From: Sinorhizobium mexicanum
Lineage (GTDB): Bacteria > Pseudomonadota > Alphaproteobacteria > Rhizobiales > Rhizobiaceae
Reading direction: 5' to 3'
Length of the DNA stretch: 64,000 nucleotides
NCBI RefSeq assembly: GCF_013488225.1
Contig: NZ_CP041238.1
Location: 397,501 to 461,500 of the forward strand
Part shown: positions 1-64,000 of the stretch, in pieces
Numbering within the stretch: position 1 is the first letter of the stretch
How the letters are laid out: each line of letters begins with the position of its first letter
The notes under the pieces: generated by a model
Told to the model about the DNA's origin: nothing
The model's input: only the letters and a program-made list of their open reading frames with translations
The model's database searches: none
Program-made: the position numbers and the translations under genes

Positions 1-194
1 GCGACCCGGTGTTGGCCTTCTGTGCGGACGACCCGCAGACACGAACGATCGCCAGGAGGGAGCCCAAGGGGTTTTATGGCCGTCTCGCCGCCGGAGAAAT
101 ACCGGATTTCCTCGAACCCTTGCCGGTTACCGCGGGGACGGGCGTGAAACTCTTTCGGCTCAAGGCAAATATTCTACCGCAGGTCGCGGAATGA
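1..194 (+). CDS. C-terminal fragment of an unidentified protein (cut by left edge)
   Basis: An open frame enters from the left edge (first full codon at base 3) and stops with TGA at 192-194. About 63 residues are visible. They end in a basic and hydrophobic tail with no motif I recognise, and no membrane segment or cysteine pair is present. It lies 78 bp upstream of xseA on the same strand. A GTG at base 9 could be read as a start, but the frame is open upstream of it, so I treat this as the 3' end of a longer gene. Function unknown. Confidence 0.4.
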   Translation, partial: DPVLAFCADDPQTRTIARREPKGFYGRLAAGEIPDFLEPLPVTAGTGVKLFRLKANILPQVAE

Positions 195-272
195 GCCGCG
201 ATTGGCAGAAAAACGGTAGAAAGGCAGCGTGCGGCTGCTGATCTTCGCGGCGCTGTCGGTTACAAAGGGCGC

Positions 273-1871
273 ATGAACTCGTTCTTCGATTCTCCTGCGC
301 CGTCCAATCTCGCCGAATATTCGGTCTCGGAGCTTTCCGGCTCGATCAAGCGCACGGTCGAGCAGGCGTTCGACCAGGTTCGCGTGCGCGGCGAGATCTC
401 CGGTTATCGTGGTCCGCACTCGTCGGGCCACGCCTATTTTTCGCTGAAGGATGATCGCGCCCGCATCGACGCGGTGATCTGGAAAAGCGCGTTCTCGCGG
501 CTGAAGTTCCGCCCGGAAGAGGGGATGGAGGTTATCGCGACTGGCAAGGTCACGACCTTCCCCGGCTCGTCCAAATACCAGATCGTCATCGAATCCTTGG
601 AGCCGGCCGGCGCCGGCGCGTTGATGGCGCTGCTTGAGGAACGCAAGCGCAAGCTCGCGGCCGAAGGCCTGTTCGAGGCAGGGCGCAAGCGGCCGCTGCC
701 CTTCATGCCCAAGGTGATCGGCGTGGTGACCTCGCCGACCGGCGCCGTCATCCGCGATATTCTCCACCGGATTGCCGATCGTTTCCCGGTTCATGTCGTC
801 GTCTGGCCGGTGCGTGTGCAGGGCGACGGATCTGGCGAGGAAGTGGCAGCCGCCATTCAAGGCTTCAATGCGTTCGAAATCGGCGGGCCCATTCCGCGGC
901 CGGACGTGCTGATCGTCGCCCGCGGCGGCGGCAGCCTTGAAGACCTCTGGAGCTTCAACGACGAGGCCGTCGTGCGCGCGGCCGCCGCATCCGCTATTCC
1001 GCTGATCTCGGCGGTCGGCCACGAGACCGACTGGACCCTGATCGACTATGCCGCCGACCAGCGGGCGCCGACGCCGACTGGTGCGGCCGAAATGGCCGTA
1101 CCGGTAAAGGCCGACCTCGAGGCGGAGGTGTCGGCGCTGTCGGCGCGGCTGAAGGCGGCCGCCGGGCGACAGATGGAGAACCGCCGGCAGGCGGTGCGCT
1201 CGCTTTCGCGGGCTCTGCCTTCGCTCGATCAGCTGCTGGCTCTGCCCCGACGCCGTTTCGATGAGGCGTCGGCCGGCCTTGGCCGCGGCTTGCAAATGAA
1301 CACCGCCAATAAGCGCCGTGCCTTCGAGCGGATAGGTGCGCATCTCCGCTCGGATCTGCTGACGACGCGGATCAGCGATCGCCGGCGGCGTCTCTCGGAG
1401 GCGATGAACCGTGCCGAGTGGATCGTCGAGCGCCAGGTCCATCGCGGCCAGTCGCGCGTCTCCGCCGCCGACGCCTCGCTTCGCGCCCTGCCGTCGCGCC
1501 TCATCGGACAGATCCACCGCGCCTCCGATCGCGTCGCGGGCCTTCGCGCCCGGTCTGATGCTGCAATCGCCGGCGAAATGCGCAGGCTCAAGGGTGTGCT
1601 CACCGCGCAGGACCGGGTGCTGCAATCGCTGTCTTATCGCAATGTGCTCAAGCGCGGCTTCGCGCTGGTGCGCGATGCGGCGGGCCAGCCGGTGAAACAG
1701 GCGGCGACGGTCGCGCCCGGCATGGCGCTTTCGCTGGAGTTTGCGGATGGCAGCGTGTCGGCGGTCGCAGGCGAGGGCGGCGCGCCCCCGTCGCCGCAAG
1801 AGCCGAAAAAGCGTCCGTCACGATCGCCGGAGCCTGCCTCCGGGCCGCCCAAGCAGGGCAGCCTGTTTTAA
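273..1871 (+). CDS. xseA: Exodeoxyribonuclease VII large subunit
   Basis: 532 residues, somewhat longer than the E. coli subunit (about 456). It is the large subunit of exonuclease VII, a cytoplasmic single-strand-specific nuclease that works with multiple copies of the small XseB subunit, which is not in this window. The N-terminal OB-fold (about residues 10-110, starting [16 protein letters not shown]) binds ssDNA. The catalytic region contains [17 protein letters not shown] (about 150) and the [15 protein letters not shown] stretch (about 215-230), followed by a helical, probably coiled-coil, arm. The tail is Pro/Ser/Lys-rich and looks disordered. The ATG start fits the conserved N-terminus. 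Identification is secure. Confidence 0.96.
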
Positions 1872-1897
1872 GCAAAGCGTGATGCGACAGCGGATGA

Positions 1898-1918
1898 GGA
1901 AAGCGTGCGCGGCTTTCC
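1898..1918. terminator. Possible hairpin between convergent xseA and marR
   Basis: A perfect 7-bp stem (GGAAAGC / GCTTTCC) with a 7-base loop lies in the 70-bp gap between the 3' ends of xseA and the convergent MarR gene. There is no good T-run on either strand, so it is only a possible bidirectional terminator. Confidence 0.35.
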
Positions 1919-1941
1919 GCCCGCCCGCTCCAGAGGTGATT

Positions 1942-2457
1942 TCACTCGAACGTCGCCAGGAATTTACGGAGCAGCGCGTTGAGCGCATTCCGCTCCTCGG
2001 ATTCCAGGCCGGCAACCAGGCGCTGCTGGTTGGCGACATGGGCCGTCACCGCCGCGTCGATGCGTTGTCTCCCCTCCGGCGTCAGGGCGATGATCACCCC
2101 GCGCCGGTCTTCGGGATTATCGAGACGCTTGACGAGACCGGCCTTCTCGAGCTGGTCGATACGGTTGGTCATCGTGCCGGAGGTGACCATGGTCGCCGCA
2201 AGTAATTCGCCGGGCGAAAGCTGAAAAGGGGAACCGGAGCGCCGGAGCGTCGCCAGCACGTCGAAGCTCGCCGATGTGAGCTCATATTTGGCGAAGACCG
2301 TTTCCTGTTCGCGGGCGATATGGGCCCTCAGCCGTCCGAGGCGCCCGAGAAGGCCCATCGCCGCAACGTCGAGCTCCGGTCGCTCCCGGCGCCACTGCGC
2401 CAGGATCTTGTCCACATGATCCTTGTCTGGCTCTTCCATGTCGATCCGCAACAGCAA
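1942..2457 (-). CDS. MarR family transcriptional regulator
   Basis: 171 residues from the first ATG. A second ATG at 2439 (MEEPDKDHVD) gives a 165-residue protein and is equally plausible. The winged helix-turn-helix region contains SFDVLATLRRSG, then the recognition region MVTSGTMTNRIDQLEKAGLVKRL, and a wing with DRRGVIIALTPEGRQ, all typical of MarR. Such proteins are homodimeric repressors that release DNA on binding a small phenolic ligand or on oxidation. It is divergent from a DMT/EamA exporter, and two palindromes lie in the gap (2506-2523, 2543-2560). The inferred role is repression of itself and of the exporter. The ligand is not predictable from sequence. Confidence 0.9.
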   Translation of the reverse strand: MLLRIDMEEPDKDHVDKILAQWRRERPELDVAAMGLLGRLGRLRAHIAREQETVFAKYELTSASFDVLATLRRSGSPFQLSPGELLAATMVTSGTMTNRIDQLEKAGLVKRLDNPEDRRGVIIALTPEGRQRIDAAVTAHVANQQRLVAGLESEERNALNALLRKFLATFE

Positions 2458-2505
2458 GGCAGCGCCGAACCGTTCCGCGCCGTCAAGTCCGCTCTAATCC
2501 TCATA

Positions 2506-2560
2506 TATCTTGACGTCAAGATAATTGCCGCTAGAATGTAGATATCTTGACGTAAAGATA
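2506..2560. promoter_or_regulatory. Two tandem palindromic operators, MarR/EamA intergenic region
   Basis: TATCTTGACGTCAAGATA at 2506-2523 is a perfect 18-bp palindrome. TATCTTGACGTAAAGATA at 2543-2560 is the same sequence with one change. Their centres are 37 bp apart, between divergent marR (start 2457 or 2439) and the exporter (start 2575). The TTGAC inside each copy could also serve as a -35. Size and position fit MarR-dimer operators. Binding itself is inferred. Confidence 0.8.
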
Positions 2561-2574
2561 CTTGAGATGAAGAC

Positions 2575-3450
2575 ATGAACACGCGCAACTTCGACATTGG
2601 CCTCACGGCCGTAGCACCGGCGATCTGGGGCAGCACCTATCTCGTTACGACGGAATTCCTACCCCCCGGCTATCCGCTCACCGTCGCCATGTTGAGAGCC
2701 CTGCCGGCGGGGCTTCTTCTGCTGCTCCTCGTCCGACAGATGCCGAAGGGGATCTGGTGGCTGCGCAGCTTTCTCTTGGGTGCGCTTAACTTCTCGTTCT
2801 TCTGGGCGATGCTCTTCGTCTCCGCCTATCGCCTCCCCGGCGGCGTCGCCGCGACCGTCGGCGCCATTCAGCCGCTGATTGTCATCGTCCTGTCGCGGAT
2901 TGTTCTCGGCTCGCCGATCCGGGCGCTCAGCGTCGGGGCAGGCGTGGCCGGCATCGCAGGCGTGGCGCTGCTCGTGCTGACGCCAAACGCAGCGCTCGAT
3001 CCGGTAGGCGTTTTCGCCGGTATGGCAGGGGCCGTTTCCATGGCGTTCGGCACGGTGCTCAGCCGTCACTGGGCGCCGCCGGTCTCGCCGCTCACCTTCA
3101 CCGCCTGGCAATTGACCGCCGGCGGCCTGCTGCTGGTGCCGGTCGCGCTCCTGCTGGAGCCCTCCTTGCCGCCGCTCACCATGGCGAATATCACGGGTTT
3201 CGCCTATCTCGGTCTCATCGGTGCCGCCTTCACCTACGTTCTCTGGCTTCGCGGGCTCTCACGTCTGGAGCCGGCGCAGGTCTCGCCGCTCGGTTTCTTA
3301 AGCCCCGTCACAGCGATCCTGCTCGGCTGGGGCGTGCTCGATCAGCAGCTCACGCCGGTGCAACTGATCGGCATCGCCGTCGTCTTCGCGAGCGTCTGGA
3401 TGAGTCAGCAGGCACAAATGCCGCGCCGTGCCGCTCCCATCCGAGCGTAG
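2575..3450 (+). CDS. EamA/DMT family transporter
   Basis: 291 residues with about ten hydrophobic membrane segments in two EamA halves. The first half begins near PAIWGSTYLVTTEFLPPG and the second near the GVFAGMAGAVSMAFGTVLSRHW segment. The N-terminal pattern APAIWGSTY is typical of the drug/metabolite exporter branch, inner membrane. The ATG at 2575 follows the operator region by 14 bp, so the 5' leader is very short. It is divergent from the MarR regulator and probably under its control. The exported compound is not known. Confidence 0.9.
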   Translation: MNTRNFDIGLTAVAPAIWGSTYLVTTEFLPPGYPLTVAMLRALPAGLLLLLLVRQMPKGIWWLRSFLLGALNFSFFWAMLFVSAYRLPGGVAATVGAIQPLIVIVLSRIVLGSPIRALSVGAGVAGIAGVALLVLTPNAALDPVGVFAGMAGAVSMAFGTVLSRHWAPPVSPLTFTAWQLTAGGLLLVPVALLLEPSLPPLTMANITGFAYLGLIGAAFTYVLWLRGLSRLEPAQVSPLGFLSPVTAILLGWGVLDQQLTPVQLIGIAVVFASVWMSQQAQMPRRAAPIRA

Positions 3451-3483
3451 CAGGCGGGGAGAGGAGACTGGCGCGACGCCGCG

Positions 3484-3540
3484 AGTCACCTTCGCCCCGC
3501 TTGCGGGGAGAAGGTGGCCGGCAGACCGGATGAGGGGCCG
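3484..3540. repeat. RIME-like palindromic repeat (partial copy)
   Basis: The copy contains CACCTTCGCCCCGCTTGCGGGGAGAAGGTG (hairpin) followed by GGCCGGCAGACCGGATGAGGGG. The same modules recur at 9684-9795, 53885-53999, 58014-58167 and 59140-59249. It lies between the 3' ends of the convergent EamA and aminopeptidase genes. The resemblance to rhizobial RIME elements is from memory. Confidence 0.75.
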
Positions 3541-3557
3541 CTATCGCGCGGGACCGA

Positions 3558-4814
3558 TCAGGCCCATTCGCCCTTGCGCATGACGGGCACGCGGCTGCCG
3601 TCGGCTCGTACGCCGACGATATCGACCTTGTCCGAGCCGATCATCCAGTCGATGTGAATCAGGCTCGAATTGCCGCCCTGCGCCCGGATCTGCTCCTGGC
3701 TGAGGTTGGCGCCGTCGAGGAAGCACTTCGAGTAGCATTGGCCGAGCGCGATGTGGCAGGAGGCGTTTTCGTCGAAGAGGGTGTTGTAGAAGAGGATGCC
3801 GCTTGCCGAGATCGGCGAGGAATGCGGCACCAGCGCCACTTCGCCGAGCCGGCGCGCGCCCTCGTCGGTATCGAGAACTTTCTTCAGCACTTCCTCGCCG
3901 CGCGAGGCCTTGGCCTCGACGATCCGGCCGCCCTCGAAGCGCACCTGAATATCGTCGATCAACGTGCCCTGATGCGACAGCGGCTTCGTACTCGAGACGT
4001 GTCCCTCGACGCGCAGCGCATGCGGCGTCGTGAACACTTCTTCGGTCGGGATATTCGGATTGCAGGTAATGCCGTTTTTGGCGGTCGAGGCGCCGCCGTG
4101 CCATTCGTGGCCGTCGGCAAGCCCGACAGTCAGGTCGGTGCCCGGGCCGGTGAAATGTAGTGCGGCGAAGCGCTCGCCGTTCAGCCATGCCGAGCGCCTG
4201 CCGAGATTGGTGTTGTGCTCCTTCCAGGCGGCGATCGGGTCGTCGACGTCGACGCGGGAGGCTGAGAAAATGGCATTCGCCAGCTTCTCGACGGCGACCG
4301 CCTCGGGATCGTCCGGAAACATCTGCTTCGCCCAGGATGGGTTCGGATAGGAGACGATGTTCCAGTTGATGTCAAAATTGGAGATCTTTTCGAGCGCCGG
4401 CTTGTAGGCGATTGAGTTGGCCTTGTTGGCGCGCGCGACCTTCGCCGGGTCCTGGGCCGAAAGCATCATCGGGTTGTCGCCGGCAATGGCGAGCCGCGCG
4501 GCGCCGCCCGCATAGGCTTTCGCCATGCCATCGTAGAGCCAGTCGCTTGCGCGGTCGAAACTCTCGTCCGGCGCATGGGCGTAGCGGGCGAGCGTTGTCT
4601 CCTCATCCGAGTAGAACGTCGTCACCAGACCCGCGCCGGCAATGTAGGCATGCTTTGTGATGAGGCGCACGAGCGGCAGCGCTGCGATCGGTGCGGTCAC
4701 GACCAGGTCCTGACCCCTCTGCAACTGCAGGCCGACCTTGACTGCGACCTCCGCGAGCTTTTCGAGTTTTACGGGATCGACGGGGTTCCTTGCGGATTGA
4801 AGGGGGGCGTTCAT
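3558..4814 (-). CDS. M29-family aminopeptidase
   Basis: 418 residues from the ATG at 4814, which has a good ribosome site (CAGGAG, 6 bases upstream). The frame is open 69 bases further but that part is not conserved-looking. It matches the thermophilic aminopeptidase T/PepS (M29) family, cytoplasmic metallo-aminopeptidases with two metal ions. Candidate ligands are the Glu in GEVALVPHSSP (about residue 320) and the His and Glu in LFDENASCHIALG (about 345-360). The C-terminal HIDWMIGSD is also characteristic of the family. It stands alone between two repeat or regulator regions, and its substrate preference is unknown. Confidence 0.9.
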   Translation of the reverse strand: MNAPLQSARNPVDPVKLEKLAEVAVKVGLQLQRGQDLVVTAPIAALPLVRLITKHAYIAGAGLVTTFYSDEETTLARYAHAPDESFDRASDWLYDGMAKAYAGGAARLAIAGDNPMMLSAQDPAKVARANKANSIAYKPALEKISNFDINWNIVSYPNPSWAKQMFPDDPEAVAVEKLANAIFSASRVDVDDPIAAWKEHNTNLGRRSAWLNGERFAALHFTGPGTDLTVGLADGHEWHGGASTAKNGITCNPNIPTEEVFTTPHALRVEGHVSSTKPLSHQGTLIDDIQVRFEGGRIVEAKASRGEEVLKKVLDTDEGARRLGEVALVPHSSPISASGILFYNTLFDENASCHIALGQCYSKCFLDGANLSQEQIRAQGGNSSLIHIDWMIGSDKVDIVGVRADGSRVPVMRKGEWA

Positions 4815-5000
4815 AGCGGCTCCTGCTGTCCTCTCGCGCCGTTTCCTGAGGCCAACAGCCGTTGCCGGTGGAAGCGAGCGCATGCCTGACCTACGGTGCC
4901 GTCGCCGCTTCGCCCGTCTGGGCGCGCGCGGTCTGGCGGCGCGTCCGTTTTAGCCCGGTTCAGCCGAAAACAGAAGGCTTTTGCGATGTAGCCCCCCGTG

Positions 5001-5687
5001 TCATGCGGCGGCGCGCCGGGAGCGAAGAAGCGCCGCGTCGTGTTTCGAGAGAAACGCCATCAACCGCTCAGGATAGTCTGCGGTCACCGCGGCTTTCACG
5101 CTCGCCCGTGCCGCAAGTGCCTTCCGCCAGACTTTGACGCGCGGCAGGCCGTCGAAGATGCCCATGTCCGAGATCGTGTCGAATAGGTCGAAATAGCGGA
5201 AGATCGGCGCGAAGACGGCATCGACCAGGCTGAAATCCGCGCCCGCGAAATAGGGGCCATCGCCGAGCTCTGCTTCGACGGTCGCGAATTTCGTCTTGAG
5301 CACGCCGCGCTTGGCTTCGAGCACTTCGGCATCCTGGGTGGTTTCATAGACCCAGAGATCGGAAAGAATCGCCGAGCCGAACTCCATCCAGCCACGATGG
5401 CGCGCCCGCGTCAGCGGGTCGGAGGGGTGCAGTTTCGCTCCCGGCTGGGTCTCTTCCAGATATTCGCAGATCACCGTGCTTTCGAAGAGGATCGCTTCGT
5501 CGCCGTCCTGAGGAATGCGGAGTAGGGGCACCTTGCCGAGCGGCGAGATTTTCAGGAACCAGTCCGGTTTGTTGGCGAGATCGATATAGACGCGTTCGTA
5601 CGGCACGCCTTTTTCGGCGAGCGTGATCGCGGCGCGCTGGACGTATGGGCAGAGATGGTGGCTGATCAGGGTCAGTGGCGCGGTCAT
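5001..5687 (-). CDS. Glutathione S-transferase family protein
   Basis: 228 residues from the ATG at 5687, preceded by GGGAGAAATATCG. The N-terminal thioredoxin-like domain (residues 1-80) has HHLCPYVQRAAITLAEKG, with Cys and Pro at the position used by omega- or lambda-like GSTs, and the cis-Pro motif GKVPLLR. An all-helical C-terminal domain follows. A Cys active site usually means thiol transferase or dehalogenase-like activity rather than classic conjugation. It is divergent from a MarR regulator with two operator-like palindromes between them, so it is probably induced by the MarR ligand. Confidence 0.9.
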   Translation of the reverse strand: MTAPLTLISHHLCPYVQRAAITLAEKGVPYERVYIDLANKPDWFLKISPLGKVPLLRIPQDGDEAILFESTVICEYLEETQPGAKLHPSDPLTRARHRGWMEFGSAILSDLWVYETTQDAEVLEAKRGVLKTKFATVEAELGDGPYFAGADFSLVDAVFAPIFRYFDLFDTISDMGIFDGLPRVKVWRKALAARASVKAAVTADYPERLMAFLSKHDAALLRSRRAAA

Positions 5688-5713
5688 CGATATTTCTCCC
5701 TGCTTTGGGCAAT

Positions 5714-5776
5714 GTAGATGCAAATGCATATATATCGGCTTGCCAAATCCGTCAAGATAGATGTAATTGCATCTAT
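5714..5776. promoter_or_regulatory. Two operator-like palindromes between GST and MarR genes
   Basis: ATAGATGTAATTGCATCTAT (5757-5776) is an 18/20 palindrome overlapping the likely MarR start codon at 5775. GTAGATGCAAATGCATATAT (5714-5733) is a related copy 43 bp away. The layout copies that of the other MarR locus at 2506-2560 but with an unrelated motif. Binding by the adjacent MarR is inferred. Confidence 0.7.
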
Positions 5777-6227
5777 GAAGAATGAAAAATCAGTGGCCTG
5801 CGAGCCGACATTGGCGACCACGCGAGCGTGGGTCGCGCTCATGCGAGCGCAACGGCGCGTGCTCGCGGCGATCGAGAAGGATTTCAAGGAGGCAGGCCTG
5901 CCTCCGCTTGGCTGGTACGACGTGCTTTGGGAACTGGTGCGCGCCGAAGCTGGCAGGCTTCGGCCGTTCGAGATTGAGGCCCGCACGCTGCTTGCCCAAT
6001 ACAATCTTTCGCGCCTGATCGATCGGCTGGAAAAGGAAGGCCTGGTGCGCCGGGAAGCCTTCGACGAGGACGCTCGAGGCTGCTGGGTCGTCGTGACCGA
6101 AGCGGGCCGTCAGATGCGGGCCCGCATGTGGCAAACCTATGCGGGCTCGATCGAAAGGCATGTCGGTGCAAAGCTTGGCGAGGCTGAGGCAGGCAAGCTC
6201 GCCGAATTGCTTTCGCGGCTGACCTGA
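5775..6227 (+). CDS. MarR family transcriptional regulator
   Basis: 150 residues from the ATG at 5775. The longer frame from 5718 would place the operator inside the gene, so I prefer the later start. The winged-helix core is visible: LPPLGWYDVLWELVRAE, then the recognition helix around LAQYNLSRLIDRLEKEGLVRR, and the wing DARGCWVVVTEAGRQ. It is a probable homodimeric repressor of itself and of the divergent glutathione S-transferase. The Cys in the wing (RGCW) might make it redox-sensitive, but that is speculation. Confidence 0.88.
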   Translation: MKNEKSVACEPTLATTRAWVALMRAQRRVLAAIEKDFKEAGLPPLGWYDVLWELVRAEAGRLRPFEIEARTLLAQYNLSRLIDRLEKEGLVRREAFDEDARGCWVVVTEAGRQMRARMWQTYAGSIERHVGAKLGEAEAGKLAELLSRLT

Positions 6228-6237
6228 GACGGCCGGA

Positions 6238-6711
6238 TCAGGCTATCAGCGGAGCGGCGATCGCCTTCAGCGCCGCCTGCGCATCCTTCGGCGCGAGCCG
6301 CACCTGCAGTCCGCGCTGTCCGCCATTGATATAGACGAGTGTTTCGGCAAGCGCTGCTTCCTCGATCGCGGCCGGAACGATCTTCTTCTGGCCGAAGGGG
6401 CTGATGCCGCCGACATGGTAGCCGGTCAGGCGCTCGGCGTCGGCGGGTTTCATCATGCTGGCCGACTTGCCGCCGAAAGCTGCTGCCAGTTTCTTCATGC
6501 TGACTTCGCGGTCGGAAGGCACGATGCAGCAGACCGGCTTGCCATCCACCTCGGCCATCAGCGTCTTCAGCACGCGGGAAGGATCCTCTCCAAGCGCCTC
6601 GGCCGCCTGCAGGCCGACGCGCTCGGCGCCGGGATCGTAGTCATAGCTGTGCACCGTGAAGGAAACGCCGGCCTTTGCGAGCGTCTGCGTGGCCCGGGTC
6701 GTCTTGGACAT
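6238..6711 (-). CDS. ybaK: Cys-tRNA(Pro)/Cys-tRNA(Cys) deacylase YbaK
   Basis: 157 residues, the normal length for the YbaK/EbsC family of trans-editing enzymes, which hydrolyse Cys-tRNA(Pro) made in error by prolyl-tRNA synthetase. Visible family features are VLKTLMAEVDGKPVCCIVPSDREV (about 47-70), the Lys in MKKLAAAFGGKSASM, and GGISPFGQKK (about 101-110). It lies 10 bp downstream of an ArsC-like gene and is probably co-transcribed with it. Cytoplasmic. Confidence 0.93.
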   Translation of the reverse strand: MSKTTRATQTLAKAGVSFTVHSYDYDPGAERVGLQAAEALGEDPSRVLKTLMAEVDGKPVCCIVPSDREVSMKKLAAAFGGKSASMMKPADAERLTGYHVGGISPFGQKKIVPAAIEEAALAETLVYINGGQRGLQVRLAPKDAQAALKAIAAPLIA

Positions 6712-6721
6712 GGCTCGCCTC

Positions 6722-7072
6722 TTACGCGCCGAACCGGGCTTCGTAGAGCTCCGGCTTGAAGCCGATCATGAGCTTGCCGTCCGCATCGAGTACCGGGCGC
6801 TTGATCATCGACGGCTGCTTGAGCATGAGTTCGATCGCCTTGTCGGCCGTCATGTCCTGCTTGTCCGCCTCCGGCAGATTGCGGAAGGTCGTGCCCGAGC
6901 GATTGAGCACGGTTTCCCAGCCGAATTCGTCGCACCAGCGCTGAAGATGCGCGCGGTCAATTCCTTCTGCCTTGTAGTCATGGAACTGGTAGGCAACGCC
7001 GCGGCCTTCGAGCCAGCTGCGTGCCTTCTTCATCGTGTCGCAGTTCCTGATGCCGTAGATCGTAACCGTCAT
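6722..7072 (-). CDS. ArsC/Spx-family thioredoxin-fold reductase
   Basis: 116 residues. It begins with a thioredoxin-like fold, TIYGIRNCDTMKKARSWLEGRG, with a single catalytic-type Cys in RNCDT, and has the family signature MIKRPVLDADGKLMIGFKPELYE near the C-terminus. This is the YffB/ArsC-like subgroup rather than a proven arsenate reductase: no ars genes are near. It starts the two-gene unit with ybaK. Reductant and substrate are unknown. Confidence 0.9.
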   Translation of the reverse strand: MTVTIYGIRNCDTMKKARSWLEGRGVAYQFHDYKAEGIDRAHLQRWCDEFGWETVLNRSGTTFRNLPEADKQDMTADKAIELMLKQPSMIKRPVLDADGKLMIGFKPELYEARFGA

Positions 7073-7153
7073 GCCGAATCTCTTCCCGTCTCCGCCAATG
7101 CGTGCAACACATAGCGGCGCACTGCCCCGGAGAAAAGCCCGGAAGCGGGCGCC

Positions 7154-7789
7154 TCAGGTTATGCCGACGTAACGCCCGGGCTTGTGGTTGATCGCGAGGA
7201 TCATGTTGACGACGCAAGCGCCAACGATCGAGAGCAGGAGGTTTGCCGGCGGCAGCACGAAGGAGGCGGCGGCGAGGATCGCCAGATCGACGGCGAGCTG
7301 GAAATAGCCGGCGCGGATTGCCCATTTCTCCTGCAGATGGATCGCCAGGATGTTAATGCCGCCGAGGCCGGTGCGGTGCCGGAAGAGAACGAGCAGGCCC
7401 ATCCCCATCAGCCCGCCGCCGACAACTGCGGCGTAGACCGGATCAATCCGCGTGAACTCCACCCATTGCGCCGTCAGGCGGGAAAACAGCGAGACCAGGC
7501 TGACGGCGAGGAAGGTGCGCAACGCGAACGGCCAGCCGAGCCGTCGGACGCCAAGAACGTAAAAGGGCAGGTTCACGAGCGAGAAGACCAGCCAGAAATC
7601 CGCGCCGGTTGCGTATTGCAGAAGCAACGCGAGGCCGGCGGTGCTGCCGGTCAAAAGCATCGCCTTGCTATAGATCACTACGCCCAGCGAGACGACGAGC
7701 GTGCCGGTGAGGACGGCAAGCGCATCCTCATAGAGCCTGTGGCGCTCGGCGGGCGCCGCGGCAATGCGGGCCTCTCCGTCGACCTTCAT
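7154..7789 (-). CDS. YitT family membrane protein
   Basis: 211 residues with about five membrane segments. The conserved YitT pattern is present: GVVIYSKAMLLTGSTAGLALLLQY, then FRHRTGLGGINILAIHLQEKWAIRAGYFQL. The ribosome site GGAGACAGCTGG precedes the ATG. It lies 13 bp downstream of tatA, so the two probably form an operon under control of the divergent Lrp-type regulator. The family has no settled function. Co-expression with an aromatic aminotransferase suggests an amino- or keto-acid transport role, which is inference. Confidence 0.88.
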   Translation of the reverse strand: MKVDGEARIAAAPAERHRLYEDALAVLTGTLVVSLGVVIYSKAMLLTGSTAGLALLLQYATGADFWLVFSLVNLPFYVLGVRRLGWPFALRTFLAVSLVSLFSRLTAQWVEFTRIDPVYAAVVGGGLMGMGLLVLFRHRTGLGGINILAIHLQEKWAIRAGYFQLAVDLAILAAASFVLPPANLLLSIVGACVVNMILAINHKPGRYVGIT

Positions 7790-7802
7790 CCAGCTGTCTC
7801 CG

Positions 7803-8972
7803 TCAGAGGCCCGTGAAATTGCCGACGACGCCGGCGACTTCCGCCGTCTTCAGCCCGGCGATGTTGATGCGGCCCGATGTCGGCATGTAGATGCCGTGCT
7901 CGCTTCTGAGCCGCAGCACCTCTGCTTCCGAGAACGGCAGCATCGAGAACATGCCCTCTTGGCCGGCGATCGCGCCGAGCGCCTGCCAGCGGGTCCTGAG
8001 CCCTTCCGCAAGCGCCCGGCGGATGCCGGTCATGCGTAGGCGCATCGCCTCGAGCTCCTCCGCCCAGTCGCGAGCGAGCTCCTTGTCGGCGAGGATCGTG
8101 CGCACGACGGCGGCGCCATGATCCGGCGGCATGGAATAGCTGGTGCGGGCGAGCCCGGCGAGGTTGGACCGCACGGTGTCGGCGGAGGTCGGCGACGCGG
8201 TGAGCGCGTAGATGGCGCCGGTGCGCTCGCGGTAGAGACCGAAGGATTTCGAGCAGGAAACGGCGACGAGTGCTTCGGGAACGACCCCGATGAGATGCCT
8301 CAGGCCTGCAACGTCCTCGTTGAGGCCGCGGCCGAAGCCTTGATAGGCGAGATCGACCAGCGGCAGGAGGCCCCGCTCCGCGACGAGCGCGGCGATTTCC
8401 AGCCATTGCGCTTCTGTCAGCGCGCCGCCCGTCGGGTTATGGCAGCTTGCGTGCAGCAGCACCGCGTCACCGGCGGCCGCACCCTCAAGCGCGCTGACGA
8501 CATTGTCGAAGAGCACCGCCTGCGATGGGATGTCGAAGAAGTCGTAGCTTGCCGTTTCGAGGCCCGCCGCCTTGAAGATGGCCGCATGGTTCGGCCAGCT
8601 CGGCAGGCCGAGCCAGATCCGCCGGCCACCGACGCGGTGGATAAGGTCGGCTGCGAGCCTGAGCGCGCCCGAGCCGCCCGGCGTCTGCACGCTCGCGATA
8701 CGGCTCCGCTCGACGGTGTCGCCGCCGACGAGCGTCCAGAGATGGTCGAGGAACACATGGTCCCCTTCAGGTCCGACATAGGCCTTGGTGTCCTGCGTTT
8801 CGAGCAGCCGCTTCTCCGCCGCCTTCACGGCCCGGAAGATCGGCGTATGGCCGGTTTCGTCGCGATAGACGCCGACGCCAAGGTCGACCTTGCCGGGGCG
8901 CTCGTCCTTTCGGTAGAGGCCAATCAGGGCCAGCAACGGGTCGTCGGGTTGACGGGCGAGAGCATCGAACAT
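7803..8972 (-). CDS. tatA: Aromatic amino acid aminotransferase
   Basis: 389 residues, a class I PLP-dependent aminotransferase closely resembling S. meliloti TatA, which transaminates tyrosine, phenylalanine and aspartate-type substrates. The PLP lysine is in SCSKSFGLYRER (about residue 245), with HASCHNPTGG (about 180) and DLAYQGFGRG (about 212) around the cofactor. The start is ATG with the conserved N-terminus MFDALARQPDDPLLALIGL. An Lrp/AsnC regulator is divergent across a 221-bp AT-richer gap. Cytoplasmic. Confidence 0.93.
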   Translation of the reverse strand: MFDALARQPDDPLLALIGLYRKDERPGKVDLGVGVYRDETGHTPIFRAVKAAEKRLLETQDTKAYVGPEGDHVFLDHLWTLVGGDTVERSRIASVQTPGGSGALRLAADLIHRVGGRRIWLGLPSWPNHAAIFKAAGLETASYDFFDIPSQAVLFDNVVSALEGAAAGDAVLLHASCHNPTGGALTEAQWLEIAALVAERGLLPLVDLAYQGFGRGLNEDVAGLRHLIGVVPEALVAVSCSKSFGLYRERTGAIYALTASPTSADTVRSNLAGLARTSYSMPPDHGAAVVRTILADKELARDWAEELEAMRLRMTGIRRALAEGLRTRWQALGAIAGQEGMFSMLPFSEAEVLRLRSEHGIYMPTSGRINIAGLKTAEVAGVVGNFTGL

Positions 8973-9193
8973 GCCAGGTTCCCTTTGGTGCTAACAATCG
9001 AGGAATAGTCGTTTTGGGCAGGCGGAAAGGCAAGCCGCATCCCGCGACTTGTTTGTTCTTTTTGTAAAATAAACCGGACGCAAATTCGACGCTCCATTTG
9101 CGAGATGAGCAGATGTGGCTTGCGTATTTTTGCGTGACTTGGTGAAATCCAATCCAAGATTTGCGCATTTTCTGGATCGGGGACGAATTCGCG

Positions 9194-9664
9194 ATGGAGC
9201 GCGGAAGAACGGAACTGGATGCGATCGACCGCAGGATCATCCGCCTGCTCGTCGAGGACGCGTCGAGAAGCAACAACGAACTGGCGGAAAAGGTCGGCCT
9301 CTCGCCAGCGCCACTGTCGCGGCGGCTGGCGCGACTCTATTCGGCAGGCGTCATCCGCCAGACGGTCGTTGTGGATCCGAGGGCTACCTGCATCGGCTTC
9401 CAGGCCTTTGTCGAGGTGACGCTGGAGCGCACTGCCAGCAAGGTTGGGCAGCGTTTCATCGAGCTGGTCTCGCGCATGCCGGAAGTGATCGAATGCCATA
9501 CGGTTGCCGGCGATTTCGATTTCCTGCTGAAGATCGCCGTGCGCGATGTTGCGGACTACAAGCGCCTGCTCTGGAGCGAGTTCGAGCAGATCGCCGAAAT
9601 CAAGACGCTCCGCTCGACCATCCTTCTCGACAGTCCGAAGATGCAGGGGGGTGTCGCGCTGTAG
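9194..9664 (+). CDS. Lrp/AsnC family transcriptional regulator
   Basis: 156 residues from the ATG at 9194. An upstream in-frame ATG at 9161 is possible but less family-like. An N-terminal helix-turn-helix (LDAIDRRIIRLLVEDASRSNNELAEKVGLS, then LSRRLARLYSAGVI) precedes a RAM ligand-binding domain (about 70-150, including MPEVIECHTVAGDFDFLLKIAV). Lrp-type proteins are octameric regulators that respond to amino acids. It is divergent from tatA-yitT and is the likely regulator of that operon, with an aromatic amino acid as plausible ligand. Confidence 0.9.
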   Translation: MERGRTELDAIDRRIIRLLVEDASRSNNELAEKVGLSPAPLSRRLARLYSAGVIRQTVVVDPRATCIGFQAFVEVTLERTASKVGQRFIELVSRMPEVIECHTVAGDFDFLLKIAVRDVADYKRLLWSEFEQIAEIKTLRSTILLDSPKMQGGVAL

Positions 9665-9683
9665 GCGGTAAAAGTAGCTCAAC

Positions 9684-9795
9684 GGCCCCTCATCCGCCTG
9701 CCGGCACCTTCTCCCCGCAAGCGGGGCGAAGGGACTTGCGGCGCCCGCTTTAGTCCCCTCTCCCCGCCTGCGGGGAGAGGGTTAGGGTGAGGCGC
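9684..9795. repeat. RIME-like composite palindromic repeat
   Basis: Full-length copy. It begins GGCCCCTCATCCGCCTGCCGG, has a first hairpin around CTTCTCCCCGCAAGCGGGGCGAAG, a spacer, a second hairpin CCCCTCTCCCCGCCTGCGGGGAGAGG, and ends in GTTAGGGTGAGG. The ends (CCCCTCA and TGAGG) are inverted. It lies between the convergent 3' ends of the Lrp and hydrolase genes and may act as a transcript barrier. Confidence 0.85.
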
Positions 9796-9802
9796 GTTGC
9801 CG

Positions 9803-10864
9803 CTACGCCTCCAGCGTGCCCGGCTTGCGCGCCGCGCTCGAGGGTTCCGCGCAGGCGATCTTCATCAGGTCCGACCGGCGGCGTGCGAAACGCGTCGAGA
9901 CGCGCGTGACGATCAGCCCGTCCTGCGGCGCCCGGACCTCCACCGAACCGTCCGGCATGCCGGGCTTGGTGAGGATCGTCGCGAGCAGGTCTCCCGCTTT
10001 CACGCTTTCGCCGATATCGCGATGGAACAGGACCGCGCCGGCTGCGGGCGCGCGGATCATCTCGACGTTGTCGAGCGGCACGGCTTTGCCGGCGAAGGCC
10101 GGAAGGTCGGCGCGCGACCCGGCCACCACGCCGCGGCCGAGCAGAAACTGCCAGACGCCGTCGGCATCCCTCCTTGCGGTTTCCGGGTAGACGTTGCGCG
10201 TGCCGCGCAGTTCCACGGTCACGGAGAGCCTGCCGGGCAGGGTCGTCCTCTTCCGGTCCTCGGCCTCGTTTTTCCAGGCGTGGCCAACCGCTTCCTCGAA
10301 AGCGGAGCTTGCGCCGTCGGAGAGAAGCACGGCCTTCATATAGAGCGCCGCGGCGAGATCGGCAGCTTCCGGCCAGAAAGCCTCGTCGATATAGGCGTAT
10401 TGCAGCCCTTCGTCATCGCAATGGAGGTCGAGCACCAGCTCAGCGCCAAGGGCCATATGGAGCAACTGCCGCTTCAGTCGGTCGACCGCCGAGTATCGGT
10501 CGAAGTCTTCGAGCAAATCGTCGCGCTCGCCAAGGGAAATCAGCGGGAAATCACGGTTGAAATTGGTGCGCGAGCCGAGATCGAAGCGACCTTGCAATTC
10601 GCCGAAGTACGACTGCGCCGAACCGATCGGGTTCGCTTGCGGAACGACGGTGATATCGCCGAGGATCGCGGCGTCGGCATCCGCCCGGCGCAGCTTCTCC
10701 AAAAGGAAATGCAGGAGCGCCGTGCCCGGCAGCTCGTTCGCGTGAAGCGCGGCCTGGATATAGGTCCGGGGTGCTTCCGGCTTCGTCCCCTTGAACCGGA
10801 AGACCGGCAGTCGCCATTCGACGCCCTGCGTGTCGCCGGCGATGATGATGTCCGAAATTTCCAC
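9803..10864 (-). CDS. Succinylglutamate desuccinylase/aspartoacylase family protein
   Basis: 353 residues. It belongs to the M14-like AstE/AspA family of zinc-dependent amide hydrolases. The first zinc-ligand pair is in ALHANELPG (about residues 39-47) and the third ligand in LVLDLHCDDEGLQ (about 148). FNRDFP supplies the conserved Arg for substrate carboxylate. The C-terminal third (about 255-340) resembles a biotinyl/lipoyl-like barrel (EMIRAPAAGAVLFH, AGDLLATIL), as in other members of this group. No ast genes are adjacent, so the true substrate is unknown. Confidence 0.87.
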   Translation of the reverse strand: MEISDIIIAGDTQGVEWRLPVFRFKGTKPEAPRTYIQAALHANELPGTALLHFLLEKLRRADADAAILGDITVVPQANPIGSAQSYFGELQGRFDLGSRTNFNRDFPLISLGERDDLLEDFDRYSAVDRLKRQLLHMALGAELVLDLHCDDEGLQYAYIDEAFWPEAADLAAALYMKAVLLSDGASSAFEEAVGHAWKNEAEDRKRTTLPGRLSVTVELRGTRNVYPETARRDADGVWQFLLGRGVVAGSRADLPAFAGKAVPLDNVEMIRAPAAGAVLFHRDIGESVKAGDLLATILTKPGMPDGSVEVRAPQDGLIVTRVSTRFARRRSDLMKIACAEPSSAARKPGTLEA

Positions 10865-10990
10865 TTTCTCTCCCCGTCATTTATTCATGAGCGCTTATCG
10901 GTGCTCCTGTCTCATTCTGCAAGTCTGTAAGAATGGCTGCGACGCTCAGCGCGCTCGTGACCCGGCATCAGCCTCTCCACGCTCCTCGCG

Positions 10991-11560
10991 TCAGAGCGAA
11001 AGCGGCCAGCGATCGACAATCCTGAATTCTCCCCGCCCTTTGCGCGTGTGGACAAGTGCGAAGCCCCGAACTGTCCATGCGATTGGCCTCGCGAGATCGA
11101 CATGCGGAGCTTTGCGGTCGCTGTAGAAAAGCGTCATATGCGGAATGACCTCACCCGATATATCCCGCAGGCCCGTGATTTCCCGGATTAACGCGTCGAA
11201 GCCCGGAACCGAGCTACCGCAGGTCAATATTCGCGGATACTGGCGAACATGGCCGACGCTGACAATGCGATCGAAACATAGGTGAAACCCGGCGGCTTTC
11301 GCGCGTGAACCGAGTTTGGCGGCAAACTCGTCGACTGCTTCCGATAACCCGCGGCCTTCGCGAACCTTGGCAAGCGACACATGCAGCCGGTCACGGTCAT
11401 AGATCTTTCCGGAAAGTCCATGTTCCTGCTGATCGCCGTGCGCAAGTTCCAACGCCTGTTCGGCTGCCTGCTTCTCCGGAAGAACAGCGAAGTAAAAGAC
11501 ATCGCCAGCTCGTGGCGGGGAGAAAGAGCCCAAGTTCAGAGAAAGCTGGTCCGAAGTCAT
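10991..11560 (-). CDS. 2'-5' RNA ligase / 2H phosphoesterase family protein
   Basis: 189 residues. The two HxS/T motifs that define the 2H phosphoesterase superfamily are both present: DRLHVSLAKV (about residue 60) and VIPHMTLFYS (about 140), spaced as in LigT/ThpR. These enzymes act on cyclic phosphates or form 2'-5' RNA links, and their role in the cell is poorly known. The gene is monocistronic with its own ATG. It is the last gene before the guaA-linked accessory patch. Confidence 0.85.
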   Translation of the reverse strand: MTSDQLSLNLGSFSPPRAGDVFYFAVLPEKQAAEQALELAHGDQQEHGLSGKIYDRDRLHVSLAKVREGRGLSEAVDEFAAKLGSRAKAAGFHLCFDRIVSVGHVRQYPRILTCGSSVPGFDALIREITGLRDISGEVIPHMTLFYSDRKAPHVDLARPIAWTVRGFALVHTRKGRGEFRIVDRWPLSL

Positions 11561-11584
11561 GCGACGCTCCCGGGTTCAGCATAT

Positions 11585-11653
11585 CTAGAGCGATTTCAGA
11601 ATGCGTGTAACGGTTTTCCGTCCGGAATTGCGTGGTTTCAAAATGTTAGATCG
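11585..11653. repeat. Rhizobial intergenic repeat, family C
   Basis: AGAGCGATTTCAGAATGCGTGTAACGGTTTTCCGTCCGGAATTGCGTGG matches in order the copy at 31131-31190 (AGAGCAATTCCAGCAAAAGTGTGTAACGGCTTTCCGTCAGGAATTGTG). The arms GCAATTCC / GGAATTGC make it palindromic. Function unknown. Confidence 0.75.
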
Positions 11654-11715
11654 CTTTGCCGTCCCAATGAAGCAACGACGTGATCTAGTGGCGCTAACCA
11701 AATATATGGGAACGC

Positions 11716-11742
11716 AAAAAGGGCGCGCCAAGACGTGCCCTT
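11716..11742 (-). terminator. Minus-strand intrinsic terminator, probably the original guaA terminator
   Basis: Stem AAGGGCGCG / CGTGCCCTT (9 bp, one mismatch), loop CCAAGA, followed on the minus strand by TTTTT (complement of 11716-11720). It lies about 35 bp beyond the guaA-like 3' end at 11777 and serves no intact minus-strand gene there. guaA itself, 2.8 kb away, has no comparable hairpin after its stop. Confidence 0.6.
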
Positions 11743-11776
11743 CACATATTCGCTTCATGGAAGACAGTGCGAATTC

Positions 11777-11800
11777 TTACTCCCACTCGATTGTTCTAAA
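11777..11800 (-). pseudogene. Displaced 3' end of guaA (attachment-site copy)
   Basis: Read on the minus strand, this codes R-T-I-E-W-E then TAA, matching the G-T-I-E-W-E-stop end of intact guaA at 14553. At the DNA level, ACTCCCACTCGAT is identical at 11779-11791 and 14555-14567, in the same orientation. The simplest reading is that an element integrated into the guaA 3' end, rebuilt the gene and pushed the old end here. Confidence 0.6.
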
Positions 11801-12077
11801 TCTAGTTAGACCATTGATATAGCTAGGTTTTTTATGCGTTGCCGCGCAAAAAGCCGACCCATGGGCCGTCAAAATGTACGGTTTTGATTTCAAAGGGAAA
11901 AACAGCACGAAAATTTTTTGTGCGGTTTCGGCATCTATCGAAGTCGATCGCCTTTCCGGACCCACTGACCGGCCAAAGACGCCCCTCAGGGGAGAGGGGG
12001 GCCCGCGTTCCGTGGCACCGGCCCGCAACCTTCAGAATATGATAGCCCGCGGCAGCCGGAGAAGGGAATCTGTGCTC

Positions 12078-12971
12078 TCAAACCAGCATCGACTGCTGGG
12101 CGAAGATACCCGCCATCGCACCTTGCGATGACGCCGTGGTGACCGAGGGCATGAGGGGATTCGCGAGGTCGCCGGCGGCATAGATGCCGGGCATGCTGGT
12201 TTCGCGGCGCTCGTCGACCTTGAGGGCGATGCCGAGCGGCGTATCGACCGTGGCGAGGCCCAGTGATTCATGCAGGCTTGCGGATGGCTTGTTGCGCGGA
12301 TGCGCGAACAGGATGTCGACCGCGACGTTGGGGCCGGTATCGAGATTGACGGTGGCGCTATGGCCCCCGTGATGGGCGATCTCGGTGATCCGGCCATCGA
12401 CGACAGGTATGTTGCGGCGCGCCAGATCGGCCCGGATATCGGGCGGAATGTCGTGACCATCTGCGAAGAGCGTCAACGTGTCGGTCCAATCGTGGAACAG
12501 CCTTACAGACTGGTGCGACTGCCGGCCGGACCAGACGAGGCCCCAATGCTGGCCGGCGACTTCAAAGCCGTCGCAATAGGGGCAGGGCACGATGGAGGTG
12601 CCCCAGCCTTCGGCAAAGCCCGGAACCTCAGGCATCTGGTCGGCTACGCCATAGCTCAGGATCAGGCGGCGCGCCCCAAGGCTTTCGCCATCGGCAGTGA
12701 GGACGGAGAAATCGTCGATGGCGCCGGAGATGCTGTCGGCCCGCGTACTGACCAGCCTGATCGTGGGATAGCGCGCTAGCTGCTGCCGCGCCTCAGCCAG
12801 GATTTCCAGCGGCGGCTTGTGGTCGTGGCCGAGCAGGCCATGCGAATGGCCAGCGAAGCGGTTGCGCGGCAGGCCGGTATCGAGAACGGTGACCTTGCGG
12901 CGGGCACGGCCGAGTTGCAGGGCGCCGGCGAGACCGGCAAAGCTGCCGCCGATGATTATGGCGTCATCCAT
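12078..12971 (-). CDS. Thioredoxin reductase-like NAD(P)/FAD-dependent oxidoreductase
   Basis: 297 residues from the ATG at 12971 (MDDAIIIGGSFAGLAGALQLG). The N-terminal FAD site GGSFAGLAG is intact, a CPYC redox pair sits in IVPCPYCDGFE (about residue 140), and the C-terminal FAD contact GIYAAGDLANP is present. This is the class II flavoprotein disulfide reductase fold. The second dinucleotide site reads LVWSGRQSHQS, which lacks the usual GGGxSA pattern, so NADPH use is doubtful. It overlaps a small upstream ORF by 8 bases and is divergent from a TetR regulator, its likely repressor. It lies inside the guaA-linked patch. Confidence 0.88.
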   Translation of the reverse strand: MDDAIIIGGSFAGLAGALQLGRARRKVTVLDTGLPRNRFAGHSHGLLGHDHKPPLEILAEARQQLARYPTIRLVSTRADSISGAIDDFSVLTADGESLGARRLILSYGVADQMPEVPGFAEGWGTSIVPCPYCDGFEVAGQHWGLVWSGRQSHQSVRLFHDWTDTLTLFADGHDIPPDIRADLARRNIPVVDGRITEIAHHGGHSATVNLDTGPNVAVDILFAHPRNKPSASLHESLGLATVDTPLGIALKVDERRETSMPGIYAAGDLANPLMPSVTTASSQGAMAGIFAQQSMLV

Positions 12972-13161
12972 GGTGATAAGCTCCGTGTTGTGGATGGAGG
13001 GGGTCGGGCTGGGCCTGGCACGCAATATCGTCCAGCGATACGCACTCGGGACGGGCAGCGAGCAGGGCTTCGGCATCGACGAGAAAGTCGCCCATCACTG
13101 TTTTGGCCGGCCGGACAATGCCGCATTCGATATCGCCGGGCGGCCCGGATTTGGAGGACAT
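12964..13161 (-). CDS. Small hypothetical protein, coupled to the oxidoreductase
   Basis: 65 residues from the ATG at 13161 (MSSKSGPPGDIECG), overlapping the oxidoreductase start by 8 bases. It lies directly downstream of the TetR-type palindrome at 13195-13210, where the operon's first gene should be. No motif, membrane segment or signal peptide is visible, and the product ends in a His-rich tail. It could be a real small protein, a leader that couples translation, or a remnant of a longer gene. No function assigned. Confidence 0.4.
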   Translation of the reverse strand: MSSKSGPPGDIECGIVRPAKTVMGDFLVDAEALLAARPECVSLDDIACQAQPDPLHPQHGAYHHG

Positions 13162-13194
13162 GGTTGAAACCTACCCAATGGCTTGTACATTTTA

Positions 13195-13210
13195 GATACT
13201 ACGTGGTATC
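13195..13210. promoter_or_regulatory. Palindromic operator between oxidoreductase and TetR genes
   Basis: GATACTACGTGGTATC is a 16-bp inverted repeat with one mismatched pair, flanked by TTTA and GTAA. It lies between the divergent transcription units, 34 bp from the small ORF start and about 42 bp from the TetR start. TetR dimers bind sites of this length. Binding by this TetR protein is inferred. Confidence 0.65.
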
Positions 13211-13251
13211 GTAATTCAAGAATTAGGATACTGTCAAGGACTGGAATTGTC

Positions 13252-13902
13252 GTGAGCGAAAATAGCCAGGGCCGGCGCGGCCGGCCCGCCAACGAGGCGC
13301 TTGGCCAAACGATCGTCGACGCCGCGCGCGAACTCTTTGTGGAATTGGGTTTTCAAGCGACGACATTGGACAAGGTCGCCCAGCGAGCGAAGATATCCAA
13401 GCTCAGCATCTATCGGCACTTCGAGAACAAGGAGGCGCTGTTCAGCGCGGCCATCGCGGCCGGCTGCCATCAGTTGTTTGCACCACAGACCCTTCTTGAA
13501 GGCGTCGACGGTTCGGTCGAAGATCAGCTCACGGCGGTGGGATCATTACTGCTTCGCACGCTGTTGAGCCCGGACGTCCGCAGTGTCGAAGCCATGGTCA
13601 TGGCCGACAGGACGAATCAAAAGTCGTTAAGCAAGCTCCATTACGAAGCCGGCCCCGCCCATGTCATCGTCCAAATCGAGGCCCTGTTGCGTCAGTTGCA
13701 CGCGAAGGCGGTTCTGAACGTGCCCGATCCTCTCCGGTCCGCCCGCTTGTTTGCCGCGCTTTTCAAAGGATCCGATCTCCTGATTATCGCACGCTTCGAT
13801 CAGGCGAGAGCAGAGGACGACAAAGAAATCGAATCCTATTGCCGATCGGCCGTCGCCATGTTCATCGCCGCGCACGGTGGCAACGACCACGCGGGCGGAT
13901 AA
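13252..13902 (+). CDS. TetR/AcrR family transcriptional regulator
   Basis: 216 residues from the GTG at 13252 (VSENSQGRRGRPANEAL), preceded by AGGA about 12 bases upstream. The longer frame from 13183 would include the operator. The N-terminal TetR helix-turn-helix is clear: TIVDAARELFVELGFQATTLDKVAQRAKISKLSIYRHF, in overlapping stretches from about residue 18 to 55. The C-terminal ligand domain is helical. It is divergent from the oxidoreductase and the probable repressor of that unit. The 3' end abuts the DUF6088-like remnant exactly, so the last residues may mark a recombination junction. Confidence 0.9.
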   Translation: MSENSQGRRGRPANEALGQTIVDAARELFVELGFQATTLDKVAQRAKISKLSIYRHFENKEALFSAAIAAGCHQLFAPQTLLEGVDGSVEDQLTAVGSLLLRTLLSPDVRSVEAMVMADRTNQKSLSKLHYEAGPAHVIVQIEALLRQLHAKAVLNVPDPLRSARLFAALFKGSDLLIIARFDQARAEDDKEIESYCRSAVAMFIAAHGGNDHAGG

Positions 13903-14125
13903 GCATTTGATTGCTCCCGGCAGCTTGGCCGGGACCGTCGTCCAGGCGCTTCGTCATATTGGGCCGGCGCGCGCGGCCGAGCTTGCACAGATCGCGGCAC
14001 CTCATCTTTCTCCCAACGATAAAAAGACGCTCGCATCTACCGCGATCCAAGCTCCCGCCTGGATGCGGTCGACGCTTCTCTCCATCGCAGATCCGGCAGC
14101 AGTCGGGACAACATTTGATCGGTGA
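13896..14125 (+). pseudogene. Truncated DUF6088-like (AbiEi-type) C-terminal fragment
   Basis: In the frame ending with TGA at 14123 the residues HLIAPGSLAGTVVQALRHIG, then LSPNDKKTLASTAIQAPAWM and RSTLLSIADPA, match my recollection of the C-terminal third of DUF6088 proteins, which are antitoxin-like relatives of AbiEi. The N-terminal winged-helix part is absent because the upstream DNA is the end of the TetR gene. A start at 13877 would give 82 residues, but it is a chance ATG in the TetR gene. I read it as a gene fragment left by recombination. The family link is from memory. Confidence 0.5.
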
Positions 14126-14213
14126 TGCGACGGTGCCATCCGACGATATGCGATCGGGTCCGGAACATCGATCGGTACCGCAGCCAAAGCTGAAACTATG
14201 TATGTCGATAACT

Positions 14214-14372
14214 AAAGTACCGTCAGCGCGGAAATGTCATGCTACGCGGCGTTTTCGTTATATATTTCAAAGCGTTGAAACACAGAAAAGTACCGTCAAA
14301 CCCAAAAAACGAATGACGGTACTTTTTAGAATGCTCTGTCGGATACGAAAAACACCGTCAAAAGTACCGTCA
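14214..14372. repeat. Arm-site-like repeats (AAAGTACCGTCA) next to guaA
   Basis: Exact AAAGTACCGTCA at 14214-14225, 14287-14298 and 14361-14372 in direct orientation, the inverted copy TGACGGTACTTT at 14314-14325, and a degenerate CACCGTCAA at 14353-14361. The surrounding 300 bp is AT-rich compared with the window. Such spaced direct and inverted copies beside an attachment core resemble tyrosine-integrase arm sites, or excisionase or plasmid-iteron sites. The stretch from here to the guaA stop (14373-14552) holds no gene I can see. Confidence 0.65.
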
Positions 14373-14552
14373 GAGTGATCTGCTACAAGCTGCGAGCCGC
14401 GCCAGGCGCTCCGATAAACTTAACGATTTCAATGGCTTGATAGATTTGTCAATTCCATTGATAATGTGCCCTGGCTAGCAGTCTGCCCTGCCCGCAAATC
14501 ATTATATTTTCTGCGAAATACTACGCTAGAGCCGCCTTGATCGCCGTTTCCC

Positions 14553-16115
<1,563 letters not shown>

Positions 16116-16205
16116 GGCGGGCCTTCAAGCTTGATCATGGCGAGCCTTTAATGAAAGCCCGCCTTTGGCGCAACGATTACATTGCACCCCGACAATTTAG
16201 GACTT

Positions 16206-16844
16206 TCAGAGCCTGATTTCACCGTTTCCTATCGCTGCTTCGAGCAGGTCGACCGTCGTCGCCAGCTTCTCGTCGATGACGTGCAGATACTCCGTCCAGT
16301 CGTCGACGTGCTTCAACTCCGCCTTGCCGTCCGAAATGCCGCGCAGGCCGATCAGCGGCAGGCCGAAGGACTGGCAAGCGCGCAGGTCCGCGAAGGTTTC
16401 CATCTCGACCATGTCGGCGTCGATGCCGTCATAGGCCTTGCCGGAGACGATGTTGGCGCCGGTCGAAAGCCGCGCTTCCTTCACGCCCGGGATGCGCAGC
16501 GGCAGTTTGACCACCGCGGGAAGATCGAGGAACGGTGTCGCGCCCTTCTCGAAACCGAGCGCCGACGCGTCCATGTCGCGATAGCCGACCGACGTCGCCT
16601 GGTAGACTTCGGTCTGTTCGAGTGTGGCGGATCCCGCCGAGCCGAGCGAAACGACGAGATTGGGCAGGGTGCTGCTGGCGTCGAGCCTGGCGAGCGCCCT
16701 CGTCAGTGTAACAGCGGCTTCGATCGGGCCGACGCCGGTCATCAGCGGCGCAATCCGGGCACGCAGGCTCGGCCCGTATTCCGCATCGACGGCCATCACG
16801 TAGAGAATTGTCTTGCCCGCCACGGGCTTCAGCTCAAAGCTCAT
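16206..16844 (-). CDS. 5'-methylthioadenosine/S-adenosylhomocysteine nucleosidase-family protein
   Basis: 212 residues with the PNP/UDP phosphorylase fold: VMAVDAEYGPSL and the TGVGPIEAAVTLTRAL stretch near the N-terminus, LVVSLGSAGS (about 65), the ribose/base-binding VEMETFAD (about 147-154), and LRGISDGK with the catalytic-type Asp. These features fit an MTA/SAH nucleosidase that recycles methylthioadenosine and adenosylhomocysteine. The start overlaps the stop of the upstream thioesterase gene (ATGA), so the two are translationally coupled. Confidence 0.83.
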   Translation of the reverse strand: MSFELKPVAGKTILYVMAVDAEYGPSLRARIAPLMTGVGPIEAAVTLTRALARLDASSTLPNLVVSLGSAGSATLEQTEVYQATSVGYRDMDASALGFEKGATPFLDLPAVVKLPLRIPGVKEARLSTGANIVSGKAYDGIDADMVEMETFADLRACQSFGLPLIGLRGISDGKAELKHVDDWTEYLHVIDEKLATTVDLLEAAIGNGEIRL

Positions 16845-17296
16845 CCCTCGATCCCCTCGCGTCCGCGCACCACCATCATCGTCCCCGTCATCGAGGCGAT
16901 CAGCTTTGCCGGCCCGTCTGGCCGGATAGCATAGGCACGCCCGTCCGAAACGATGATGGTCGTGCCGGGCTTCGTCACCTCGCCGCGAAACAGGAAGCGG
17001 TCACCGCGGCCGGGTGAAAGCAGGTTCACCTTGAACTCGATGGTCAGCAACGACGCGTCGGGGTCGATGACGGAATAGGCGGCATAGGTGCCGGCGGCAT
17101 CGAGCGCGGCGGAAATGACGCCGGCATGCAGCAGGCCGTGCTGTTGCGTCAGCTTGGGATCGAAGGGCAGTTCGATCTCGACCGTTCCCTGTTCGATGCG
17201 CGTCAGTTCCGCGCCGATCGTGTGCATCGCCGCCTGGCGGTCGAAGCTCTCCCGGATACGGGTGCGAAAATCCTGCAGCTCGCTGTCGTCAATCAA
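16841..17296 (-). CDS. PaaI family hotdog-fold thioesterase
   Basis: 151 residues if translation begins at the TTG at 17296 (LIDDSELQDFRTRIRESFDRQ). The frame stays open to an ATG at 17437, but that 47-residue extension is unlike the family. The hotdog-fold signature QQHGLLHAGVISAALDAAGTYA (in overlapping stretches, about 58-80) contains the HGG-like catalytic region, followed by TIEFKVNLLSPGRGD. It probably hydrolyses an acyl-CoA thioester, substrate unknown. It is coupled to the downstream nucleosidase by a 4-base overlap. Confidence 0.85.
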   Translation of the reverse strand: MIDDSELQDFRTRIRESFDRQAAMHTIGAELTRIEQGTVEIELPFDPKLTQQHGLLHAGVISAALDAAGTYAAYSVIDPDASLLTIEFKVNLLSPGRGDRFLFRGEVTKPGTTIIVSDGRAYAIRPDGPAKLIASMTGTMMVVRGREGIEG

Positions 17297-17502
17297 TGGA
17301 AAAAGCCTTTCCGAGGCGGGACCGTCCGCCCGCGTCGGGCCGACAGTGGCATGCGCGCAGAATGAGGACAAGCGCGGGCGGGGCGGAAAATCGACGCGCT
17401 GGGAGGCCATCGGCCCGACAGGCGGCATACCAATCACATCGGGGCGAAATATGCGCCAATTGCAGTGCGCGCTTGCTTTCGCGAAACCCGGCTGATCCTT
17501 AT

Positions 17503-18066
17503 ATGTCTACGATGAGGAACATCAGACGCATTGAAATCCGGCCGGCCGACCCCGACGATGTCCTGATGATGGCATCTGTGCTCGTGGAAACCTGGCGGTC
17601 GACGTTTCGGGGCATCATCTCCGACGCGTATCTCGATGCGATGACGGTTGAGGATCAGGCGATCCGGCACGCGCGCCGAATGCGCGCCGCGGGCGTTTTC
17701 CATATGGTCGCGGCCGATATGGCCACGAAGACGGTGATCGGCCTGGCGAGCTACGGGCGAGCACGAGGGATGCCGCCGGCCTTCGACCGCGAACTCTATA
17801 CGCTCTACCTGCTGGAAGAGTTCCAAGGCGCCGGCATCGGCTCCGCGCTCGTACGCTCGGTTGCAAGACATTGCCAGGATGCCGGCGCTTCGTCACTTTT
17901 CGCCTGGGTACTGGCGGGCAATCCAAATCGGGTTTTCTATGAACGGCTCGGGGCGCGTGTCGTCGGGCGAGGGCGTGTCAGCGTCGGTCGCGAAAGCTAT
18001 GATCAGGTCGCCTACCGCTGGGACGATCTCGCAATGCTTTCAGGCGCCGGAAATGCCGCGATGTGA
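17503..18066 (+). CDS. GNAT family N-acetyltransferase
   Basis: 187 residues from the ATG at 17503 (MSTMRNIRRIEIRPADPDD). The GNAT fold is recognisable: IRPADPDDVLMMASVLVETW at the N-terminus, ELYTLYLLEEFQGAGIGSAL as motif A with the acetyl-CoA loop QGAGIGSAL (about residue 112), and the C-terminal motif NPNRVFYERLGARVVGR. The substrate cannot be told from sequence. It stands alone, divergent from the thioesterase and convergent with the DUF1513 gene 13 bp away. Confidence 0.88.
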   Translation: MSTMRNIRRIEIRPADPDDVLMMASVLVETWRSTFRGIISDAYLDAMTVEDQAIRHARRMRAAGVFHMVAADMATKTVIGLASYGRARGMPPAFDRELYTLYLLEEFQGAGIGSALVRSVARHCQDAGASSLFAWVLAGNPNRVFYERLGARVVGRGRVSVGRESYDQVAYRWDDLAMLSGAGNAAM

Positions 18067-18079
18067 CGTGGTGGCTCCT

Positions 18080-19162
18080 TTACCCTAACCTGACGATATG
18101 CTGGTCCCAGGCAACGGCGCTTTTGCGCTTCCCGAAGCGCCCGTCGTAGGAGGAGACGGTGAAGCCTCGCGTGGCGGCAGCGACGCCTGCGGCCTCCGCG
18201 ACGAACTCTTCATTCAAGACGGCGCCCGTCCGGGCATCCAGCGTGACGGCGACATTGCCCTTAGGCGATGTCAGTCCGACGAGCCCTTCGCGACGATTGA
18301 CGGCGATCGCGCCGACATAGTTGGCGAGCGCCTCGGTCGTTCGCTCGGGAAGAGTGACGAAGGCAAGGTCCTCGCCGCGCGAGAAGTGGCCGACGAGCGG
18401 CGGCAGGTCGTTGCGCGGCCCTTCATATTGGCAGGCGAACCAGATCTTCCCGTCGTTCCCGATGTCCACGTGGCGTATCGATAGCCGGCTAAGATCATTG
18501 GGTAGCACATGCTTTTCGATGAGCGCACCCGTGACGGTGTCGACCAGCGTCAGACTCGGCTCCATATGGTCGAGATTGAGCTTGGTGCGGCCGAAGTCCG
18601 GATGGGTCTCGATGCCGCCATTGGCGATCGCGAGCGTCCGCCGGTCGGCCGCAAGCGTCATGTCGTGCGGGCCGATGCCGTAGGTCGGAAATTCGCCGAT
18701 CCGGGCAAATCCCCTCGTGCCGTCGTAAATGCCGATCATGCCGCGATTGTCGGAAAAGTCGTTCTCGGTCGCATAGAGCAGGCGCCCGTCGGCGGAAAAG
18801 CAGCCGTGGCCGAAGAAGTGGCGGCCTTCGGCGGCTGTAATCACGACGGGTTCGGCGGCACCATCGGCCGAAAGGATCATCGCGTAGGTGCCCGGCCGGC
18901 GGGCAAACGCGACGGCCCGGCGGCTTTTCGGTGAGAAGGCCATGCCGTGCGCCCGCGCCGGCAGCAGCGTCCGGTCGATGATTTCGCCCTCGTCCGTGAG
19001 GGTCGCGACGCCATAGCCACCGTCCGGCGCCATGAAGGCCGAGGCGAAGACGGCATCCGCTCTTTCAAGCGCGAAAGCGCCACGCGGAGTAAGCGTCGCC
19101 ATCCAGCCAGCGCCCGCCATTTTGACGAAGCTGCGTCGATCGATCAGTGTTTTCGCGGTCAT
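18080..19162 (-). CDS. DUF1513 periplasmic protein of the imelysin iron cluster
   Basis: 360 residues. The N-terminus carries a twin-arginine-like signal, IDRRSFVKMAGAGWMATL, so it is probably exported folded through Tat. The body looks like a beta-propeller, with repeated blades such as HGMAFSPKSRRAVAFARR, HFFGHGCFSADGRLLYATE and HDMTLAADRRTLAIAN. DUF1513 genes usually close operons of imelysin and DUF1111 genes, which lie just upstream here, but corA stands between. Its own function is not known; an iron-uptake accessory role is inferred from context. Confidence 0.87.
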   Translation of the reverse strand: MTAKTLIDRRSFVKMAGAGWMATLTPRGAFALERADAVFASAFMAPDGGYGVATLTDEGEIIDRTLLPARAHGMAFSPKSRRAVAFARRPGTYAMILSADGAAEPVVITAAEGRHFFGHGCFSADGRLLYATENDFSDNRGMIGIYDGTRGFARIGEFPTYGIGPHDMTLAADRRTLAIANGGIETHPDFGRTKLNLDHMEPSLTLVDTVTGALIEKHVLPNDLSRLSIRHVDIGNDGKIWFACQYEGPRNDLPPLVGHFSRGEDLAFVTLPERTTEALANYVGAIAVNRREGLVGLTSPKGNVAVTLDARTGAVLNEEFVAEAAGVAAATRGFTVSSYDGRFGKRKSAVAWDQHIVRLG

Positions 19163-19240
19163 GCGCGTCTTGCCATAAACAGAACGATGACGGAGGCGAT
19201 GCCCGCCGCCGATCTCGATTTGGTTTAGCAGATTATCGTC

Positions 19241-20230
19241 TCAGAGCCAGCCACGGCGCTTGAAGTAGAGAAAGGGCAACAGCGCCGACAGCACCATCAT
19301 CGATAGCGCGTAGGGGTAGCCGAGCTGCCATTTCAACTCCGGCATGACGTCGAAATTCATGCCGTAGACCGAGGCGACCAGCGTCGGCGGCAGGAACACG
19401 ACCGCTGCGACCGAGAAGATCTTGATGATCTGGTTCTGTTCGAGATTGATGAGGCCGAGCGTCGCGTCGAGCAGGAAATTGATCTTGTTCGACAGGAACA
19501 GCGCGTGATCGCCGAGCGAGGCTGCGTCGCGCTGGATCAGCTTGATCCGCTGCCGGCTCTCCTTGGCTGCCTTGCGCTGAGTGTTTCCCTCGGTCGCAAC
19601 GTGGTAGGCGACGAGCCTGCCGACGCTGACCAGACTTTCACGGATGACCGTCAAGAGGTCGCCTTTTTGGCCGATCTGCTCGATCAGCGATTGCAGGTCG
19701 CGCGTTTTCTTGGTGGCGCTGGCGTTCGACTTGCGGAAGACCTCGCGCGAGATCGCGTCGACCTCGTTGCCGGCGCGTTCCAGAGCATCCGCCGTGCGGT
19801 CGATCATCGCCTCGAGCAACCCGAGCATCACCAGTTCGCCGGTGTCGCACGCAGCTCCGTTCGGCTTCTGGATCCGGTTGACATAGACCTGGAACGGCTT
19901 CGGATCGGCATGACGCACCGTGACGAGACATGTTCCCTTGAGAATGAACGTCACCGGCACTTTTGCCGGATAGTCACTGTCGAGTTTGGCCGCGGCCGTC
20001 ATCGTCATGAACTCCGCGCCGTCCTCCTGATAGAGGCGGTCGGAAAGCTCGATTTCCTGCATCTCGTCGCGTGTCGGGATGGCGATCGCCAACTTGTCTT
20101 CGACCAGCCGCGTTTCCTCGGCGGAAGGATTGAAGAGGTCGAACCAGATCACCGGCTCGGGCGAAGCCAGGCTGTTGAGAATATCGAAAAGCGCGAGATG
20201 GTTGTTCTGGCTTTTGTAGATGCGCAGCAT
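19241..20230 (-). CDS. corA: CorA family magnesium transporter
   Basis: 329 residues from the ATG at 20230, which has GGAG 6 bases upstream and the family-like start MLRIYKSQNNH; upstream ATGs at 20242 and 20254 are alternatives. The large cytoplasmic N-terminal domain is followed by a long stalk helix and two C-terminal membrane segments, with the pore signature YGMNFDVMPEL at the end of the first. It is a pentameric Mg2+ (or Co2+/Ni2+) channel in the inner membrane. It sits between the imelysin cluster and its usual partner DUF1513, an unusual place. Confidence 0.94.
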   Translation of the reverse strand: MLRIYKSQNNHLALFDILNSLASPEPVIWFDLFNPSAEETRLVEDKLAIAIPTRDEMQEIELSDRLYQEDGAEFMTMTAAAKLDSDYPAKVPVTFILKGTCLVTVRHADPKPFQVYVNRIQKPNGAACDTGELVMLGLLEAMIDRTADALERAGNEVDAISREVFRKSNASATKKTRDLQSLIEQIGQKGDLLTVIRESLVSVGRLVAYHVATEGNTQRKAAKESRQRIKLIQRDAASLGDHALFLSNKINFLLDATLGLINLEQNQIIKIFSVAAVVFLPPTLVASVYGMNFDVMPELKWQLGYPYALSMMVLSALLPFLYFKRRGWL

Positions 20231-20462
20231 TTGGGGCTCCATGGGGCGAGTCATCCGACCGCCTGAAGCCCTGATCAATCAGGACCGGACGGCCGTGAGC
20301 GTGGAGGCTCGACTTCGACTGTCGGGGTTCATTCCGGTTGATCCTTGGTAGGTGAAACATGCCCGCGAAAGGGGGACACAAATTGCGCTTTGCGCCCAAA
20401 AGAGCGCCTTGTCAACCGCCGGGCGGCGGCGCCCCTTCACGTTGCCGTGTCAATGTGCCATG

Positions 20463-21590
20463 TCAATCGCCGTCGGCAAAGGAAAAGCCGGCGCCAAGGC
20501 CGATGGCGCCGCCGAATTCGCGGTTGAACCGATCGAGGAGGTCGGCAGTGTTGAGCGTGATGAAGTCGAGTGTGGCGCGCTGGTTCTCGTCCGCAAGCGC
20601 CGCATCGATCGGTCCCTCGATGCGGTCGGCCGCGCGGATCAGCGCCTTGAAAAGGAAATTGATCGAGCCGGCGATCGAGCGGCTGTCGGCTGGCAGCAGG
20701 CTTTCCATGCCGGCCGTATTGAAGAGCTTCTGCAGAGCCCGCAGATTCGCGGAAACGGATGGCATCGTATTGACCGAGCGCCAGTAGATGGCGAGCCGTG
20801 GATGTCCCTTGTCGGACTTTCCGTCGTCCGTGCCGGCGTAGAACGGCCGCAGCCGCTGGTCCTTAATCATCTCGACGCTATGGACGAGGATGCCGAGGAG
20901 TTCGGTTGCGGCCTCCTTGCTGTCGCGGAAGAACGGATTGTCGGGACCCGGCTTCCTCCAGGCGGCCTGGATTCCGTCCGGCCTTTCCCATTCGGCGAGG
21001 ATCTCGCCGGCGATCGCCTTCAGGTTCTCCGATATCGCGACGCCGTAGCGGCAGCGAAAGGCACCGTCCTTCCCCGCAAGCGCTTCTGCCCCGGTGCCGT
21101 AGAGTACGTATTCGAGCGCACCGAGGCCCTGGACAGCGACGCTTTTCGTCTTCAGGCTCTCCGCGTGTGTCGCGCGTTCGTCTTCCTTGGCGAGAATCGC
21201 CTGCACCTGCTTCAAACCGGTGCTCTTGCGGTCGGGATAAAAGAGGAAGCGCTCGAAGCGGTTCTGTTCGAGGGCCGGGCCGAGACGGATGATCTCGATC
21301 GCCGACCAGCTCTGCACGACGCCGGAAAAGGCCGAGCGGGCGGCTTCGAGCGCCGCTGCCGAAGGCGCCTCGCAAAGCGCGGCGCTCGTTTCCGCAAGGC
21401 CGACCGTCGCCTCCGCGAGGCCCCGATAGCCGGGAATAATGAAGCCGTCCACGGCTTTTGCCATGACGCCCGGCACGGCGGCCTCGTCGACGACACGCGG
21501 CGAGAGTGCTCCACCTTCTTGCGCGGCCATCGGGGTGGCGATGGCGGCGAAGAGGATGGCGGCCAGGGTAAGGGGAAGGCTCGGGCGCAT
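20463..21590 (-). CDS. Imelysin family (peptidase M75-like) protein, second copy
   Basis: 375 residues from the ATG at 21590, with a Sec signal peptide (MRPSLPLTLAAILFAAIATPMAAQ, cut after about residue 23, given here in one 24-residue region that is hydrophobic throughout). The imelysin domain has GLGALEYVLYGTGAEAL, where the usual GxHxxE reads GALEYV, so the His of the canonical motif is missing. It starts exactly where the DUF1111 gene ends, implying a coupled operon. It is a likely periplasmic iron-uptake accessory protein, not a proven peptidase. Confidence 0.88.
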   Translation of the reverse strand: MRPSLPLTLAAILFAAIATPMAAQEGGALSPRVVDEAAVPGVMAKAVDGFIIPGYRGLAEATVGLAETSAALCEAPSAAALEAARSAFSGVVQSWSAIEIIRLGPALEQNRFERFLFYPDRKSTGLKQVQAILAKEDERATHAESLKTKSVAVQGLGALEYVLYGTGAEALAGKDGAFRCRYGVAISENLKAIAGEILAEWERPDGIQAAWRKPGPDNPFFRDSKEAATELLGILVHSVEMIKDQRLRPFYAGTDDGKSDKGHPRLAIYWRSVNTMPSVSANLRALQKLFNTAGMESLLPADSRSIAGSINFLFKALIRAADRIEGPIDAALADENQRATLDFITLNTADLLDRFNREFGGAIGLGAGFSFADGD

Positions 21591-23275
21591 CAGAGTGACT
21601 CCAGGAATGTGATCAGTGCTTTTCGGTCGTCCTTTGGCAAGCCGGCGAAGGCGTTGCGCGCCTTTTCCGCTTCGCCGCCGTGCCAAAGGATGGCCTCGGT
21701 AAGATTACGGGCGCGGCCGTCGTGAAGGAAGAAGGTGTGGCCGCTTACGGTTTGTGTCAGTCCGATCCCCCAGAGCGGTGGCGTGCGCCACTCGCGGCCA
21801 TCGGCGACGCCGACTTGCTGGCTGTCGGCAAGACCCTCGCCCATATCGTGCAGCAGGAAATCCGAATAGGGCCAGATCAACTGGAACGCCTGCTCCTTGT
21901 GCGGCGCATCGCGCCGGGTCACGAATTTCGGCGCATGGCACGCGGCGCAGCCGGATTCGTAGAAGAGCTGTTTGCCCCGCAAGGTTTCGGGGAAGCTCGC
22001 CTTGCGGCGGGCCGGCACGGCGAGGTTGGAGGCGTAGAAGGTCACGAGGCCAAGCACCGGATCGGGTGCTTCGACAGGGCCGAGCCGTTCCTGAACGCCG
22101 GTCGGAAGCGCCAGGCATTCCGTCTGCGCCTCGGTGCAATCACCGTGACTGCGGTCGTTGCCCGGACTGGATAGGCCGATGTCGATGGCGAAAGCATCGG
22201 CGGCCTGTCGGCCGAGCGTCGGGCTTTGCGCCTTCCAGCCGAAACGGCCGAGCATCACGGCTCCGGTTTTGGCATCGTGGATCAGTGCAGGCCGCCCGCT
22301 GATACCGTCCCCGTCGCGGTCCTCAGGATCTGCGCGCGCGAAAATGTCGGCGTCGTGGATCGCCTCGATCAGTCCGAGACCGATCATCGGCGAAGCGACG
22401 CGCGGCGAGAGCGTCGTTCTCGGATCGAGCGGGCCATAGCCGAGGTCCGCGACCGTATAATGCGGCTTCCGCAGGGAAACCGTCTCGCCGTCCGCAAGGC
22501 TCACCGGCTCTTCCCTGTAGGCAATCGTTACGCGCCCTTCGGCTGCAAGCCCCGGCACGGCACTGTCCTGAAGCTGCACACCATAGACGGGATCGGGAAA
22601 ATTGAGAACGGCATGGGAGGCGAGCATTTCCCGTTCGGTGCCGTCATGCGGCGTACGCGCAAGGCGATAGAACATCGATGTTGTGTCCGACGCCCCTTCC
22701 GGGGGACGCCCCCGCCCGTCGCGCGGATGACAGCTCTCGCAGGAACGGGCGTTGTAGAGCGGGCCGAGCCCGTCGGAGGCTTGCGTGGAGGAGGGCGACG
22801 AGACCCAGAGCTTCTCGAAGAGCGCCTTGCCGAGCTTGAAGTTCTGCTCGGCCTCGAAGGGCAAGTTCGCCGAAAACTGCGAGAAGATTTGCCGGTCGAT
22901 CGGCGCAATCGTCGTTGCGGCGCCGGCGGAAAGCGCCTCGAACTGTTCCGCCTTGGAGAAATCCGTCGTCGGCCGAGTGACGGTCAGCACGCGCTTGCGG
23001 TCCTGCTCGGAGAGGTCTTCGCGTTCGGATTGGCACCCCCCTCTGCCCTGCCGGGCATCTCCCCCACACGGAGGGAGATCGGCAAGGGGCGATGCCCCGC
23101 TCAACCCATCATTTTGCGTGTGTGCCGTTGAATTCGACCCCTGCATCTGCGCGCTTACTGGGGGGGTATCAACAGTCGCTTTCCCGTCGGAATCGCCGCC
23201 CGTCGCCGCTGCTGTTGCGGTGACGCTGATGAGCGCGGCGAGTGGCAGCGCTAGGAGGCGAGGGATCACATGCAT
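21590..23275 (-). CDS. Di-haem oxidoredictase (DUF1111) protein with internal palindromic element
   Basis: 561 residues from the ATG at 23275 (MHVIPRLLALPLAALISVTA, a Sec signal peptide). The CxxCH haem motifs are CESCH (about residue 180) and CAACH (about 445), as in di-haem thiol oxidoreductase-like DUF1111 proteins linked to periplasmic ferrous iron oxidation. About 49 residues between the signal peptide and the haem domain (TPPVSAQMQGSNSTAHTQND onward to CQSE) are coded by a 146-bp repeat at 23028-23173. The frame stays open through it. It sits between two imelysin genes and shares a start/stop junction with the downstream one. Confidence 0.9.
   Translation of the reverse strand: MHVIPRLLALPLAALISVTATAAATGGDSDGKATVDTPPVSAQMQGSNSTAHTQNDGLSGASPLADLPPCGGDARQGRGGCQSEREDLSEQDRKRVLTVTRPTTDFSKAEQFEALSAGAATTIAPIDRQIFSQFSANLPFEAEQNFKLGKALFEKLWVSSPSSTQASDGLGPLYNARSCESCHPRDGRGRPPEGASDTTSMFYRLARTPHDGTEREMLASHAVLNFPDPVYGVQLQDSAVPGLAAEGRVTIAYREEPVSLADGETVSLRKPHYTVADLGYGPLDPRTTLSPRVASPMIGLGLIEAIHDADIFARADPEDRDGDGISGRPALIHDAKTGAVMLGRFGWKAQSPTLGRQAADAFAIDIGLSSPGNDRSHGDCTEAQTECLALPTGVQERLGPVEAPDPVLGLVTFYASNLAVPARRKASFPETLRGKQLFYESGCAACHAPKFVTRRDAPHKEQAFQLIWPYSDFLLHDMGEGLADSQQVGVADGREWRTPPLWGIGLTQTVSGHTFFLHDGRARNLTEAILWHGGEAEKARNAFAGLPKDDRKALITFLESL
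23028..23173. repeat. 146-bp palindromic element inside the DUF1111 coding sequence
   Basis: The ends are imperfect inverted repeats: GATTGGCACCCCCC at 23028-23041 and GGGGGGGTATCAAC at 23160-23173. Inside are further palindromes: ATCTCCC / GGGAGAT around 23059-23081 and GGGGCGATGCCCC. The sequence resembles a repeat I recall from rhizobial intergenic regions, but here it is translated as part of the protein. No second copy is in this window. Confidence 0.6.
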
Positions 23276-23322
23276 TGGACTTGGGCCGGGCCGCACCCTT
23301 TCGGGGCGGCCCGCCTTTCGGC

Positions 23323-24603
23323 TTATTGGAAGACGGCGCTAGGATTATCCAGGCTGTCGGAACCTTCAAGCTCGATCGTGCCGAGTTCGAGCGACGCGAT
23401 GGCGCGTTCGACGGTCTTCGCCTGCGCGACCAGGCCGTCGATCGCGGCCTGAACGGTGGCGTTACCCTCGGCATTGCCTTCGCCGATCATCTGGTCGTAA
23501 GCCTCGACCGTTTCGGCGCGCTTCGCCATCGCCTGCATCTTTTCGACGGTGGAGGCGAGGTTGCCCTTCAGTTCCTTGTCCAGCGCCGCGTCCTTTGCGG
23601 CAACGAGTTCCGAAAGAGAGGGGCCGGTGAGCTTCGTGCCGTCGACGCGGGTATATTCGCCGGTATAGGCGGACTGGATGCCGAGTGCGTCATGGAGATG
23701 CGAGTTGTGCGTATTGTCCGAGAAGCAATCGTGCTCTTCTTCCGGGTCATGCAGGAGCAGTCCGAGCTTCATGCGCTCGCCGGCGAGTTCGCCGTAGGAG
23801 AGCGAGCCCATGCCGGTGAGGATGGTGGCGAGGCCCGCCTTGGGATCGGCTTCGACGGACTTGGTGGCGGCGCCGTCCGGCGTCCAATTGGCGACCATCT
23901 CTTTGAGATCGGAAACGAGCAGGCTGGAGGCTGCCTTCAGATAGGCGGCGCGGCGGTCGCAGTTGCCGTTGGTGCAGGCCTTGGTGTCGAAGTCGGTATG
24001 GGAGCGGTTGCCGGCGCCCGCGCCGGTGCCGTTCAGGTCCTGTCCCCAGAGCAGGAATTCGATCGCATGGTAACCGGTCGCGACGTTCGCCTCGATGCCG
24101 CCGGCTTCCTGCAGTGTGCCGGAAAGGAACTCCGGCGTGATGTTCGTTGCGTCGACGTCCTTGCCGTCGATCTTGATCGTCTTGTTGGCGATCACGTTGG
24201 CAACGAAAAGAGCGTTCTCATCGCTTTCGGTGCCGTAGCTCGTATCGACATAGTCGATCAGGCCCTCGTCGAGCGGCCAGGCATTCACCTTGCCTTCCCA
24301 TTCGTCGACAATCGTATTGCCGAAACGATAGACCTCGGTCTCCTGATAGGGGTTTCGCGCCTTGAGCCAAGCTTCGCGGGCGGCCTTCAAGGTCTCTTCG
24401 CTCGGGCTTGCAATCAGCGCGTCGACCGCCTTCTCGAGTGCTTCGGCCGTCGTCAGCGCGTCTTCGTATTTGGCGTGTGCAACGGCAGCGTAGTGCTTGA
24501 CGACCTGAGCGGCGTCGGTGGCGGCATTCGCCGGTTGCAAGGCCAGCGCCGACGTTGCGGCCATGAGCGCCAGCGCGGCGGCGCGGATGAAATTCTTGGT
24601 CAC
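23323..24603 (-). CDS. Imelysin family iron-regulated protein (IrpA-like)
   Basis: 426 residues from the GTG at 24603, which has a strong ribosome site (AAAGGAGAGG); the open frame upstream runs into a repeat element and is not coding. A Sec signal peptide (KNFIRAAALALMAATSALAL) targets it to the periplasm. The imelysin motif GYHAIEFLLWGQD (about residue 185) has the conserved GxHxxE, and a second conserved block reads LHDPEEEHDCFSDNTHNSH. IrpA-type proteins act in iron acquisition. It is the first gene of the imelysin-DUF1111-imelysin operon and has an Irr-like box upstream. Confidence 0.9.
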   Translation of the reverse strand: MTKNFIRAAALALMAATSALALQPANAATDAAQVVKHYAAVAHAKYEDALTTAEALEKAVDALIASPSEETLKAAREAWLKARNPYQETEVYRFGNTIVDEWEGKVNAWPLDEGLIDYVDTSYGTESDENALFVANVIANKTIKIDGKDVDATNITPEFLSGTLQEAGGIEANVATGYHAIEFLLWGQDLNGTGAGAGNRSHTDFDTKACTNGNCDRRAAYLKAASSLLVSDLKEMVANWTPDGAATKSVEADPKAGLATILTGMGSLSYGELAGERMKLGLLLHDPEEEHDCFSDNTHNSHLHDALGIQSAYTGEYTRVDGTKLTGPSLSELVAAKDAALDKELKGNLASTVEKMQAMAKRAETVEAYDQMIGEGNAEGNATVQAAIDGLVAQAKTVERAIASLELGTIELEGSDSLDNPSAVFQ

Positions 24604-24626
24604 GACCCTCTCCTTTGCTTCTCCTC

Positions 24627-24712
24627 CAGCGCCGTGCGTCTTTACGTGACGCACAAAGGTCGCTGCAGCACTTTGCGTTGCTGCATGTTTCTGCCCTTCG
24701 ATCGGGTCCGTT
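24627..24712. repeat. Sinorhizobium intergenic repeat, family B
   Basis: Contains the modules GCGCCGTGCGTC..GACGCACAAAGG, then GCAGCACTTTGCGTTGCTGCATGTTTC and ATCGGGTCCG. The same ordered modules occur at 26341-26411, 30106-30206, 49332-49431 and 57032-57133. This copy lies in the leader of the imelysin operon, between the Irr-like box and the start codon. Confidence 0.7.
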
Positions 24713-24805
24713 CGGAAACCTGCAGTGGGCGGCGAGCAAACGTCTCGGAGCCCGCTAAAGCCCACTTCTCATGGACCAAAAGTAAACTTGTGTCAAAGTG
24801 TATAG

Positions 24806-24822
24806 TTTAGAATGTTTTCAAA
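24806..24822. promoter_or_regulatory. Candidate Irr (ICE) box upstream of the imelysin operon
   Basis: TTTAGAATGTTTTCAAA matches the Irr-controlled ICE consensus TTTAGAA-N3-TTCTAAA in the whole left half and 5 of 7 in the right half. It lies about 200 bp upstream of the imelysin start in an AT-rich promoter-like stretch (24776-24830). The fit with an iron-acquisition operon supports it; binding is not shown. Confidence 0.5.
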
Positions 24823-24968
24823 CTTTCCCGGGGCGGCACGCGGACACGTCGGCCGCGATCCGGAACCAAGGCGCATCGCGTTCAAACGGCCTCATGCGGC
24901 GCGTTTAGGTCTTCGTTTTCGTGCATGTCGTTGTCCCAAAACCCGTCCACACTTCTGGGCGACATGCG

Positions 24969-26258
24969 TTAGCTCTTTCGGCCCATAAGGCAGAAAAAGA
25001 AGCCGTCGGTTCCGGTCGAAGCTGGCGTCAGAGTGACCGTCTTCATGTCGGCGGACCACGGCTGCGGCTTGTCGGTGCCGAAGAGCGTCGCCCATATGTC
25101 GGCGGCCGAGAGAATCTCGAATTCCGGATTGTCCTCGCAGAAACCGTAGACCTGCGACTCGTTCTCCTCGGGAAGCACCGAGCAGGTCACGTAGATCAGA
25201 TGTCCGCCCGGCCGCACGAACTGGGCGGCGCTAGCAAGTGCCTCTTCCTGCTGCGCCAGCCTTTCCTCCAGGTTCTTCTGCGTGAGCCGCCATTTCGTGT
25301 CCGGGCGGCGCCGCCACGTGCCGGTCCCGGTGCAGGGCGCATCCACGAGCACGCGGTCGAAGCGCCCGGTAAGCGGCGCGAGCGATTCCGCCGATTCATG
25401 CACCTGCACATTGCGGGTGCCGGCTCGCTTCAGCCGCTCGATGATCGGCGCCAGCCGCTTGCGATCGGTGTCGTAGGCGTGGACCTGGCCCTTGTTGTTC
25501 ATCGCGGCCGACATGGCGAGCGTCTTGCCGCCGCCGCCGGCGCAGTAGTCGAGAACCTGCTCGCCTTCCTGCGGGAAAACGAGATCGGCGACGATCTGCG
25601 AACCTTCGTCCTGAACTTCGAACCAGCCCTTCTGGAACGAGATCTCCGCCGTGACGTTCGGGAGGCGCGAGGCGCCTTCGCCGGCCGGGATGCGCACGCC
25701 GTGGCGCGCGATTGTTGCGGGTTCCGCGCCGCTTCGGTCGAGCGCCTTCAAGACCTTGTCACGGCTCGCCTTTAGCGTGTTGGCGCGCAGGTCCAGTGTC
25801 GGCCGCCCGGCAAGCGCCTGAGCCTCCTCGAGCCAGTGGTCGGAGAAGTTCTCCTCGAAAGAGGCCTGCGTCCATTCCGGAATATCCGCCTGCACATGCT
25901 TGGGCGCGCCTTCGAGCCGATGCTCGGCAAAGGCTTTCATCATTTCCGCCGAGGGAGCCTCGGGCGCGAACTTGTCGTCGGCAAGCTCCGCTGCAAGTGC
26001 CGCGGGGGTGAAGCCCCATTGCCGATACATGACCGCGTGGCCAAGCGCGGTCGCGCTGTCGCTGTCCATCAGATAGGCGTGAGAGAGCTTCATCCGCAGC
26101 GCGTCGTAGACGATATTGCCGATGGCGGCGCGGTCGCCCGATCCGGCGAAGCGGTGGGAAAGGCCCCAGTCCTTGAGCGCGTCGGCGACGGGCCGCTTCC
26201 GTTTTTCTATGTCGTCAAGAACCTCGATGGCCCCTGCGAGCCTTCCGCCCAATCGCAT
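24969..26258 (-). CDS. RsmB/NOP family RNA (cytosine-5) methyltransferase
   Basis: 429 residues from the ATG at 26258 (MRLGGRLAGAIEVLDDIEKR), with GGAG 10 bases upstream. An N-terminal NusB-like helical domain is followed by a Rossmann methyltransferase domain: SAM motif LDYCAGGGGKTLAMSA (about residue 240), motif IV DAPCTGTGTWRRRPD with one catalytic Cys (about 310), and motif VI VTCSVLPEENESQ with the second Cys (about 360). It most likely makes m5C in rRNA or tRNA. The exact target is unknown, since alphaproteobacteria have several such enzymes. Confidence 0.91.
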   Translation of the reverse strand: MRLGGRLAGAIEVLDDIEKRKRPVADALKDWGLSHRFAGSGDRAAIGNIVYDALRMKLSHAYLMDSDSATALGHAVMYRQWGFTPAALAAELADDKFAPEAPSAEMMKAFAEHRLEGAPKHVQADIPEWTQASFEENFSDHWLEEAQALAGRPTLDLRANTLKASRDKVLKALDRSGAEPATIARHGVRIPAGEGASRLPNVTAEISFQKGWFEVQDEGSQIVADLVFPQEGEQVLDYCAGGGGKTLAMSAAMNNKGQVHAYDTDRKRLAPIIERLKRAGTRNVQVHESAESLAPLTGRFDRVLVDAPCTGTGTWRRRPDTKWRLTQKNLEERLAQQEEALASAAQFVRPGGHLIYVTCSVLPEENESQVYGFCEDNPEFEILSAADIWATLFGTDKPQPWSADMKTVTLTPASTGTDGFFFCLMGRKS

Positions 26259-26340
26259 CTTCGATGAACTCCTTTTTCGCCGTGGTAACGGCGAAGACAC
26301 CGAAGAGCAAGACGGAAGCGGTAGAAATGGCGGAGACCGC

Positions 26341-26411
26341 CTACTGCACGTTTCCTTAAATCGGAGCCGATCAAGGATAAAAACACGCAGCAACTAAAAG
26401 TACTGCAGCGC
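26341..26411. repeat. Sinorhizobium intergenic repeat, family B
   Basis: CTACTGCACGTTTCCTTAAATCGGAGCCGATCAAGG continues into CACGCAGCAACTAAAAGTACTGCAGCGCC. It is palindromic around CGGAGCCG and carries the same modules as the copy at 30106-30206. It lies in the promoter region of the RsmB-like gene. Confidence 0.7.
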
Positions 26412-26490
26412 CCTCTGGTAAAACGTGCGGCGCCGCTGTCTCCATAAGCAAATCCGCCCGGTGCGAAAATCGGGCGGAAGTATCGGCGGA

Positions 26491-26865
26491 TCAGGAATTG
26501 ATGACCTGGTAACAGATGCTGGCGGTTCCCGAGCGGATCATCCCGATTTGCGAGGCGGCCGCCTTCGAGAGATCGAGCACGCGACCACGAATGAACGGAC
26601 CGCGATCGTTGATGCGGACGACGACCGTCTTGCCATTGCGCTTGTTGGTAACCGCGACCTTCGTGCCGAATTTGAGGTTGCGGTGGGCAGCGGTGAGGCG
26701 TGCGGCGTTCATTCGTTCGCCGGACGCGGTCTTGGAGGTCAGTGCGTACCAGGATGCACCGCCGCAAGCGGATCCTGCTGCCTGACTATCGGATGCCGAG
26801 ACCAACCCCATCCCGACGGTGAATAGCACTGCTGCGGCAGCAGTTTTAATGTTCGCTGGTTTCAA
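26491..26865 (-). CDS. RlpA-like double-psi beta-barrel protein (secreted)
   Basis: 124 residues. A Sec signal peptide ([20 protein letters not shown], cleaved near SQAAG) is followed by a double-psi beta-barrel. The RlpA signature [19 protein letters not shown] and [20 protein letters not shown] is complete, including the catalytic-type Asp. RlpA proteins are septal lytic transglycosylases acting on denuded glycan. This one lacks both the SPOR domain and a lipobox, so it is a short soluble periplasmic form. Whether it cleaves peptidoglycan is unknown. Confidence 0.9.
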
Positions 26866-27328
26866 GCGACGGCCCCCACGGTTTGAAAGTTTAGTTAATT
26901 TTCCCTGCTGACTGACCTAATTGAGGCGAAAAATGGCAAAACCGTGCTTCAACCGTTAACTGTCTATTAGGTATTGTTGAAAAGCGGCGGAAATTAAAAA
27001 TAGAATTTTGTTTGAATTATTTTGAATCGCCGCGTGAAGTTCTTTGGAATCAGGGGTTAGACGTCGGACGGGGCCTCGGTCCGAGGGCGGACTCCGTGTG
27101 CTCGAAAAAAATCATTTAAAAATTTCGATTCGCATGAATTTCCATGAATCCCGTTCGTGAAAATCCTCTAACTAGCGCATGGGTTGTGCAATTGGGCGAA
27201 GTATAGACCAAATATGGGCAGGCGTTAGGCAGTCAAACGAAAGTCGAGCTCACCGTTACTATCGGATGATCTGAGGACATGCTTTCATCCGAACGGAGGT
27301 ATTCTGGCTACACGAATTGTGGTGGAGT
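26866..27328. other. 463-bp stretch without a recognised gene
   Basis: This AT-rich region holds the promoter of the RlpA-like gene and otherwise no supported gene. The only structure I see is a compact GC-rich hairpin, CCTCGGTCCGAGG, at about 27077-27089, which has no T-run on either strand. A small RNA is possible but nothing proves one. Confidence 0.5.
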
Positions 27329-28204
27329 CTACTTCCCGCGCCAGGTACCTGTTTCCCACAACTGTGCAAGCGACACGCGATAGTTCGGGAAGGCGAATTG
27401 GAAGCCGGTCCCGCGAAGGCGGGCGTTCGAGACGCGCTTGTTCTCGCCGTAGAACGAGCGCGCCATTGGCGACAGTTCGGCGGTCTCGAAGGGAATTTCC
27501 GGTGGCGGCTCGACGCCCATCAGCCGGGCGGCTTCCGCTACCACATCTTGCGGCGGGGCCGGTTCATCGTCGGTGACGTTGAAGATCCCACCCATGCCGC
27601 GGTCGGCAAGGAAGGCGGCAGCCGATCCGATATCTTCGACGCGAATGCGGTTGAAGACCTGGTTGGGCTTTACCAGCCTGCGTGCCGTGCCTTCGGCGAG
27701 GTTGCGAAAGGCATTGCGGCCCGGGCCATAGATGCCGGCCAGGCGCAGGATAGCGACGGGAATGCCGCGCTGGGCTCCGTGGGCAAGCCAGGCATTCTCA
27801 GCCTCGACCCTTTCGACAGAGCGCTGGGAAACAGGCTTGTAGGGCGTGTCCTCCGCCACCCAGGCACCCTTGTGGTCGCCATAGACGCCGACGGTGGAAA
27901 GATAGCCGATCCAGCGAAGATTCGGCAAAAGCTCGGGCAAGGGCGCGACGCCGGGGCGAAACATCGGGTCGCCGTCTCGGCCCGGGGCAATCGACTGGAC
28001 GAGATGGGTCGCCTGGTGCATCGCGTCCGCGAGCTCGGCGGATATCGCCGTTCCATCGAAAAGGAGCGGACGAATCCCGGCCTGCGCGAGATCGGCGAGC
28101 CTTTCGGGCGAACGGGTGGTGCCGGCCACGGACTGGGCCGCAGGCGCCAGTGCCCTTGCAATCGCCGTACCGGAATAGCCGGCGCCAAGAATCAGGACAT
28201 GCAT
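27329..28204 (-). CDS. SDR/NAD-dependent epimerase family protein
   Basis: 291 residues from the ATG at 28204 ([20 protein letters not shown]). The Rossmann motif is GAGYSGTA (residues 7-14), an atypical extended-SDR pattern, and [15 protein letters not shown] holds the Ser and Tyr region seen in epimerases, with no clear Yxxx[20 protein letters not shown] is typical of the YeeZ/WcaG-like subgroup. It overlaps the end of queG by 13 bases and is co-transcribed with it. Substrate unknown. Confidence 0.85.
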
Positions 28205-29364
28205 CGGCTTACTCCTGCCATTTCCCATTCCGAAAGAACCTCGTTGTCGCTTTCCGGCTCACACTGCCTGGCGAAGGCGGCAAGTTCGTCGCGCGGCAAT
28301 AGCCGCGAGAGTGCCCAGACGGCCATCGCCCTCACCGTTGGTGAAGCGTCGAGCGCCAAGGCCTTGCAATGCGGTATCAGGTGCTTTTCACCGGAATTGC
28401 CGGCCGCGATCAAGGCGTTTCTGACGAAACGATCGCGACCGATCCGTTTGACCGGAGAACCGGAGAAGAAGGCGCGGAACGCCGCATCGTCCAAGGTCAG
28501 CAGGAAATTCAGCTCCGGCTCTTTCAGGTCGTCGCGCGGCCGGAGCTTCATTTCGGAGGCCGAACGCGCGAACTTGTTCCACGGACAGGCCGCAAGACAG
28601 TCGTCGCAGCCATAGATCCGGTTACCGATCAGAGGGCGGAGCTCGGGCTCGATCGGGCCTTTGTGCTCGATCGTCAGGTAGGAAATGCAGCGCCGCGCAT
28701 CGATCTGATAGGGCGCCGGAAAGGCGTCGGTCGGACAGGCGTCGAGACAGGCGCGGCAGGAGCCGCAATGGTCGCGCTCGGGCTCGTCGAGATCGAGGTC
28801 GGCGGTCGTGAACAGGCTGCCGAGAAACAGCCACGAACCATATTCGCGGCTGACGAGATTGGTGTGCTTGCCCTGCCAGCCGATACCGGCCTTCTCGGAG
28901 AGCGGCTTTTCCATGACCGGGGCCGTGTCCACGAAGACTTTCACGTCCTCGCCGGCGCGGGCGGCAAAGCGCGTCGCGACCTCCTTGAGCCGCCCCTTGA
29001 CGACATCGTGATAGTCGCGGTTCTGGGCGTAAGCAGAAATCGCCCCGCGGTCCCGCTTGGTGAGGATCGCGCGCGGATCGTTCTCGGGGCCGTAGTTCAT
29101 GCCGAACATGACGATCGAGCGGACGTCGCTCCAGAGTACCCGCGGATCGGACCGGCGTTCCGCGGTTTCGGCGAGCCACTCCATCGTGCCGTGGGCGCCT
29201 TCGGCCAGAAACTGTCTCAGCCGCGCCGGCGCCTCGGGAATGGCGTCCGGTCGCGTGATGCGACAGATATCGAAGCCCTTGTCCGCCGCCTCGCTCTTCA
29301 AAAACGCGGTCAGCGTGCTGCGCTTCCTGCCCTGGTTCTCCGCTCTTACGGCGTCGCCAGGCAT
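28192..29364 (-). CDS. queG: Epoxyqueuosine reductase
   Basis: 390 residues from the ATG at 29364 ([12 protein letters not shown]), with GAGGA 8 bases upstream. QueG reduces epoxyqueuosine to queuosine in tRNA, the last step of the pathway, using cobalamin and two 4Fe-4S clusters. The cluster motifs [12 protein letters not shown] (about 205-216) and [11 protein letters not shown] (about 262-272) are intact, and the cobalamin-binding fold includes [21 protein letters not shown]-terminal HEAT-like segment is present. It overlaps the downstream SDR gene and lies 10 bp after a GST gene, so the three look like one operon. Confidence 0.95.
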
Positions 29365-29374
29365 TGCATTGTCC

Positions 29375-30067
29375 TCAGAAGTCGAGGTCCGCATAGTGCG
29401 AGACCGGTGTGACGCCGCGCACGCGCTCGCCGAGCAGCGGCCGGAAAGACGGACGGGATTTCAATCGCTGGTACCACTCTTTCGCCGTCGGCGCTTCGGA
29501 CCAGTCGATCTCGCCGAGATAGTCGAGCACTGAGATTGCGGCGGCCGCGGCGAGATCGGCGTAGGAGATGCGGTCGCCCGCAAGCCACGGGCGCGAGCCG
29601 GCGAGCCAGGAGAGATATTTCATGTGCTGGCGGATATTGGCGCGCGACGTACGCAGGATTTTCGAATCCGGCGCGCCACCGCCCTGGTCGGGGGTCATCT
29701 GCAGCTTGAAGATGCGCTCGCGCACCAGCGGGCGCGTCACATCGGCTTCCATCTTCTGCAGGAACCATTCGGTGAGCCGGCGAATCTCCGCCCGCTGGAA
29801 CGGATCCTCGGCAAGCAACCGGCGATCGCGCTTCAGAATGCCGTTCGTTTCGTCCAGATATTCCGAAATGATCGTCGCGCCGCAGAGCGCCCGCATGCTG
29901 TCGTCGACATAGACGGGCAGCGTGCCCGCCGGATTGAGGGCCAGAAAGTCCCGCCGGTTCTCCCACGGCTGCTCCTCGCTGAGCTCGGTCTGGTAGCCGT
30001 ATTCCGAAAGAATGAGGCGTACGAACCGGGAAGCGGAGGACATGGGGTGATGATAGAGTGTCGGCAT
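29375..30067 (-). CDS. Glutathione S-transferase family protein
   Basis: 230 residues. The N-terminal thioredoxin-like domain begins [20 protein letters not shown], with a Ser at the usual catalytic position, and has [10 protein letters not shown] with the cis-Pro and a [13 protein letters not shown] glutathione-binding region. The helical C-terminal domain contains [15 protein letters not shown], the N-capping box of GSTs. It is the first gene of the GST-queG-SDR unit, 10 bp before queG. The physiological substrate is unknown. Confidence 0.9.
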
Positions 30068-30105
30068 CGAGGGTCGGCTTCGTGGGTCTGTTTTTCCGGG
30101 AGCAC

Positions 30106-30206
30106 TACGGCGCCGCGCGTCCTATCAGACGCGCAAAGGACGCTGTGGCACTTTGAATGGCTGCATGTTTCCTTAAATCGGCTACGATTTCAGGAAACAT
30201 GCATCA
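30106..30206. repeat. Sinorhizobium intergenic repeat, family B (full copy)
   Basis: This best-preserved copy reads CTACGGCGCCGCGCGTCCTATCAGACGCGCAAAGGACGC, then GGCACTTTGAATGGCTGCATG, then the palindrome TTTCCTTAAATCG..CGATTTCAGGAAA. It lies in the gap between divergent GST and uppP. Confidence 0.75.
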
Positions 30207-30324
30207 GCATCGCGGCACATGTGGCCACGGCTTGTCATAACGAGCTATAGGTAGTTCAGGTGGCAAACACAAGCGAATCGACCTTCTCCTCCCAAATCCC
30301 CAACATGTCAGGAACATCTTATTT

Positions 30325-31131
30325 ATGGCGGATCAATCGATCATCAGCGCGCTCGTCCTCGGGCTTGTCGAGGGACTGACCGAGTTCATCCCTGTGTCGT
30401 CGACGGCGCATGTCCTTCTTGCCGGCCACTTCCTCGGCTTCAGGTCACCCGGAAATACCTTCGCCGTTCTCATACAGCTCGGCGCGATCCTGGCGATCCT
30501 GCTGGTCTATTTCCAGCGGCTGCTCAAGATCGCGCTCGCCTTGCCGTCGAGCGCCCTCGCACGTCGCTTCGTACTCTCGGTGCTCATCGCCTTTCTTCCG
30601 GCGGCCGTCATTGGTGCGGCGGCCCATGGCTTCATCAAGTCGGTGCTTTTTGAAACCCCGATGCTGATCTGTATCGTCTTGATCGTCGGCGGCGTCATCC
30701 TCTACGCGATCGACCATCTGCCGCTTAAACCCCGCTACACCGATGTGATGGACTATCCGCCGTCGCTCGCCTTCAAGATCGGCCTCTTTCAGTGCCTTGC
30801 GATGATACCAGGCACGTCGCGTTCGGGCGCCACGATTGCCGGTGCTTTGCTGATGGGAACCGACAAGCGTTCTGCAGCGGAGTTTTCCTTCTTTCTCGCC
30901 ATGCCGACCATGGTCGGGGCCTTCGCCCTCGACCTCTACAAGAACCGCGATGCGCTGTCCTTCGATGACATGACGCTGATTGCGATCGGGTTCATCGCCG
31001 CGTTTGTGGCCGCGGTGTTTGTCGTGCGCTCGCTGCTCGATTTCGTCTCGTACCGCGGCTTCACGCCCTTCGCGATCTGGCGGATCCTCATCGGGGTCGC
31101 GGGACTCATCGGTCTGTGGCTACTTGGCTAG
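30325..31131 (+). CDS. uppP: Undecaprenyl-diphosphatase
   Basis: 268 residues with about seven membrane segments (BacA/UppP family). It dephosphorylates undecaprenyl diphosphate so the lipid carrier can be re-used in peptidoglycan and O-antigen synthesis, and it gives bacitracin resistance when overexpressed. The two family motifs are intact: [20 protein letters not shown] (residues 13-32) with the catalytic Glu and Ser, and [17 protein letters not shown] (about 161-177) with the essential Arg. Inner membrane. It stands alone. Confidence 0.96.
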
Positions 31132-31190
31132 AGCAATTCCAGCAAAAGTGTGTAACGGCTTTCCGTCAGGAATTGTGCCAAATCAAGAAG
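31131..31190. repeat. Rhizobial intergenic repeat, family C
   Basis: AGAGCAATTCCAGCAAAAGTG, then TGTAACGGCTTTCCGTCAGG and AATTGTGCC, begin right after the uppP stop codon. The same modules occur at 11585-11653. The arms CAATTCC / GGAATTG could form a stem. Confidence 0.75.
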
Positions 31191-31233
31191 CTTGATCGTT
31201 TCACCGATTCAATGAAACGGTGAAACGATCAAG
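31191..31233 (+). terminator. Long perfect hairpin downstream of uppP
   Basis: CTTGATCGTTTCACCG and CGGTGAAACGATCAAG are perfect 16-bp arms with an 11-base loop, starting 60 bp after the uppP stop. There is no T-run after it on the plus strand, so it may protect the 3' end rather than terminate. Confidence 0.6.
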
Positions 31234-31235
31234 CC

Positions 31236-31278
31236 AAAAAAATAAAGCCGCATGCGCTCTTTCGAAACGCATGCGGCT
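31236..31278 (-). terminator. Rho-independent terminator of the small secreted protein gene
   Basis: On the minus strand, AGCCGCATGCG and CGCATGCGGCT form a perfect 11-bp stem with an 11-base loop, followed by TTATTTTTTT. It is a strong intrinsic terminator, about 80 bp downstream of the small gene at 31360-31521. Confidence 0.85.
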
Positions 31279-31359
31279 CCCTGGCCCCCGCCAAAACTGA
31301 AATATCACTGCCGCAGTGCCGTCCGAGAGGACTGGTGCACTTCTGCGACAGGTGCCGGC

Positions 31360-31521
31360 TTACTCGCCGGAAAACTCGATCGACGCCGTCGTGCAGGGAT
31401 CGACGCCATAGGCGGGCGCGCATCCCTTGCTGCTGCTTGCCACGGTGCTCGGAGCCATGAATGAGCCAGCCAGAATGATCAGTGCCGCAGACGCAAAAAA
31501 GATTGCGATCGACTTGCCCAT
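31360..31521 (-). CDS. Small secreted protein (53 residues), unidentified
   Basis: It begins MGKSIAIFFASAALIILAGS, a clean signal peptide or membrane anchor, followed by a short polar tail with two cysteines (KGCAPAYGVDPCTT) and ends IEFSGE. AAAGG lies 12 bases upstream of the ATG. A strong minus-strand terminator (31236-31278) follows, which argues that this stretch is really transcribed. The two Cys could form a disulfide in the periplasm. I know no function. Confidence 0.7.
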   Translation of the reverse strand: MGKSIAIFFASAALIILAGSFMAPSTVASSSKGCAPAYGVDPCTTASIEFSGE

Positions 31522-31711
31522 GGGACGTTATGCCTTTCGAGTGTGATGTTGGCACCGACTGCGCTCGCCGAGCGATGTGGCGCGAGGGGGTGTTTATTCG
31601 CTGGACATGTCATGATCAATATCAGGGCATGCTGAATCCGCGGTAAACGCTATTCGTGTTTGGCAGCTGCGGCAGAACTGCAACGGTGTTGCATCGTTGC
31701 CACAAACAAGA

Positions 31712-31732
31712 ACCGCCGGCGGAACCGGCGGT
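31712..31732 (-). terminator. Terminator hairpin after the NDUFA9-like gene
   Basis: ACCGCCGG and CCGGCGGT form a perfect 8-bp stem with a 5-base loop, 31 bp beyond the stop of the minus-strand gene. The T-tract is short and broken (TTCTTGTTT). Confidence 0.6.
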
Positions 31733-31762
31733 CACAATGCGAAGATCAAACGGAATGAGGCG

Positions 31763-32743
31763 TCAGGCCGCCCGTCCGCCGCGCTGATACTGCCCATGCG
31801 GGCGATAGCGCACCAGGTAGCTCGGCAGGACCGATTCGAGCATCGTCGCTTCGATGCCCATTCCGGCGAGCGTCCGCCCCTCGGTTTCGGCCTGTGCGGA
31901 GACGATATTGTCGGATTTGAGCAACACTACCTGGTCCGCGGTGAGCGGCGGCGTGATGAACGGCACCATCGAAGCGACGCCGCCGATGAGGGAAGCGACG
32001 CCGAACGGCAGCGGCACGAGACGGCGCTTGCGGTCGATCGTCTTCAGCATGAGCTCGAGACATTCGCGGAACGACAGGACCTGTGGCCCGCCGAGCTCGT
32101 AGATCTTGCCTTTCTCGACCTTGCCGTCGACCGCGCGGGCGACCGCTTCGGCAACGTCGGTCACATAGACCGGCTGGAATTTCGTGCGACCGCCGCCTAC
32201 GAGCGGCAGGAATGGCGAAAACCGGGACATTTCGGCGAACTTGTTGAAGAAGCCGTCCTCGGGTCCGAAAATGATCGAAGGCCGCAGGATGATCGCTTCG
32301 GGAAGCGTTTCGAGGATCGCTGCCTCGGCGCGGCCCTTGGTGCGTGCATAGCTCGACTCGGACTTGGTGTCGGCGCCGATCGCCGAGATATGGGTCAGTG
32401 TCGCCCCGGCGGCGCGCGCCGCTTCGGCGACTGCCCGCGCTCCGAAGTCCTGAACCGCGTCGAAGGTGTTGCGGCCGCTCTGGAACAGGATGCCGACGCA
32501 GTTGATCACATGGTCAGCGCCTTCGACCGCGCGGTCGATCGATTTGCGATAGCGCAGATTCGCCTGGACGAAGGAAATCTGACCGACATTCCCGAGCGGC
32601 TGGAGATGGCCGGCGAGGTCCGGACGACGGACCGCGACACGAATGCGATAGCCGCGCTTGGCGAGCGCGCGCACCACATGACGGCCGACAAATCCGGATC
32701 CGCCGAAAATCGTCACCAGCGGCGGAAGGTTGGACAAGGTCAT
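31763..32743 (-). CDS. Complex I NDUFA9-subunit-like SDR protein
   Basis: 326 residues with an N-terminal NAD(P)-binding motif VTIFGGSGFVGRHVVRALAK (residues 10-29) and the pattern LTHISAIGADTKSESSYARTKG (in overlapping stretches, about 114-135) in place of a classic catalytic triad. It is the bacterial relative of the mitochondrial complex I accessory subunit NDUFA9, an atypical SDR. Alphaproteobacteria keep such genes apart from the nuo operon, as here. Membrane association and a respiratory role are plausible but not shown by the sequence. Confidence 0.87.
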   Translation of the reverse strand: MTLSNLPPLVTIFGGSGFVGRHVVRALAKRGYRIRVAVRRPDLAGHLQPLGNVGQISFVQANLRYRKSIDRAVEGADHVINCVGILFQSGRNTFDAVQDFGARAVAEAARAAGATLTHISAIGADTKSESSYARTKGRAEAAILETLPEAIILRPSIIFGPEDGFFNKFAEMSRFSPFLPLVGGGRTKFQPVYVTDVAEAVARAVDGKVEKGKIYELGGPQVLSFRECLELMLKTIDRKRRLVPLPFGVASLIGGVASMVPFITPPLTADQVVLLKSDNIVSAQAETEGRTLAGMGIEATMLESVLPSYLVRYRPHGQYQRGGRAA

Positions 32744-32862
32744 GGGAAACGCACTCCTGATATCATTGGGAAGAATTGCTTGCTACATAGCCCAAGCGGC
32801 GGGCGAGGTGAAGGCCAATCCACCATCGCCGCATGAGCACTTCGCGCCGCTCTCTGCGGGCT

Positions 32863-33150
32863 TCAGACGCCTTCCACCACCACCATTTCGGCGTCGGCCA
32901 CTTCCTGCCGGATCGCCGCGGCAATCTGGTATTCGGGCGAGTTGTAACAGTCGACCGCGGCCTGAAGGGAGGGAAACTCGATGACGACGTTGCGGGCGCG
33001 AACCGCGCCTTCCAGCCGGTGGAAATTGCCGCCGCGGGCGAGGAAATTGGCGCCGTATTTCTCGAAGGCCGGCTTTGCCGCCGCCACATAGTCCTTGTAG
33101 CGTTCAGGGTCCCGTATATCGACCCGAGCGATCCAATATCCCTTGGCCAT
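32863..33150 (-). CDS. DUF1330 domain-containing protein
   Basis: 95 residues, the usual size for DUF1330, a small ferredoxin-like alpha/beta (dimeric barrel) domain. The family begins with GYWIARVDIRDPERYKDYV and continues LARGGNFHRLEG and VIEFPSLQAAVDCYNSPEYQ, all conserved. Members are probably homodimers and none has a firm function. It is transcribed alone, between the NDUFA9-like gene and pyrF. Confidence 0.9.
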   Translation of the reverse strand: MAKGYWIARVDIRDPERYKDYVAAAKPAFEKYGANFLARGGNFHRLEGAVRARNVVIEFPSLQAAVDCYNSPEYQIAAAIRQEVADAEMVVVEGV

Positions 33151-33254
33151 GATAAGCTCCTCGTCTTTCGGTAGAATACACAGACGGGATCGTTACTTCC
33201 GGCAATTTGGCGCCAACGTCAAGCGTAGCTTCTTGCCAACGGGGGGAAGCCTGC

Positions 33255-33278
33255 AAAATAGCCGGAGGGCCCTTCGGC
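33255..33278 (-). terminator. Terminator after pyrF
   Basis: On the minus strand, GCCGAAGGGCCCTCCGGC forms a GC-rich hairpin followed by TATTTTGC. It lies 10 bp beyond the pyrF stop at 33288. The stem has one mismatched pair. Confidence 0.5.
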
Positions 33279-33287
33279 GCCAGCGGG

Positions 33288-33992
33288 TCAACCGGAAAGC
33301 GCGCTCTCCATTTCGGCCAGTATCGCACGGGCAGCAGTCAACGGCTCTGCAGCCTGGACGACCGGCCGCGCGACCACGAGATGGCTCGATCCCGCGCGAA
33401 GCGCGTCAGCCGGCGTCATCACACGCTTCTGGTCACCCTTGTCGGCGCCGGCAGGCCGGATGCCGGGCGTGACGAGCGCCATGTCCGTTCCGATGATCTT
33501 GCGCACGGCAGCAGCCTCTTCGGCGGAGCAGACGATGCCGCCCATTCCCGCAGCACGCGCCTGTTCCGCGCGGCGCAGCACCAGCGTGTGCGGATCGTAT
33601 TCGTAACCGGCATCGATGACGTCCTGCTCGTCCATCGAGGTGAGGACCGTGACGCCGAGCAGGCAGAGGCCGGACCCGCGCGCCGCCTCGACGGCCGCCT
33701 TCATCGCCTTGGGATAGGCGTGCAGCGTCAGCATCGACACGCCCATCTTCGCTATGTTCTCGACGCCCTTCGCCACCGTGTTGTCGATGTCGAGCAGCTT
33801 CATGTCGAGGAACACCTTCCTGCCGCTGGCGGCAAGGTCGCGTGCGAATTCGAGCCCGCCGGCGAAAGCCAGCTGGTAGCCGATCTTGTAGAAGTCGACG
33901 CTGTCACCAAGCGTCGAGACGATCTTTTCCGCCTCGGCGACCGTCGGAAGATCAAGACCGACGATCAGCCGGTCGCGCGCGCTCATGGTCAT
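33288..33992 (-). CDS. pyrF: Orotidine-5'-phosphate decarboxylase
   Basis: 234 residues from the ATG at 33992 ([17 protein letters not shown]); a second ATG at 33986 is possible. It makes UMP from OMP, the last step of de novo pyrimidine synthesis. The catalytic Lys/Asp array [18 protein letters not shown] (about residues 59-76) is intact, and [17 protein letters not shown] (phosphate loop) is at about 186. The TIM-barrel length is normal. The upstream histidine phosphatase gene overlaps nothing but ends 8 bp before, so the two are probably co-transcribed. Confidence 0.96.
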
Positions 33993-33999
33993 GTCGAGA

Positions 34000-34581
34000 T
34001 CACCCCTGCCAGAATTCCATCGGCGTCCAGTCGCACGTGACGGCGCGATCCGCAAGGCGAAAAGCAAAGAGGTTGCCGCCCCCCGCCGGCTGGTCCGCGT
34101 CGCGCGCGATTGCCGCGCCGGTCATGCGACATTTGAGCAGCGTCCCGACGCCGCCATGACCGATGAAGGCGATCGGAACCGCGGGGTCATGGCGATCGAG
34201 AATATAGGAAACGGCGTTCCAGATGCGCGTCTGGGCGTCGATCGCCCGCTCCCAGCCTTTGAAGCTTTCGTTCGGATGGGCGAAAAACCAGTCGGCGGCC
34301 TCCTCGAACGCCGGTGGCGGCAGGAACCCTGTCGCGGAGCGGTCGTTCTCGCCCATCTCTTCGTCGGTCTCGACCGGGATGCCTGCCGCACGCGCCAGCA
34401 TGGCCGCGGTCTCCAGGGCTTTCGTCTCATGGCTGGATATGATGCGGCCGAGGGACCGGACCCATGGGTTCGAAGCCGCTGCGCGGGCGCGGTCCCTGCC
34501 GAGCTCGGACAATCCCCATTTCGGCACGGCGATTGCCGGGTCGATCGTAACCTGCGGATGGGTCAGATAGACGCCGAACAC
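34000..34581 (-). CDS. Histidine phosphatase family protein (atypical)
   Basis: 193 residues from the GTG at 34581 ([20 protein letters not shown]); the frame is open further into pmtA but the neighbour's stop at 34590 fixes the start. The fold is that of the phosphoglycerate-mutase/SixA superfamily: [12 protein letters not shown], then [13 protein letters not shown], an acidic EEMGENDRS loop and the second His in [11 protein letters not shown]. The usual N-terminal RHG is replaced by THP in YLTHPQV, so the first catalytic Arg is missing. It lies 8 bp after pmtA and 8 bp before pyrF. Confidence 0.82.
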
Positions 34582-34589
34582 GCGACGCC

Positions 34590-35192
34590 TCAGTGCGCCT
34601 TGCGATAGACCCAGAGCTGAGCGGGCGGAATGTTGCGCACGACGAAGTCGAGATGCTGGATGCTGTAACGATCGGGCATGGCGACGACCGGCGAGAGCGC
34701 CCCATAGGAAATCTGCACGACGGGCCGTCCGACCGGGATGCGCGAAAGCAGGTCTTCGATGAGTTCTACCCGGCGGTGCATTGGAAAATTCAACAGCGGC
34801 ACCGCGGACACGACACTGTCGAACTGCCGGTCCTTCAGCGATCCGAGGGTGTGTTCGAGGTCGAACGCGTCGCCGTTGATGAACTGCACGCCGGCGAACC
34901 GGGCCTTCAGTTGGTTGAAGAAATCGGTCGAATATTCGACGGAGACCAGTTTTGCCGGCGCGATGCCGCGCTCCAGGATCGCCTTGGTGATCACGCCGGT
35001 CCCGGGGCCGAGTTCGAGCACCGGAAGGCCCGAGTGCGGATTGACCACGCTCGCCATCCGTCGCGCCGTGATCGAGGACGTTGGCAGGATCGCTCCAACG
35101 GCACGGGTGTTGTTCATCCAACCCTTGAAGAAGCGGATCTCCTCGTCGAACTTCCGACCGAACCTTTCCTTCACCTTCAAGCGCAAACTCAT
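34590..35192 (-). CDS. pmtA: Phosphatidylethanolamine N-methyltransferase
   Basis: 200 residues from the ATG at 35192 (MSLRLKVKERFGRKFDEEIR), with GAGGGGG upstream; this is the exact length of S. meliloti PmtA, so the longer open frame is not used. A class I SAM methyltransferase: motif I LELGPGTGVITKAIL (about 60). PmtA methylates PE three times to phosphatidylcholine, a main membrane lipid of rhizobia needed for normal symbiosis. It acts at the inner membrane surface. It heads the pmtA-phosphatase-pyrF run. Confidence 0.94.
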   Translation of the reverse strand: MSLRLKVKERFGRKFDEEIRFFKGWMNNTRAVGAILPTSSITARRMASVVNPHSGLPVLELGPGTGVITKAILERGIAPAKLVSVEYSTDFFNQLKARFAGVQFINGDAFDLEHTLGSLKDRQFDSVVSAVPLLNFPMHRRVELIEDLLSRIPVGRPVVQISYGALSPVVAMPDRYSIQHLDFVVRNIPPAQLWVYRKAH

Positions 35193-35367
35193 CGAACCCC
35201 CTCGAAAAATCTTTCTCATTTCGGTTGCGCGCGGCCCCGGCCGCGTTCTGATTCGGCCGGACCGCGCAAACACACGGAGCATAATGTGCTCCCATCTGCG
35301 GCAAAAACAAGTCTGTCCGCGTCTAAAAGCGACAGCTTATCAACAAGACGCGACCGCAGGTTTCATG

Positions 35368-35395
35368 AAAAACCCGCCGTCCAGTGGCGGCGGGT
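35368..35395 (-). terminator. Rho-independent terminator of dnaN
   Basis: On the minus strand, ACCCGCCGCCACTGGACGGC continues GGGTTTTT, giving a GC-rich stem of about 9-10 bp (ACCCGCCG / CGGCGGGT with the loop CCACTGGA) and a T5 run. It lies 33 bp after the dnaN stop. Clear. Confidence 0.85.
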
Positions 35396-35427
35396 CAGCT
35401 TGTTCATGCCACTGTCGAAGCGAACCC

Positions 35428-36546
35428 TTACACGCGCATCGGCATGAGGACATAGAGCGCGTCCTCGGCGGCAAGGTCACGCACCAGCGTCGGCGAGCCG
35501 GGATCGGCAAGCATGAAGACCGCATCGTTCCCGGTGAGCTGGGATGTGATATCGAGCAGGTATTTGGCATTGAAGCCGATTTCCAGAGGATCGTTTTCAT
35601 AGCCGACCGGCAGCTCTTCCGTAGCGCTGCCTGAATCCGGATTGTTGACGGTCAGCGTCATCTGTCCTTCGGTGAGCGCGAGTTTCACCGCGCGGCCGCG
35701 CTCGGAGGAAATGGTCGAGACGCGATCGACGGCCTGGGCAAAGGACTGGCAATCGACGCGCAGTTCCTTCTCGTTATTGGCCGGGATCACCCGCTGGTAG
35801 TCAGGGAAGGTGCCATCGATCAGTTTCGAGGTCATGATGATCGAGCCGATCGTCAAGCGGATCTTGGCGTCCGAGACCTCGACCGTGACGACGATGTCGG
35901 GATTGTCGAGCAGCTTCTGCAACTCGCTGACGGTCTTGCGCGGAATGATGATGCCCGGCATGCCTTCGGAACCCGCCGGAGCCTCGACATCGGCGCGGGC
36001 AAGGCGATGGCCGTCGGTCGCAACTGCGCGCAGCTTCAGCTGTCCCTTGTTCTCGACCGTGTGCATGAAAATGCCGTTGAGATAGTAGCGGGTCTCCTCC
36101 GTCGAGATCGCGAACTGCGTCCGGTCGATCAGCATCTTGAGGTCCGTCGCCTTCAGCCGGAAGGAATGCGAGAAGCTTCCGGCCGTCAGATCCGGGAAAT
36201 CCGATTGCGGCAGGCACTGCAGCGAAAACTTCGAGCGGCCGGAGGCAACCGTCATCGCCGTGCCCTCGGCATTGGTCGCAAGCAGCACTTCCGCCCCGTC
36301 CGGGAGCTTGCGGACGATATCGTAGAGGAGATGCGCCGGAACGGTGGTGGCGCCCGCCTGTTCCACCTGCGCCGGCGTCGCCTCGGTGATCTCGAGATCG
36401 AGGTCGGTTGCCTTCATCTCGAGGCTCGCTCCATCGGAGCGCAGCAGCACGTTCGAGAGGATCGGGATCGTGTTTCGCCGTTCGACCACGCGGTGAACAT
36501 GGTTCAGCGATTTCAGGAGATTGGACCGCTCGAGAGTAATGCGCAT
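35428..36546 (-). CDS. dnaN: DNA polymerase III subunit beta (sliding clamp)
   Basis: 372 residues, normal length. The three clamp domains are visible: start MRITLERSNLLKSLNHVHRV, middle FSLQCLPQSDFPDL, and the C-terminal GFNAKYLLDI, ending PMRV. The ring-shaped dimer tethers DNA polymerase III to DNA. The gene here is away from dnaA, as in other rhizobia. It is transcribed alone, with a strong terminator after it, and is divergent from rsmI across a 270-bp gap that contains no gene. Confidence 0.97.
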   Translation of the reverse strand: MRITLERSNLLKSLNHVHRVVERRNTIPILSNVLLRSDGASLEMKATDLDLEITEATPAQVEQAGATTVPAHLLYDIVRKLPDGAEVLLATNAEGTAMTVASGRSKFSLQCLPQSDFPDLTAGSFSHSFRLKATDLKMLIDRTQFAISTEETRYYLNGIFMHTVENKGQLKLRAVATDGHRLARADVEAPAGSEGMPGIIIPRKTVSELQKLLDNPDIVVTVEVSDAKIRLTIGSIIMTSKLIDGTFPDYQRVIPANNEKELRVDCQSFAQAVDRVSTISSERGRAVKLALTEGQMTLTVNNPDSGSATEELPVGYENDPLEIGFNAKYLLDITSQLTGNDAVFMLADPGSPTLVRDLAAEDALYVLMPMRV

Positions 36547-36816
36547 GGGATGCTACCGCTTTCAACCATTGCCCGGCGGGCGAACCCGCCGCGGCGTCAA
36601 CTGCGAGTGTCCCGGCCGATCGGCCGGAAGGATGTGGACGGGCAAAATGGCAGAAAGAGAGCCGCAAAAGCAAGGGGTTTCGCCGGGAGTTTCCCCAATT
36701 GCACAAGGGGACGGCCGCGACCCGTCCTTGCCTCACGCCATCAGCTCGCTCATAAAGGCTGAAGCCGGCATGACGGATATAGGCGGCGGGAAGATAAGCA
36801 ATTGGAAAAGCACGAA

Positions 36817-37731
36817 ATGGCCGCAGCGGCGGATAGGGAGAAACAGCGCGGCTACCGGCTGCACAATGCGACCATACCGGCCCGCCCGCTGGAGCCGGCG
36901 CTCTATCTCGTCGCAACGCCGATCGGCAATCTCGCCGATATCACTCTCAGGGCCCTGGAGACGCTCGCAGGCGCCGACGTTCTCGCCTGCGAGGACACGC
37001 GTGTCACCCGCGTGCTGCTCGATCGCTACGGCATCGTCAATCGTCCCTTCGCCTATCACGAACACAATGCCGACGAGGCCGGCCCGCGGCTGCTTTCGGC
37101 GCTCGCCGAGGGCAAGTCGGTGGCGCTCGTTTCCGATGCCGGCACGCCGCTTGTCTCCGATCCCGGCTATCGCCTGGCGCAGCACGCGATTGAGGCCGGC
37201 CACCGCGTCGTGCCGATCCCCGGTCCTTCCGCGCCGCTTGCGGCCCTTGTCGGCTCGGGGCTTCCGAGCGATGCTTTCCTTTTTGCCGGCTTCCTGCCGG
37301 TGAAGGACAAGGCGAAGCGTGATCGCATCAGCGAGCTTGCCGCCGTGCCCGCGACGCTGCTCTTCTTCGAGTCGCCGCACCGGATCGCGGCAACGGTTGC
37401 CGCTGCTGCCGACGTGCTCGGCTCGGAAAGAAAAGCGGCCGTCTGCCGCGAGCTGACTAAGACCTTCGAGGAGTTCCGCCGCGGCACCCTCGGCGAACTC
37501 CGCGCCTTCTACGCCGATGGCGCGAACGTCAAGGGCGAAATCGTTCTTGTCGTCGGTCCGCCGGATGCGAAGCCGGTTCCAAAGGAGACGGATGTGGACG
37601 CTCTCTTGAGCGCGCTTGCGCAGGACATGCCGATGGGCAAGGCGGCGACCGAAGCTGCCCGGCGCACCGGCCTGCCCCGCAAGGCACTCTATGACCGGCT
37701 TCTCGCTCGCAAGGAACGCGATGAAGGTTGA
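36817..37731 (+). CDS. rsmI: 16S rRNA (cytidine(1402)-2'-O)-methyltransferase
   Basis: 304 residues from the ATG at 36817 ([18 protein letters not shown]); a TTG at 36802 adds five residues. RsmI 2'-O-methylates C1402 in the 16S rRNA decoding centre. The tetrapyrrole-methylase fold shows [19 protein letters not shown] (about 28-46), [16 protein letters not shown], and [11 protein letters not shown], plus FFESPHRI. The stop overlaps the start of yraN (ATGAAGGTTGA), so the genes are coupled, a common arrangement. Confidence 0.95.
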
Positions 37732-38089
37732 GCCGCCGGACCGTCGCAGGCTGAAGGCGTTGAAGCGCGGTCACGTCGCCGAATACCGCGCGGCGCTCTG
37801 CCTGATCCTCAAAGGCTATCGCATTGTGGCAATGCGTTACCGCACCAGGCTCGGCGAGATCGACATCATCGCCCGTCGAGGTGATCTCGTCGCCTGCGTC
37901 GAGGTGAAGGCTCGCCGCGGCTTTGACGAGGCGGTCTTCGCCGTCTCCGATACGGCGCAACGGCGGATCAGGGCCGCGAGCGATATCTGGCTGGCGCGCC
38001 AGGCGGATTTCCACCGTCTCTCCGTTCGCTACGATATTGTTGCCGTTACCCCTTGGCATTGGCCGCGACATCTGCCGGATGCATTTTGA
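37721..38089 (+). CDS. yraN: YraN/UPF0102 family putative endonuclease
   Basis: 122 residues from the ATG at 37721, which overlaps the rsmI stop. The restriction-endonuclease-like fold carries the family's metal-site pattern: [17 protein letters not shown], then [23 protein letters not shown] with the Asp, and Glu-x-Lys (EVK). The family is widespread, usually next to rsmI, and its nuclease activity is predicted rather than proven. The longer open frame upstream lies inside rsmI and is not used. Confidence 0.93.
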
Positions 38090-38119
38090 CTGCCGCGCAT
38101 TTTGACCAAACGGGCAAAT

Positions 38120-38159
38120 TTGTAATCGTTCCGACACAAAAGCGTTACCTGCCTGTCAT
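38120..38159 (+). promoter_or_regulatory. Phased Pho-box-like array upstream of ugpB
   Basis: Four 7-mers start at 38120, 38131, 38142 and 38153, exactly 11 bp apart: TTGTAAT, CCGACAC, GCGTTAC and CTGTCAT. The last is a perfect PhoB half-site and the first two each match it 4-5 of 7; GCGTTAC is weak. PhoB binds tandem half-sites with 11-bp phasing, and ugp operons belong to the Pho regulon. The array ends 54 bp before ugpB. Confidence 0.6.
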
Positions 38160-38213
38160 CGAAGCTCACTAGTCCACTGCCATTCCTAACGAAGGTGGAG
38201 AGGGCAATCGACC

Positions 38214-39530
38214 ATGATCAGGAACTTCATCACTGCCGGTTTCATGCTGGCGCTTTCGGCATCCTCCTCGCTCGCAGCGACCGAAATCACTTGGTGGCAT
38301 GCCATGGGCGCCGAGCTCGGGCAGAAGCTCGAGTCGATCGCTACGAAGTTCAATGAAAGCCAGACCGACTATGTTGTGAAGCCGGTCTACAAAGGGACTT
38401 ATCCCGAGACGCTGACGGCGACGATCGCCGCCTTCCGCGCCGGCCAGCAACCGGCCATCGTGCAGGTCTTCGAAGTCGGCACGGGAACGATGATGGCTGC
38501 CAATGGTGCGGTCTATCCGGTCTACAAGCTGATGGCCGATCAGGGCGAGACCTTCGATCCCAAATCCTTCATCGCACCGGTCGTCGGTTATTATACCGAT
38601 ACCGAGGGCAACATCCTTTCGATGCCGTTCAACTCCTCGACGCCGATCCTTTACTACAACAAGGACGTGTTCAAGAAGGCCGGTCTCGACCCCGAAGTCG
38701 CCCCGAAGACCTGGGCCGAAGTCGAGGATTTCTCCCGCAAGATCGTCACCTCCGGCGCGGCGAAATGCGGCTTCACCAGCGCCTGGATCACCTGGATCCA
38801 GACAGAAAACCTCTCCGCCATCCACGACCAGCCGTTCGGCACGCTGGAAAACGGGTTCGGCGGCACCGGGACGGAATTCACCTTCAACGGCCCGGTCCAG
38901 GTCAAGCATTGGGGCAACCTGAAGAAATGGGCGGACGAAGGCCTCTTCCAGTACGGCGGCCCGGGCGGCGGTGATGATGCCGCCACGAAGTTCTACGCGC
39001 AGGAATGCGCCATGACGATGAATTCCTCGGCCGGCCGCGCCGGCGTCATCAAGAACGCCAAGGACTTCACGCCCGGTTTCGCGCCGCTTCCCTACTACGA
39101 CGACGTGACGAAGGAGCCGAAGAATTCAATCATCGGCGGCGCGACGCTCTGGGTTCTGAACGGTCAGAGCGACGACGTCTACAAGGGGGTCGCGAAGTTC
39201 TTCACCTATCTGTCGCAGCCGGAGCTCCAGGCCGATTGGCATCAGTTCACGGGCTATCTGCCGATCACCAATGCAGCTTACGAGCTCGGCGAGAAGCAGG
39301 GCTACTACGAGAAGAACCCGGGGTCGGACATCGCGATCCAGCAGATCACCCGCGGCACGCCGTCGGTAAACTCGAAGGGCGTACGCTTCGGTAACCTCAC
39401 GCAGGCACGCGCCATCCTCGACGAGGAGTTCCAGGCGCTGCTCGCCGGCACCAAGACCGCCCAGCAGGCGCTCGATTCCGCCGTCCAGCGCGGCAACGAA
39501 CTTCTGCGCGAGTTCGAAGCGGCCAACTAA
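38214..39530 (+). CDS. ugpB: sn-Glycerol-3-phosphate ABC transporter, substrate-binding protein
   Basis: 438 residues, normal length for UgpB. The Sec signal peptide is MIRNFITAGFMLALSASSSL, cut after LAA. The mature protein begins TEITWWHAMGAELGQKLESI, the family hallmark, with GTYPETLTATIAAFRAGQQP and FNSSTPILYYN in the G3P-binding cleft. It is the periplasmic receptor for G3P and glycerophosphodiesters. It is first in ugpBAEC and preceded by Pho-box-like sites, so it is probably phosphate-starvation inducible. Confidence 0.97.
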   Translation: MIRNFITAGFMLALSASSSLAATEITWWHAMGAELGQKLESIATKFNESQTDYVVKPVYKGTYPETLTATIAAFRAGQQPAIVQVFEVGTGTMMAANGAVYPVYKLMADQGETFDPKSFIAPVVGYYTDTEGNILSMPFNSSTPILYYNKDVFKKAGLDPEVAPKTWAEVEDFSRKIVTSGAAKCGFTSAWITWIQTENLSAIHDQPFGTLENGFGGTGTEFTFNGPVQVKHWGNLKKWADEGLFQYGGPGGGDDAATKFYAQECAMTMNSSAGRAGVIKNAKDFTPGFAPLPYYDDVTKEPKNSIIGGATLWVLNGQSDDVYKGVAKFFTYLSQPELQADWHQFTGYLPITNAAYELGEKQGYYEKNPGSDIAIQQITRGTPSVNSKGVRFGNLTQARAILDEEFQALLAGTKTAQQALDSAVQRGNELLREFEAAN

Positions 39531-39605
39531 GGTTGCGCTTGCCAAGGGAAAGCCGACGATACCGCCGGCTTTTCGCCTTTTGGCGGGACGAAGCGAAAGA
39601 CTACG

Positions 39606-40490
39606 ATGGACACGAAACGCACGATCTTTCCAAACCCGGTGCTGCCCTATCTGCTTCTGGCGCCTCAGCTCGTCATTACGCTCTTGTTCTTCATCTGGCC
39701 TGCGGGGCAGGCGGTGAAATCCTCGTTCGAGCGGGAGGATCCCTTCGGGTTATCGGCGAGCTTCGTCGGCTTTCAGCATTATGTGCGGCTTCTCAACGAT
39801 CCACTCTATCTCGACTCGCTCGCGCGGACGGCCGTCTTCGCCGTCGCCGTGACCGCGCTTTCGATGGCCTTCGGTCTCGCCCTCGCGGTGGCAGTCAATC
39901 GCCTGGTGAGAAGTGGACGCGTCTATACGACGCTTCTCGTCTGGCCCTATGCGGTGGCGCCGGTGATTGCCGGCCTGCTATGGTGGTTCCTGTTCAATTC
40001 GACGACCGGCGTGCTTGCCTATTTCCTCGGCCAGCTCGGCATCCGGTGGGATCACAATCTGAACGGCACGCATGCGATGATCCTGATCATCATCGCCGCC
40101 GCCTGGAAGCAGGTTTCCTACAATTTCCTCTTCTTCCTCGCCGGTCTTCAATCCGTGCCGCATTCGCTGATCGAGGCTGCCGCGATCGATGGCTCCGGCC
40201 CGGTCAAGCGGTTCTTCACCATCGTCCTGCCGCTCCTGTCGCCGACCACCTTTTTTCTCTTCATCGTCAACGTCAACTACACGATGTTCGATACGTTCGG
40301 CATCGTCGACGCCACGACGGCGGGCGGCCCGGCCCAGGCGACCAATATCCTCGTCTACAAGGTCTATAACGACGGATATCTCGGCCTCAATCTCGGCTCG
40401 TCCTCGGCGCAGTCGGTGCTTCTGATGTTGATCGTCGTGGTGCTCACCGTCATCCAGTTCCGCTATGTCGAGCGGCGCGTGCAATATTGA
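39606..40490 (+). CDS. ugpA: sn-Glycerol-3-phosphate ABC transporter permease UgpA
   Basis: 294 residues with six membrane segments. The permease EAA loop reads SLIEAAAIDGSGPVKRFFTI (about residues 188-207), the contact with the UgpC ATPase. The start MDTKRTIFPNPVLPYLLLAP is family-typical. It pairs with UgpE to form the membrane channel. It lies 75 bp after ugpB, the longest gap in the operon, and 10 bp before ugpE. Confidence 0.96.
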   Translation: MDTKRTIFPNPVLPYLLLAPQLVITLLFFIWPAGQAVKSSFEREDPFGLSASFVGFQHYVRLLNDPLYLDSLARTAVFAVAVTALSMAFGLALAVAVNRLVRSGRVYTTLLVWPYAVAPVIAGLLWWFLFNSTTGVLAYFLGQLGIRWDHNLNGTHAMILIIIAAAWKQVSYNFLFFLAGLQSVPHSLIEAAAIDGSGPVKRFFTIVLPLLSPTTFFLFIVNVNYTMFDTFGIVDATTAGGPAQATNILVYKVYNDGYLGLNLGSSSAQSVLLMLIVVVLTVIQFRYVERRVQY

Positions 40491-40500
40491 GGCGATGGCG

Positions 40501-41349
40501 ATGGTCGAAAACCGCCCGTTTCTCACCTTCCTGACGCATCTGGTCCTGATCGCCGGCGTCGTGATCGTTGCCTTTCCTGTCTATGTCGCCTTCATCGCGT
40601 CCACCCGCACACGCGAGGTGCTGGTAGGCGGCATGATTCCGCTCCTGCCGGGTGGCCACCTGATCGAAAACTACACGGAAGTGCTGAGCGCAAGCTCGGC
40701 CGCCAACGGCCTGCCGTCCTACACGCTGATGGCGCTGAATTCGCTTTGCATGGCGCTGATCATCACCTGTGGCAAGATCGCGATTTCAATCCTCTCGGCC
40801 TTTGCCATCGTCTATTTCCGCTTCCGTTTCCGGCTGCTCGCCTTCTGGATCATCTTCATCACGTTGATGCTTCCAGTCGAGGTACGCATCATCCCGACCT
40901 ACAAGGTGGTTGCAGACCTCGGCATGCTGAATTCCTATCCCGGCCTCACGGTGCCGCTGATCGCTTCGGCGACCGCCACCTTCCTGTTCCGGCAATTCTT
41001 CATGACGGTGCCGGACGAACTCATGGAGGCCGCGCGCGTCGATGGGTCGGGCCCGCTCAAGTTCTTCCGCGATATCCTGCTGCCCCTGAGCCGGACCAAT
41101 ATCGCCGCCCTCTGCGTCATCCTCTTCATCTACGGCTGGATCCAGTATCTCTGGCCGCTGCTGGTCACCACCGATCCCGGCTACTACACGCTGATGATGG
41201 GGCTGAAGCGCATGGTCGCCGTCCAGGACGGCGAGGTCCAGTGGCACCTGGTCATGGCCGGCGCCATCCTTGCGATGCTGCCGCCCGTTCTCGTCGTCAT
41301 CCTCATGCAGCGCCTCTTCATCCGGGGCCTCACCGAAACGGAGAAGTGA
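40501..41349 (+). CDS. ugpE: sn-Glycerol-3-phosphate ABC transporter permease UgpE
   Basis: 282 residues from the ATG at 40501, giving [20 protein letters not shown], which matches the E. coli UgpE start (MIENRPWLT) better than the ATG at 40495; GAGG lies 8 bases upstream. Six membrane segments. The EAA loop is [20 protein letters not shown]. It forms the transport pore with UgpA. The stop is one base before the ugpC start. Confidence 0.95.
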
Positions 41350-41350
41350 C

Positions 41351-42469
41351 ATGGCCGCTATCGAAATCAGCGACGTCCGCAAGATCTATGCTGGCGGCGT
41401 CGAGGCGGTGAAATCCGTCTCGATCAATATCGCCGACGGCGAGTTCATCGTGCTGGTCGGCCCGTCTGGCTGCGGCAAGTCCACGCTGTTGCGCATGGTC
41501 GCGGGACTGGAGACGATCAGCGCCGGCACCGTGTCGATCGGCGGCCGCGTCGTGAATGCAATAGAGCCGGCCGAGCGCGATATCGCCATGGTCTTCCAGA
41601 ACTACGCGCTCTATCCGCACATGACGGTCTACGAAAACCTCGCCTATGGCCTGAAGAACCGCAAGACGCCGAAGGCCGAGATCGAGGCGCGTGTCGCCGA
41701 GGCGGCGCGCATGCTTGAGATCGAGCCTTATCTCGACCGCAAGCCGCGGGCGCTTTCCGGCGGTCAACGCCAGCGCGTCGCCATGGGACGGGCGATCGTC
41801 CGCAAGCCCGCCGCCTTCCTCTTTGACGAACCGCTGTCGAACCTCGATGCAAAGCTCCGGGTGTCCATGCGCGGCGAGATCAAGCGGCTGCAGAAGCGCC
41901 TCGGGACCACCTCGCTCTATGTTACGCACGACCAGCTCGAGGCGATGACGCTTGCCGATCGCCTCGTCGTCTTGAACGGTGGCCGGATCGAACAGATCGG
42001 CCGCCCGCTCGATGTCTATCACACACCGGCCTCGACCTTCGTCGCGAGCTTCATCGGCTCGCCGGCGATGAACCTCGTCAAGGGCGTTCTCGACGGCGGC
42101 CGGCTCCAGATCGGCGCGCAGTCGATCGACCTCGGTGATCGGGCGCCGTCGAGCGGATCGGTAACCGTTGGCTTGCGCGCGGAGGACCTGCGTCTCGCAA
42201 GCGTCGGCGAGCAGGCTCTTCTCTTCCGGGTCGACTACGTCGAGGAACTGGGAGCGCAACGCCTCGTTCACGGCGCAATCGACGATCATATTGTCACCGT
42301 CGCGCTTGCGCCGGAGACACCACTTTCGGCCAGTCTCGCCATTACCATCGCGCCCGAGCGCTTGCATTTCTTCGCGCCGGACGACGGCAGGAGGCTCGGC
42401 GAACCGAAATCGGCAACGGGCAACGCGTCGACCACGGCGCGAACCATAAGCCTGGAACCAGTACTGTGA
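41351..42469 (+). CDS. ugpC: sn-Glycerol-3-phosphate ABC transporter ATP-binding protein
   Basis: 372 residues from the ATG at 41351 ([20 protein letters not shown]). Walker A is [16 protein letters not shown] (about 37-52), the signature is [15 protein letters not shown] (about 135), Walker B is [11 protein letters not shown], and the C-terminal TOBE-like regulatory domain (about 240-372) is complete. It powers UgpAE. The final TGA overlaps the GTG of the next gene (GTGA), so the hydrolase downstream is translationally coupled to the transporter. Confidence 0.96.
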
Positions 42470-43458
42470 TTGAATCGACCGCGGCAAGGCTTGCCGTACC
42501 TTCGCAGGAGGCGCGGACGGGTTTTGCCCGGACCGAGCGCACAGTTGCCGCCCACGACGCCATCATGGGTAGGCTCGAGACAATGAATACGATCGAGATC
42601 GGCGGCGCGCCGCCCGTGCGAGGGCCGCTTGCCTTTCCGCTCTGCGTCGCGGCATGGAATCTTGAACGCTGTCTGTTCGCCAGGGAGAGCGCCGCCCGTC
42701 TTCGCGCCACCGGCGCCTCGCTTGTTCTGCTTTCGGAGATGGACAACGGCATGGCGCGCACCGGCCAGCGGCATCCGACCGCTGAGATCGCCGCCGCGCT
42801 CTCCATGCAATATGCTTACGGGGTCGAATTCATCGAACTCGGACTGGGCTCCGACGAGGAGCGCGAATTCTGCAAGGACGACTTCAACGAGAAGGGCTTC
42901 CACGGCAATGCGTTGTTGTCGGCGACGTTGCTTGCCCGCCCGTTCATGCTACGGCTCTGGGGCGAGAGGCCGTGGTTCACGAACGGCGGCGACCAGCCGC
43001 GTATTGGCGAGCGCCTTGCCATCGGTGCCATGATCGAGACCCCAGCGGGCCCTTTCGTCGCGGTTTCGACCCATCTCGAAAGCGCCGCTAAGCCCGCCTA
43101 CCGCGAGCGGCAGGCCAAGGAACTGATCGAGGCGCTGGATGTGGCATTTCCGGGGCTCCCGATCCTGATCGGCGGCGATCTCAATACCGGCAATCACGCC
43201 GGCGGCGACTTCGAGGCCGAGGGGCTGTTTGCGATGAGCGCCGCGCGCGGCTTTACGCGGCACGGCGGTCCGATCGGTGGCATGACGACGCGCCCGAGCC
43301 TCATCACCCGCCGGCCGAAGCGGGCCATGAAATACGACTGGTTTCTCTCGCGCGGCTTGAGGATCGGTGAGAGCCGGATCATTCATTCCCTCGATCCTTC
43401 GGGCCGGCCGCTGTCCGACCACGACCTCATCACCTGTGTCGTTGAGGGCTTCGAATAG
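42466..43458 (+). CDS. Endonuclease/exonuclease/phosphatase (EEP) family hydrolase, fifth gene of the ugp unit
   Basis: 330 residues from the GTG at 42466, overlapping the ugpC stop by 4 bases. The EEP fold is shown by [10 protein letters not shown] (about 60-70), LLSEMDNGM with the metal-binding Glu, [10 protein letters not shown] (about 200), GGDLNTGNH (about 240) and the C-terminal SDHDLITC. These residues form the Mg2+ site of DNase I-like phosphodiesterases. Coupling to a G3P/glycerophosphodiester transporter suggests it acts on a phosphodiester or phosphate ester, not DNA; this is inference. No signal peptide, so cytoplasmic. Confidence 0.85.
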
Positions 43459-43535
43459 CGTCCAGAACGCGTGTGACGATGACGCATCGAGGTGGAGCGT
43501 GTCTCGCGCTTTCTTGGAGGCCCCGCCACGCATTT

Positions 43536-43550
43536 GTTCTATTATTGTTC
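43536..43550. promoter_or_regulatory. LexA (SOS) box upstream of comM
   Basis: GTTCTATTATTGTTC is an exact GTTC-N7-GTTC match to the alphaproteobacterial LexA motif. It lies 91 bp before the comM start, in a gap (43459-43641) with no other gene. Confidence 0.7.
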
Positions 43551-43641
43551 TTGTTTTTGAGCGCAGTCCGTGCAAGATTTGATGCTGCAACCGGCGGCGG
43601 TTGTGGCGGCGCAAATGCGGCCGCCGTGACTAGGGGGCGTT

Positions 43642-45174
43642 ATGGTCGCGCGTGTCAGCACGGTTGCATTCCAGGGGATTGAAGGTGTTCCGGTCGATGT
43701 GCAGGTGATGGTTGCACCCGGCAAGGTCGGCATGCAGATCGTCGGCCTGCCGGACAAGGCGGTCGCTGAAAGCCGCGAGCGCGTCCAGGCGGCGCTGCAC
43801 GCCTCGGGACTGGCGCTGCCGGCCAAGCGGGTCACAGTCAATCTGGCGCCGGCCGACCTGCCAAAGGAAGGTAGCCATTTCGACCTCGCCATCGCCCTCG
43901 GGCTGATGGCGGCGCTCGGTGCCGTTCCGGCGGATGCGCTCACCGGCTACGTCGTCATCGGTGAACTCAATCTGGACGGCACCATTGCCGCCGTCGCTGG
44001 CGCGTTGCCTGCTGCCATCGGCGCCAACGCGCTCGGCAAGGGCCTGATCTGCCCGGCGGAAAGCGGCCCAGAAGCCGCCTGGGCCGGATCGGAAATCGAC
44101 ATCCTCGCGCCGCGCAGTCTGATCGCCATCGCCAACCATTTTCGCGGCACGCAGGTGCTCTCCCGCCCCGAGCCCGCCATACGGGCTGCCGCTGCCAACC
44201 TGCCCGATCTCGCCGACATCAAGGGCCAGGAGAGTGCCAAGCGGGCGCTGGAGGTGGCCGCTGCTGGCAACCATAATCTATTGATGGTCGGTCCTCCCGG
44301 CTCCGGCAAGTCGATGCTTGCCGCACGCCTGCCGTCGATCCTGCCACCGCTTTCGCCGGCGGAATTGCTCGAAGTCTCGATGGTCCATTCGATCGCGGGT
44401 CAGTTGCCGGGCGGCAAGCTTTCCGACCGGAGGCCGTTTCGCGCGCCGCACCATTCGGCCACCATGGCCGCCCTGATCGGGGGCGGGCTCAGGGCGAAGC
44501 CCGGTGAGGCATCGCTCGCCCACCACGGCGTGCTCTTTCTCGACGAGTTTCCGGAGTTTTCGCCGCAGGTCCTCGACGCGCTGCGCCAACCGCTCGAAAC
44601 CGCCGAATGCATCATCGCGCGTGCCAATCACCGTGTCAGCTATCCGGCGGCGATCCAGCTCGTCGCGGCGATGAACCCCTGCCGTTGCGGCATGGCGGGT
44701 GAGCCCGGGCGCACATGCGCCCGCGGTCCGCGCTGCATGACCGATTATCAGGCGCGGATTTCCGGACCGCTGATGGACCGCATCGATATCCGCATCGACG
44801 TCCCGGCCGTCAGTGCTGCGGACCTCCTCCGCCCGATGGCGGCCGAACCGAGTGCAGCCGTCGCCAAGCGCGTCGCCCGCGCCCGCGCGCTGCAGGCGGA
44901 CCGCTTCGCCGCGCTCGGCCATCCGGAGCTCACGAACAATGCCCGCGCATCTACGACGATGATCGAGAAGATCGCCGAGCCAGACGCCACCGGCCTGCAG
45001 CTCCTACGCGACGCTGCGGAGAAGATGAAGTTCTCGGCGCGCGGCTACCACCGGGTGCTGAAGGTGGCCCGCACGCTTGCCGACCTCGACGAGGCGCCGA
45101 CCGTTGGCCGCATCCATCTTGCCGAAGCGATTTCCTACCGTGTTGCCGGTGAGCGATTGCCGGTGGCGGCGTAG
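43642..45174 (+). CDS. comM: ComM/YifB family AAA+ ATPase
   Basis: 510 residues. The N-terminal ChlI-like Lon-protease-like domain (about 1-170, VSTVAFQGIEGVPVDVQVMV) is followed by a Mg-chelatase-like AAA+ domain: Walker A VGPPGSGKSMLAARLPSIL (about 215), Walker B GVLFLDEFPEFSP (about 295), and a zinc-type cluster CRCGMAGEPGRTCARGPRC. ComM is a hexameric helicase promoting branch migration during integration of transforming DNA. An SOS box lies upstream, so it may be damage-inducible here. Confidence 0.94.
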   Translation: MVARVSTVAFQGIEGVPVDVQVMVAPGKVGMQIVGLPDKAVAESRERVQAALHASGLALPAKRVTVNLAPADLPKEGSHFDLAIALGLMAALGAVPADALTGYVVIGELNLDGTIAAVAGALPAAIGANALGKGLICPAESGPEAAWAGSEIDILAPRSLIAIANHFRGTQVLSRPEPAIRAAAANLPDLADIKGQESAKRALEVAAAGNHNLLMVGPPGSGKSMLAARLPSILPPLSPAELLEVSMVHSIAGQLPGGKLSDRRPFRAPHHSATMAALIGGGLRAKPGEASLAHHGVLFLDEFPEFSPQVLDALRQPLETAECIIARANHRVSYPAAIQLVAAMNPCRCGMAGEPGRTCARGPRCMTDYQARISGPLMDRIDIRIDVPAVSAADLLRPMAAEPSAAVAKRVARARALQADRFAALGHPELTNNARASTTMIEKIAEPDATGLQLLRDAAEKMKFSARGYHRVLKVARTLADLDEAPTVGRIHLAEAISYRVAGERLPVAA

Positions 45175-45299
45175 CGTCATCAAGTGCGAAACAAAACGGA
45201 GCGCGCCGGGGCAAACCGAAGCGCAGGCCTGATCGCGTAGCCGGGACCGCTTACCGCACACCCAAGCGTCGATTCGTTCGACGACTCGCCCTATACCGG

Positions 45300-45602
45300 T
45301 CACAAGCTCTCCTGGATCAGCGTTTTCGCCGCCCTGATTCGCGCCTCGTCACGTTTGTAGAAGACCCATTGCTTGATCCGCTTCGCGCGCACAAGCCCGG
45401 CCTGAGACAGAACACGCATGTGCTCGCTCAGCGTCGCCGGGGAAATGGCGAGCTTGTCCGCTATCAACACGGCGCAGACGCCGTCCTCGATGAGATCTCC
45501 GTCCACCTGCGGCGGGAAATGGGCCAGCGGCTCTTTGAGCCAGGCGAGAATCTGAAGCCGCCGTTCGTTGGCGAGCGCTTTCATGATATCAATCTCTTGC
45601 AT
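45300..45602 (-). CDS. ArsR family transcriptional regulator
   Basis: 100 residues. The winged helix-turn-helix has MKALANERRLQILAWLKEP at the N-terminus and the recognition helix in ISPATLSEHMRVLSQAGLVRAKRIKQWVFY (overlapping stretches). It carries a Cys in DGVCAVLIADKL but not the CxC metal site of true ArsR/SmtB sensors, so the ligand is not obviously a metal. It is divergent from a threonine dehydratase-like gene. The palindrome 45603-45626 abuts its first ATG; a start at the ATG at 45584 (residue 7) would leave room for a ribosome site. Confidence 0.88.
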   Translation of the reverse strand: MQEIDIMKALANERRLQILAWLKEPLAHFPPQVDGDLIEDGVCAVLIADKLAISPATLSEHMRVLSQAGLVRAKRIKQWVFYKRDEARIRAAKTLIQESL

Positions 45603-45626
45603 TTCGTTAGTTTGCTAAGTTACGAA
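45603..45626. promoter_or_regulatory. 24-bp operator palindrome between arsR and dehydratase genes
   Basis: TTCGTTAGTTTGCTAAGTTACGAA: 18 of 24 positions are symmetric, with perfect outer arms TTCGT / ACGAA. It touches the annotated ArsR start and lies 96 bp from the dehydratase start. Likely an ArsR-dimer site controlling both genes. Confidence 0.6.
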
Positions 45627-45721
45627 TTAAAGTCAATGGTGAAGCGGGATTGGATAAAGTTTGCGCGATGCTCCGCCCGCATGGTCGGTTTGACACAGAA
45701 ATATCGCGTTGGGAGCTTTCC

Positions 45722-46666
45722 ATGATGATTGATACCTCCGTTTCACAGACACGCATCCGGGAGGCGGAAGCTCTGATCCGTCCCTACATTCGGCGCACGC
45801 CCATTCTCCGCGTCGACATGGCGGATTTCGGCCGAGCGCCCCTGTCTGTCGGACTCAAGCTCGAATGTTTACAGCATTCCGGATCGTTCAAGGCGCGGGG
45901 CGCCTTCACCAATCTGGTCGGACGAGCCGTGCCGCCGGCCGGTGTTGTCGCCGCGTCGGGTGGCAATCATGGTGCCGCGGTCGCCTATGCGGCAAGCCGC
46001 TTGGGCGTTCCCGCGACAATTTTCGTGCCAGATGTGACGTCACCCGCCAAAGCGGCCCGGATCCGAAGCTATGGTGCAAAGCTGGTTGTCGGGGGCGAGC
46101 GCTATGCGGATGCCCTTTCGGCAAGCGAAATGTTCGTGAAAGAGGCAGGCGTGCGTGCTATCCACGCCTACGACCAGACTGAGACTTTGATCGGCCAGGG
46201 AACCATCGGCCTGGAGATAGAACAGGACCTGCCGGACATTGACACTTTGCTGGTTGCCGTCGGCGGAGGCGGATTGATTGGCGGCATAGCAGCCTGGTTT
46301 GCCGGACGGACGCGAGTCATCGCGGTGGAGCCCGAAGGCTCGCCGACGCTGCACATGGCGCTCGACGCCGGCCGGCCGGTTGATGCTCCCGCCGAGGGAA
46401 TTGCCGCCGATTCCCTAGCGCCGAAGCGGGTCGGCGCACTGATGTTCCCCATCGCCCAAGCTTACGTCGAGCGCTCGATCCTTGTCGGTGACGACGAAAT
46501 CAAACAGGCGCAGGCAGCACTGTGGGACACGATACGGATCGTCGCGGAACCGGGCGGTGCAGCGGCCTTTGCCGCCCTATTGAGCGGAAAATATACGCCG
46601 GAGCCAGGCGAGAAAGTCTGCGTCCTTATATGCGGCGCAAATACAACAGCGGTCCATTTCGACTGA
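45722..46666 (+). CDS. Threonine/serine dehydratase-like PLP enzyme
   Basis: 314 residues from the ATG at 45722, which has GGGAG 7 bases upstream. A fold-type II PLP enzyme: the Schiff-base Lys is in SGSFKARGA (about residue 59), the phosphate/pyridoxal loop is GGGGLIGGIA (about 180), and ASGGNHGAAVAYAA is conserved in threonine dehydratases (family start RTPILRVD). It has no C-terminal ACT domain, so it is the catabolic/short type and not feedback-inhibited IlvA. ArsR lies divergent and probably controls it. Confidence 0.87.
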   Translation: MMIDTSVSQTRIREAEALIRPYIRRTPILRVDMADFGRAPLSVGLKLECLQHSGSFKARGAFTNLVGRAVPPAGVVAASGGNHGAAVAYAASRLGVPATIFVPDVTSPAKAARIRSYGAKLVVGGERYADALSASEMFVKEAGVRAIHAYDQTETLIGQGTIGLEIEQDLPDIDTLLVAVGGGGLIGGIAAWFAGRTRVIAVEPEGSPTLHMALDAGRPVDAPAEGIAADSLAPKRVGALMFPIAQAYVERSILVGDDEIKQAQAALWDTIRIVAEPGGAAAFAALLSGKYTPEPGEKVCVLICGANTTAVHFD

Positions 46667-46675
46667 TATTTGCAG

Positions 46676-46739
46676 GGATTCAAAGGGCCACGGACCATTG
46701 CCGTCCAAAAGAGGGGGCAAGAAGCGGCCCTTTGAATCC
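46676..46739. terminator. 14-bp perfect inverted repeat between convergent genes
   Basis: GGATTCAAAGGGCC (46676-46689) and GGCCCTTTGAATCC (46726-46739) are perfect arms with a 36-base loop holding a small GGAC/GTCC hairpin. It fills the gap between the dehydratase stop (46666) and cysK stop (46749). It is likely a bidirectional terminator, though without T-runs. Confidence 0.5.
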
Positions 46740-46748
46740 AGCGTGAGA

Positions 46749-47717
<969 letters not shown>

Positions 47718-47853
47718 GTGTTTCTCCCTTAATTGAAATCGTTGCGGCGAGAATACGGGGAATAACAAGCCCGTTCCAGGGTGAGACGGGCCTCGGAGCG
47801 TGCCAGCCGGAGGAAAAAAGCGTCTACACGACAGCCCGCGGCGAAATCTTTTT

Positions 47854-48471
47854 TCAGCTCGCGCGAGTGGCGATGTAGGCCGCCGTTCCGGCAAGAATGC
47901 CGGCGGCTGCGCGGTTCAATGCCTTGAGCGCCTTCGGCTGCTTCAGGAGCGAACGGGCGCGGGCCGCGAGCAGCATGTAAGGCACCAGCACCGTAAGAAG
48001 GACGAGGAAGGTTGCCGCCAATAGCAGGCTGTAATCCTCGGGGCCGATCGCTGCGAGATCGATGAGCGTCGGCACGAGCGCAACATAGAACAGCATCGTC
48101 TTGGGGTTGCCGAGCGTCACCATGAGCCCCGACAGGAAAGACATCGCCGCGCTCGCCGATTTTTTCGCCTGTATGTCCTGCGACAACAGGCCGGCGGTCC
48201 AAAGCTTCCAGGCGATGTAACCGAGATAGAGCGCACCGGCGATCTTCACGATCAGAAAGGCCGCGGTGAAGGTCTGGGCGACGAAGGCGAGTCCGAGCAC
48301 CACGGCCGTCAGATAGGTCATGTCGCCAAGAATCAGTCCGAGGCCCATGAAAAAGGTTTCACGAAAGCCGGAGCCGAGTGCCCGCGCAACCAGCGCCGTT
48401 ATCCCGGGGCCGGGAATGGCTGCGGCGATGAAGAGGGCGCCGCTATAGGCGAGAAGGGCCGCGAGTGTCAC
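47854..48471 (-). CDS. LysE/RhtB family amino acid exporter
   Basis: 205 residues from the GTG at 48471 ([20 protein letters not shown]), with AGGAGG 9 bases upstream. Six membrane segments. The signature [17 protein letters not shown] near residue 20 is the LysE motif, and [14 protein letters not shown] and [15 protein letters not shown] are further typical segments. Inner membrane; substrate unknown (amino acid or homoserine lactone-like compounds are typical). The next gene, divergent across 173 bp, is also LysE family. Confidence 0.9.
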
Positions 48472-48644
48472 GATGTGTTTCCTCCTGGACGATGATCTGT
48501 TTAGCGCAAAGCGTGGCGAAGGAGAACCTGCGTTGACCCTATCGCGACGCTTCTCGTGAGAAAATTGATCGGGTGACAAGAACGCCGTTGCTCGGCTCCG
48601 AAGAGCCGTTCACCTTCCGGAAAAATTGCGGAGGGTCATGCTTC

Positions 48645-49277
48645 ATGCCCGAAATCCAGAACCTTGTCGGCTTTGCCCTGATTGCGCTCGGCATGGTGCT
48701 GACGCCCGGCCCGAACATGATCTACCTGATCTCGCGTTCCATCTGCCAGGGACCGGCGGCGGGCCTCATCTCACTCGGAGGCGTGGCGTTCGGTTTCGTC
48801 TTCTACATGGTCTTTGCCGCGCTTGGCATCACCGCATTGCTGCTGGCGGTTCCTTTCGCCTACGACGCCTTGCGTTTTGCCGGAGCGGTTTACCTGCTTT
48901 ATCTCGCCTGGCAGGCAGTCCGGCCCGGCGGCCGCTCGCCCTTCCAGGTGCGCGACCTGCCGAAGGACGGGCCGCGCAAGCTCTTTCTGATGGGGCTTGT
49001 CACCAACCTGCTCAACCCGAAGGTGGCAGTCCTCTACCTTTCGCTGCTGCCGCAATTTATCCGCCCCGAACAGGGCGACATCCTTCTCCAGTCGCTCGTC
49101 TTTGGCGGCCTGCAGATCATGATCAGCGTCACCGTTAACGCCTTGATCGCGGTGACGGCGGGCTCGATCGCCGCCTTCCTTGCCGGCCGCCCGCTCTTCA
49201 TGCTGGTGCAGCGGTGGTTGATGAGCACCGTGCTTGCGAGCCTTGCCGTCAGCATGGCGGCGGAGGCGCGCAGATAA
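48645..49277 (+). CDS. LysE family translocator (second copy)
   Basis: 210 residues from the ATG at 48645 (MPEIQNLVGFALIALGMVLT), with GGAGGG 9 bases upstream. Six membrane segments, LysE signature LTPGPNMIYLISRSICQGPA (about 19-38) and NLLNPKVAVLYLSLLPQF (about 125). It is divergent from another LysE gene but only distantly similar to it, so not a recent duplication. Substrate unknown. Confidence 0.9.
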   Translation: MPEIQNLVGFALIALGMVLTPGPNMIYLISRSICQGPAAGLISLGGVAFGFVFYMVFAALGITALLLAVPFAYDALRFAGAVYLLYLAWQAVRPGGRSPFQVRDLPKDGPRKLFLMGLVTNLLNPKVAVLYLSLLPQFIRPEQGDILLQSLVFGGLQIMISVTVNALIAVTAGSIAAFLAGRPLFMLVQRWLMSTVLASLAVSMAAEARR

Positions 49278-49331
49278 AGCGGGACGTGCGGGGCCAACAA
49301 CCTGCTTCCGGGTGGCTGGTGCGCGATCCTT

Positions 49332-49431
49332 CCACGGCGCCGCGCGTCTTTCAGAGGCACAAAATCGCTGTAGCGCTTTGAATCGCTGCGTGTTTTTATC
49401 CTTCAATCGGGGTACGATTTGAGAAAGCGTG
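49332..49431. repeat. Sinorhizobium intergenic repeat, family B
   Basis: CCACGGCGCCGCGCGTCTTTC, then GCTGTAGCGCTTTGAATCGCTG and the arms ATCCTTCAATCG / CGATTTGAGAAAG. Same module order as 30106-30206. It ends immediately before the ChaC-like start. Confidence 0.7.
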
Positions 49432-49432
49432 C

Positions 49433-50203
49433 GTGGCGGAGATGATGACGACACCCGGCAAACCAAGACCGCTCAGCTTGACCCCGGCCCACGTCGCAAA
49501 GGTTGACCGGGCGATTGCCGACGGCGGCCCGGGGCCGGGCGCTGTACTCCACAGCGATGCGGACTACGACGAATGGGTGGCGCGGATGATAAGGAGCCAT
49601 CCGGCTCCGGGGTCGCCAACGATGCTCTTCGCCTATGGATCGTTGATCTGGAGGCCGGAGATCGAACATGTCGGCGAAACGGTCGGTGTTGCCCGGGGCT
49701 GGCATCGCTCCTTCTGTTTCCGCATGATCCGCTTCCGGGGAACGCCCGAACAGCCGGGCCTCATGATGGCGCTCGATCGCGGGGGACAATGCCGAGGCGT
49801 GCTCTACGAATTGCCGGACGATGACCTCGAGGGGCAATTCGGAAAACTCTTCCGGCGCGAATTCACCTATAAGCCGCCCAACAGCATGCCGCGCTGGATC
49901 AAGGTCGAGACGGCCTCCGGGCCGGTGCCGGCCCTGGCCTTCGTCATGAACCGCGCTTCGCCGCTCTATGCCGGACGTCTCTCTCTCGAAGCCGTTGCCG
50001 AGGTCTTGGCTTGCGCCTGCGGTCATGTCGGCTCGGGGGCGGAGTATCTGCTCAACACCGTGGCGCATCTCGAGGCCAGGGGCATCCGGGACCGCAATCT
50101 ATGGCGCCTGCAAGCGCTCGTCGCAGAGTGCATCGAGCGCAACAATGGAACGGCGCATGCGAACGAGACCGCCGAGCGCCTGATGATCAGGCGCCCGGTC
50201 TGA
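49433..50203 (+). CDS. Glutathione-specific gamma-glutamylcyclotransferase (ChaC family)
   Basis: 256 residues from the GTG at 49433; ATGs at 49442 and 49445 are close alternatives, and no start has an ideal ribosome site because a repeat lies just upstream. The ChaC motif FAYGSLIWRPEIEHVGETVG (about 67-86) supplies the substrate-binding YGSL loop, and FGKLFRREF and LYAGRLSLEAVAEVLA are family-typical. The enzyme cleaves glutathione to 5-oxoproline and Cys-Gly. It lies beside a convergent DMT transporter, overlapping at the 3' ends. Confidence 0.88.
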   Translation: MAEMMTTPGKPRPLSLTPAHVAKVDRAIADGGPGPGAVLHSDADYDEWVARMIRSHPAPGSPTMLFAYGSLIWRPEIEHVGETVGVARGWHRSFCFRMIRFRGTPEQPGLMMALDRGGQCRGVLYELPDDDLEGQFGKLFRREFTYKPPNSMPRWIKVETASGPVPALAFVMNRASPLYAGRLSLEAVAEVLACACGHVGSGAEYLLNTVAHLEARGIRDRNLWRLQALVAECIERNNGTAHANETAERLMIRRPV

Positions 50204-51098
50204 TTGCGCGCTTGAAAAGCGGGACCGACCGAAGGCTCCAGCCGAGATTCATGCCGGCCGCGGCCAAGAGGATCGCCACCGAGCCGGCGATCTGTACCGC
50301 CTGCAATTCGTGACCGAAAGCCACCCGATCGACGAGGATCGCGGCGATCGGATAGATGAAGGAGAGCGCGCCGGTCATATGGGTCGGCAGCCGCTGGATC
50401 GCTCCGTAGAGCAGGATATACATGATGCCGGTATGGACGACGCCGACAGCGACGAGCAAGGTCCATTGCCACGCGCCCTCCGGCAGCGGCGCGGAGAGAG
50501 TGAAGGGCGCCAGCATGATCGCCCCGGTGAAGACCTGGATGAGCGCGATCAGATGCGGCGGCGTGCCGGTGAGAAGCTTGGTGACGAGCGCGGCGACGGC
50601 GTAGAAGAAGGCCGCGCCGATCGCAAGCGCGATGCCGGACAGATAATGGTCGGGATCGAAGCCGCCGCCGGGTTTGGCGGAGACGATCGCCATCATTCCC
50701 GCGAATGAGACCGAAAGCCAGAAAAGCTTGGTAACGGTGATCCGTTCGCCCAGAAACAGGGCGCCGAGACCGAGCAGCATGAAGGGCTGCGTGTTGTAGA
50801 CCATCGTGGCGATCGAGATCGATGCGCGCGAGTAGGCGGCAAAAAGCAGGAGCCAGTTGACGACGATGGCCACGCCGCCAAGCGTGGAAAGGAAGACGAC
50901 GCGCGGCTTTAGCTGGCGGAAGTCGATGAGCCCGAGCATTGCCGCGAGCGCGATCAGCGTCAGCGCACCGAAGACGCAGCGCCAGAATACCACACCTGTG
51001 ACCGGCTGGCCGGACATCAGCACGAACCAGCCGATGGTCCCCGAAATCAGCATTGCCGTCGTCATCTCAACACTTCCGCGCTTCAGTTCGCTATCCAT
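50187..51098 (-). CDS. EamA/DMT family transporter
   Basis: 303 residues from the ATG at 51098 (MDSELKRGSVEMTTAMLISG). About ten membrane segments in two EamA repeats; MVYNTQPFMLLGLGALFLGE and LIYPIAAIL-like FIYPIAAILVDRVAFGHEL regions mark the end of each half. It overlaps the end of the ChaC gene by 17 bases. It is divergent from an Lrp/AsnC regulator 135 bp away, so it is probably an Lrp-controlled amino acid exporter; the cargo is not known. Confidence 0.88.
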   Translation of the reverse strand: MDSELKRGSVEMTTAMLISGTIGWFVLMSGQPVTGVVFWRCVFGALTLIALAAMLGLIDFRQLKPRVVFLSTLGGVAIVVNWLLLFAAYSRASISIATMVYNTQPFMLLGLGALFLGERITVTKLFWLSVSFAGMMAIVSAKPGGGFDPDHYLSGIALAIGAAFFYAVAALVTKLLTGTPPHLIALIQVFTGAIMLAPFTLSAPLPEGAWQWTLLVAVGVVHTGIMYILLYGAIQRLPTHMTGALSFIYPIAAILVDRVAFGHELQAVQIAGSVAILLAAAGMNLGWSLRSVPLFKRAIRPGA

Positions 51099-51233
51099 CG
51101 CTGGTCTCCTTTTCCGATTGCATAACAATAATCGGCCGTTGGGCGATTTTACATGGATTCAGGAAGGCAGGTGGATTATGATGCCTAATTATGAGAGGCG
51201 AAGTGGCTGGTTTATCTTATCGCGGGTGACTTG

Positions 51234-51668
51234 ATGCTGGATGATGTCGATTGCCGCATTCTCGAGATTCTCGCGGCCAACGCCCGCGTGTCGCTGAAGG
51301 AGCTTGCGCAGGAGGCAGGCCTTTCCTCGCCGAGCGCGGCCGAAAGGCTGCGCAAGCTTGAGGAACGCGGCGTCATCAACGGCTTCACCGTCTCCATCGA
51401 TCCGGCGCGACTCGGCTATCCGTTGCAGGCGGTCGTGCGCGTCAAGCCGATGCCCGGCATGCTGCACATCGTCGAAAAGCTCATTCACGAAACGCCGGAG
51501 ATTGTCGAATGTGACAAGATCACCGGCGACGACTGCTTCATCGCCAAGATGCTGGTGCGGGATATGGAGGAATTGGACACGATCCTCGACCGGATCGCCG
51601 AACGGGCACAGACCAACACTTCGATCGTCAAGTCGACGCCGGTCAAGCGTCGGCTGCCGCCGCTTTAG
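51234..51668 (+). CDS. Lrp/AsnC family transcriptional regulator
   Basis: 144 residues from the ATG at 51234 (MLDDVDCRILEILAANARVS). Helix-turn-helix: LKELAQEAGLSSPSAAERLRKLEERGVI. RAM domain: MPGMLHIVEKLIHETPEIVE and CDKITGDDCFIAKMLVRDME. Lrp-type regulators next to divergent DMT exporters usually sense the exported amino acid. An imperfect dyad (ATTATGATGCCTAATTATGA, about 51177-51194) lies in the gap. Confidence 0.9.
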   Translation: MLDDVDCRILEILAANARVSLKELAQEAGLSSPSAAERLRKLEERGVINGFTVSIDPARLGYPLQAVVRVKPMPGMLHIVEKLIHETPEIVECDKITGDDCFIAKMLVRDMEELDTILDRIAERAQTNTSIVKSTPVKRRLPPL

Positions 51669-51726
51669 ATTCTCGTTTTATGCTGCGGTTAGCCCAAAAC
51701 CTCTTCACGCTTTTGGACCACATTCA

Positions 51727-52203
51727 TTACTTGGATCCGGTAGAACCGAAGCCGCCGGCGCCGCGTGCAGTCGTGCTCGCCCCGTCGGCCTCGCGGATCG
51801 CCACCTGCGTCACGGGTGCGATCACCATTTGGGCGATGCGCATGCCGCGCTCGATGACGAAATCGTCCTCGCCGAGATTGATGAGCAGCACCTTAACCTC
51901 GCCGCGATAGTCGCTGTCGATCGTTCCCGGCGTGTTAAGGCAGGTGATGCCGTGCTTGAAGGCAAGGCCCGAGCGCGGCCTGACCTGGCCTTCGTAGCCG
52001 AGAGGAATCTCGAAGATGAAACCGGTCGGCACCAAGGCGCGTCCCCCCGGCTTGATCGCCATCGGCCCGCCAGCGGGAACGGCTGCGCGCAAGTCCATGC
52101 CTGCGGCCCCGGCCGTCTCATATGCGGGCAGGTCGAGATCCTGCCCATGCGGGAGGCGGACGAGCGAGAGGGCAGGGCGGTTTTCAAGCGGATGCATGGT
52201 CAT
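51727..52203 (-). CDS. dut: Deoxyuridine 5'-triphosphate nucleotidohydrolase (dUTPase)
   Basis: 158 residues from the ATG at 52203 ([20 protein letters not shown]). All five trimeric-dUTPase motifs are present: [50 protein letters not shown] and the C-terminal [11 protein letters not shown]. It hydrolyses dUTP to dUMP, which keeps uracil out of DNA and feeds dTMP synthesis. Divergent from prfC with only about 91 bp between. Confidence 0.96.
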
Positions 52204-52294
52204 TCCGTCATAAGCGCCAGCGGTCTTGTCGCAGTCAATTGCATATTGGTCTGCGAGCCTGTAAAGACCGCGCAACTCACAGGATACTCAGACT

Positions 52295-53878
52295 ATGGCC
52301 GAAAGCATTGCCGAGGCGGTTTCCCGCCGCCGCACATTTGCGATCATTTCGCACCCGGACGCCGGTAAAACGACGCTCACCGAAAAGCTCCTCCTCTTCG
52401 GCGGTGCGATCCAGCTCGCCGGTGAGGTCAAGGCCAAGAAGGACCGCATCCAGACCCGCTCGGACTGGATGAAGATCGAGCGCGAGCGCGGCATTTCGGT
52501 CGTCACCTCGGTGATGACCTTCGAATATAGCGACACCGTCTTCAACCTGCTCGACACGCCCGGCCACGAGGACTTCGCCGACGATACCTATCGCACGCTG
52601 ACGGCGGTGGACGCGGCCGTCATGGTGATCGACGCCGCCAAGGGCATCGAGCCGCGCACGCTGAAGCTCTTTGAAGTTTGCCGCCTGCGCGACATTCCGA
52701 TCATCACCTTCGTCAACAAGATGGACCGCGAGAGCCGCGATCCCTTCGAGATCCTCGATGAGGTCGAACACAAGCTGGCGCTCGACTGCGCGCCGGTCAC
52801 CTGGCCGATCGGCCGCTCGAAGACCTTCTGCGGCACCTATCACCTCGCCACCAACGAGGTGCGCGGCGCCGACACGCAGGAACGCCTGACCAAGGTCAAC
52901 GATCCGGAAATGGCTTCGCACCGCCTGCCGGAAAACGAGCGTGACGCCTTCATCGAGGAAACGACGCTGGCGATCGAGGCCTGCAAGCCGTTCGATCACA
53001 AGGCCTTCCTTGAAGGCCATCTGACGCCGGTCTTCTTCGGCTCGGCGCTCAGGAATTTTGGCGTGCGTGACCTCATCAATGCGTTGAGCGAGTTCGCGCC
53101 GGCGCCGCGCGCGCAGGTCGCCGATATTCGCACCGTCGAGGCGACGGACGAGAAGATGACGGCATTCGTCTTCAAGATTCAGGCGAATATGGATCCGAAC
53201 CATCGTGACCGCATCGCCTTCGTCCGTGTCTGCTCCGGCAAGCTCGAGCGCGGCATGAAGGCGCGGCTCTCGCGCACCGGCAAGCAGATGGGCCTGTCGG
53301 CACCGCAGTTCTTCTTCGCCTCGCAGCGCCAGCTCGCCGACACCGCCTTTGCCGGCGACGTCGTCGGCATCCCCAATCATGGCACGCTCCGCATCGGCGA
53401 TACGCTCACCGAAGGTGAGCCGCTCGTCTTCCAGGGCGTTCCGAACTTCGCCCCGGAAATTCTCCGCCGCGTCCGGCTTGAGGACGCGATGAAGGCAAAG
53501 AAGCTCAAGGAAGCGCTGCAGCAGATGGCGGAAGAGGGCGTCGTGCAGCTCTTTTCGCCGGAGGACGGCTCGCCGGCAATCGTCGGCGTCGTCGGCGCGC
53601 TGCAACTCGACGTTCTGAAGGAGCGGCTGCAGGCGGAATATGGCCTGCCAGTCTCCTTCGAGATGTCGCGCTTCTCTGTCTGCCGCTGGATTTCCGCCGA
53701 TCATCCGGGTGAGCTCGACAAGTTCATCACGGCCCGCCGCGGCGACATCGCGCGCGATCTCGACGGCGATCCGGTGTTCATGGCGCAGGACAGCTTCTCG
53801 TTGCGCTACGAGGCGGAACGCTATCCGGCGATCAGGATGGTGGCGATCAAGGAATATCACGTCGCCAAGGCGGCGTGA
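52295..53878 (+). CDS. prfC: Peptide chain release factor 3
   Basis: 527 residues, normal for RF3. A translational GTPase that recycles RF1/RF2 after termination. G1 SHPDAGKTTLTEKLLLFGGA (about 18-37), G3 DTPGHEDFADDTYR (about 86), G4 NKMDRE (about 141). The switch I region includes RERGISVVTSVMTF, typical of RF3 rather than EF-G. Cytoplasmic, monocistronic, followed by a RIME-like repeat. Confidence 0.97.
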   Translation: MAESIAEAVSRRRTFAIISHPDAGKTTLTEKLLLFGGAIQLAGEVKAKKDRIQTRSDWMKIERERGISVVTSVMTFEYSDTVFNLLDTPGHEDFADDTYRTLTAVDAAVMVIDAAKGIEPRTLKLFEVCRLRDIPIITFVNKMDRESRDPFEILDEVEHKLALDCAPVTWPIGRSKTFCGTYHLATNEVRGADTQERLTKVNDPEMASHRLPENERDAFIEETTLAIEACKPFDHKAFLEGHLTPVFFGSALRNFGVRDLINALSEFAPAPRAQVADIRTVEATDEKMTAFVFKIQANMDPNHRDRIAFVRVCSGKLERGMKARLSRTGKQMGLSAPQFFFASQRQLADTAFAGDVVGIPNHGTLRIGDTLTEGEPLVFQGVPNFAPEILRRVRLEDAMKAKKLKEALQQMAEEGVVQLFSPEDGSPAIVGVVGALQLDVLKERLQAEYGLPVSFEMSRFSVCRWISADHPGELDKFITARRGDIARDLDGDPVFMAQDSFSLRYEAERYPAIRMVAIKEYHVAKAA

Positions 53879-53884
53879 CGAATT

Positions 53885-53999
53885 TGCCCCTCACCCTAGC
53901 CCTCTCCCCGCTTGCGGGGAGAGGGGACAGGCGGGTGGGCGCGGCGTGCGTCCTTCTCCCTGTCGTAACGGGGAGAAGGTGCCGGCAGGCGGATGAGGG
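53885..53999. repeat. RIME-like composite palindromic repeat
   Basis: Full copy: GCCCCTCACCCTAGCCCTC, hairpin CTCTCCCCGCTTGCGGGGAG, spacer, then CCTTCTCCCTGTCGTAACGG..GGAGAAGG, ending GCCGGCAGGCGGATGAGGGC. It begins 6 bp after the prfC stop. Confidence 0.85.
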
Positions 54000-54035
54000 C
54001 TATTGCACGACAGCCGGTAAGAGGCGTCCGCGAGA

Positions 54036-54728
54036 TCAAAAATCGAAGCGTGGGAACGAGCCGTTCAGGATCGCGCTCCTGGGATCGACGGACCAGATCG
54101 CGCGGATAGCCGTTTCGAGTTGTTCAACCAGCCGCCTTACACCGACCTCGCCGCCTGGATGCAGCGCTTCGGCGACGATCAGCACGGCCGTCGTCTCACT
54201 GCCGACCGCCGAATAGCCGCTTTGCCGGTTGGTCCAGCGCCGCGCATGCGCTCGCCCTTCTTCGTCCGCGAAGATCACTTCATGCTGCTCGGGATGTTCG
54301 GTTTCGCCGGAAAACGTCGTGTAGATCTCGCTGCCGGAGGCGTAACGAACCTGGAGATGATCGGCCACTTTGGAGAGATCGAAAACGGCGATCGGAATGG
54401 CGAAGGCAAGCGATGCGGCATTGCAAAGGTCGATCACCGGATGGATCCGTGGCAGAGATCCATCGTTGCGGAACCGCCGGAGCAGCGCTTCGGAGGCCGA
54501 ACGGTATTGCGTCGGCTTCAATCCCAGGCGCGAGAAGGCGCGTCGCCAGGCCTGGATTTCCGGAAATTCGGCCTCCGAGCTTGCCGCGAGCCGTGCCTTC
54601 GCCGCGGCCTCGAAAGCAGCGACATGCGCATCGACAGACACGTCTCGGTGAATGCCTTCGGCGTGAAGAATACCCGCGGAAAGTGCGGGAAAATCCCTCC
54701 AGATGTCGCTTGCATGGCGGAAATGCAT
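54036..54728 (-). CDS. B3/B4 tRNA-binding domain protein (PheT-like editing domain)
   Basis: 230 residues from the ATG at 54728 (MHFRHASDIWRDFPALSAGI), with GAGAGG 9 bases upstream. It is a stand-alone B3/B4 domain like the editing domain of phenylalanyl-tRNA synthetase beta: the segment LPRIHPVIDLCNAASLAFAI is its typical core, followed by FDLSKVADHLQVRYASGSE. Free B3/B4 proteins may hydrolyse mischarged tRNAs; here that is only a family inference. The continuous frame into the next gene is not used. Co-transcription with the DMT gene 65 bp upstream is possible. Confidence 0.82.
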   Translation of the reverse strand: MHFRHASDIWRDFPALSAGILHAEGIHRDVSVDAHVAAFEAAAKARLAASSEAEFPEIQAWRRAFSRLGLKPTQYRSASEALLRRFRNDGSLPRIHPVIDLCNAASLAFAIPIAVFDLSKVADHLQVRYASGSEIYTTFSGETEHPEQHEVIFADEEGRAHARRWTNRQSGYSAVGSETTAVLIVAEALHPGGEVGVRRLVEQLETAIRAIWSVDPRSAILNGSFPRFDF

Positions 54729-54793
54729 TGTTACTGCCTCTCTGGTGTGAACAGCGATTGCCGTGGCAATTGCGCTCGGGAATACAGGATGCC

Positions 54794-55696
54794 TCATCCG
54801 GCCTCCGAACGCCTTCGCTGAGCGCTCGGCAACCGTAAACCCAGGCTGAGGAGGGCGGCGAGCACGCAAGCAATGCCGATCAGCTGATTGGCGGAAATCG
54901 GCTCTCCAAGCATGGCAAAGGCAAGGAGAACGGCTGAGACAGGGGCGATCGCCGTGAACACCGAGGCCTCCGTGCCGCTCACTCTTGCCAGTCCTGCGTA
55001 CCAGAGCAGGAAGCCACCGACTGTCGGGACAAGAGCGTAGTAGGCGACCGCGATGATCGATTGCGTGGTTACCGCAGCTGCCTGCGGAAATTCGAGGAGG
55101 GCAATCGGTGCCGAGACAGCGACGCCCAGGCCGGCCATCAGCGTCGACAGGGCGAGGGGCGAAGTAGCGGTTGTCAGGCGCTTGTTGATGAGGATGAAGA
55201 GACCTTCGCAGATGACGGCGCCGAAGACCAGGGTGTTGCCGAGGAGCGAATGCGCGCCGCCGGCGCTTGCCCGGAAGACGATCGAAAGGACGCCCCCAGC
55301 GGCGAGGGTGATCGCCAGCAGGATGGAACGATCCGGCCGTTCGCCGAGAACGACGATGGCAATCGCCGCCGAAACGATGGGGAGGGTGCCGATGATGACC
55401 CCTGCGTCGGCGGCTGACGTCAGCCGCAGACCGGAAATCAGGAGCGTCGTATATCCGACGCTGCCGGCGCCCGCCTGGATGAACAGGATGAGCCAGTCGC
55501 GTCGTTGCAGCTTCGGCCATGCCGTCCGGGTCGCGCGCATCAGCACGAGGAAGAGCGGAAAGGCAAGCGCGAAGCGCAAGGCCGTGGCAGTGAACGGCGG
55601 CAGTCCGGACGCGATGACCTTGCTCGCGATAACCGTGCTGCCGACCAGTGCCATCGCGAGCGACAGATAGATATAACCCTGAAATTGCCTCGACAT
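54794..55696 (-). CDS. EamA/DMT family transporter
   Basis: 300 residues from the ATG at 55696 (MSRQFQGYIYLSLAMALVGS). About ten membrane segments in two EamA halves: ATALRFALAFPLFLVLMRA early and GTEASVFTAIAPVSAVLLAF late, the latter containing the typical glycine-rich second repeat. Inner membrane exporter or importer of small metabolites, substrate unknown. It ends 65 bp before the B3/B4 gene and begins 97 bp downstream of an AraC regulator in the same direction. Confidence 0.88.
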   Translation of the reverse strand: MSRQFQGYIYLSLAMALVGSTVIASKVIASGLPPFTATALRFALAFPLFLVLMRATRTAWPKLQRRDWLILFIQAGAGSVGYTTLLISGLRLTSAADAGVIIGTLPIVSAAIAIVVLGERPDRSILLAITLAAGGVLSIVFRASAGGAHSLLGNTLVFGAVICEGLFILINKRLTTATSPLALSTLMAGLGVAVSAPIALLEFPQAAAVTTQSIIAVAYYALVPTVGGFLLWYAGLARVSGTEASVFTAIAPVSAVLLAFAMLGEPISANQLIGIACVLAALLSLGLRLPSAQRRRSEAG

Positions 55697-55792
55697 GACC
55701 GCCAATCCTCTTGTGAGGGCTGCAGAAAACCCGATCGACGATTGGCGGTCTTGAACGGAATTGCAGGTATCAGATCGCGAGAGCGGAATGCT

Positions 55793-56599
55793 CTAGCCCA
55801 AGGCTGCGACATAGGCGCCCGGTGAAACGCCGAAAGTGCGCACGAAGACGCGCGTCATATGACTCTGGTCGGCGAAGCCACCGGCGATCGCCGCTTCAGC
55901 GAGTGGGGTGCCTTCGGCAATCAGGCGTCGGACGATGTCGATCCGCCGCTGAACCAGATAAGCGTGGGGCGTGAGGCCGGTTGCCTTCGCAAATCCCCGC
56001 ACCAGCTGGAATCGACTGAGGCTGCTTTCGCGCGCCAGATCAGCCAGAGTGATGGCAGCCAGCGGATCGTCATCGATCAGGCCGCGCGCCGTGGCGATCG
56101 ATTTCGGCACCTTGCGTGCGTCGCGTGGGATGACCTGCATTGCCTCGGCAAAAAGCATCAGTACGAGTTCGTCCCAGCGAACGGTCGCGTCGCTGCCCTC
56201 CGAGGTCGTCGCGATTGCGAAAAGTTCGCGGAAGCGTGCAGCAAGTGCGGCATTCCGGATGACCGGGTCGGCGAACTCGCAGATTCGTCGTCCGCCCTCG
56301 CTGATATCGCTGATGGCGGTTTGGACGATAGCCGGATCGAGATAGAGCATACGCCAGGAGCGACCGGCATCGCCGATCGGCGTGCCGTCGTGGACCTCGC
56401 CGGGGTTGACGGTGATCACGTCGCCGCGCTCTGCCTCCACCAGCCCGCGCCCGCTCAGGGACTTTTGCGCCCCTTGGTGGACAAGGCCGATTCCGAACTG
56501 GTCATGCGTGTGGCGTGGAAAGCTGTGACGCGTGGCCGCTTCGACCGCATCGACGCCGGCGATCCGGCGAGGCAGCATTCTGAACTGGCGCTTCGCCAT
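55793..56599 (-). CDS. AraC family transcriptional regulator
   Basis: 268 residues from the ATG at 56599 (MAKRQFRMLPRRIAGVDAVE). The N-terminal cupin domain has HSFPRHTHDQFGIGLVHQGA and VITVNPGEVHDGTPIGD. The C-terminal double helix-turn-helix is clear: ITLADLARESSLSRFQLVRGFAKATGLTPHAYLVQRRI (overlapping stretches) and AIAGGFADQSHMTRVFVRTFG. It starts 4 bp after the GFA gene ends, so both are in one unit; the next gene in the same direction is the DMT exporter, its likely target. Confidence 0.9.
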   Translation of the reverse strand: MAKRQFRMLPRRIAGVDAVEAATRHSFPRHTHDQFGIGLVHQGAQKSLSGRGLVEAERGDVITVNPGEVHDGTPIGDAGRSWRMLYLDPAIVQTAISDISEGGRRICEFADPVIRNAALAARFRELFAIATTSEGSDATVRWDELVLMLFAEAMQVIPRDARKVPKSIATARGLIDDDPLAAITLADLARESSLSRFQLVRGFAKATGLTPHAYLVQRRIDIVRRLIAEGTPLAEAAIAGGFADQSHMTRVFVRTFGVSPGAYVAALG

Positions 56600-56603
56600 G
56601 CCT

Positions 56604-57008
56604 CTAGTCCCGCGGCTTGCCAGGCAGCTTGCCAACGTCCCCGATCCAGGGCAGGGCGGACGAGCACCAGATCTGCGACCGTGGCGCAAGCGCGCGCCGC
56701 TGGTTGATCGTGCCGAGGCGGATGCCGACCTCCTCGGCGTCTTCGTCCGTACCCGTCGTGTAGATCGGCGAGCCGCATTCCGGACAAAAGAACTGCAGGC
56801 GCTTTCGCCCGTTCTCGGCGATCTTGACGTAAAGTTTTGGCTCCGCACCCGTCAGACGGAAGGACGCCCGCGGCGTGCTCGCGGTGACCCGATAGGCAGA
56901 GCCGGTCAGTTGCTGGCAATCCGTGCAATGGCAGATCGACACGTCGTCCGGATCGATCTCCGCCTCGTAGGTGACATGGCCGCAGTGGCATTGACCATCG
57001 ATCCGCAT
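56604..57008 (-). CDS. GFA (glutathione-dependent formaldehyde-activating-like) family protein
   Basis: 134 residues. The zinc-binding beta-tent fold has the family's cysteine array: CHCGHVTYEAEI (6-17), CHCTDCQQLTGSAYRV (about 28), and FFCPECGSPIYTT (about 73). Despite the name, most members are not proven to act on formaldehyde; this one belongs to the general CENP-V/GFA group. It is followed by the AraC regulator after 4 bp. Confidence 0.9.
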   Translation of the reverse strand: MRIDGQCHCGHVTYEAEIDPDDVSICHCTDCQQLTGSAYRVTASTPRASFRLTGAEPKLYVKIAENGRKRLQFFCPECGSPIYTTGTDEDAEEVGIRLGTINQRRALAPRSQIWCSSALPWIGDVGKLPGKPRD

Positions 57009-57031
57009 TGGCCGCTCCTCGCACGTTTTTC

Positions 57032-57133
57032 GCTACTGCATGGTTCCTTGGACCGTCGTCGATTGAAAAAGAACATGCAGCATTCAAAGCGCGACAGCGT
57101 CCTTTGCGTCTGATAAGGCGAGCGTCGCTGTAG
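57032..57133. repeat. Sinorhizobium intergenic repeat, family B (reverse orientation)
   Basis: CTACTGCATGGTTCCTTGGACCG, then GATTGAAAAAGAACATGCAGCATTCAAAGC, then GACAGCGTCCTTTGCGTCTGATAAGGCG. It is the family B module order read in the other direction. Confidence 0.7.
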
Positions 57134-57177
57134 ACGGCTACGATAGACCAGCCGGGGCAAACGTCCAGAGAGTCTCG

Positions 57178-57978
57178 TCAGATGCCGGTGAACAGCCACT
57201 CATGTTCCTTGGCGTTGTGGAACTTCCAGATCCGCTTGGGGCCCGCCATGACGTTCAAATAATAAACGTCGTAGCCGTGGACGGCGGCAACCGGGTGGTA
57301 GCCCTTCGGAACGAGGGTCACATCGCCGTCCTCCACCGCCATGGTTTCGTCGAGCGAGCGATCATCCGTGTAAACGCGCTGCATCGCAAAGCCCTGCGGC
57401 GGGTTGAGGCGGTGGTAATAGGTTTCCTCGAGATAGCTTTCGGCCGGCAGGTCGTCCTGATCGTGCTTGTGCGGCGGGTAGGACGAGGTGTGCCCGCCCG
57501 GGGTGATCACCTCGACGACGAGCAGCGACTGTGCCGATCCGTCGTCCTCCGGCATGATGTTGGTGACGTAACGGGTGTTGGTGCCCTTGCCGCGCGTCAT
57601 CTGCGGGTGCGTGCCGGGGCGGATGACCTTGGCCTTGAAGCCTTCGCCACCGGGTGCCGAGCAGACGGCAAGGTCGAGATCGGTCGTCGCTTCAGCCTGC
57701 CACTGGCTCCCCTTCGGCACATAGACGGCATAGGGCTGGCCCTCGAAGGGCGTCATGCGTTCGCCGAGCTCGCCGAGGTCTTCGCCGTCGACGGAAATCT
57801 TCGCCTTCCCGCTGACGAGAACGAGGCAGAGCTCCTTGTCACCGGCTTCGCCCGCCGTCCTTTCGCCGGGCTTCAATCGGTTGAGCGCGAAACCGACATA
57901 GGTCCAGCCGGCGCTCTCGGGCGTGATCTCCTGCATCAGCCCGGATCGTGCCTTCGGTTTGACGAGCAGTTTGGACAT
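57178..57978 (-). CDS. iolB: 5-Deoxy-glucuronate isomerase
   Basis: 266 residues. It converts 5-deoxy-glucuronate to 5-dehydro-2-deoxygluconate in myo-inositol catabolism. The bicupin fold shows TSSYPPHKHDQDDLPAESY (about residues 155-173) with the His and Glu metal ligands, LEETYYHRLNPPQGFAMQRV, and VTLVPKGYHPVAAVHGYDVYYL near the C-terminus. It is the last gene of the iolCDEB operon; the RIME element 58014-58167 separates it from iolE. Confidence 0.95.
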   Translation of the reverse strand: MSKLLVKPKARSGLMQEITPESAGWTYVGFALNRLKPGERTAGEAGDKELCLVLVSGKAKISVDGEDLGELGERMTPFEGQPYAVYVPKGSQWQAEATTDLDLAVCSAPGGEGFKAKVIRPGTHPQMTRGKGTNTRYVTNIMPEDDGSAQSLLVVEVITPGGHTSSYPPHKHDQDDLPAESYLEETYYHRLNPPQGFAMQRVYTDDRSLDETMAVEDGDVTLVPKGYHPVAAVHGYDVYYLNVMAGPKRIWKFHNAKEHEWLFTGI

Positions 57979-58013
57979 TTCGACGGTCTCCTGAAATCGA
58001 TGAGTAGAGGCTG

Positions 58014-58167
58014 CCCCTCACCCTAACCCTCTCCCCGCTCGCGGGGAGAGGGGATTCTGGAACTTGCCGTTGCACCTTCTCGCCTTCGCTCAGGGAGGCG
58101 GATCTGGGGCCGGCATATCCCTTCTCCCCGTCCTTACGGGGAGAAGGTGGCGGCAGCCGGATGAGGG
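58014..58167. repeat. RIME-like composite repeat in the iolE-iolB gap
   Basis: GCCCCTCACCCTAACCCTCT, hairpin CTCTCCCCGCTCGCGGGGAG, a longer spacer than in the other copies, hairpin CTTCTCCCCGTCCTTACGGG..GAGAAGG, end GGCAGCCGGATGAGGGG. It fills the space between iolE and iolB. Confidence 0.85.
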
Positions 58168-58172
58168 GCGAG

Positions 58173-59075
58173 CTATACCCGGTCCAGCCCCGCTTCCTTC
58201 GCGAAAACCTTCAGCGACTTCAGCCCCAGCGACTGGTATTCGAACGGATTGCGTACAGCTGAATCCTGTTCCGCCTCGATCACCAACCAACCATCATACC
58301 CGTGTTGGGCGGCGATTTTCAGGACGGGCAGGAAGTCGACGCCTCCTTCCTTGTCGCCCGGAACGGTGAAGACGCCGCGCCGCACGCCCTCGAGGAAGGA
58401 GAGGCCCTGGCTTTCCACTTCCTTGCGGATCGTGGGACGGACGTTCTTGCAATGGATATGGCGGACGCGGTGCATGTATTTCTTCGCGACCTCCGCCGGA
58501 TCGGAGCCGCCGAACCAGGCGTGACCGGTGTCGAGCAAGAGCTTCGTCGCCGGGCCTGTGTTCTGCATCAGCAGATCGATCTCCTCACCGGTCTGGACGA
58601 TCGTGCCCATGTGATGATGATAGACGACATCGATGCCCTGGTCGGCGCAATACTGAGCGATCGCTTCGAGATCGGCGCCGAATTTCTTCCATCGATCTGC
58701 CGGCAGCACCGGCTTGTCGTTGGCGACGGATTTCGAATCGTCGCCGTGAATGGCATTCGAGGTCTCGCAGACGATCGCCACCTTGCAGCCATTGTGCTTC
58801 AGGAGGTCGAGATGCGGCTGAATTGCCTTCTTCTCGGCTTCGACGTCATGCGTCAGCAGATTGGTGGAATGCCATCCGGAAACGAAGACGAGGTCGTAAG
58901 ACGCGAGCTTCTGCTTCAGCGCCTCCGGATCGGACGGCATCTTGTGGCCCTTCTCGATGCCGTCGAAGCCGATCTTCTGGCAATCGGAAAGGCAGTCCTC
59001 GAGCGTCAGATGCGCGCCGATCGAATGATCGTCGTCATTGCTCCAGGCAATCGGGTTGGTTCCGTAGCGGATCAT
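58173..59075 (-). CDS. iolE: myo-Inosose-2 dehydratase
   Basis: 300 residues from the ATG at 59075 ([20 protein letters not shown]). It dehydrates 2-keto-myo-inositol to 3D-(3,5/4)-trihydroxycyclohexane-1,2-dione. The xylose-isomerase-like TIM barrel carries the metal-binding residues in [16 protein letters not shown] (about 150), [10 protein letters not shown] and WLVIEAEQD (C-terminal Glu). Third gene of the operon, between two RIME-like elements. Confidence 0.95.
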
Positions 59076-59139
59076 GTCTTTCACTTTCTGTTCGTCGTCT
59101 GCTTGAAGCGGATGCTTCGTTATCGGTTTGGCACGCACG

Positions 59140-59249
59140 CCCCTCATCCGGCTGCCGCCACCTTCTCCCGTGAGGACGGGAGAAGGGACTCGCGGCGCCG
59201 ACTTCGTCCCCTCTCCCCGCCAGCGGAGAGAGGGCTAGGGTGAGGGGTC
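59140..59249. repeat. RIME-like composite repeat in the iolD-iolE gap
   Basis: CCCCTCATCCGGCTGCCGCC, hairpin CTTCTCCCGTGAGGACGGGAGAAG, spacer, hairpin CCCTCTCCCCGCCAGCGGAGAG, end GGGCTAGGGTGAGGGG. It lies between the stop of iolD and the start of iolE. Confidence 0.85.
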
Positions 59250-59281
59250 ATTAGATGAACCTGCGCCAGTGGTCGTTGACT

Positions 59282-61135
59282 TCACCCCAAACGCTGCGAC
59301 TGGAGCGCCTTCTCGTAGCCTTCGCGGGCCGTTTTCACCTGCGCGCGTTCCGATACTTCCGGAACTGCGACATCCCACCAGTGTCCGCCGGCTTCCGTGG
59401 TGATCAGCGGGTCCGTGTCGATGACGATGACGGTCGTGCGCTGTTCTTCCGCCGTTTCGGCGAGCGCTGCCTCAAGCTCCGGGATCGAGGCGACCTTGCG
59501 CGTGACCGCACCCATGGCGCCGGCATGGGCGGCAAAATCGATGCCCGGCAAGGTCACGTGATGCGTGTCCTTCAGGAGGTTGTTGAAGTTGGCGCCGCCC
59601 GTTCCCATCTGCAGCCGGTTGATGCAGCCGTAGCCGGCATTGTCGAGAAGGACGACCGTGATCTTGGCGCCGAGCATGATCGAAGAGGCGATCTCCGAAT
59701 TCAGCATCATGTAGCTGCCGTCGCCGACCATGACGACCACGTCGCAGTCGGGCTTGGCGAGCTTGACCCCGAGGCCGCCGGCCACTTCATAGCCCATGGT
59801 CGAGAAGCCATATTCCATGTGGTAGCCGCCGGGCTCTTCCGCCTGCCACAGCTTGTGCAATTCGCCCGGAAGACCTCCGGCGGCGCAGACGAGCGTCGTC
59901 TTCTTGCCGCCGCGGGCGCGCTGGACCGCGCCGATCACCTGGGCATCGGAGGGAAGCGCCGCATTGGTCGTGGCGGTCGCCTTGTCGGCCGCGGCCAGCC
60001 ACTCGGCCTTGCCCACCTTCGCCTTCTCGGTCCAGGCGCTGTCGGCCTTGTGGCCGCCGAGCCCGCCGGAGATCCGGTTGAGACCGGCCCGCGCATCGGA
60101 AATCAGCGGCAGGCCATCGTGCTTGCCGGCATCGAAGGGCTGAACGTTGAGGCCGATGATCTTCAACGCATCGTTCTTGAAGAGTGCCCAGGAGCCGGTG
60201 GTGAAATCCTGGAGCCGCGAGCCGACGGCGAGGACAACATCGGCCTCCTCCGCAAGCGCGTTGGAAGCGGAGGTGCCCGTCACGCCGACCGAGCCCATGT
60301 TGAGCGGGTGCGAATGCGGCAGCGCGGACTTGCCGGCCTGCGTCTCGACGACCGGAATGCCGTGCTTTTCGGCAAAGTCCGCGAGCTCCACGCTTGCTTC
60401 CGAATAAAGCACGCCGCCGCCGGCGATAATGATCGGCTTCTTCGCCGACTTGAGCAACGCGATCGCCGTCGCCAATTCATCGAGATCGGGTTCGACGCGG
60501 CGCGGCACCCACACCTTTTCTTCGAAGAAGCATTCCGGATAGTCGTAGGCTTCCGCCTGCACGTCCTGGCAAAGCGAGAGCGTCACCGGGCCGCAATCGG
60601 CCGGATCGGTCAGAACCTGCATGGCGCGACGCAGCGCCGGGATGATCTGCTCCGGCCGGGTGATGCGGTCGAAGTAGCGCGAGACCGGGCGGAAGCAGTC
60701 GTTTGCCGAGATCGTGCCGTCGCCGAAACCTTCCACCTGCTGCAGCACCGGATCGGGCCGGCGGTTGGCGAAGACGTCGCCGGGCAAGAGCAGGACCGGC
60801 AGGCGGTTGACATGGGCGAGCGCCGCCGAGGTGACCATGTTGAGTGCGCCGGGGCCGATCGAGGTCGTGCAGGCCATGAAGCGGCGGCGGAAGCTCGCCT
60901 TGGCGAAGGCGATCGCGGCATTCGCCATGCCCTGTTCGTTCTGCCCGCGGTAGGTCGGCAGTGTTTCCCGCACGGCGTAAAGCGCCTCGCCGACGCCGGC
61001 GACGTTGCCGTGACCGAAAATGGCGAAGACGCCGCCGAAGATCGGCACGCGCTCGCCGTCGATGATCGTCATCTGCTTGGTCAGGAACCGCGCCACGGCC
61101 TGGGCCATGGTGAGGCGCACGGTCTTCTGGCTCAT
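59282..61135 (-). CDS. iolD: 3D-(3,5/4)-trihydroxycyclohexane-1,2-dione acylhydrolase (decyclizing)
   Basis: 617 residues from the ATG at 61135 (MSQKTVRLTMAQAVARFLTK). A ThDP-dependent enzyme that opens the ring of the trihydroxycyclohexanedione. The N-terminal Pyr domain, central domain (ALLKSAKKPIIIAGGGVLYS) and C-terminal PP domain with the ThDP/Mg site VMVGDGSYMMLNSEI (about 505) and LDNAGYGCINRLQ are all complete. Second gene of the operon, 67 bp after iolC. Confidence 0.96.
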   Translation of the reverse strand: MSQKTVRLTMAQAVARFLTKQMTIIDGERVPIFGGVFAIFGHGNVAGVGEALYAVRETLPTYRGQNEQGMANAAIAFAKASFRRRFMACTTSIGPGALNMVTSAALAHVNRLPVLLLPGDVFANRRPDPVLQQVEGFGDGTISANDCFRPVSRYFDRITRPEQIIPALRRAMQVLTDPADCGPVTLSLCQDVQAEAYDYPECFFEEKVWVPRRVEPDLDELATAIALLKSAKKPIIIAGGGVLYSEASVELADFAEKHGIPVVETQAGKSALPHSHPLNMGSVGVTGTSASNALAEEADVVLAVGSRLQDFTTGSWALFKNDALKIIGLNVQPFDAGKHDGLPLISDARAGLNRISGGLGGHKADSAWTEKAKVGKAEWLAAADKATATTNAALPSDAQVIGAVQRARGGKKTTLVCAAGGLPGELHKLWQAEEPGGYHMEYGFSTMGYEVAGGLGVKLAKPDCDVVVMVGDGSYMMLNSEIASSIMLGAKITVVLLDNAGYGCINRLQMGTGGANFNNLLKDTHHVTLPGIDFAAHAGAMGAVTRKVASIPELEAALAETAEEQRTTVIVIDTDPLITTEAGGHWWDVAVPEVSERAQVKTAREGYEKALQSQRLG

Positions 61136-61202
61136 TTTCTGTTTCCTCCTCGCGAGCGAAGTCCTTGCTTCGCCCTTTCCGCTGCATCCTCGCCCGCGCG
61201 AT

Positions 61203-63170
61203 TTATGCAGCCTTTGTTTCACCCAGTTGCAGCCAGAGATCCACCAGCGCCTTGAACCTTGCCGCCATGTCGGCGATCGCCTGCTCGTCGGTGATGGTGC
61301 CGGCGAGCCAGGCCTTGCTGGCGTCGGCGAAGATCGTCCGGCCGACGGCAAAACCCTTGACCGTCTTCGACGTCCGGGCGGCGGCAAAGCCCTCCTTCAA
61401 CACCTCGTAGGGCGCCTCGAGGCCAAGCAGGACGACGCCGCGGCAGAGCGGGTCGCGCGTTGCGATCACGGCGTCGATCGCCGCCCAGGCACCGCGGCTC
61501 GCCTGTGGCTCCAGTTTCCACCAATCGGGCTTCAAACCGGCATCGTAAAGTTCGGTAAGCGCCCGCGGAACGGTCAGATCGTCAAGCGTGCCGTGTTTGC
61601 CGGCAATGACCTCGATCAGGATCTCGCGGCCGACCTTGCGCGCCGCTTCGAAGGCGGCGCGAAGCTTCGCGATCTGCGCGGCCTTGAGCTCGGCCGGATC
61701 GTCGGGATGGAAGAAGGAAAGCACCTTGATGCAGTGATCGACCGGCCAGTCGATGAGGCGGCTGCCGAGGTCCTGGCTGAACTCGAGCTGCAACGGACGC
61801 GAGCCCGGAAGTTCGATCGGTTTGCCGATCCAGAAATCGCGATAGGCGCCGGCGGCATAAAGCGCGTCGCGGCCATATTTGTCGTCGATCAGCATGCCGA
61901 AGCCCGGTCTGCCGGCGGCGACCTGGGCGGCCGCCTTGACCGCAAGCACCTTGAAAGCGGGGATGCGGGCCAGGAGTTCCGCCTTGCCGTCCGCAATATC
62001 TTCCAGCTGGCTGCGGTGATCGATGGCAAGCGCCATCAGGAGCGGAATATCGCGGCGGCGGGTCGTCGCCCAGTGAACGTGGTTGATCGCCTCGTCCTTG
62101 CGGAGCGCCTTTTCCTTGCTGCCGTTTTCGAGGAAGAAATTGAGTTCGGTCCAGGTGGGGATTTCCGGCGCGCAGAGCAGGCGCGACACCGCGAAGGCGC
62201 CGCAGGCATTGGCCCAGGTGGCAGACGTCGCATGCGGTTCGCCGGTAAGCCAGCCGCGCAGGAAACCGGACATGAAGGCATCGCCCGCACCGAGCACGTT
62301 GTAGACCTCGATCGGAAAACCCTTGCCGACGATGCCGTCCTCGAGATTTTCGGAGATCGTGCCGTCATAAACGATGCAGCCCATCGGCCCGCGCTTCAAG
62401 ACGATCGTGGCTTTGGACAGCGAGCGGATGGTCTTCAGTGCCTTCAGCAGATCGCTCTCGCCGGACGCGATCAGAACCTCTTCCTCCGTGCCGACGATGA
62501 GATCGCAGTCGCCGAGAACGGTCTTCAGGTGGGCGGATACGCGGTCGGAGGCGATGTAGCGGCTTTCGCCGGCGTCGTGGCCGGCAAGGCCCCAGAGATT
62601 GGGGCGATAATCGATGTCGAAGACGACCTTCGCGCCCGCTTCCTTGGCGATGCGTATCGCCTTGCGCTGTGCAGCATCGGTATTCGGCTTGGAAAAATGC
62701 GTCCCCGAAACGAGGACTGCGCGCGCGGACCGGATGAAGTCTTCCGCGACATCGTCCTCGCAAAGCGCGTTGTCGGCGCAATTGTCGCGATAGAAGAGCA
62801 GCGGGAAGGACTTGTCGTTTTCGACGGAAAGGATCGCGAGCGCCGTCAGCCGCTCCGGATCGGTGGCGATGCCGCGGGTTTCGACACCCTCGCGTTGAAG
62901 CTGTTCGCGGATGAAGCGGCCCATCTGCTCGTCGCCGACGCGTGTCAGCAGTGCCGATTTCAGCCCGAGGCGCGCGGTGCCGACGGAGATGTTGCAGGGG
63001 CAGCCGCCGACGGATTTGGCAAAGCTTGCCACGTCTTCAAGCCGTGTGCCGATCTGCTGGCCGTAGAGATCGACCGAGGCCCGGCCGATCGTGATGAGGT
63101 CGAGGGGCTTGGCTCCCATTGCCGACGGGCTTTGGGCCGACGTGCTTTGGGCCGATGGACTCTGGCTCAC
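61203..63170 (-). CDS. iolC: Fused 5-dehydro-2-deoxygluconokinase and DUF2090 (IolC-type) protein
   Basis: 655 residues. The N-terminal half is a PfkB kinase phosphorylating 5-dehydro-2-deoxygluconate: ITIGRASVDLYGQQIG (about 27), VVFDIDYRPNLWG, and the catalytic GAGDAFMSGFLRGW (about 295). The C-terminal half (about 340-655) is a DUF2090 TIM-barrel, related to aldolases that could cleave the kinase product. The fused form is common in Proteobacteria. The first 20 residues are a 15-bp-repeat-encoded SPSAQ tract. First gene of iolCDEB, with IolR-type sites upstream. Confidence 0.94.
   Translation of the reverse strand: MSQSPSAQSTSAQSPSAMGAKPLDLITIGRASVDLYGQQIGTRLEDVASFAKSVGGCPCNISVGTARLGLKSALLTRVGDEQMGRFIREQLQREGVETRGIATDPERLTALAILSVENDKSFPLLFYRDNCADNALCEDDVAEDFIRSARAVLVSGTHFSKPNTDAAQRKAIRIAKEAGAKVVFDIDYRPNLWGLAGHDAGESRYIASDRVSAHLKTVLGDCDLIVGTEEEVLIASGESDLLKALKTIRSLSKATIVLKRGPMGCIVYDGTISENLEDGIVGKGFPIEVYNVLGAGDAFMSGFLRGWLTGEPHATSATWANACGAFAVSRLLCAPEIPTWTELNFFLENGSKEKALRKDEAINHVHWATTRRRDIPLLMALAIDHRSQLEDIADGKAELLARIPAFKVLAVKAAAQVAAGRPGFGMLIDDKYGRDALYAAGAYRDFWIGKPIELPGSRPLQLEFSQDLGSRLIDWPVDHCIKVLSFFHPDDPAELKAAQIAKLRAAFEAARKVGREILIEVIAGKHGTLDDLTVPRALTELYDAGLKPDWWKLEPQASRGAWAAIDAVIATRDPLCRGVVLLGLEAPYEVLKEGFAAARTSKTVKGFAVGRTIFADASKAWLAGTITDEQAIADMAARFKALVDLWLQLGETKAA
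63121..63165. repeat. 15-bp tandem repeat in the 5' end of iolC
   Basis: Three units GCCGACGGGCTTTGG, GCCGACGTGCTTTGG and GCCGATGGACTCTGG code SPSAQ-STSAQ-SPSAM on the minus strand, just after the start codon and before the kinase fold. The repeat can vary in number by slippage without disturbing the frame. Confidence 0.85.
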
Positions 63171-63237
63171 TGCTTCCTCCCCGCGGACGCCGCGCCGGCG
63201 CCGACAATCATGATTATGTCATGGGCGATGAGGTTAT

Positions 63238-63281
63238 GAAACATAAATTCCGTCGTTTCGTCAATATGGAATTTTCATTCT
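63238..63281. promoter_or_regulatory. iolC promoter with two IolR-like sites
   Basis: GAAACATAAATTCC (63238-63251) and GGAATTTTCATTCT (63268-63281) each match the S. meliloti IolR motif GGAA-N6-TTCC with one mismatch. A minus-strand TTGACG (63259-63264) lies between them as a possible -35. The gap 63171-63279 separates iolC from iolR, both on the minus strand. Confidence 0.55.
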
Positions 63282-64000
63282 ATTGTCCGTCCGCCAGGCG
63301 CTGCCGCTTCTCGGCGATCGCCACCGTCAGCGCCATCGCAAAGGCCATGCTTGCGGAAAGGGAACGAAAACCGGCGTGGTCGGCCTCGACCAGTTCGAAC
63401 CAGACCTTCGATGACTCGGCTAGCGGCGAGAAAGCCGAATCGGTAAGCGACACGACCGGCACCTTGCGGCTGGCGAGCAGGCGCGCCTGGCTGGCGCTTT
63501 CCGAGGCGTAGGGCGAAAAGCTGACGGCGAAGGCCGCATCCTGCTTCGTCGCCATCGCCAGCATGTCGTCGTCGATCCCTGCTGCCGTCCCGACATGCTG
63601 ATACTTCACTTTCAGCTTGCCGAAGGCGTAGGCCATGTAACTGGAAATAGGGTAGGAGCGGCGCTTGGCGATGAGATAGATCGTGTCGGCCTTGGCGAGG
63701 ATGTCGACGGCACGCTCGAAGGCCTCCGGCTCGACGGATGTGGCGACGTTGTCCAGCGATCGATGGGCTGCGGCGACGAAGCCGTTGAAGATCGAGCCGC
63801 TCTCGAGTTTGCTGTGTTCGTTCTGGCTCAGGGCTTTCAGCCGCTCTTCGTATCCGGGCGTGCGTTCCCTGAGCCGCGCTCGAAAAATCTGCTGCAGGCT
63901 CGAAAAACCCTCGAAACCGAAATGTTGCGCGAAGCGCACGAGCGTCGACGGCTGGACGTCGGCGGATGTCGCAATGCTCGCCGCCGTACCGAAGGCGATC
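63280..64000 (-). CDS. iolR: RpiR-family inositol regulator IolR (cut by right edge)
   Basis: The frame is open from the right edge to the TAG at 63280-63282; about 240 residues are visible and the N-terminus is missing. The RpiR helix-turn-helix has IAFGTAASIATSADVQPSTL followed by VRFAQHFGFEGFSSLQ, and a SIS domain (about the last 150 residues) includes TIYLIAKRRSYPISSYMAYA and FSPYASES. It matches the regulator that lies upstream of iolCDEB in S. meliloti, where it represses the pathway until an inositol intermediate appears. Confidence 0.93.
   Translation of the reverse strand, partial: IAFGTAASIATSADVQPSTLVRFAQHFGFEGFSSLQQIFRARLRERTPGYEERLKALSQNEHSKLESGSIFNGFVAAAHRSLDNVATSVEPEAFERAVDILAKADTIYLIAKRRSYPISSYMAYAFGKLKVKYQHVGTAAGIDDDMLAMATKQDAAFAVSFSPYASESASQARLLASRKVPVVSLTDSAFSPLAESSKVWFELVEADHAGFRSLSASMAFAMALTVAIAEKRQRLADGQ

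Follow-up and report, generated by a model that had tools for sequence, protein, structure and literature searches.

An integrase-free element behind guaA in Sinorhizobium mexicanum with ends like those of guaA-targeting integrase elements

The last codons of guaA occur twice on the same strand of a 64,000-nucleotide stretch of Sinorhizobium mexicanum DNA (hereafter the window; RefSeq assembly GCF_013488225.1, contig NZ_CP041238.1, positions 397,501 to 461,500), and the two copies start 2,776 bp apart. Islands without an integrase, as this segment appears to be, are usually filed as dead remnants. Is the segment a mobile element, and, if so, what could have moved it?

The guaA core and its empty sites

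The guaA gene (14553..16115, minus strand) is an intact open reading frame whose last codons form the apparent recombination core. A preliminary description of the window had reported the guaA terminus twice in the same orientation, and the 13-mer ACTCCCACTCGAT is indeed present exactly at 14555..14567 (the guaA-proximal att core, minus strand) and at 11779..11791 (the distal att core, minus strand, the copy following the element), with a wider match of 17 of 19 bases (11776-11794 versus 14552-14570). As also described there, the distal copy still ends in RTIEWE-stop (FRTIEWE with one more residue), within the open reading frame 11777-12028. ARAGORN found no tRNA in the window. The description had named frequent chance occurrence of the 13-bp match as an observation that would speak against an element, and for exact copies this is not the case: base composition predicts 0.0015 of them in the whole window on both strands, and no exact same-strand match arose when the 14.5-kb region downstream of guaA was put through 300 dinucleotide shuffles. 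With 2 mismatches, 1.44 chance matches are expected per window and at least 2 matches arose in 40 of 100 shuffles; thus, only the exactness of the 13-mer is informative on its own.

We compared this locus with the DNA downstream of guaA in 31 further genomes of the genus, in which GuaA is 94-99% identical at the protein level (100% to itself), and in one genome of another genus, taking 20 kb from each apart from two loci at contig ends that gave 7.1 and 11.6 kb; the genus sample comprised 33 genomes, including one (G008) without a full guaA. The preliminary description had proposed that relatives would carry an empty site, and such sites were found, in which guaA joins directly to the terminator and thpR DNA found past 11779 in S. 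mexicanum. In G003 and G009, the window sequence beyond 11779 follows guaA directly (82 and 81% identity, respectively, over 99 bp), with a terminator-like hairpin that in the window lies in the flank outside the element (11716..11743, minus strand) and then a flank gene that we take to be thpR (10991..11560, minus strand; 78% identity by tblastn). The sequence after guaA in G006 matches this DNA at 75%, and in G027 the match begins ~50 bp further on. G026 carries the element (94.3% identity over 2.5 kb) with a different flank, and that flank directly follows guaA in G013 (93% over 720 bp); the element of G002 has related ends and a different cargo, and its flank directly follows guaA in G001 and G024 (80-82% over ~700 bp). 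For the element of G005 and G031, a search of 5 loci found no empty site. Because homology begins at the core in all three empty-site pairs, the alignments indicate that elements enter or leave exactly at the guaA core. That 13-mer matches with 2 mismatches do occur by chance might suggest that no site-specific recombination took place and that the repeat arose by chance or when part of the guaA end was duplicated, but the repeat is exact and the core is the breakpoint in all three empty-site pairs, and we rejected this origin because these two results rule it out.

A 15-base core, which includes two distal-end bases, recurs downstream of guaA in 5 of the 32 genus genomes searched, counting S. 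mexicanum (G000, G002, G005, G026, and G031). This search covered the fetched downstream DNA at up to 2 mismatches with guaA's own copy set aside, and it gave no further site in the loci of the 32 genomes; one 3-mismatch match, in locus L059, was left out of the count.

End repeats, cargo, and the missing integrase

We use IntG here for a guaA-targeting DUF4102 tyrosine recombinase, presumably of the P4 type, a name that refers to the target and does not imply identity with published IntG. In three genomes of other genera (G323, G098, and G147), a 418-residue integrase starts ~0.3 kb behind guaA; the three proteins are 87-90% identical to each other and contain Pfam domains PF13356, PF22022, and PF00589, and Mesorhizobium proteins are among the 86-90% relatives of this integrase. 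The distal end of the window element has similar counterparts ~130, 65, and 81 kb further on, respectively, as read from the two end regions of each locus, each of which could hold more than one element. Across the family, 66 of 394 genomes have an IntG match at E up to 1e-60, with the top candidates per genome scored. Of the best 30 IntG loci, 28 stand just behind guaA, one (L313) follows the distal end of another element, and one (L318) stands behind neither. The preliminary description had proposed looking for a full integrase-bearing element beside guaA with the same repeats; such elements, with a distal end that matches as well, exist in other genera, and none was found in the genus itself (33 genomes). 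The L313 element (G403:C1:790067-794317) directly follows the distal end of its neighbor, and two IntG genes lie 35 kb apart in that genome. An IntG-like fragment (65% identity) closely follows a distal core in G141 (contig C161, positions 37147-37278 of L294+L280).

Near guaA, a repeat finder detected copies of TGACGGTAC in one direction at 14212-14227, 14285-14300, 14347-14362 (degenerate), and 14359-14374, and one inverted copy at 14314-14326. These repeats probably represent arm-type integrase sites. Their order in the window is an inverted repeat, then a repeat at +25, then one at +73, which matches the geometry of 21 of the best 30 IntG loci (inverted, direct at +26/27, direct at +71/72); at one mismatch, the other nine had two direct repeats alone (4 loci), a single repeat (1 locus), or none (4 loci). 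In G098, G147, and G323, the integrase gene begins directly after the last repeat. Because the same repeat order occurs at +25 and +73, the left end of the window element is, by sequence, an IntG-element end as far as the point where the integrase would begin. The distal end module (11792..11966, minus strand) is 93.7% identical in G026, and similar stretches occur in family genomes with and without IntG. The distal repeat that would be expected of IntG-type ends, ~220 bp ahead of the distal core, is kept in G026, 222 bp before the core, and is absent from the window copy and from the copies in G349 and G388, two genomes of another genus. The G349 copy also lacks ~80 bp beside its core, and the G388 copy lacks the whole left end. 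Because the distal repeat or parts of the ends are missing, the window, G349, and G388 copies may be impaired. Neither the arm-type repeats at 14212-14374 nor the missing distal repeat figured in the preliminary description.

Of the matches to the distal end that were listed, 11 were fetched, leaving out that of G319, which lies at a contig start; G134 and G399 have the distal core with no guaA in the DNA fetched, and the distal core is changed in G298 and partly changed in G147. A one-mismatch repeat search of the 394 family genomes gave matches in 6 genomes versus 1 control match. Two-mismatch matches in G017, G011, G020, and contig C3 of G000 were dropped, as 5 of 34 genomes matched versus 5 reversed-control matches, and G409 was dropped because its repeats have no guaA core nearby.

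Where IntG elements have the integrase gene, the middle of the window element is filled by a divergent gene pair. The first encodes a TetR-family regulator with an AefR-like C-terminal domain (13252..13902, plus strand, with a probable GTG start; PF00440 and PF14246 on the open reading frame 13183-13902), and the second encodes a thioredoxin-reductase-like flavoprotein (12078..12971, minus strand; PF07992 on the open reading frame 12078-13076); both frames were checked. Between them, we read a 16-base near-palindrome, GATACTACGTGGTATC (13195..13210), which is a possible operator, and the plain reading of the pair would be a redox enzyme under its own repressor. A third open reading frame in the segment, of 82 codons, matches no Pfam family, and there is no transfer gene among the three frames scanned. 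The TetR-oxidoreductase pair also occurs in several Rhizobiaceae genomes without element-end matches (for example, G015:C1:2021391-2023157), and this cargo may travel on its own.

The preliminary description had noted no integrase between the cores, and we reached the same result: S. mexicanum has nine PF00589 matches, none inside the element, and its two PF13356 matches both lie away from guaA. The closest match to IntG in this genome is 28% identical, and tblastn at E up to 0.01 detected no IntG remnant inside the element. No IntG was found in the 33 genomes of the genus sample, where the best long match was 33% and IntG-like fragments were 53-54% identical in G017 and 36% in G026. The G017 fragments (G017:C21:1779-2085) correspond to the C-terminal part of IntG, and one has an internal stop; the genus is otherwise without IntG. 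These absences are based on PF00589 searches in 11 genomes and on tblastn with three IntG proteins; a regular-expression scan of guaA flanks for tyrosine recombinases and two integrase query sets proved strict or insensitive and were not relied on, one set having missed the known second DUF4102 gene of S. mexicanum (L289). The window element has the guaA 3'-end core of an IntG-type element and lacks the integrase that an autonomous one would have, which also sets it apart from IMEs, elements with their own integrase and a relaxase or oriT.

We consider it probable that the 2,776-bp segment is a site-specific element, integrated and non-autonomous, with IntG-type ends, and that it was moved by IntG from another element. 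It would have kept the two ends of a guaA-targeting IntG-type (P4-type/DUF4102) element, with the TetR-oxidoreductase pair in place of the integrase and the rest. Entry would most likely have occurred when the element core recombined with the 3' end of guaA under catalysis by IntG from another element, acting either in trans or within a composite in tandem at guaA, and this helper element would have been lost or never have stayed. The segment might instead be one piece of a tripartite ICE, with its other parts at two further sites, as guaA is the reported site of Mesorhizobium ICEs and of IntG in their tripartite forms (PMC8627217, PMC9973854, PMC5882170). This origin is very improbable: tripartite ICEs combine IntG, IntS, and IntM in one genome and S. 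mexicanum has no IntG, the segment has only two recognizable genes, and element and cargo recur as a unit in other genomes.

Integrase-free elements at guaA in other genomes

In 13 genomes, a guaA core and a second core enclose DNA with no integrase found in it and with very different cargo; the additional elements were not part of the preliminary description. Besides the window element, single elements measure 3.4 kb in G002, 1.3 kb in G005 and G031, 3.5 kb in G026, 2.5 kb in G349, 2.6 kb in G388, 4.8 kb in G119, 2.1 kb in G339, 5.4 kb in G373, and 8.7 kb in G075. Pfam matches in the cargo include a PIN domain (G005), aldehyde dehydrogenase (G002), an AraC regulator with a dienelactone-hydrolase family protein (G119), YCII (G339), HSP20 with a PAS histidine kinase (G373), and caspase and WD40 domains (G075). 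Integrase absence rests on PF00589 for 8 of the 13 genomes (G000, G331, G140, G075, G349, G388, G119, and G339), on IntG tblastn and reading of open reading frames for G026, G002, G005, and G373, and on tblastn of the 20-kb locus alone for G031, so that other kinds of recombinase could be missed in these last five. The family sample includes 10 of the integrase-free hosts, and none of these belongs to the 66 genomes with IntG (top candidates per genome scored); the genus search found no IntG in G002, G026, or G031. Helper and element were thus never seen together, because neither the genus sample nor the sampled integrase-free hosts have IntG.

The copies in G349 and G388 bear on how the integrase-free form spread. 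The G349 element, at guaA, matches that of the window in two stretches, of 1,327 bp (93.0% identity) and 1,194 bp (92.2%), whereas guaA with its upstream neighbor is 81.1% identical, four other upstream stretches 68.6-76.2%, and the downstream gene 73.1%; the flanks differ and the internal junction is identical. Behind the oxidoreductase gene, the window and G349 share the same sequence, and an additional ~0.5 kb is present there in G026 and G388. The third copy, in G388, is 85-90% identical to that of the window, compared to 80.6% for guaA. The shared integrase-free structure, the identity above that of the surroundings, and the different flanks together indicate that the integrase-free form itself moved horizontally between genera. 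Between S. mexicanum and G026, the identity of the element does not exceed that of guaA, and this pair alone gives no sign of transfer.

These comparisons bear on the simplest alternative, plain decay in place, in which an IntG element lost its integrase and transfer genes and the remnant was inherited with the chromosome. Deletions are visible at the element ends, and the divergence between S. mexicanum and G026 is similar for the element and for guaA, as decay would predict, but the flanks of these two genomes differ, tblastn at E up to 0.01 found no IntG remnant in the element, and S. mexicanum and G349 share the integrase-free structure and internal junction at 92-93% identity versus 81% for guaA; we regard decay in place as unlikely. 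The preliminary description had left the choice between a decayed and a trans-mobilized element; its mobile-element reading stands, and plain decay is the weaker option because the integrase-free form occurs in another genus at an identity above that of the surrounding genes.

Two genomes have tandem arrays. G331 (G331:C51:14100-61166; L114, L116, and L234) has four cores and three units of 14-19 kb, and G140 (G140:C1:2971367-3039402; L112, L113, L237, and L238) has three cores and units of 49 and 19 kb, with no PF00589 match inside either array. By reading, two of the three G331 units carry sugar-transport and other catabolic genes, and catabolic operons are the cargo of these arrays where read. 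The tandem cores, the position of the L313 element behind another element's distal end, and reported tandem transfer of a CIME with an ICE (PMC5704250) are consistent with movement in cis only, in which the segment is carried when an adjoining IntG element at guaA excises as a composite; the window element and most others stand alone, however, and we hold this possible at somewhat below even chance. Movement in cis is a version of IntG-dependent mobilization by another element rather than its opposite, and the present data do not separate the two.

Relation to known systems

The proposed IntG-mobilized element is best compared with CIMEs, which lack integration and transfer genes and keep attL and attR (PMC5704250). 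The window element has exact cores on both sides, with empty sites in relatives, no integration or excision gene (the PF00589 and PF13356 matches of the genome lie elsewhere, and no IntG remnant was detected), and no transfer gene in its scanned frames, and tandem accretion occurs in relatives. In contrast to the CIME model, the integrase-free form itself crossed genera here, and related ends enclose exchanged cargo. By structure, the element fits a CIME, and transfer of its integrase-free form points beyond plain decay. Accretion is seen in G403 for elements other than the window's, and no IntG element carrying the window cargo was found, although the window ends are those of an IntG element.

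With the IntG elements, including tripartite ICEs, reported in Mesorhizobium (PMC8627217, PMC9973854, PMC5882170), the locus shares its guaA target and, in Rhizobiaceae, a DUF4102 integrase beside guaA; unlike them, the window element lacks an integrase, AlpA, or transfer gene. A convergent AlpA-family gene does lie behind the integrase in G098 and G323, in accord with the rdfG-intG convergence reported for an ICE (PMC5882170). Elsewhere, guaA is also described as a site of IMEs (PMC5704250). In Dehalococcoides, tandem islands at ssrA without an integration module were proposed to be cis-mobilizable (PMC3146451); they likewise stack at one conserved gene, but serine recombinases and ssrA are involved there, rather than a tyrosine recombinase and guaA. 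CALIN arrays are similar in being integrase-free cargo arrays that an integrase from elsewhere can move, and differ in consisting of attC cassettes, whereas attL/attR-type ends with arm repeats and much larger array units are found here (PMC11389934). A literature search at the level of titles and opening lines of abstracts turned up no description of elements at guaA in rhizobia that lack an integrase.

Recombination at guaA is of a known kind and well explained; the less usual feature is that the integrase-free unit itself was transferred and has relatives with exchanged cargo. More tentatively, and with the odds somewhat against it, guaA may serve in Rhizobiaceae as a portable cassette system, in which IntG end modules would surround cargo that is freely swapped, from sensor kinases and pairs of the regulator-enzyme or toxin-antitoxin-like kind to whole catabolic operons. 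These integrase-free units would circulate as satellites of IntG elements and stack in tandem, and solitary ones would be acted on in trans, so that a P4-type integrase would be used much as in an integron. The unit described here bears the mark of movement between genera and has ends readable as those of a common integrase family, which makes the mobilization of solitary att-flanked elements by other elements' integrases directly testable, and the guaA core together with TGACGGTAC repeats provides a signature for finding more such elements.

A related repeat pattern, TGACGGTAYTTYTGACGGTAT, occurs in at least 117 stretches (L117-L233) of public genomes from very different bacteria, some perhaps by chance. 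A strict script placed an integrase-like reading frame right after the pattern in 9 of the 117 stretches listed; by eye, more have an adjoining integrase and others lie near a guaA end or tRNA-like ends (uncounted). The pattern often adjoins DUF4102-type integrase genes and is a possible signature for the att sites of these enzymes.
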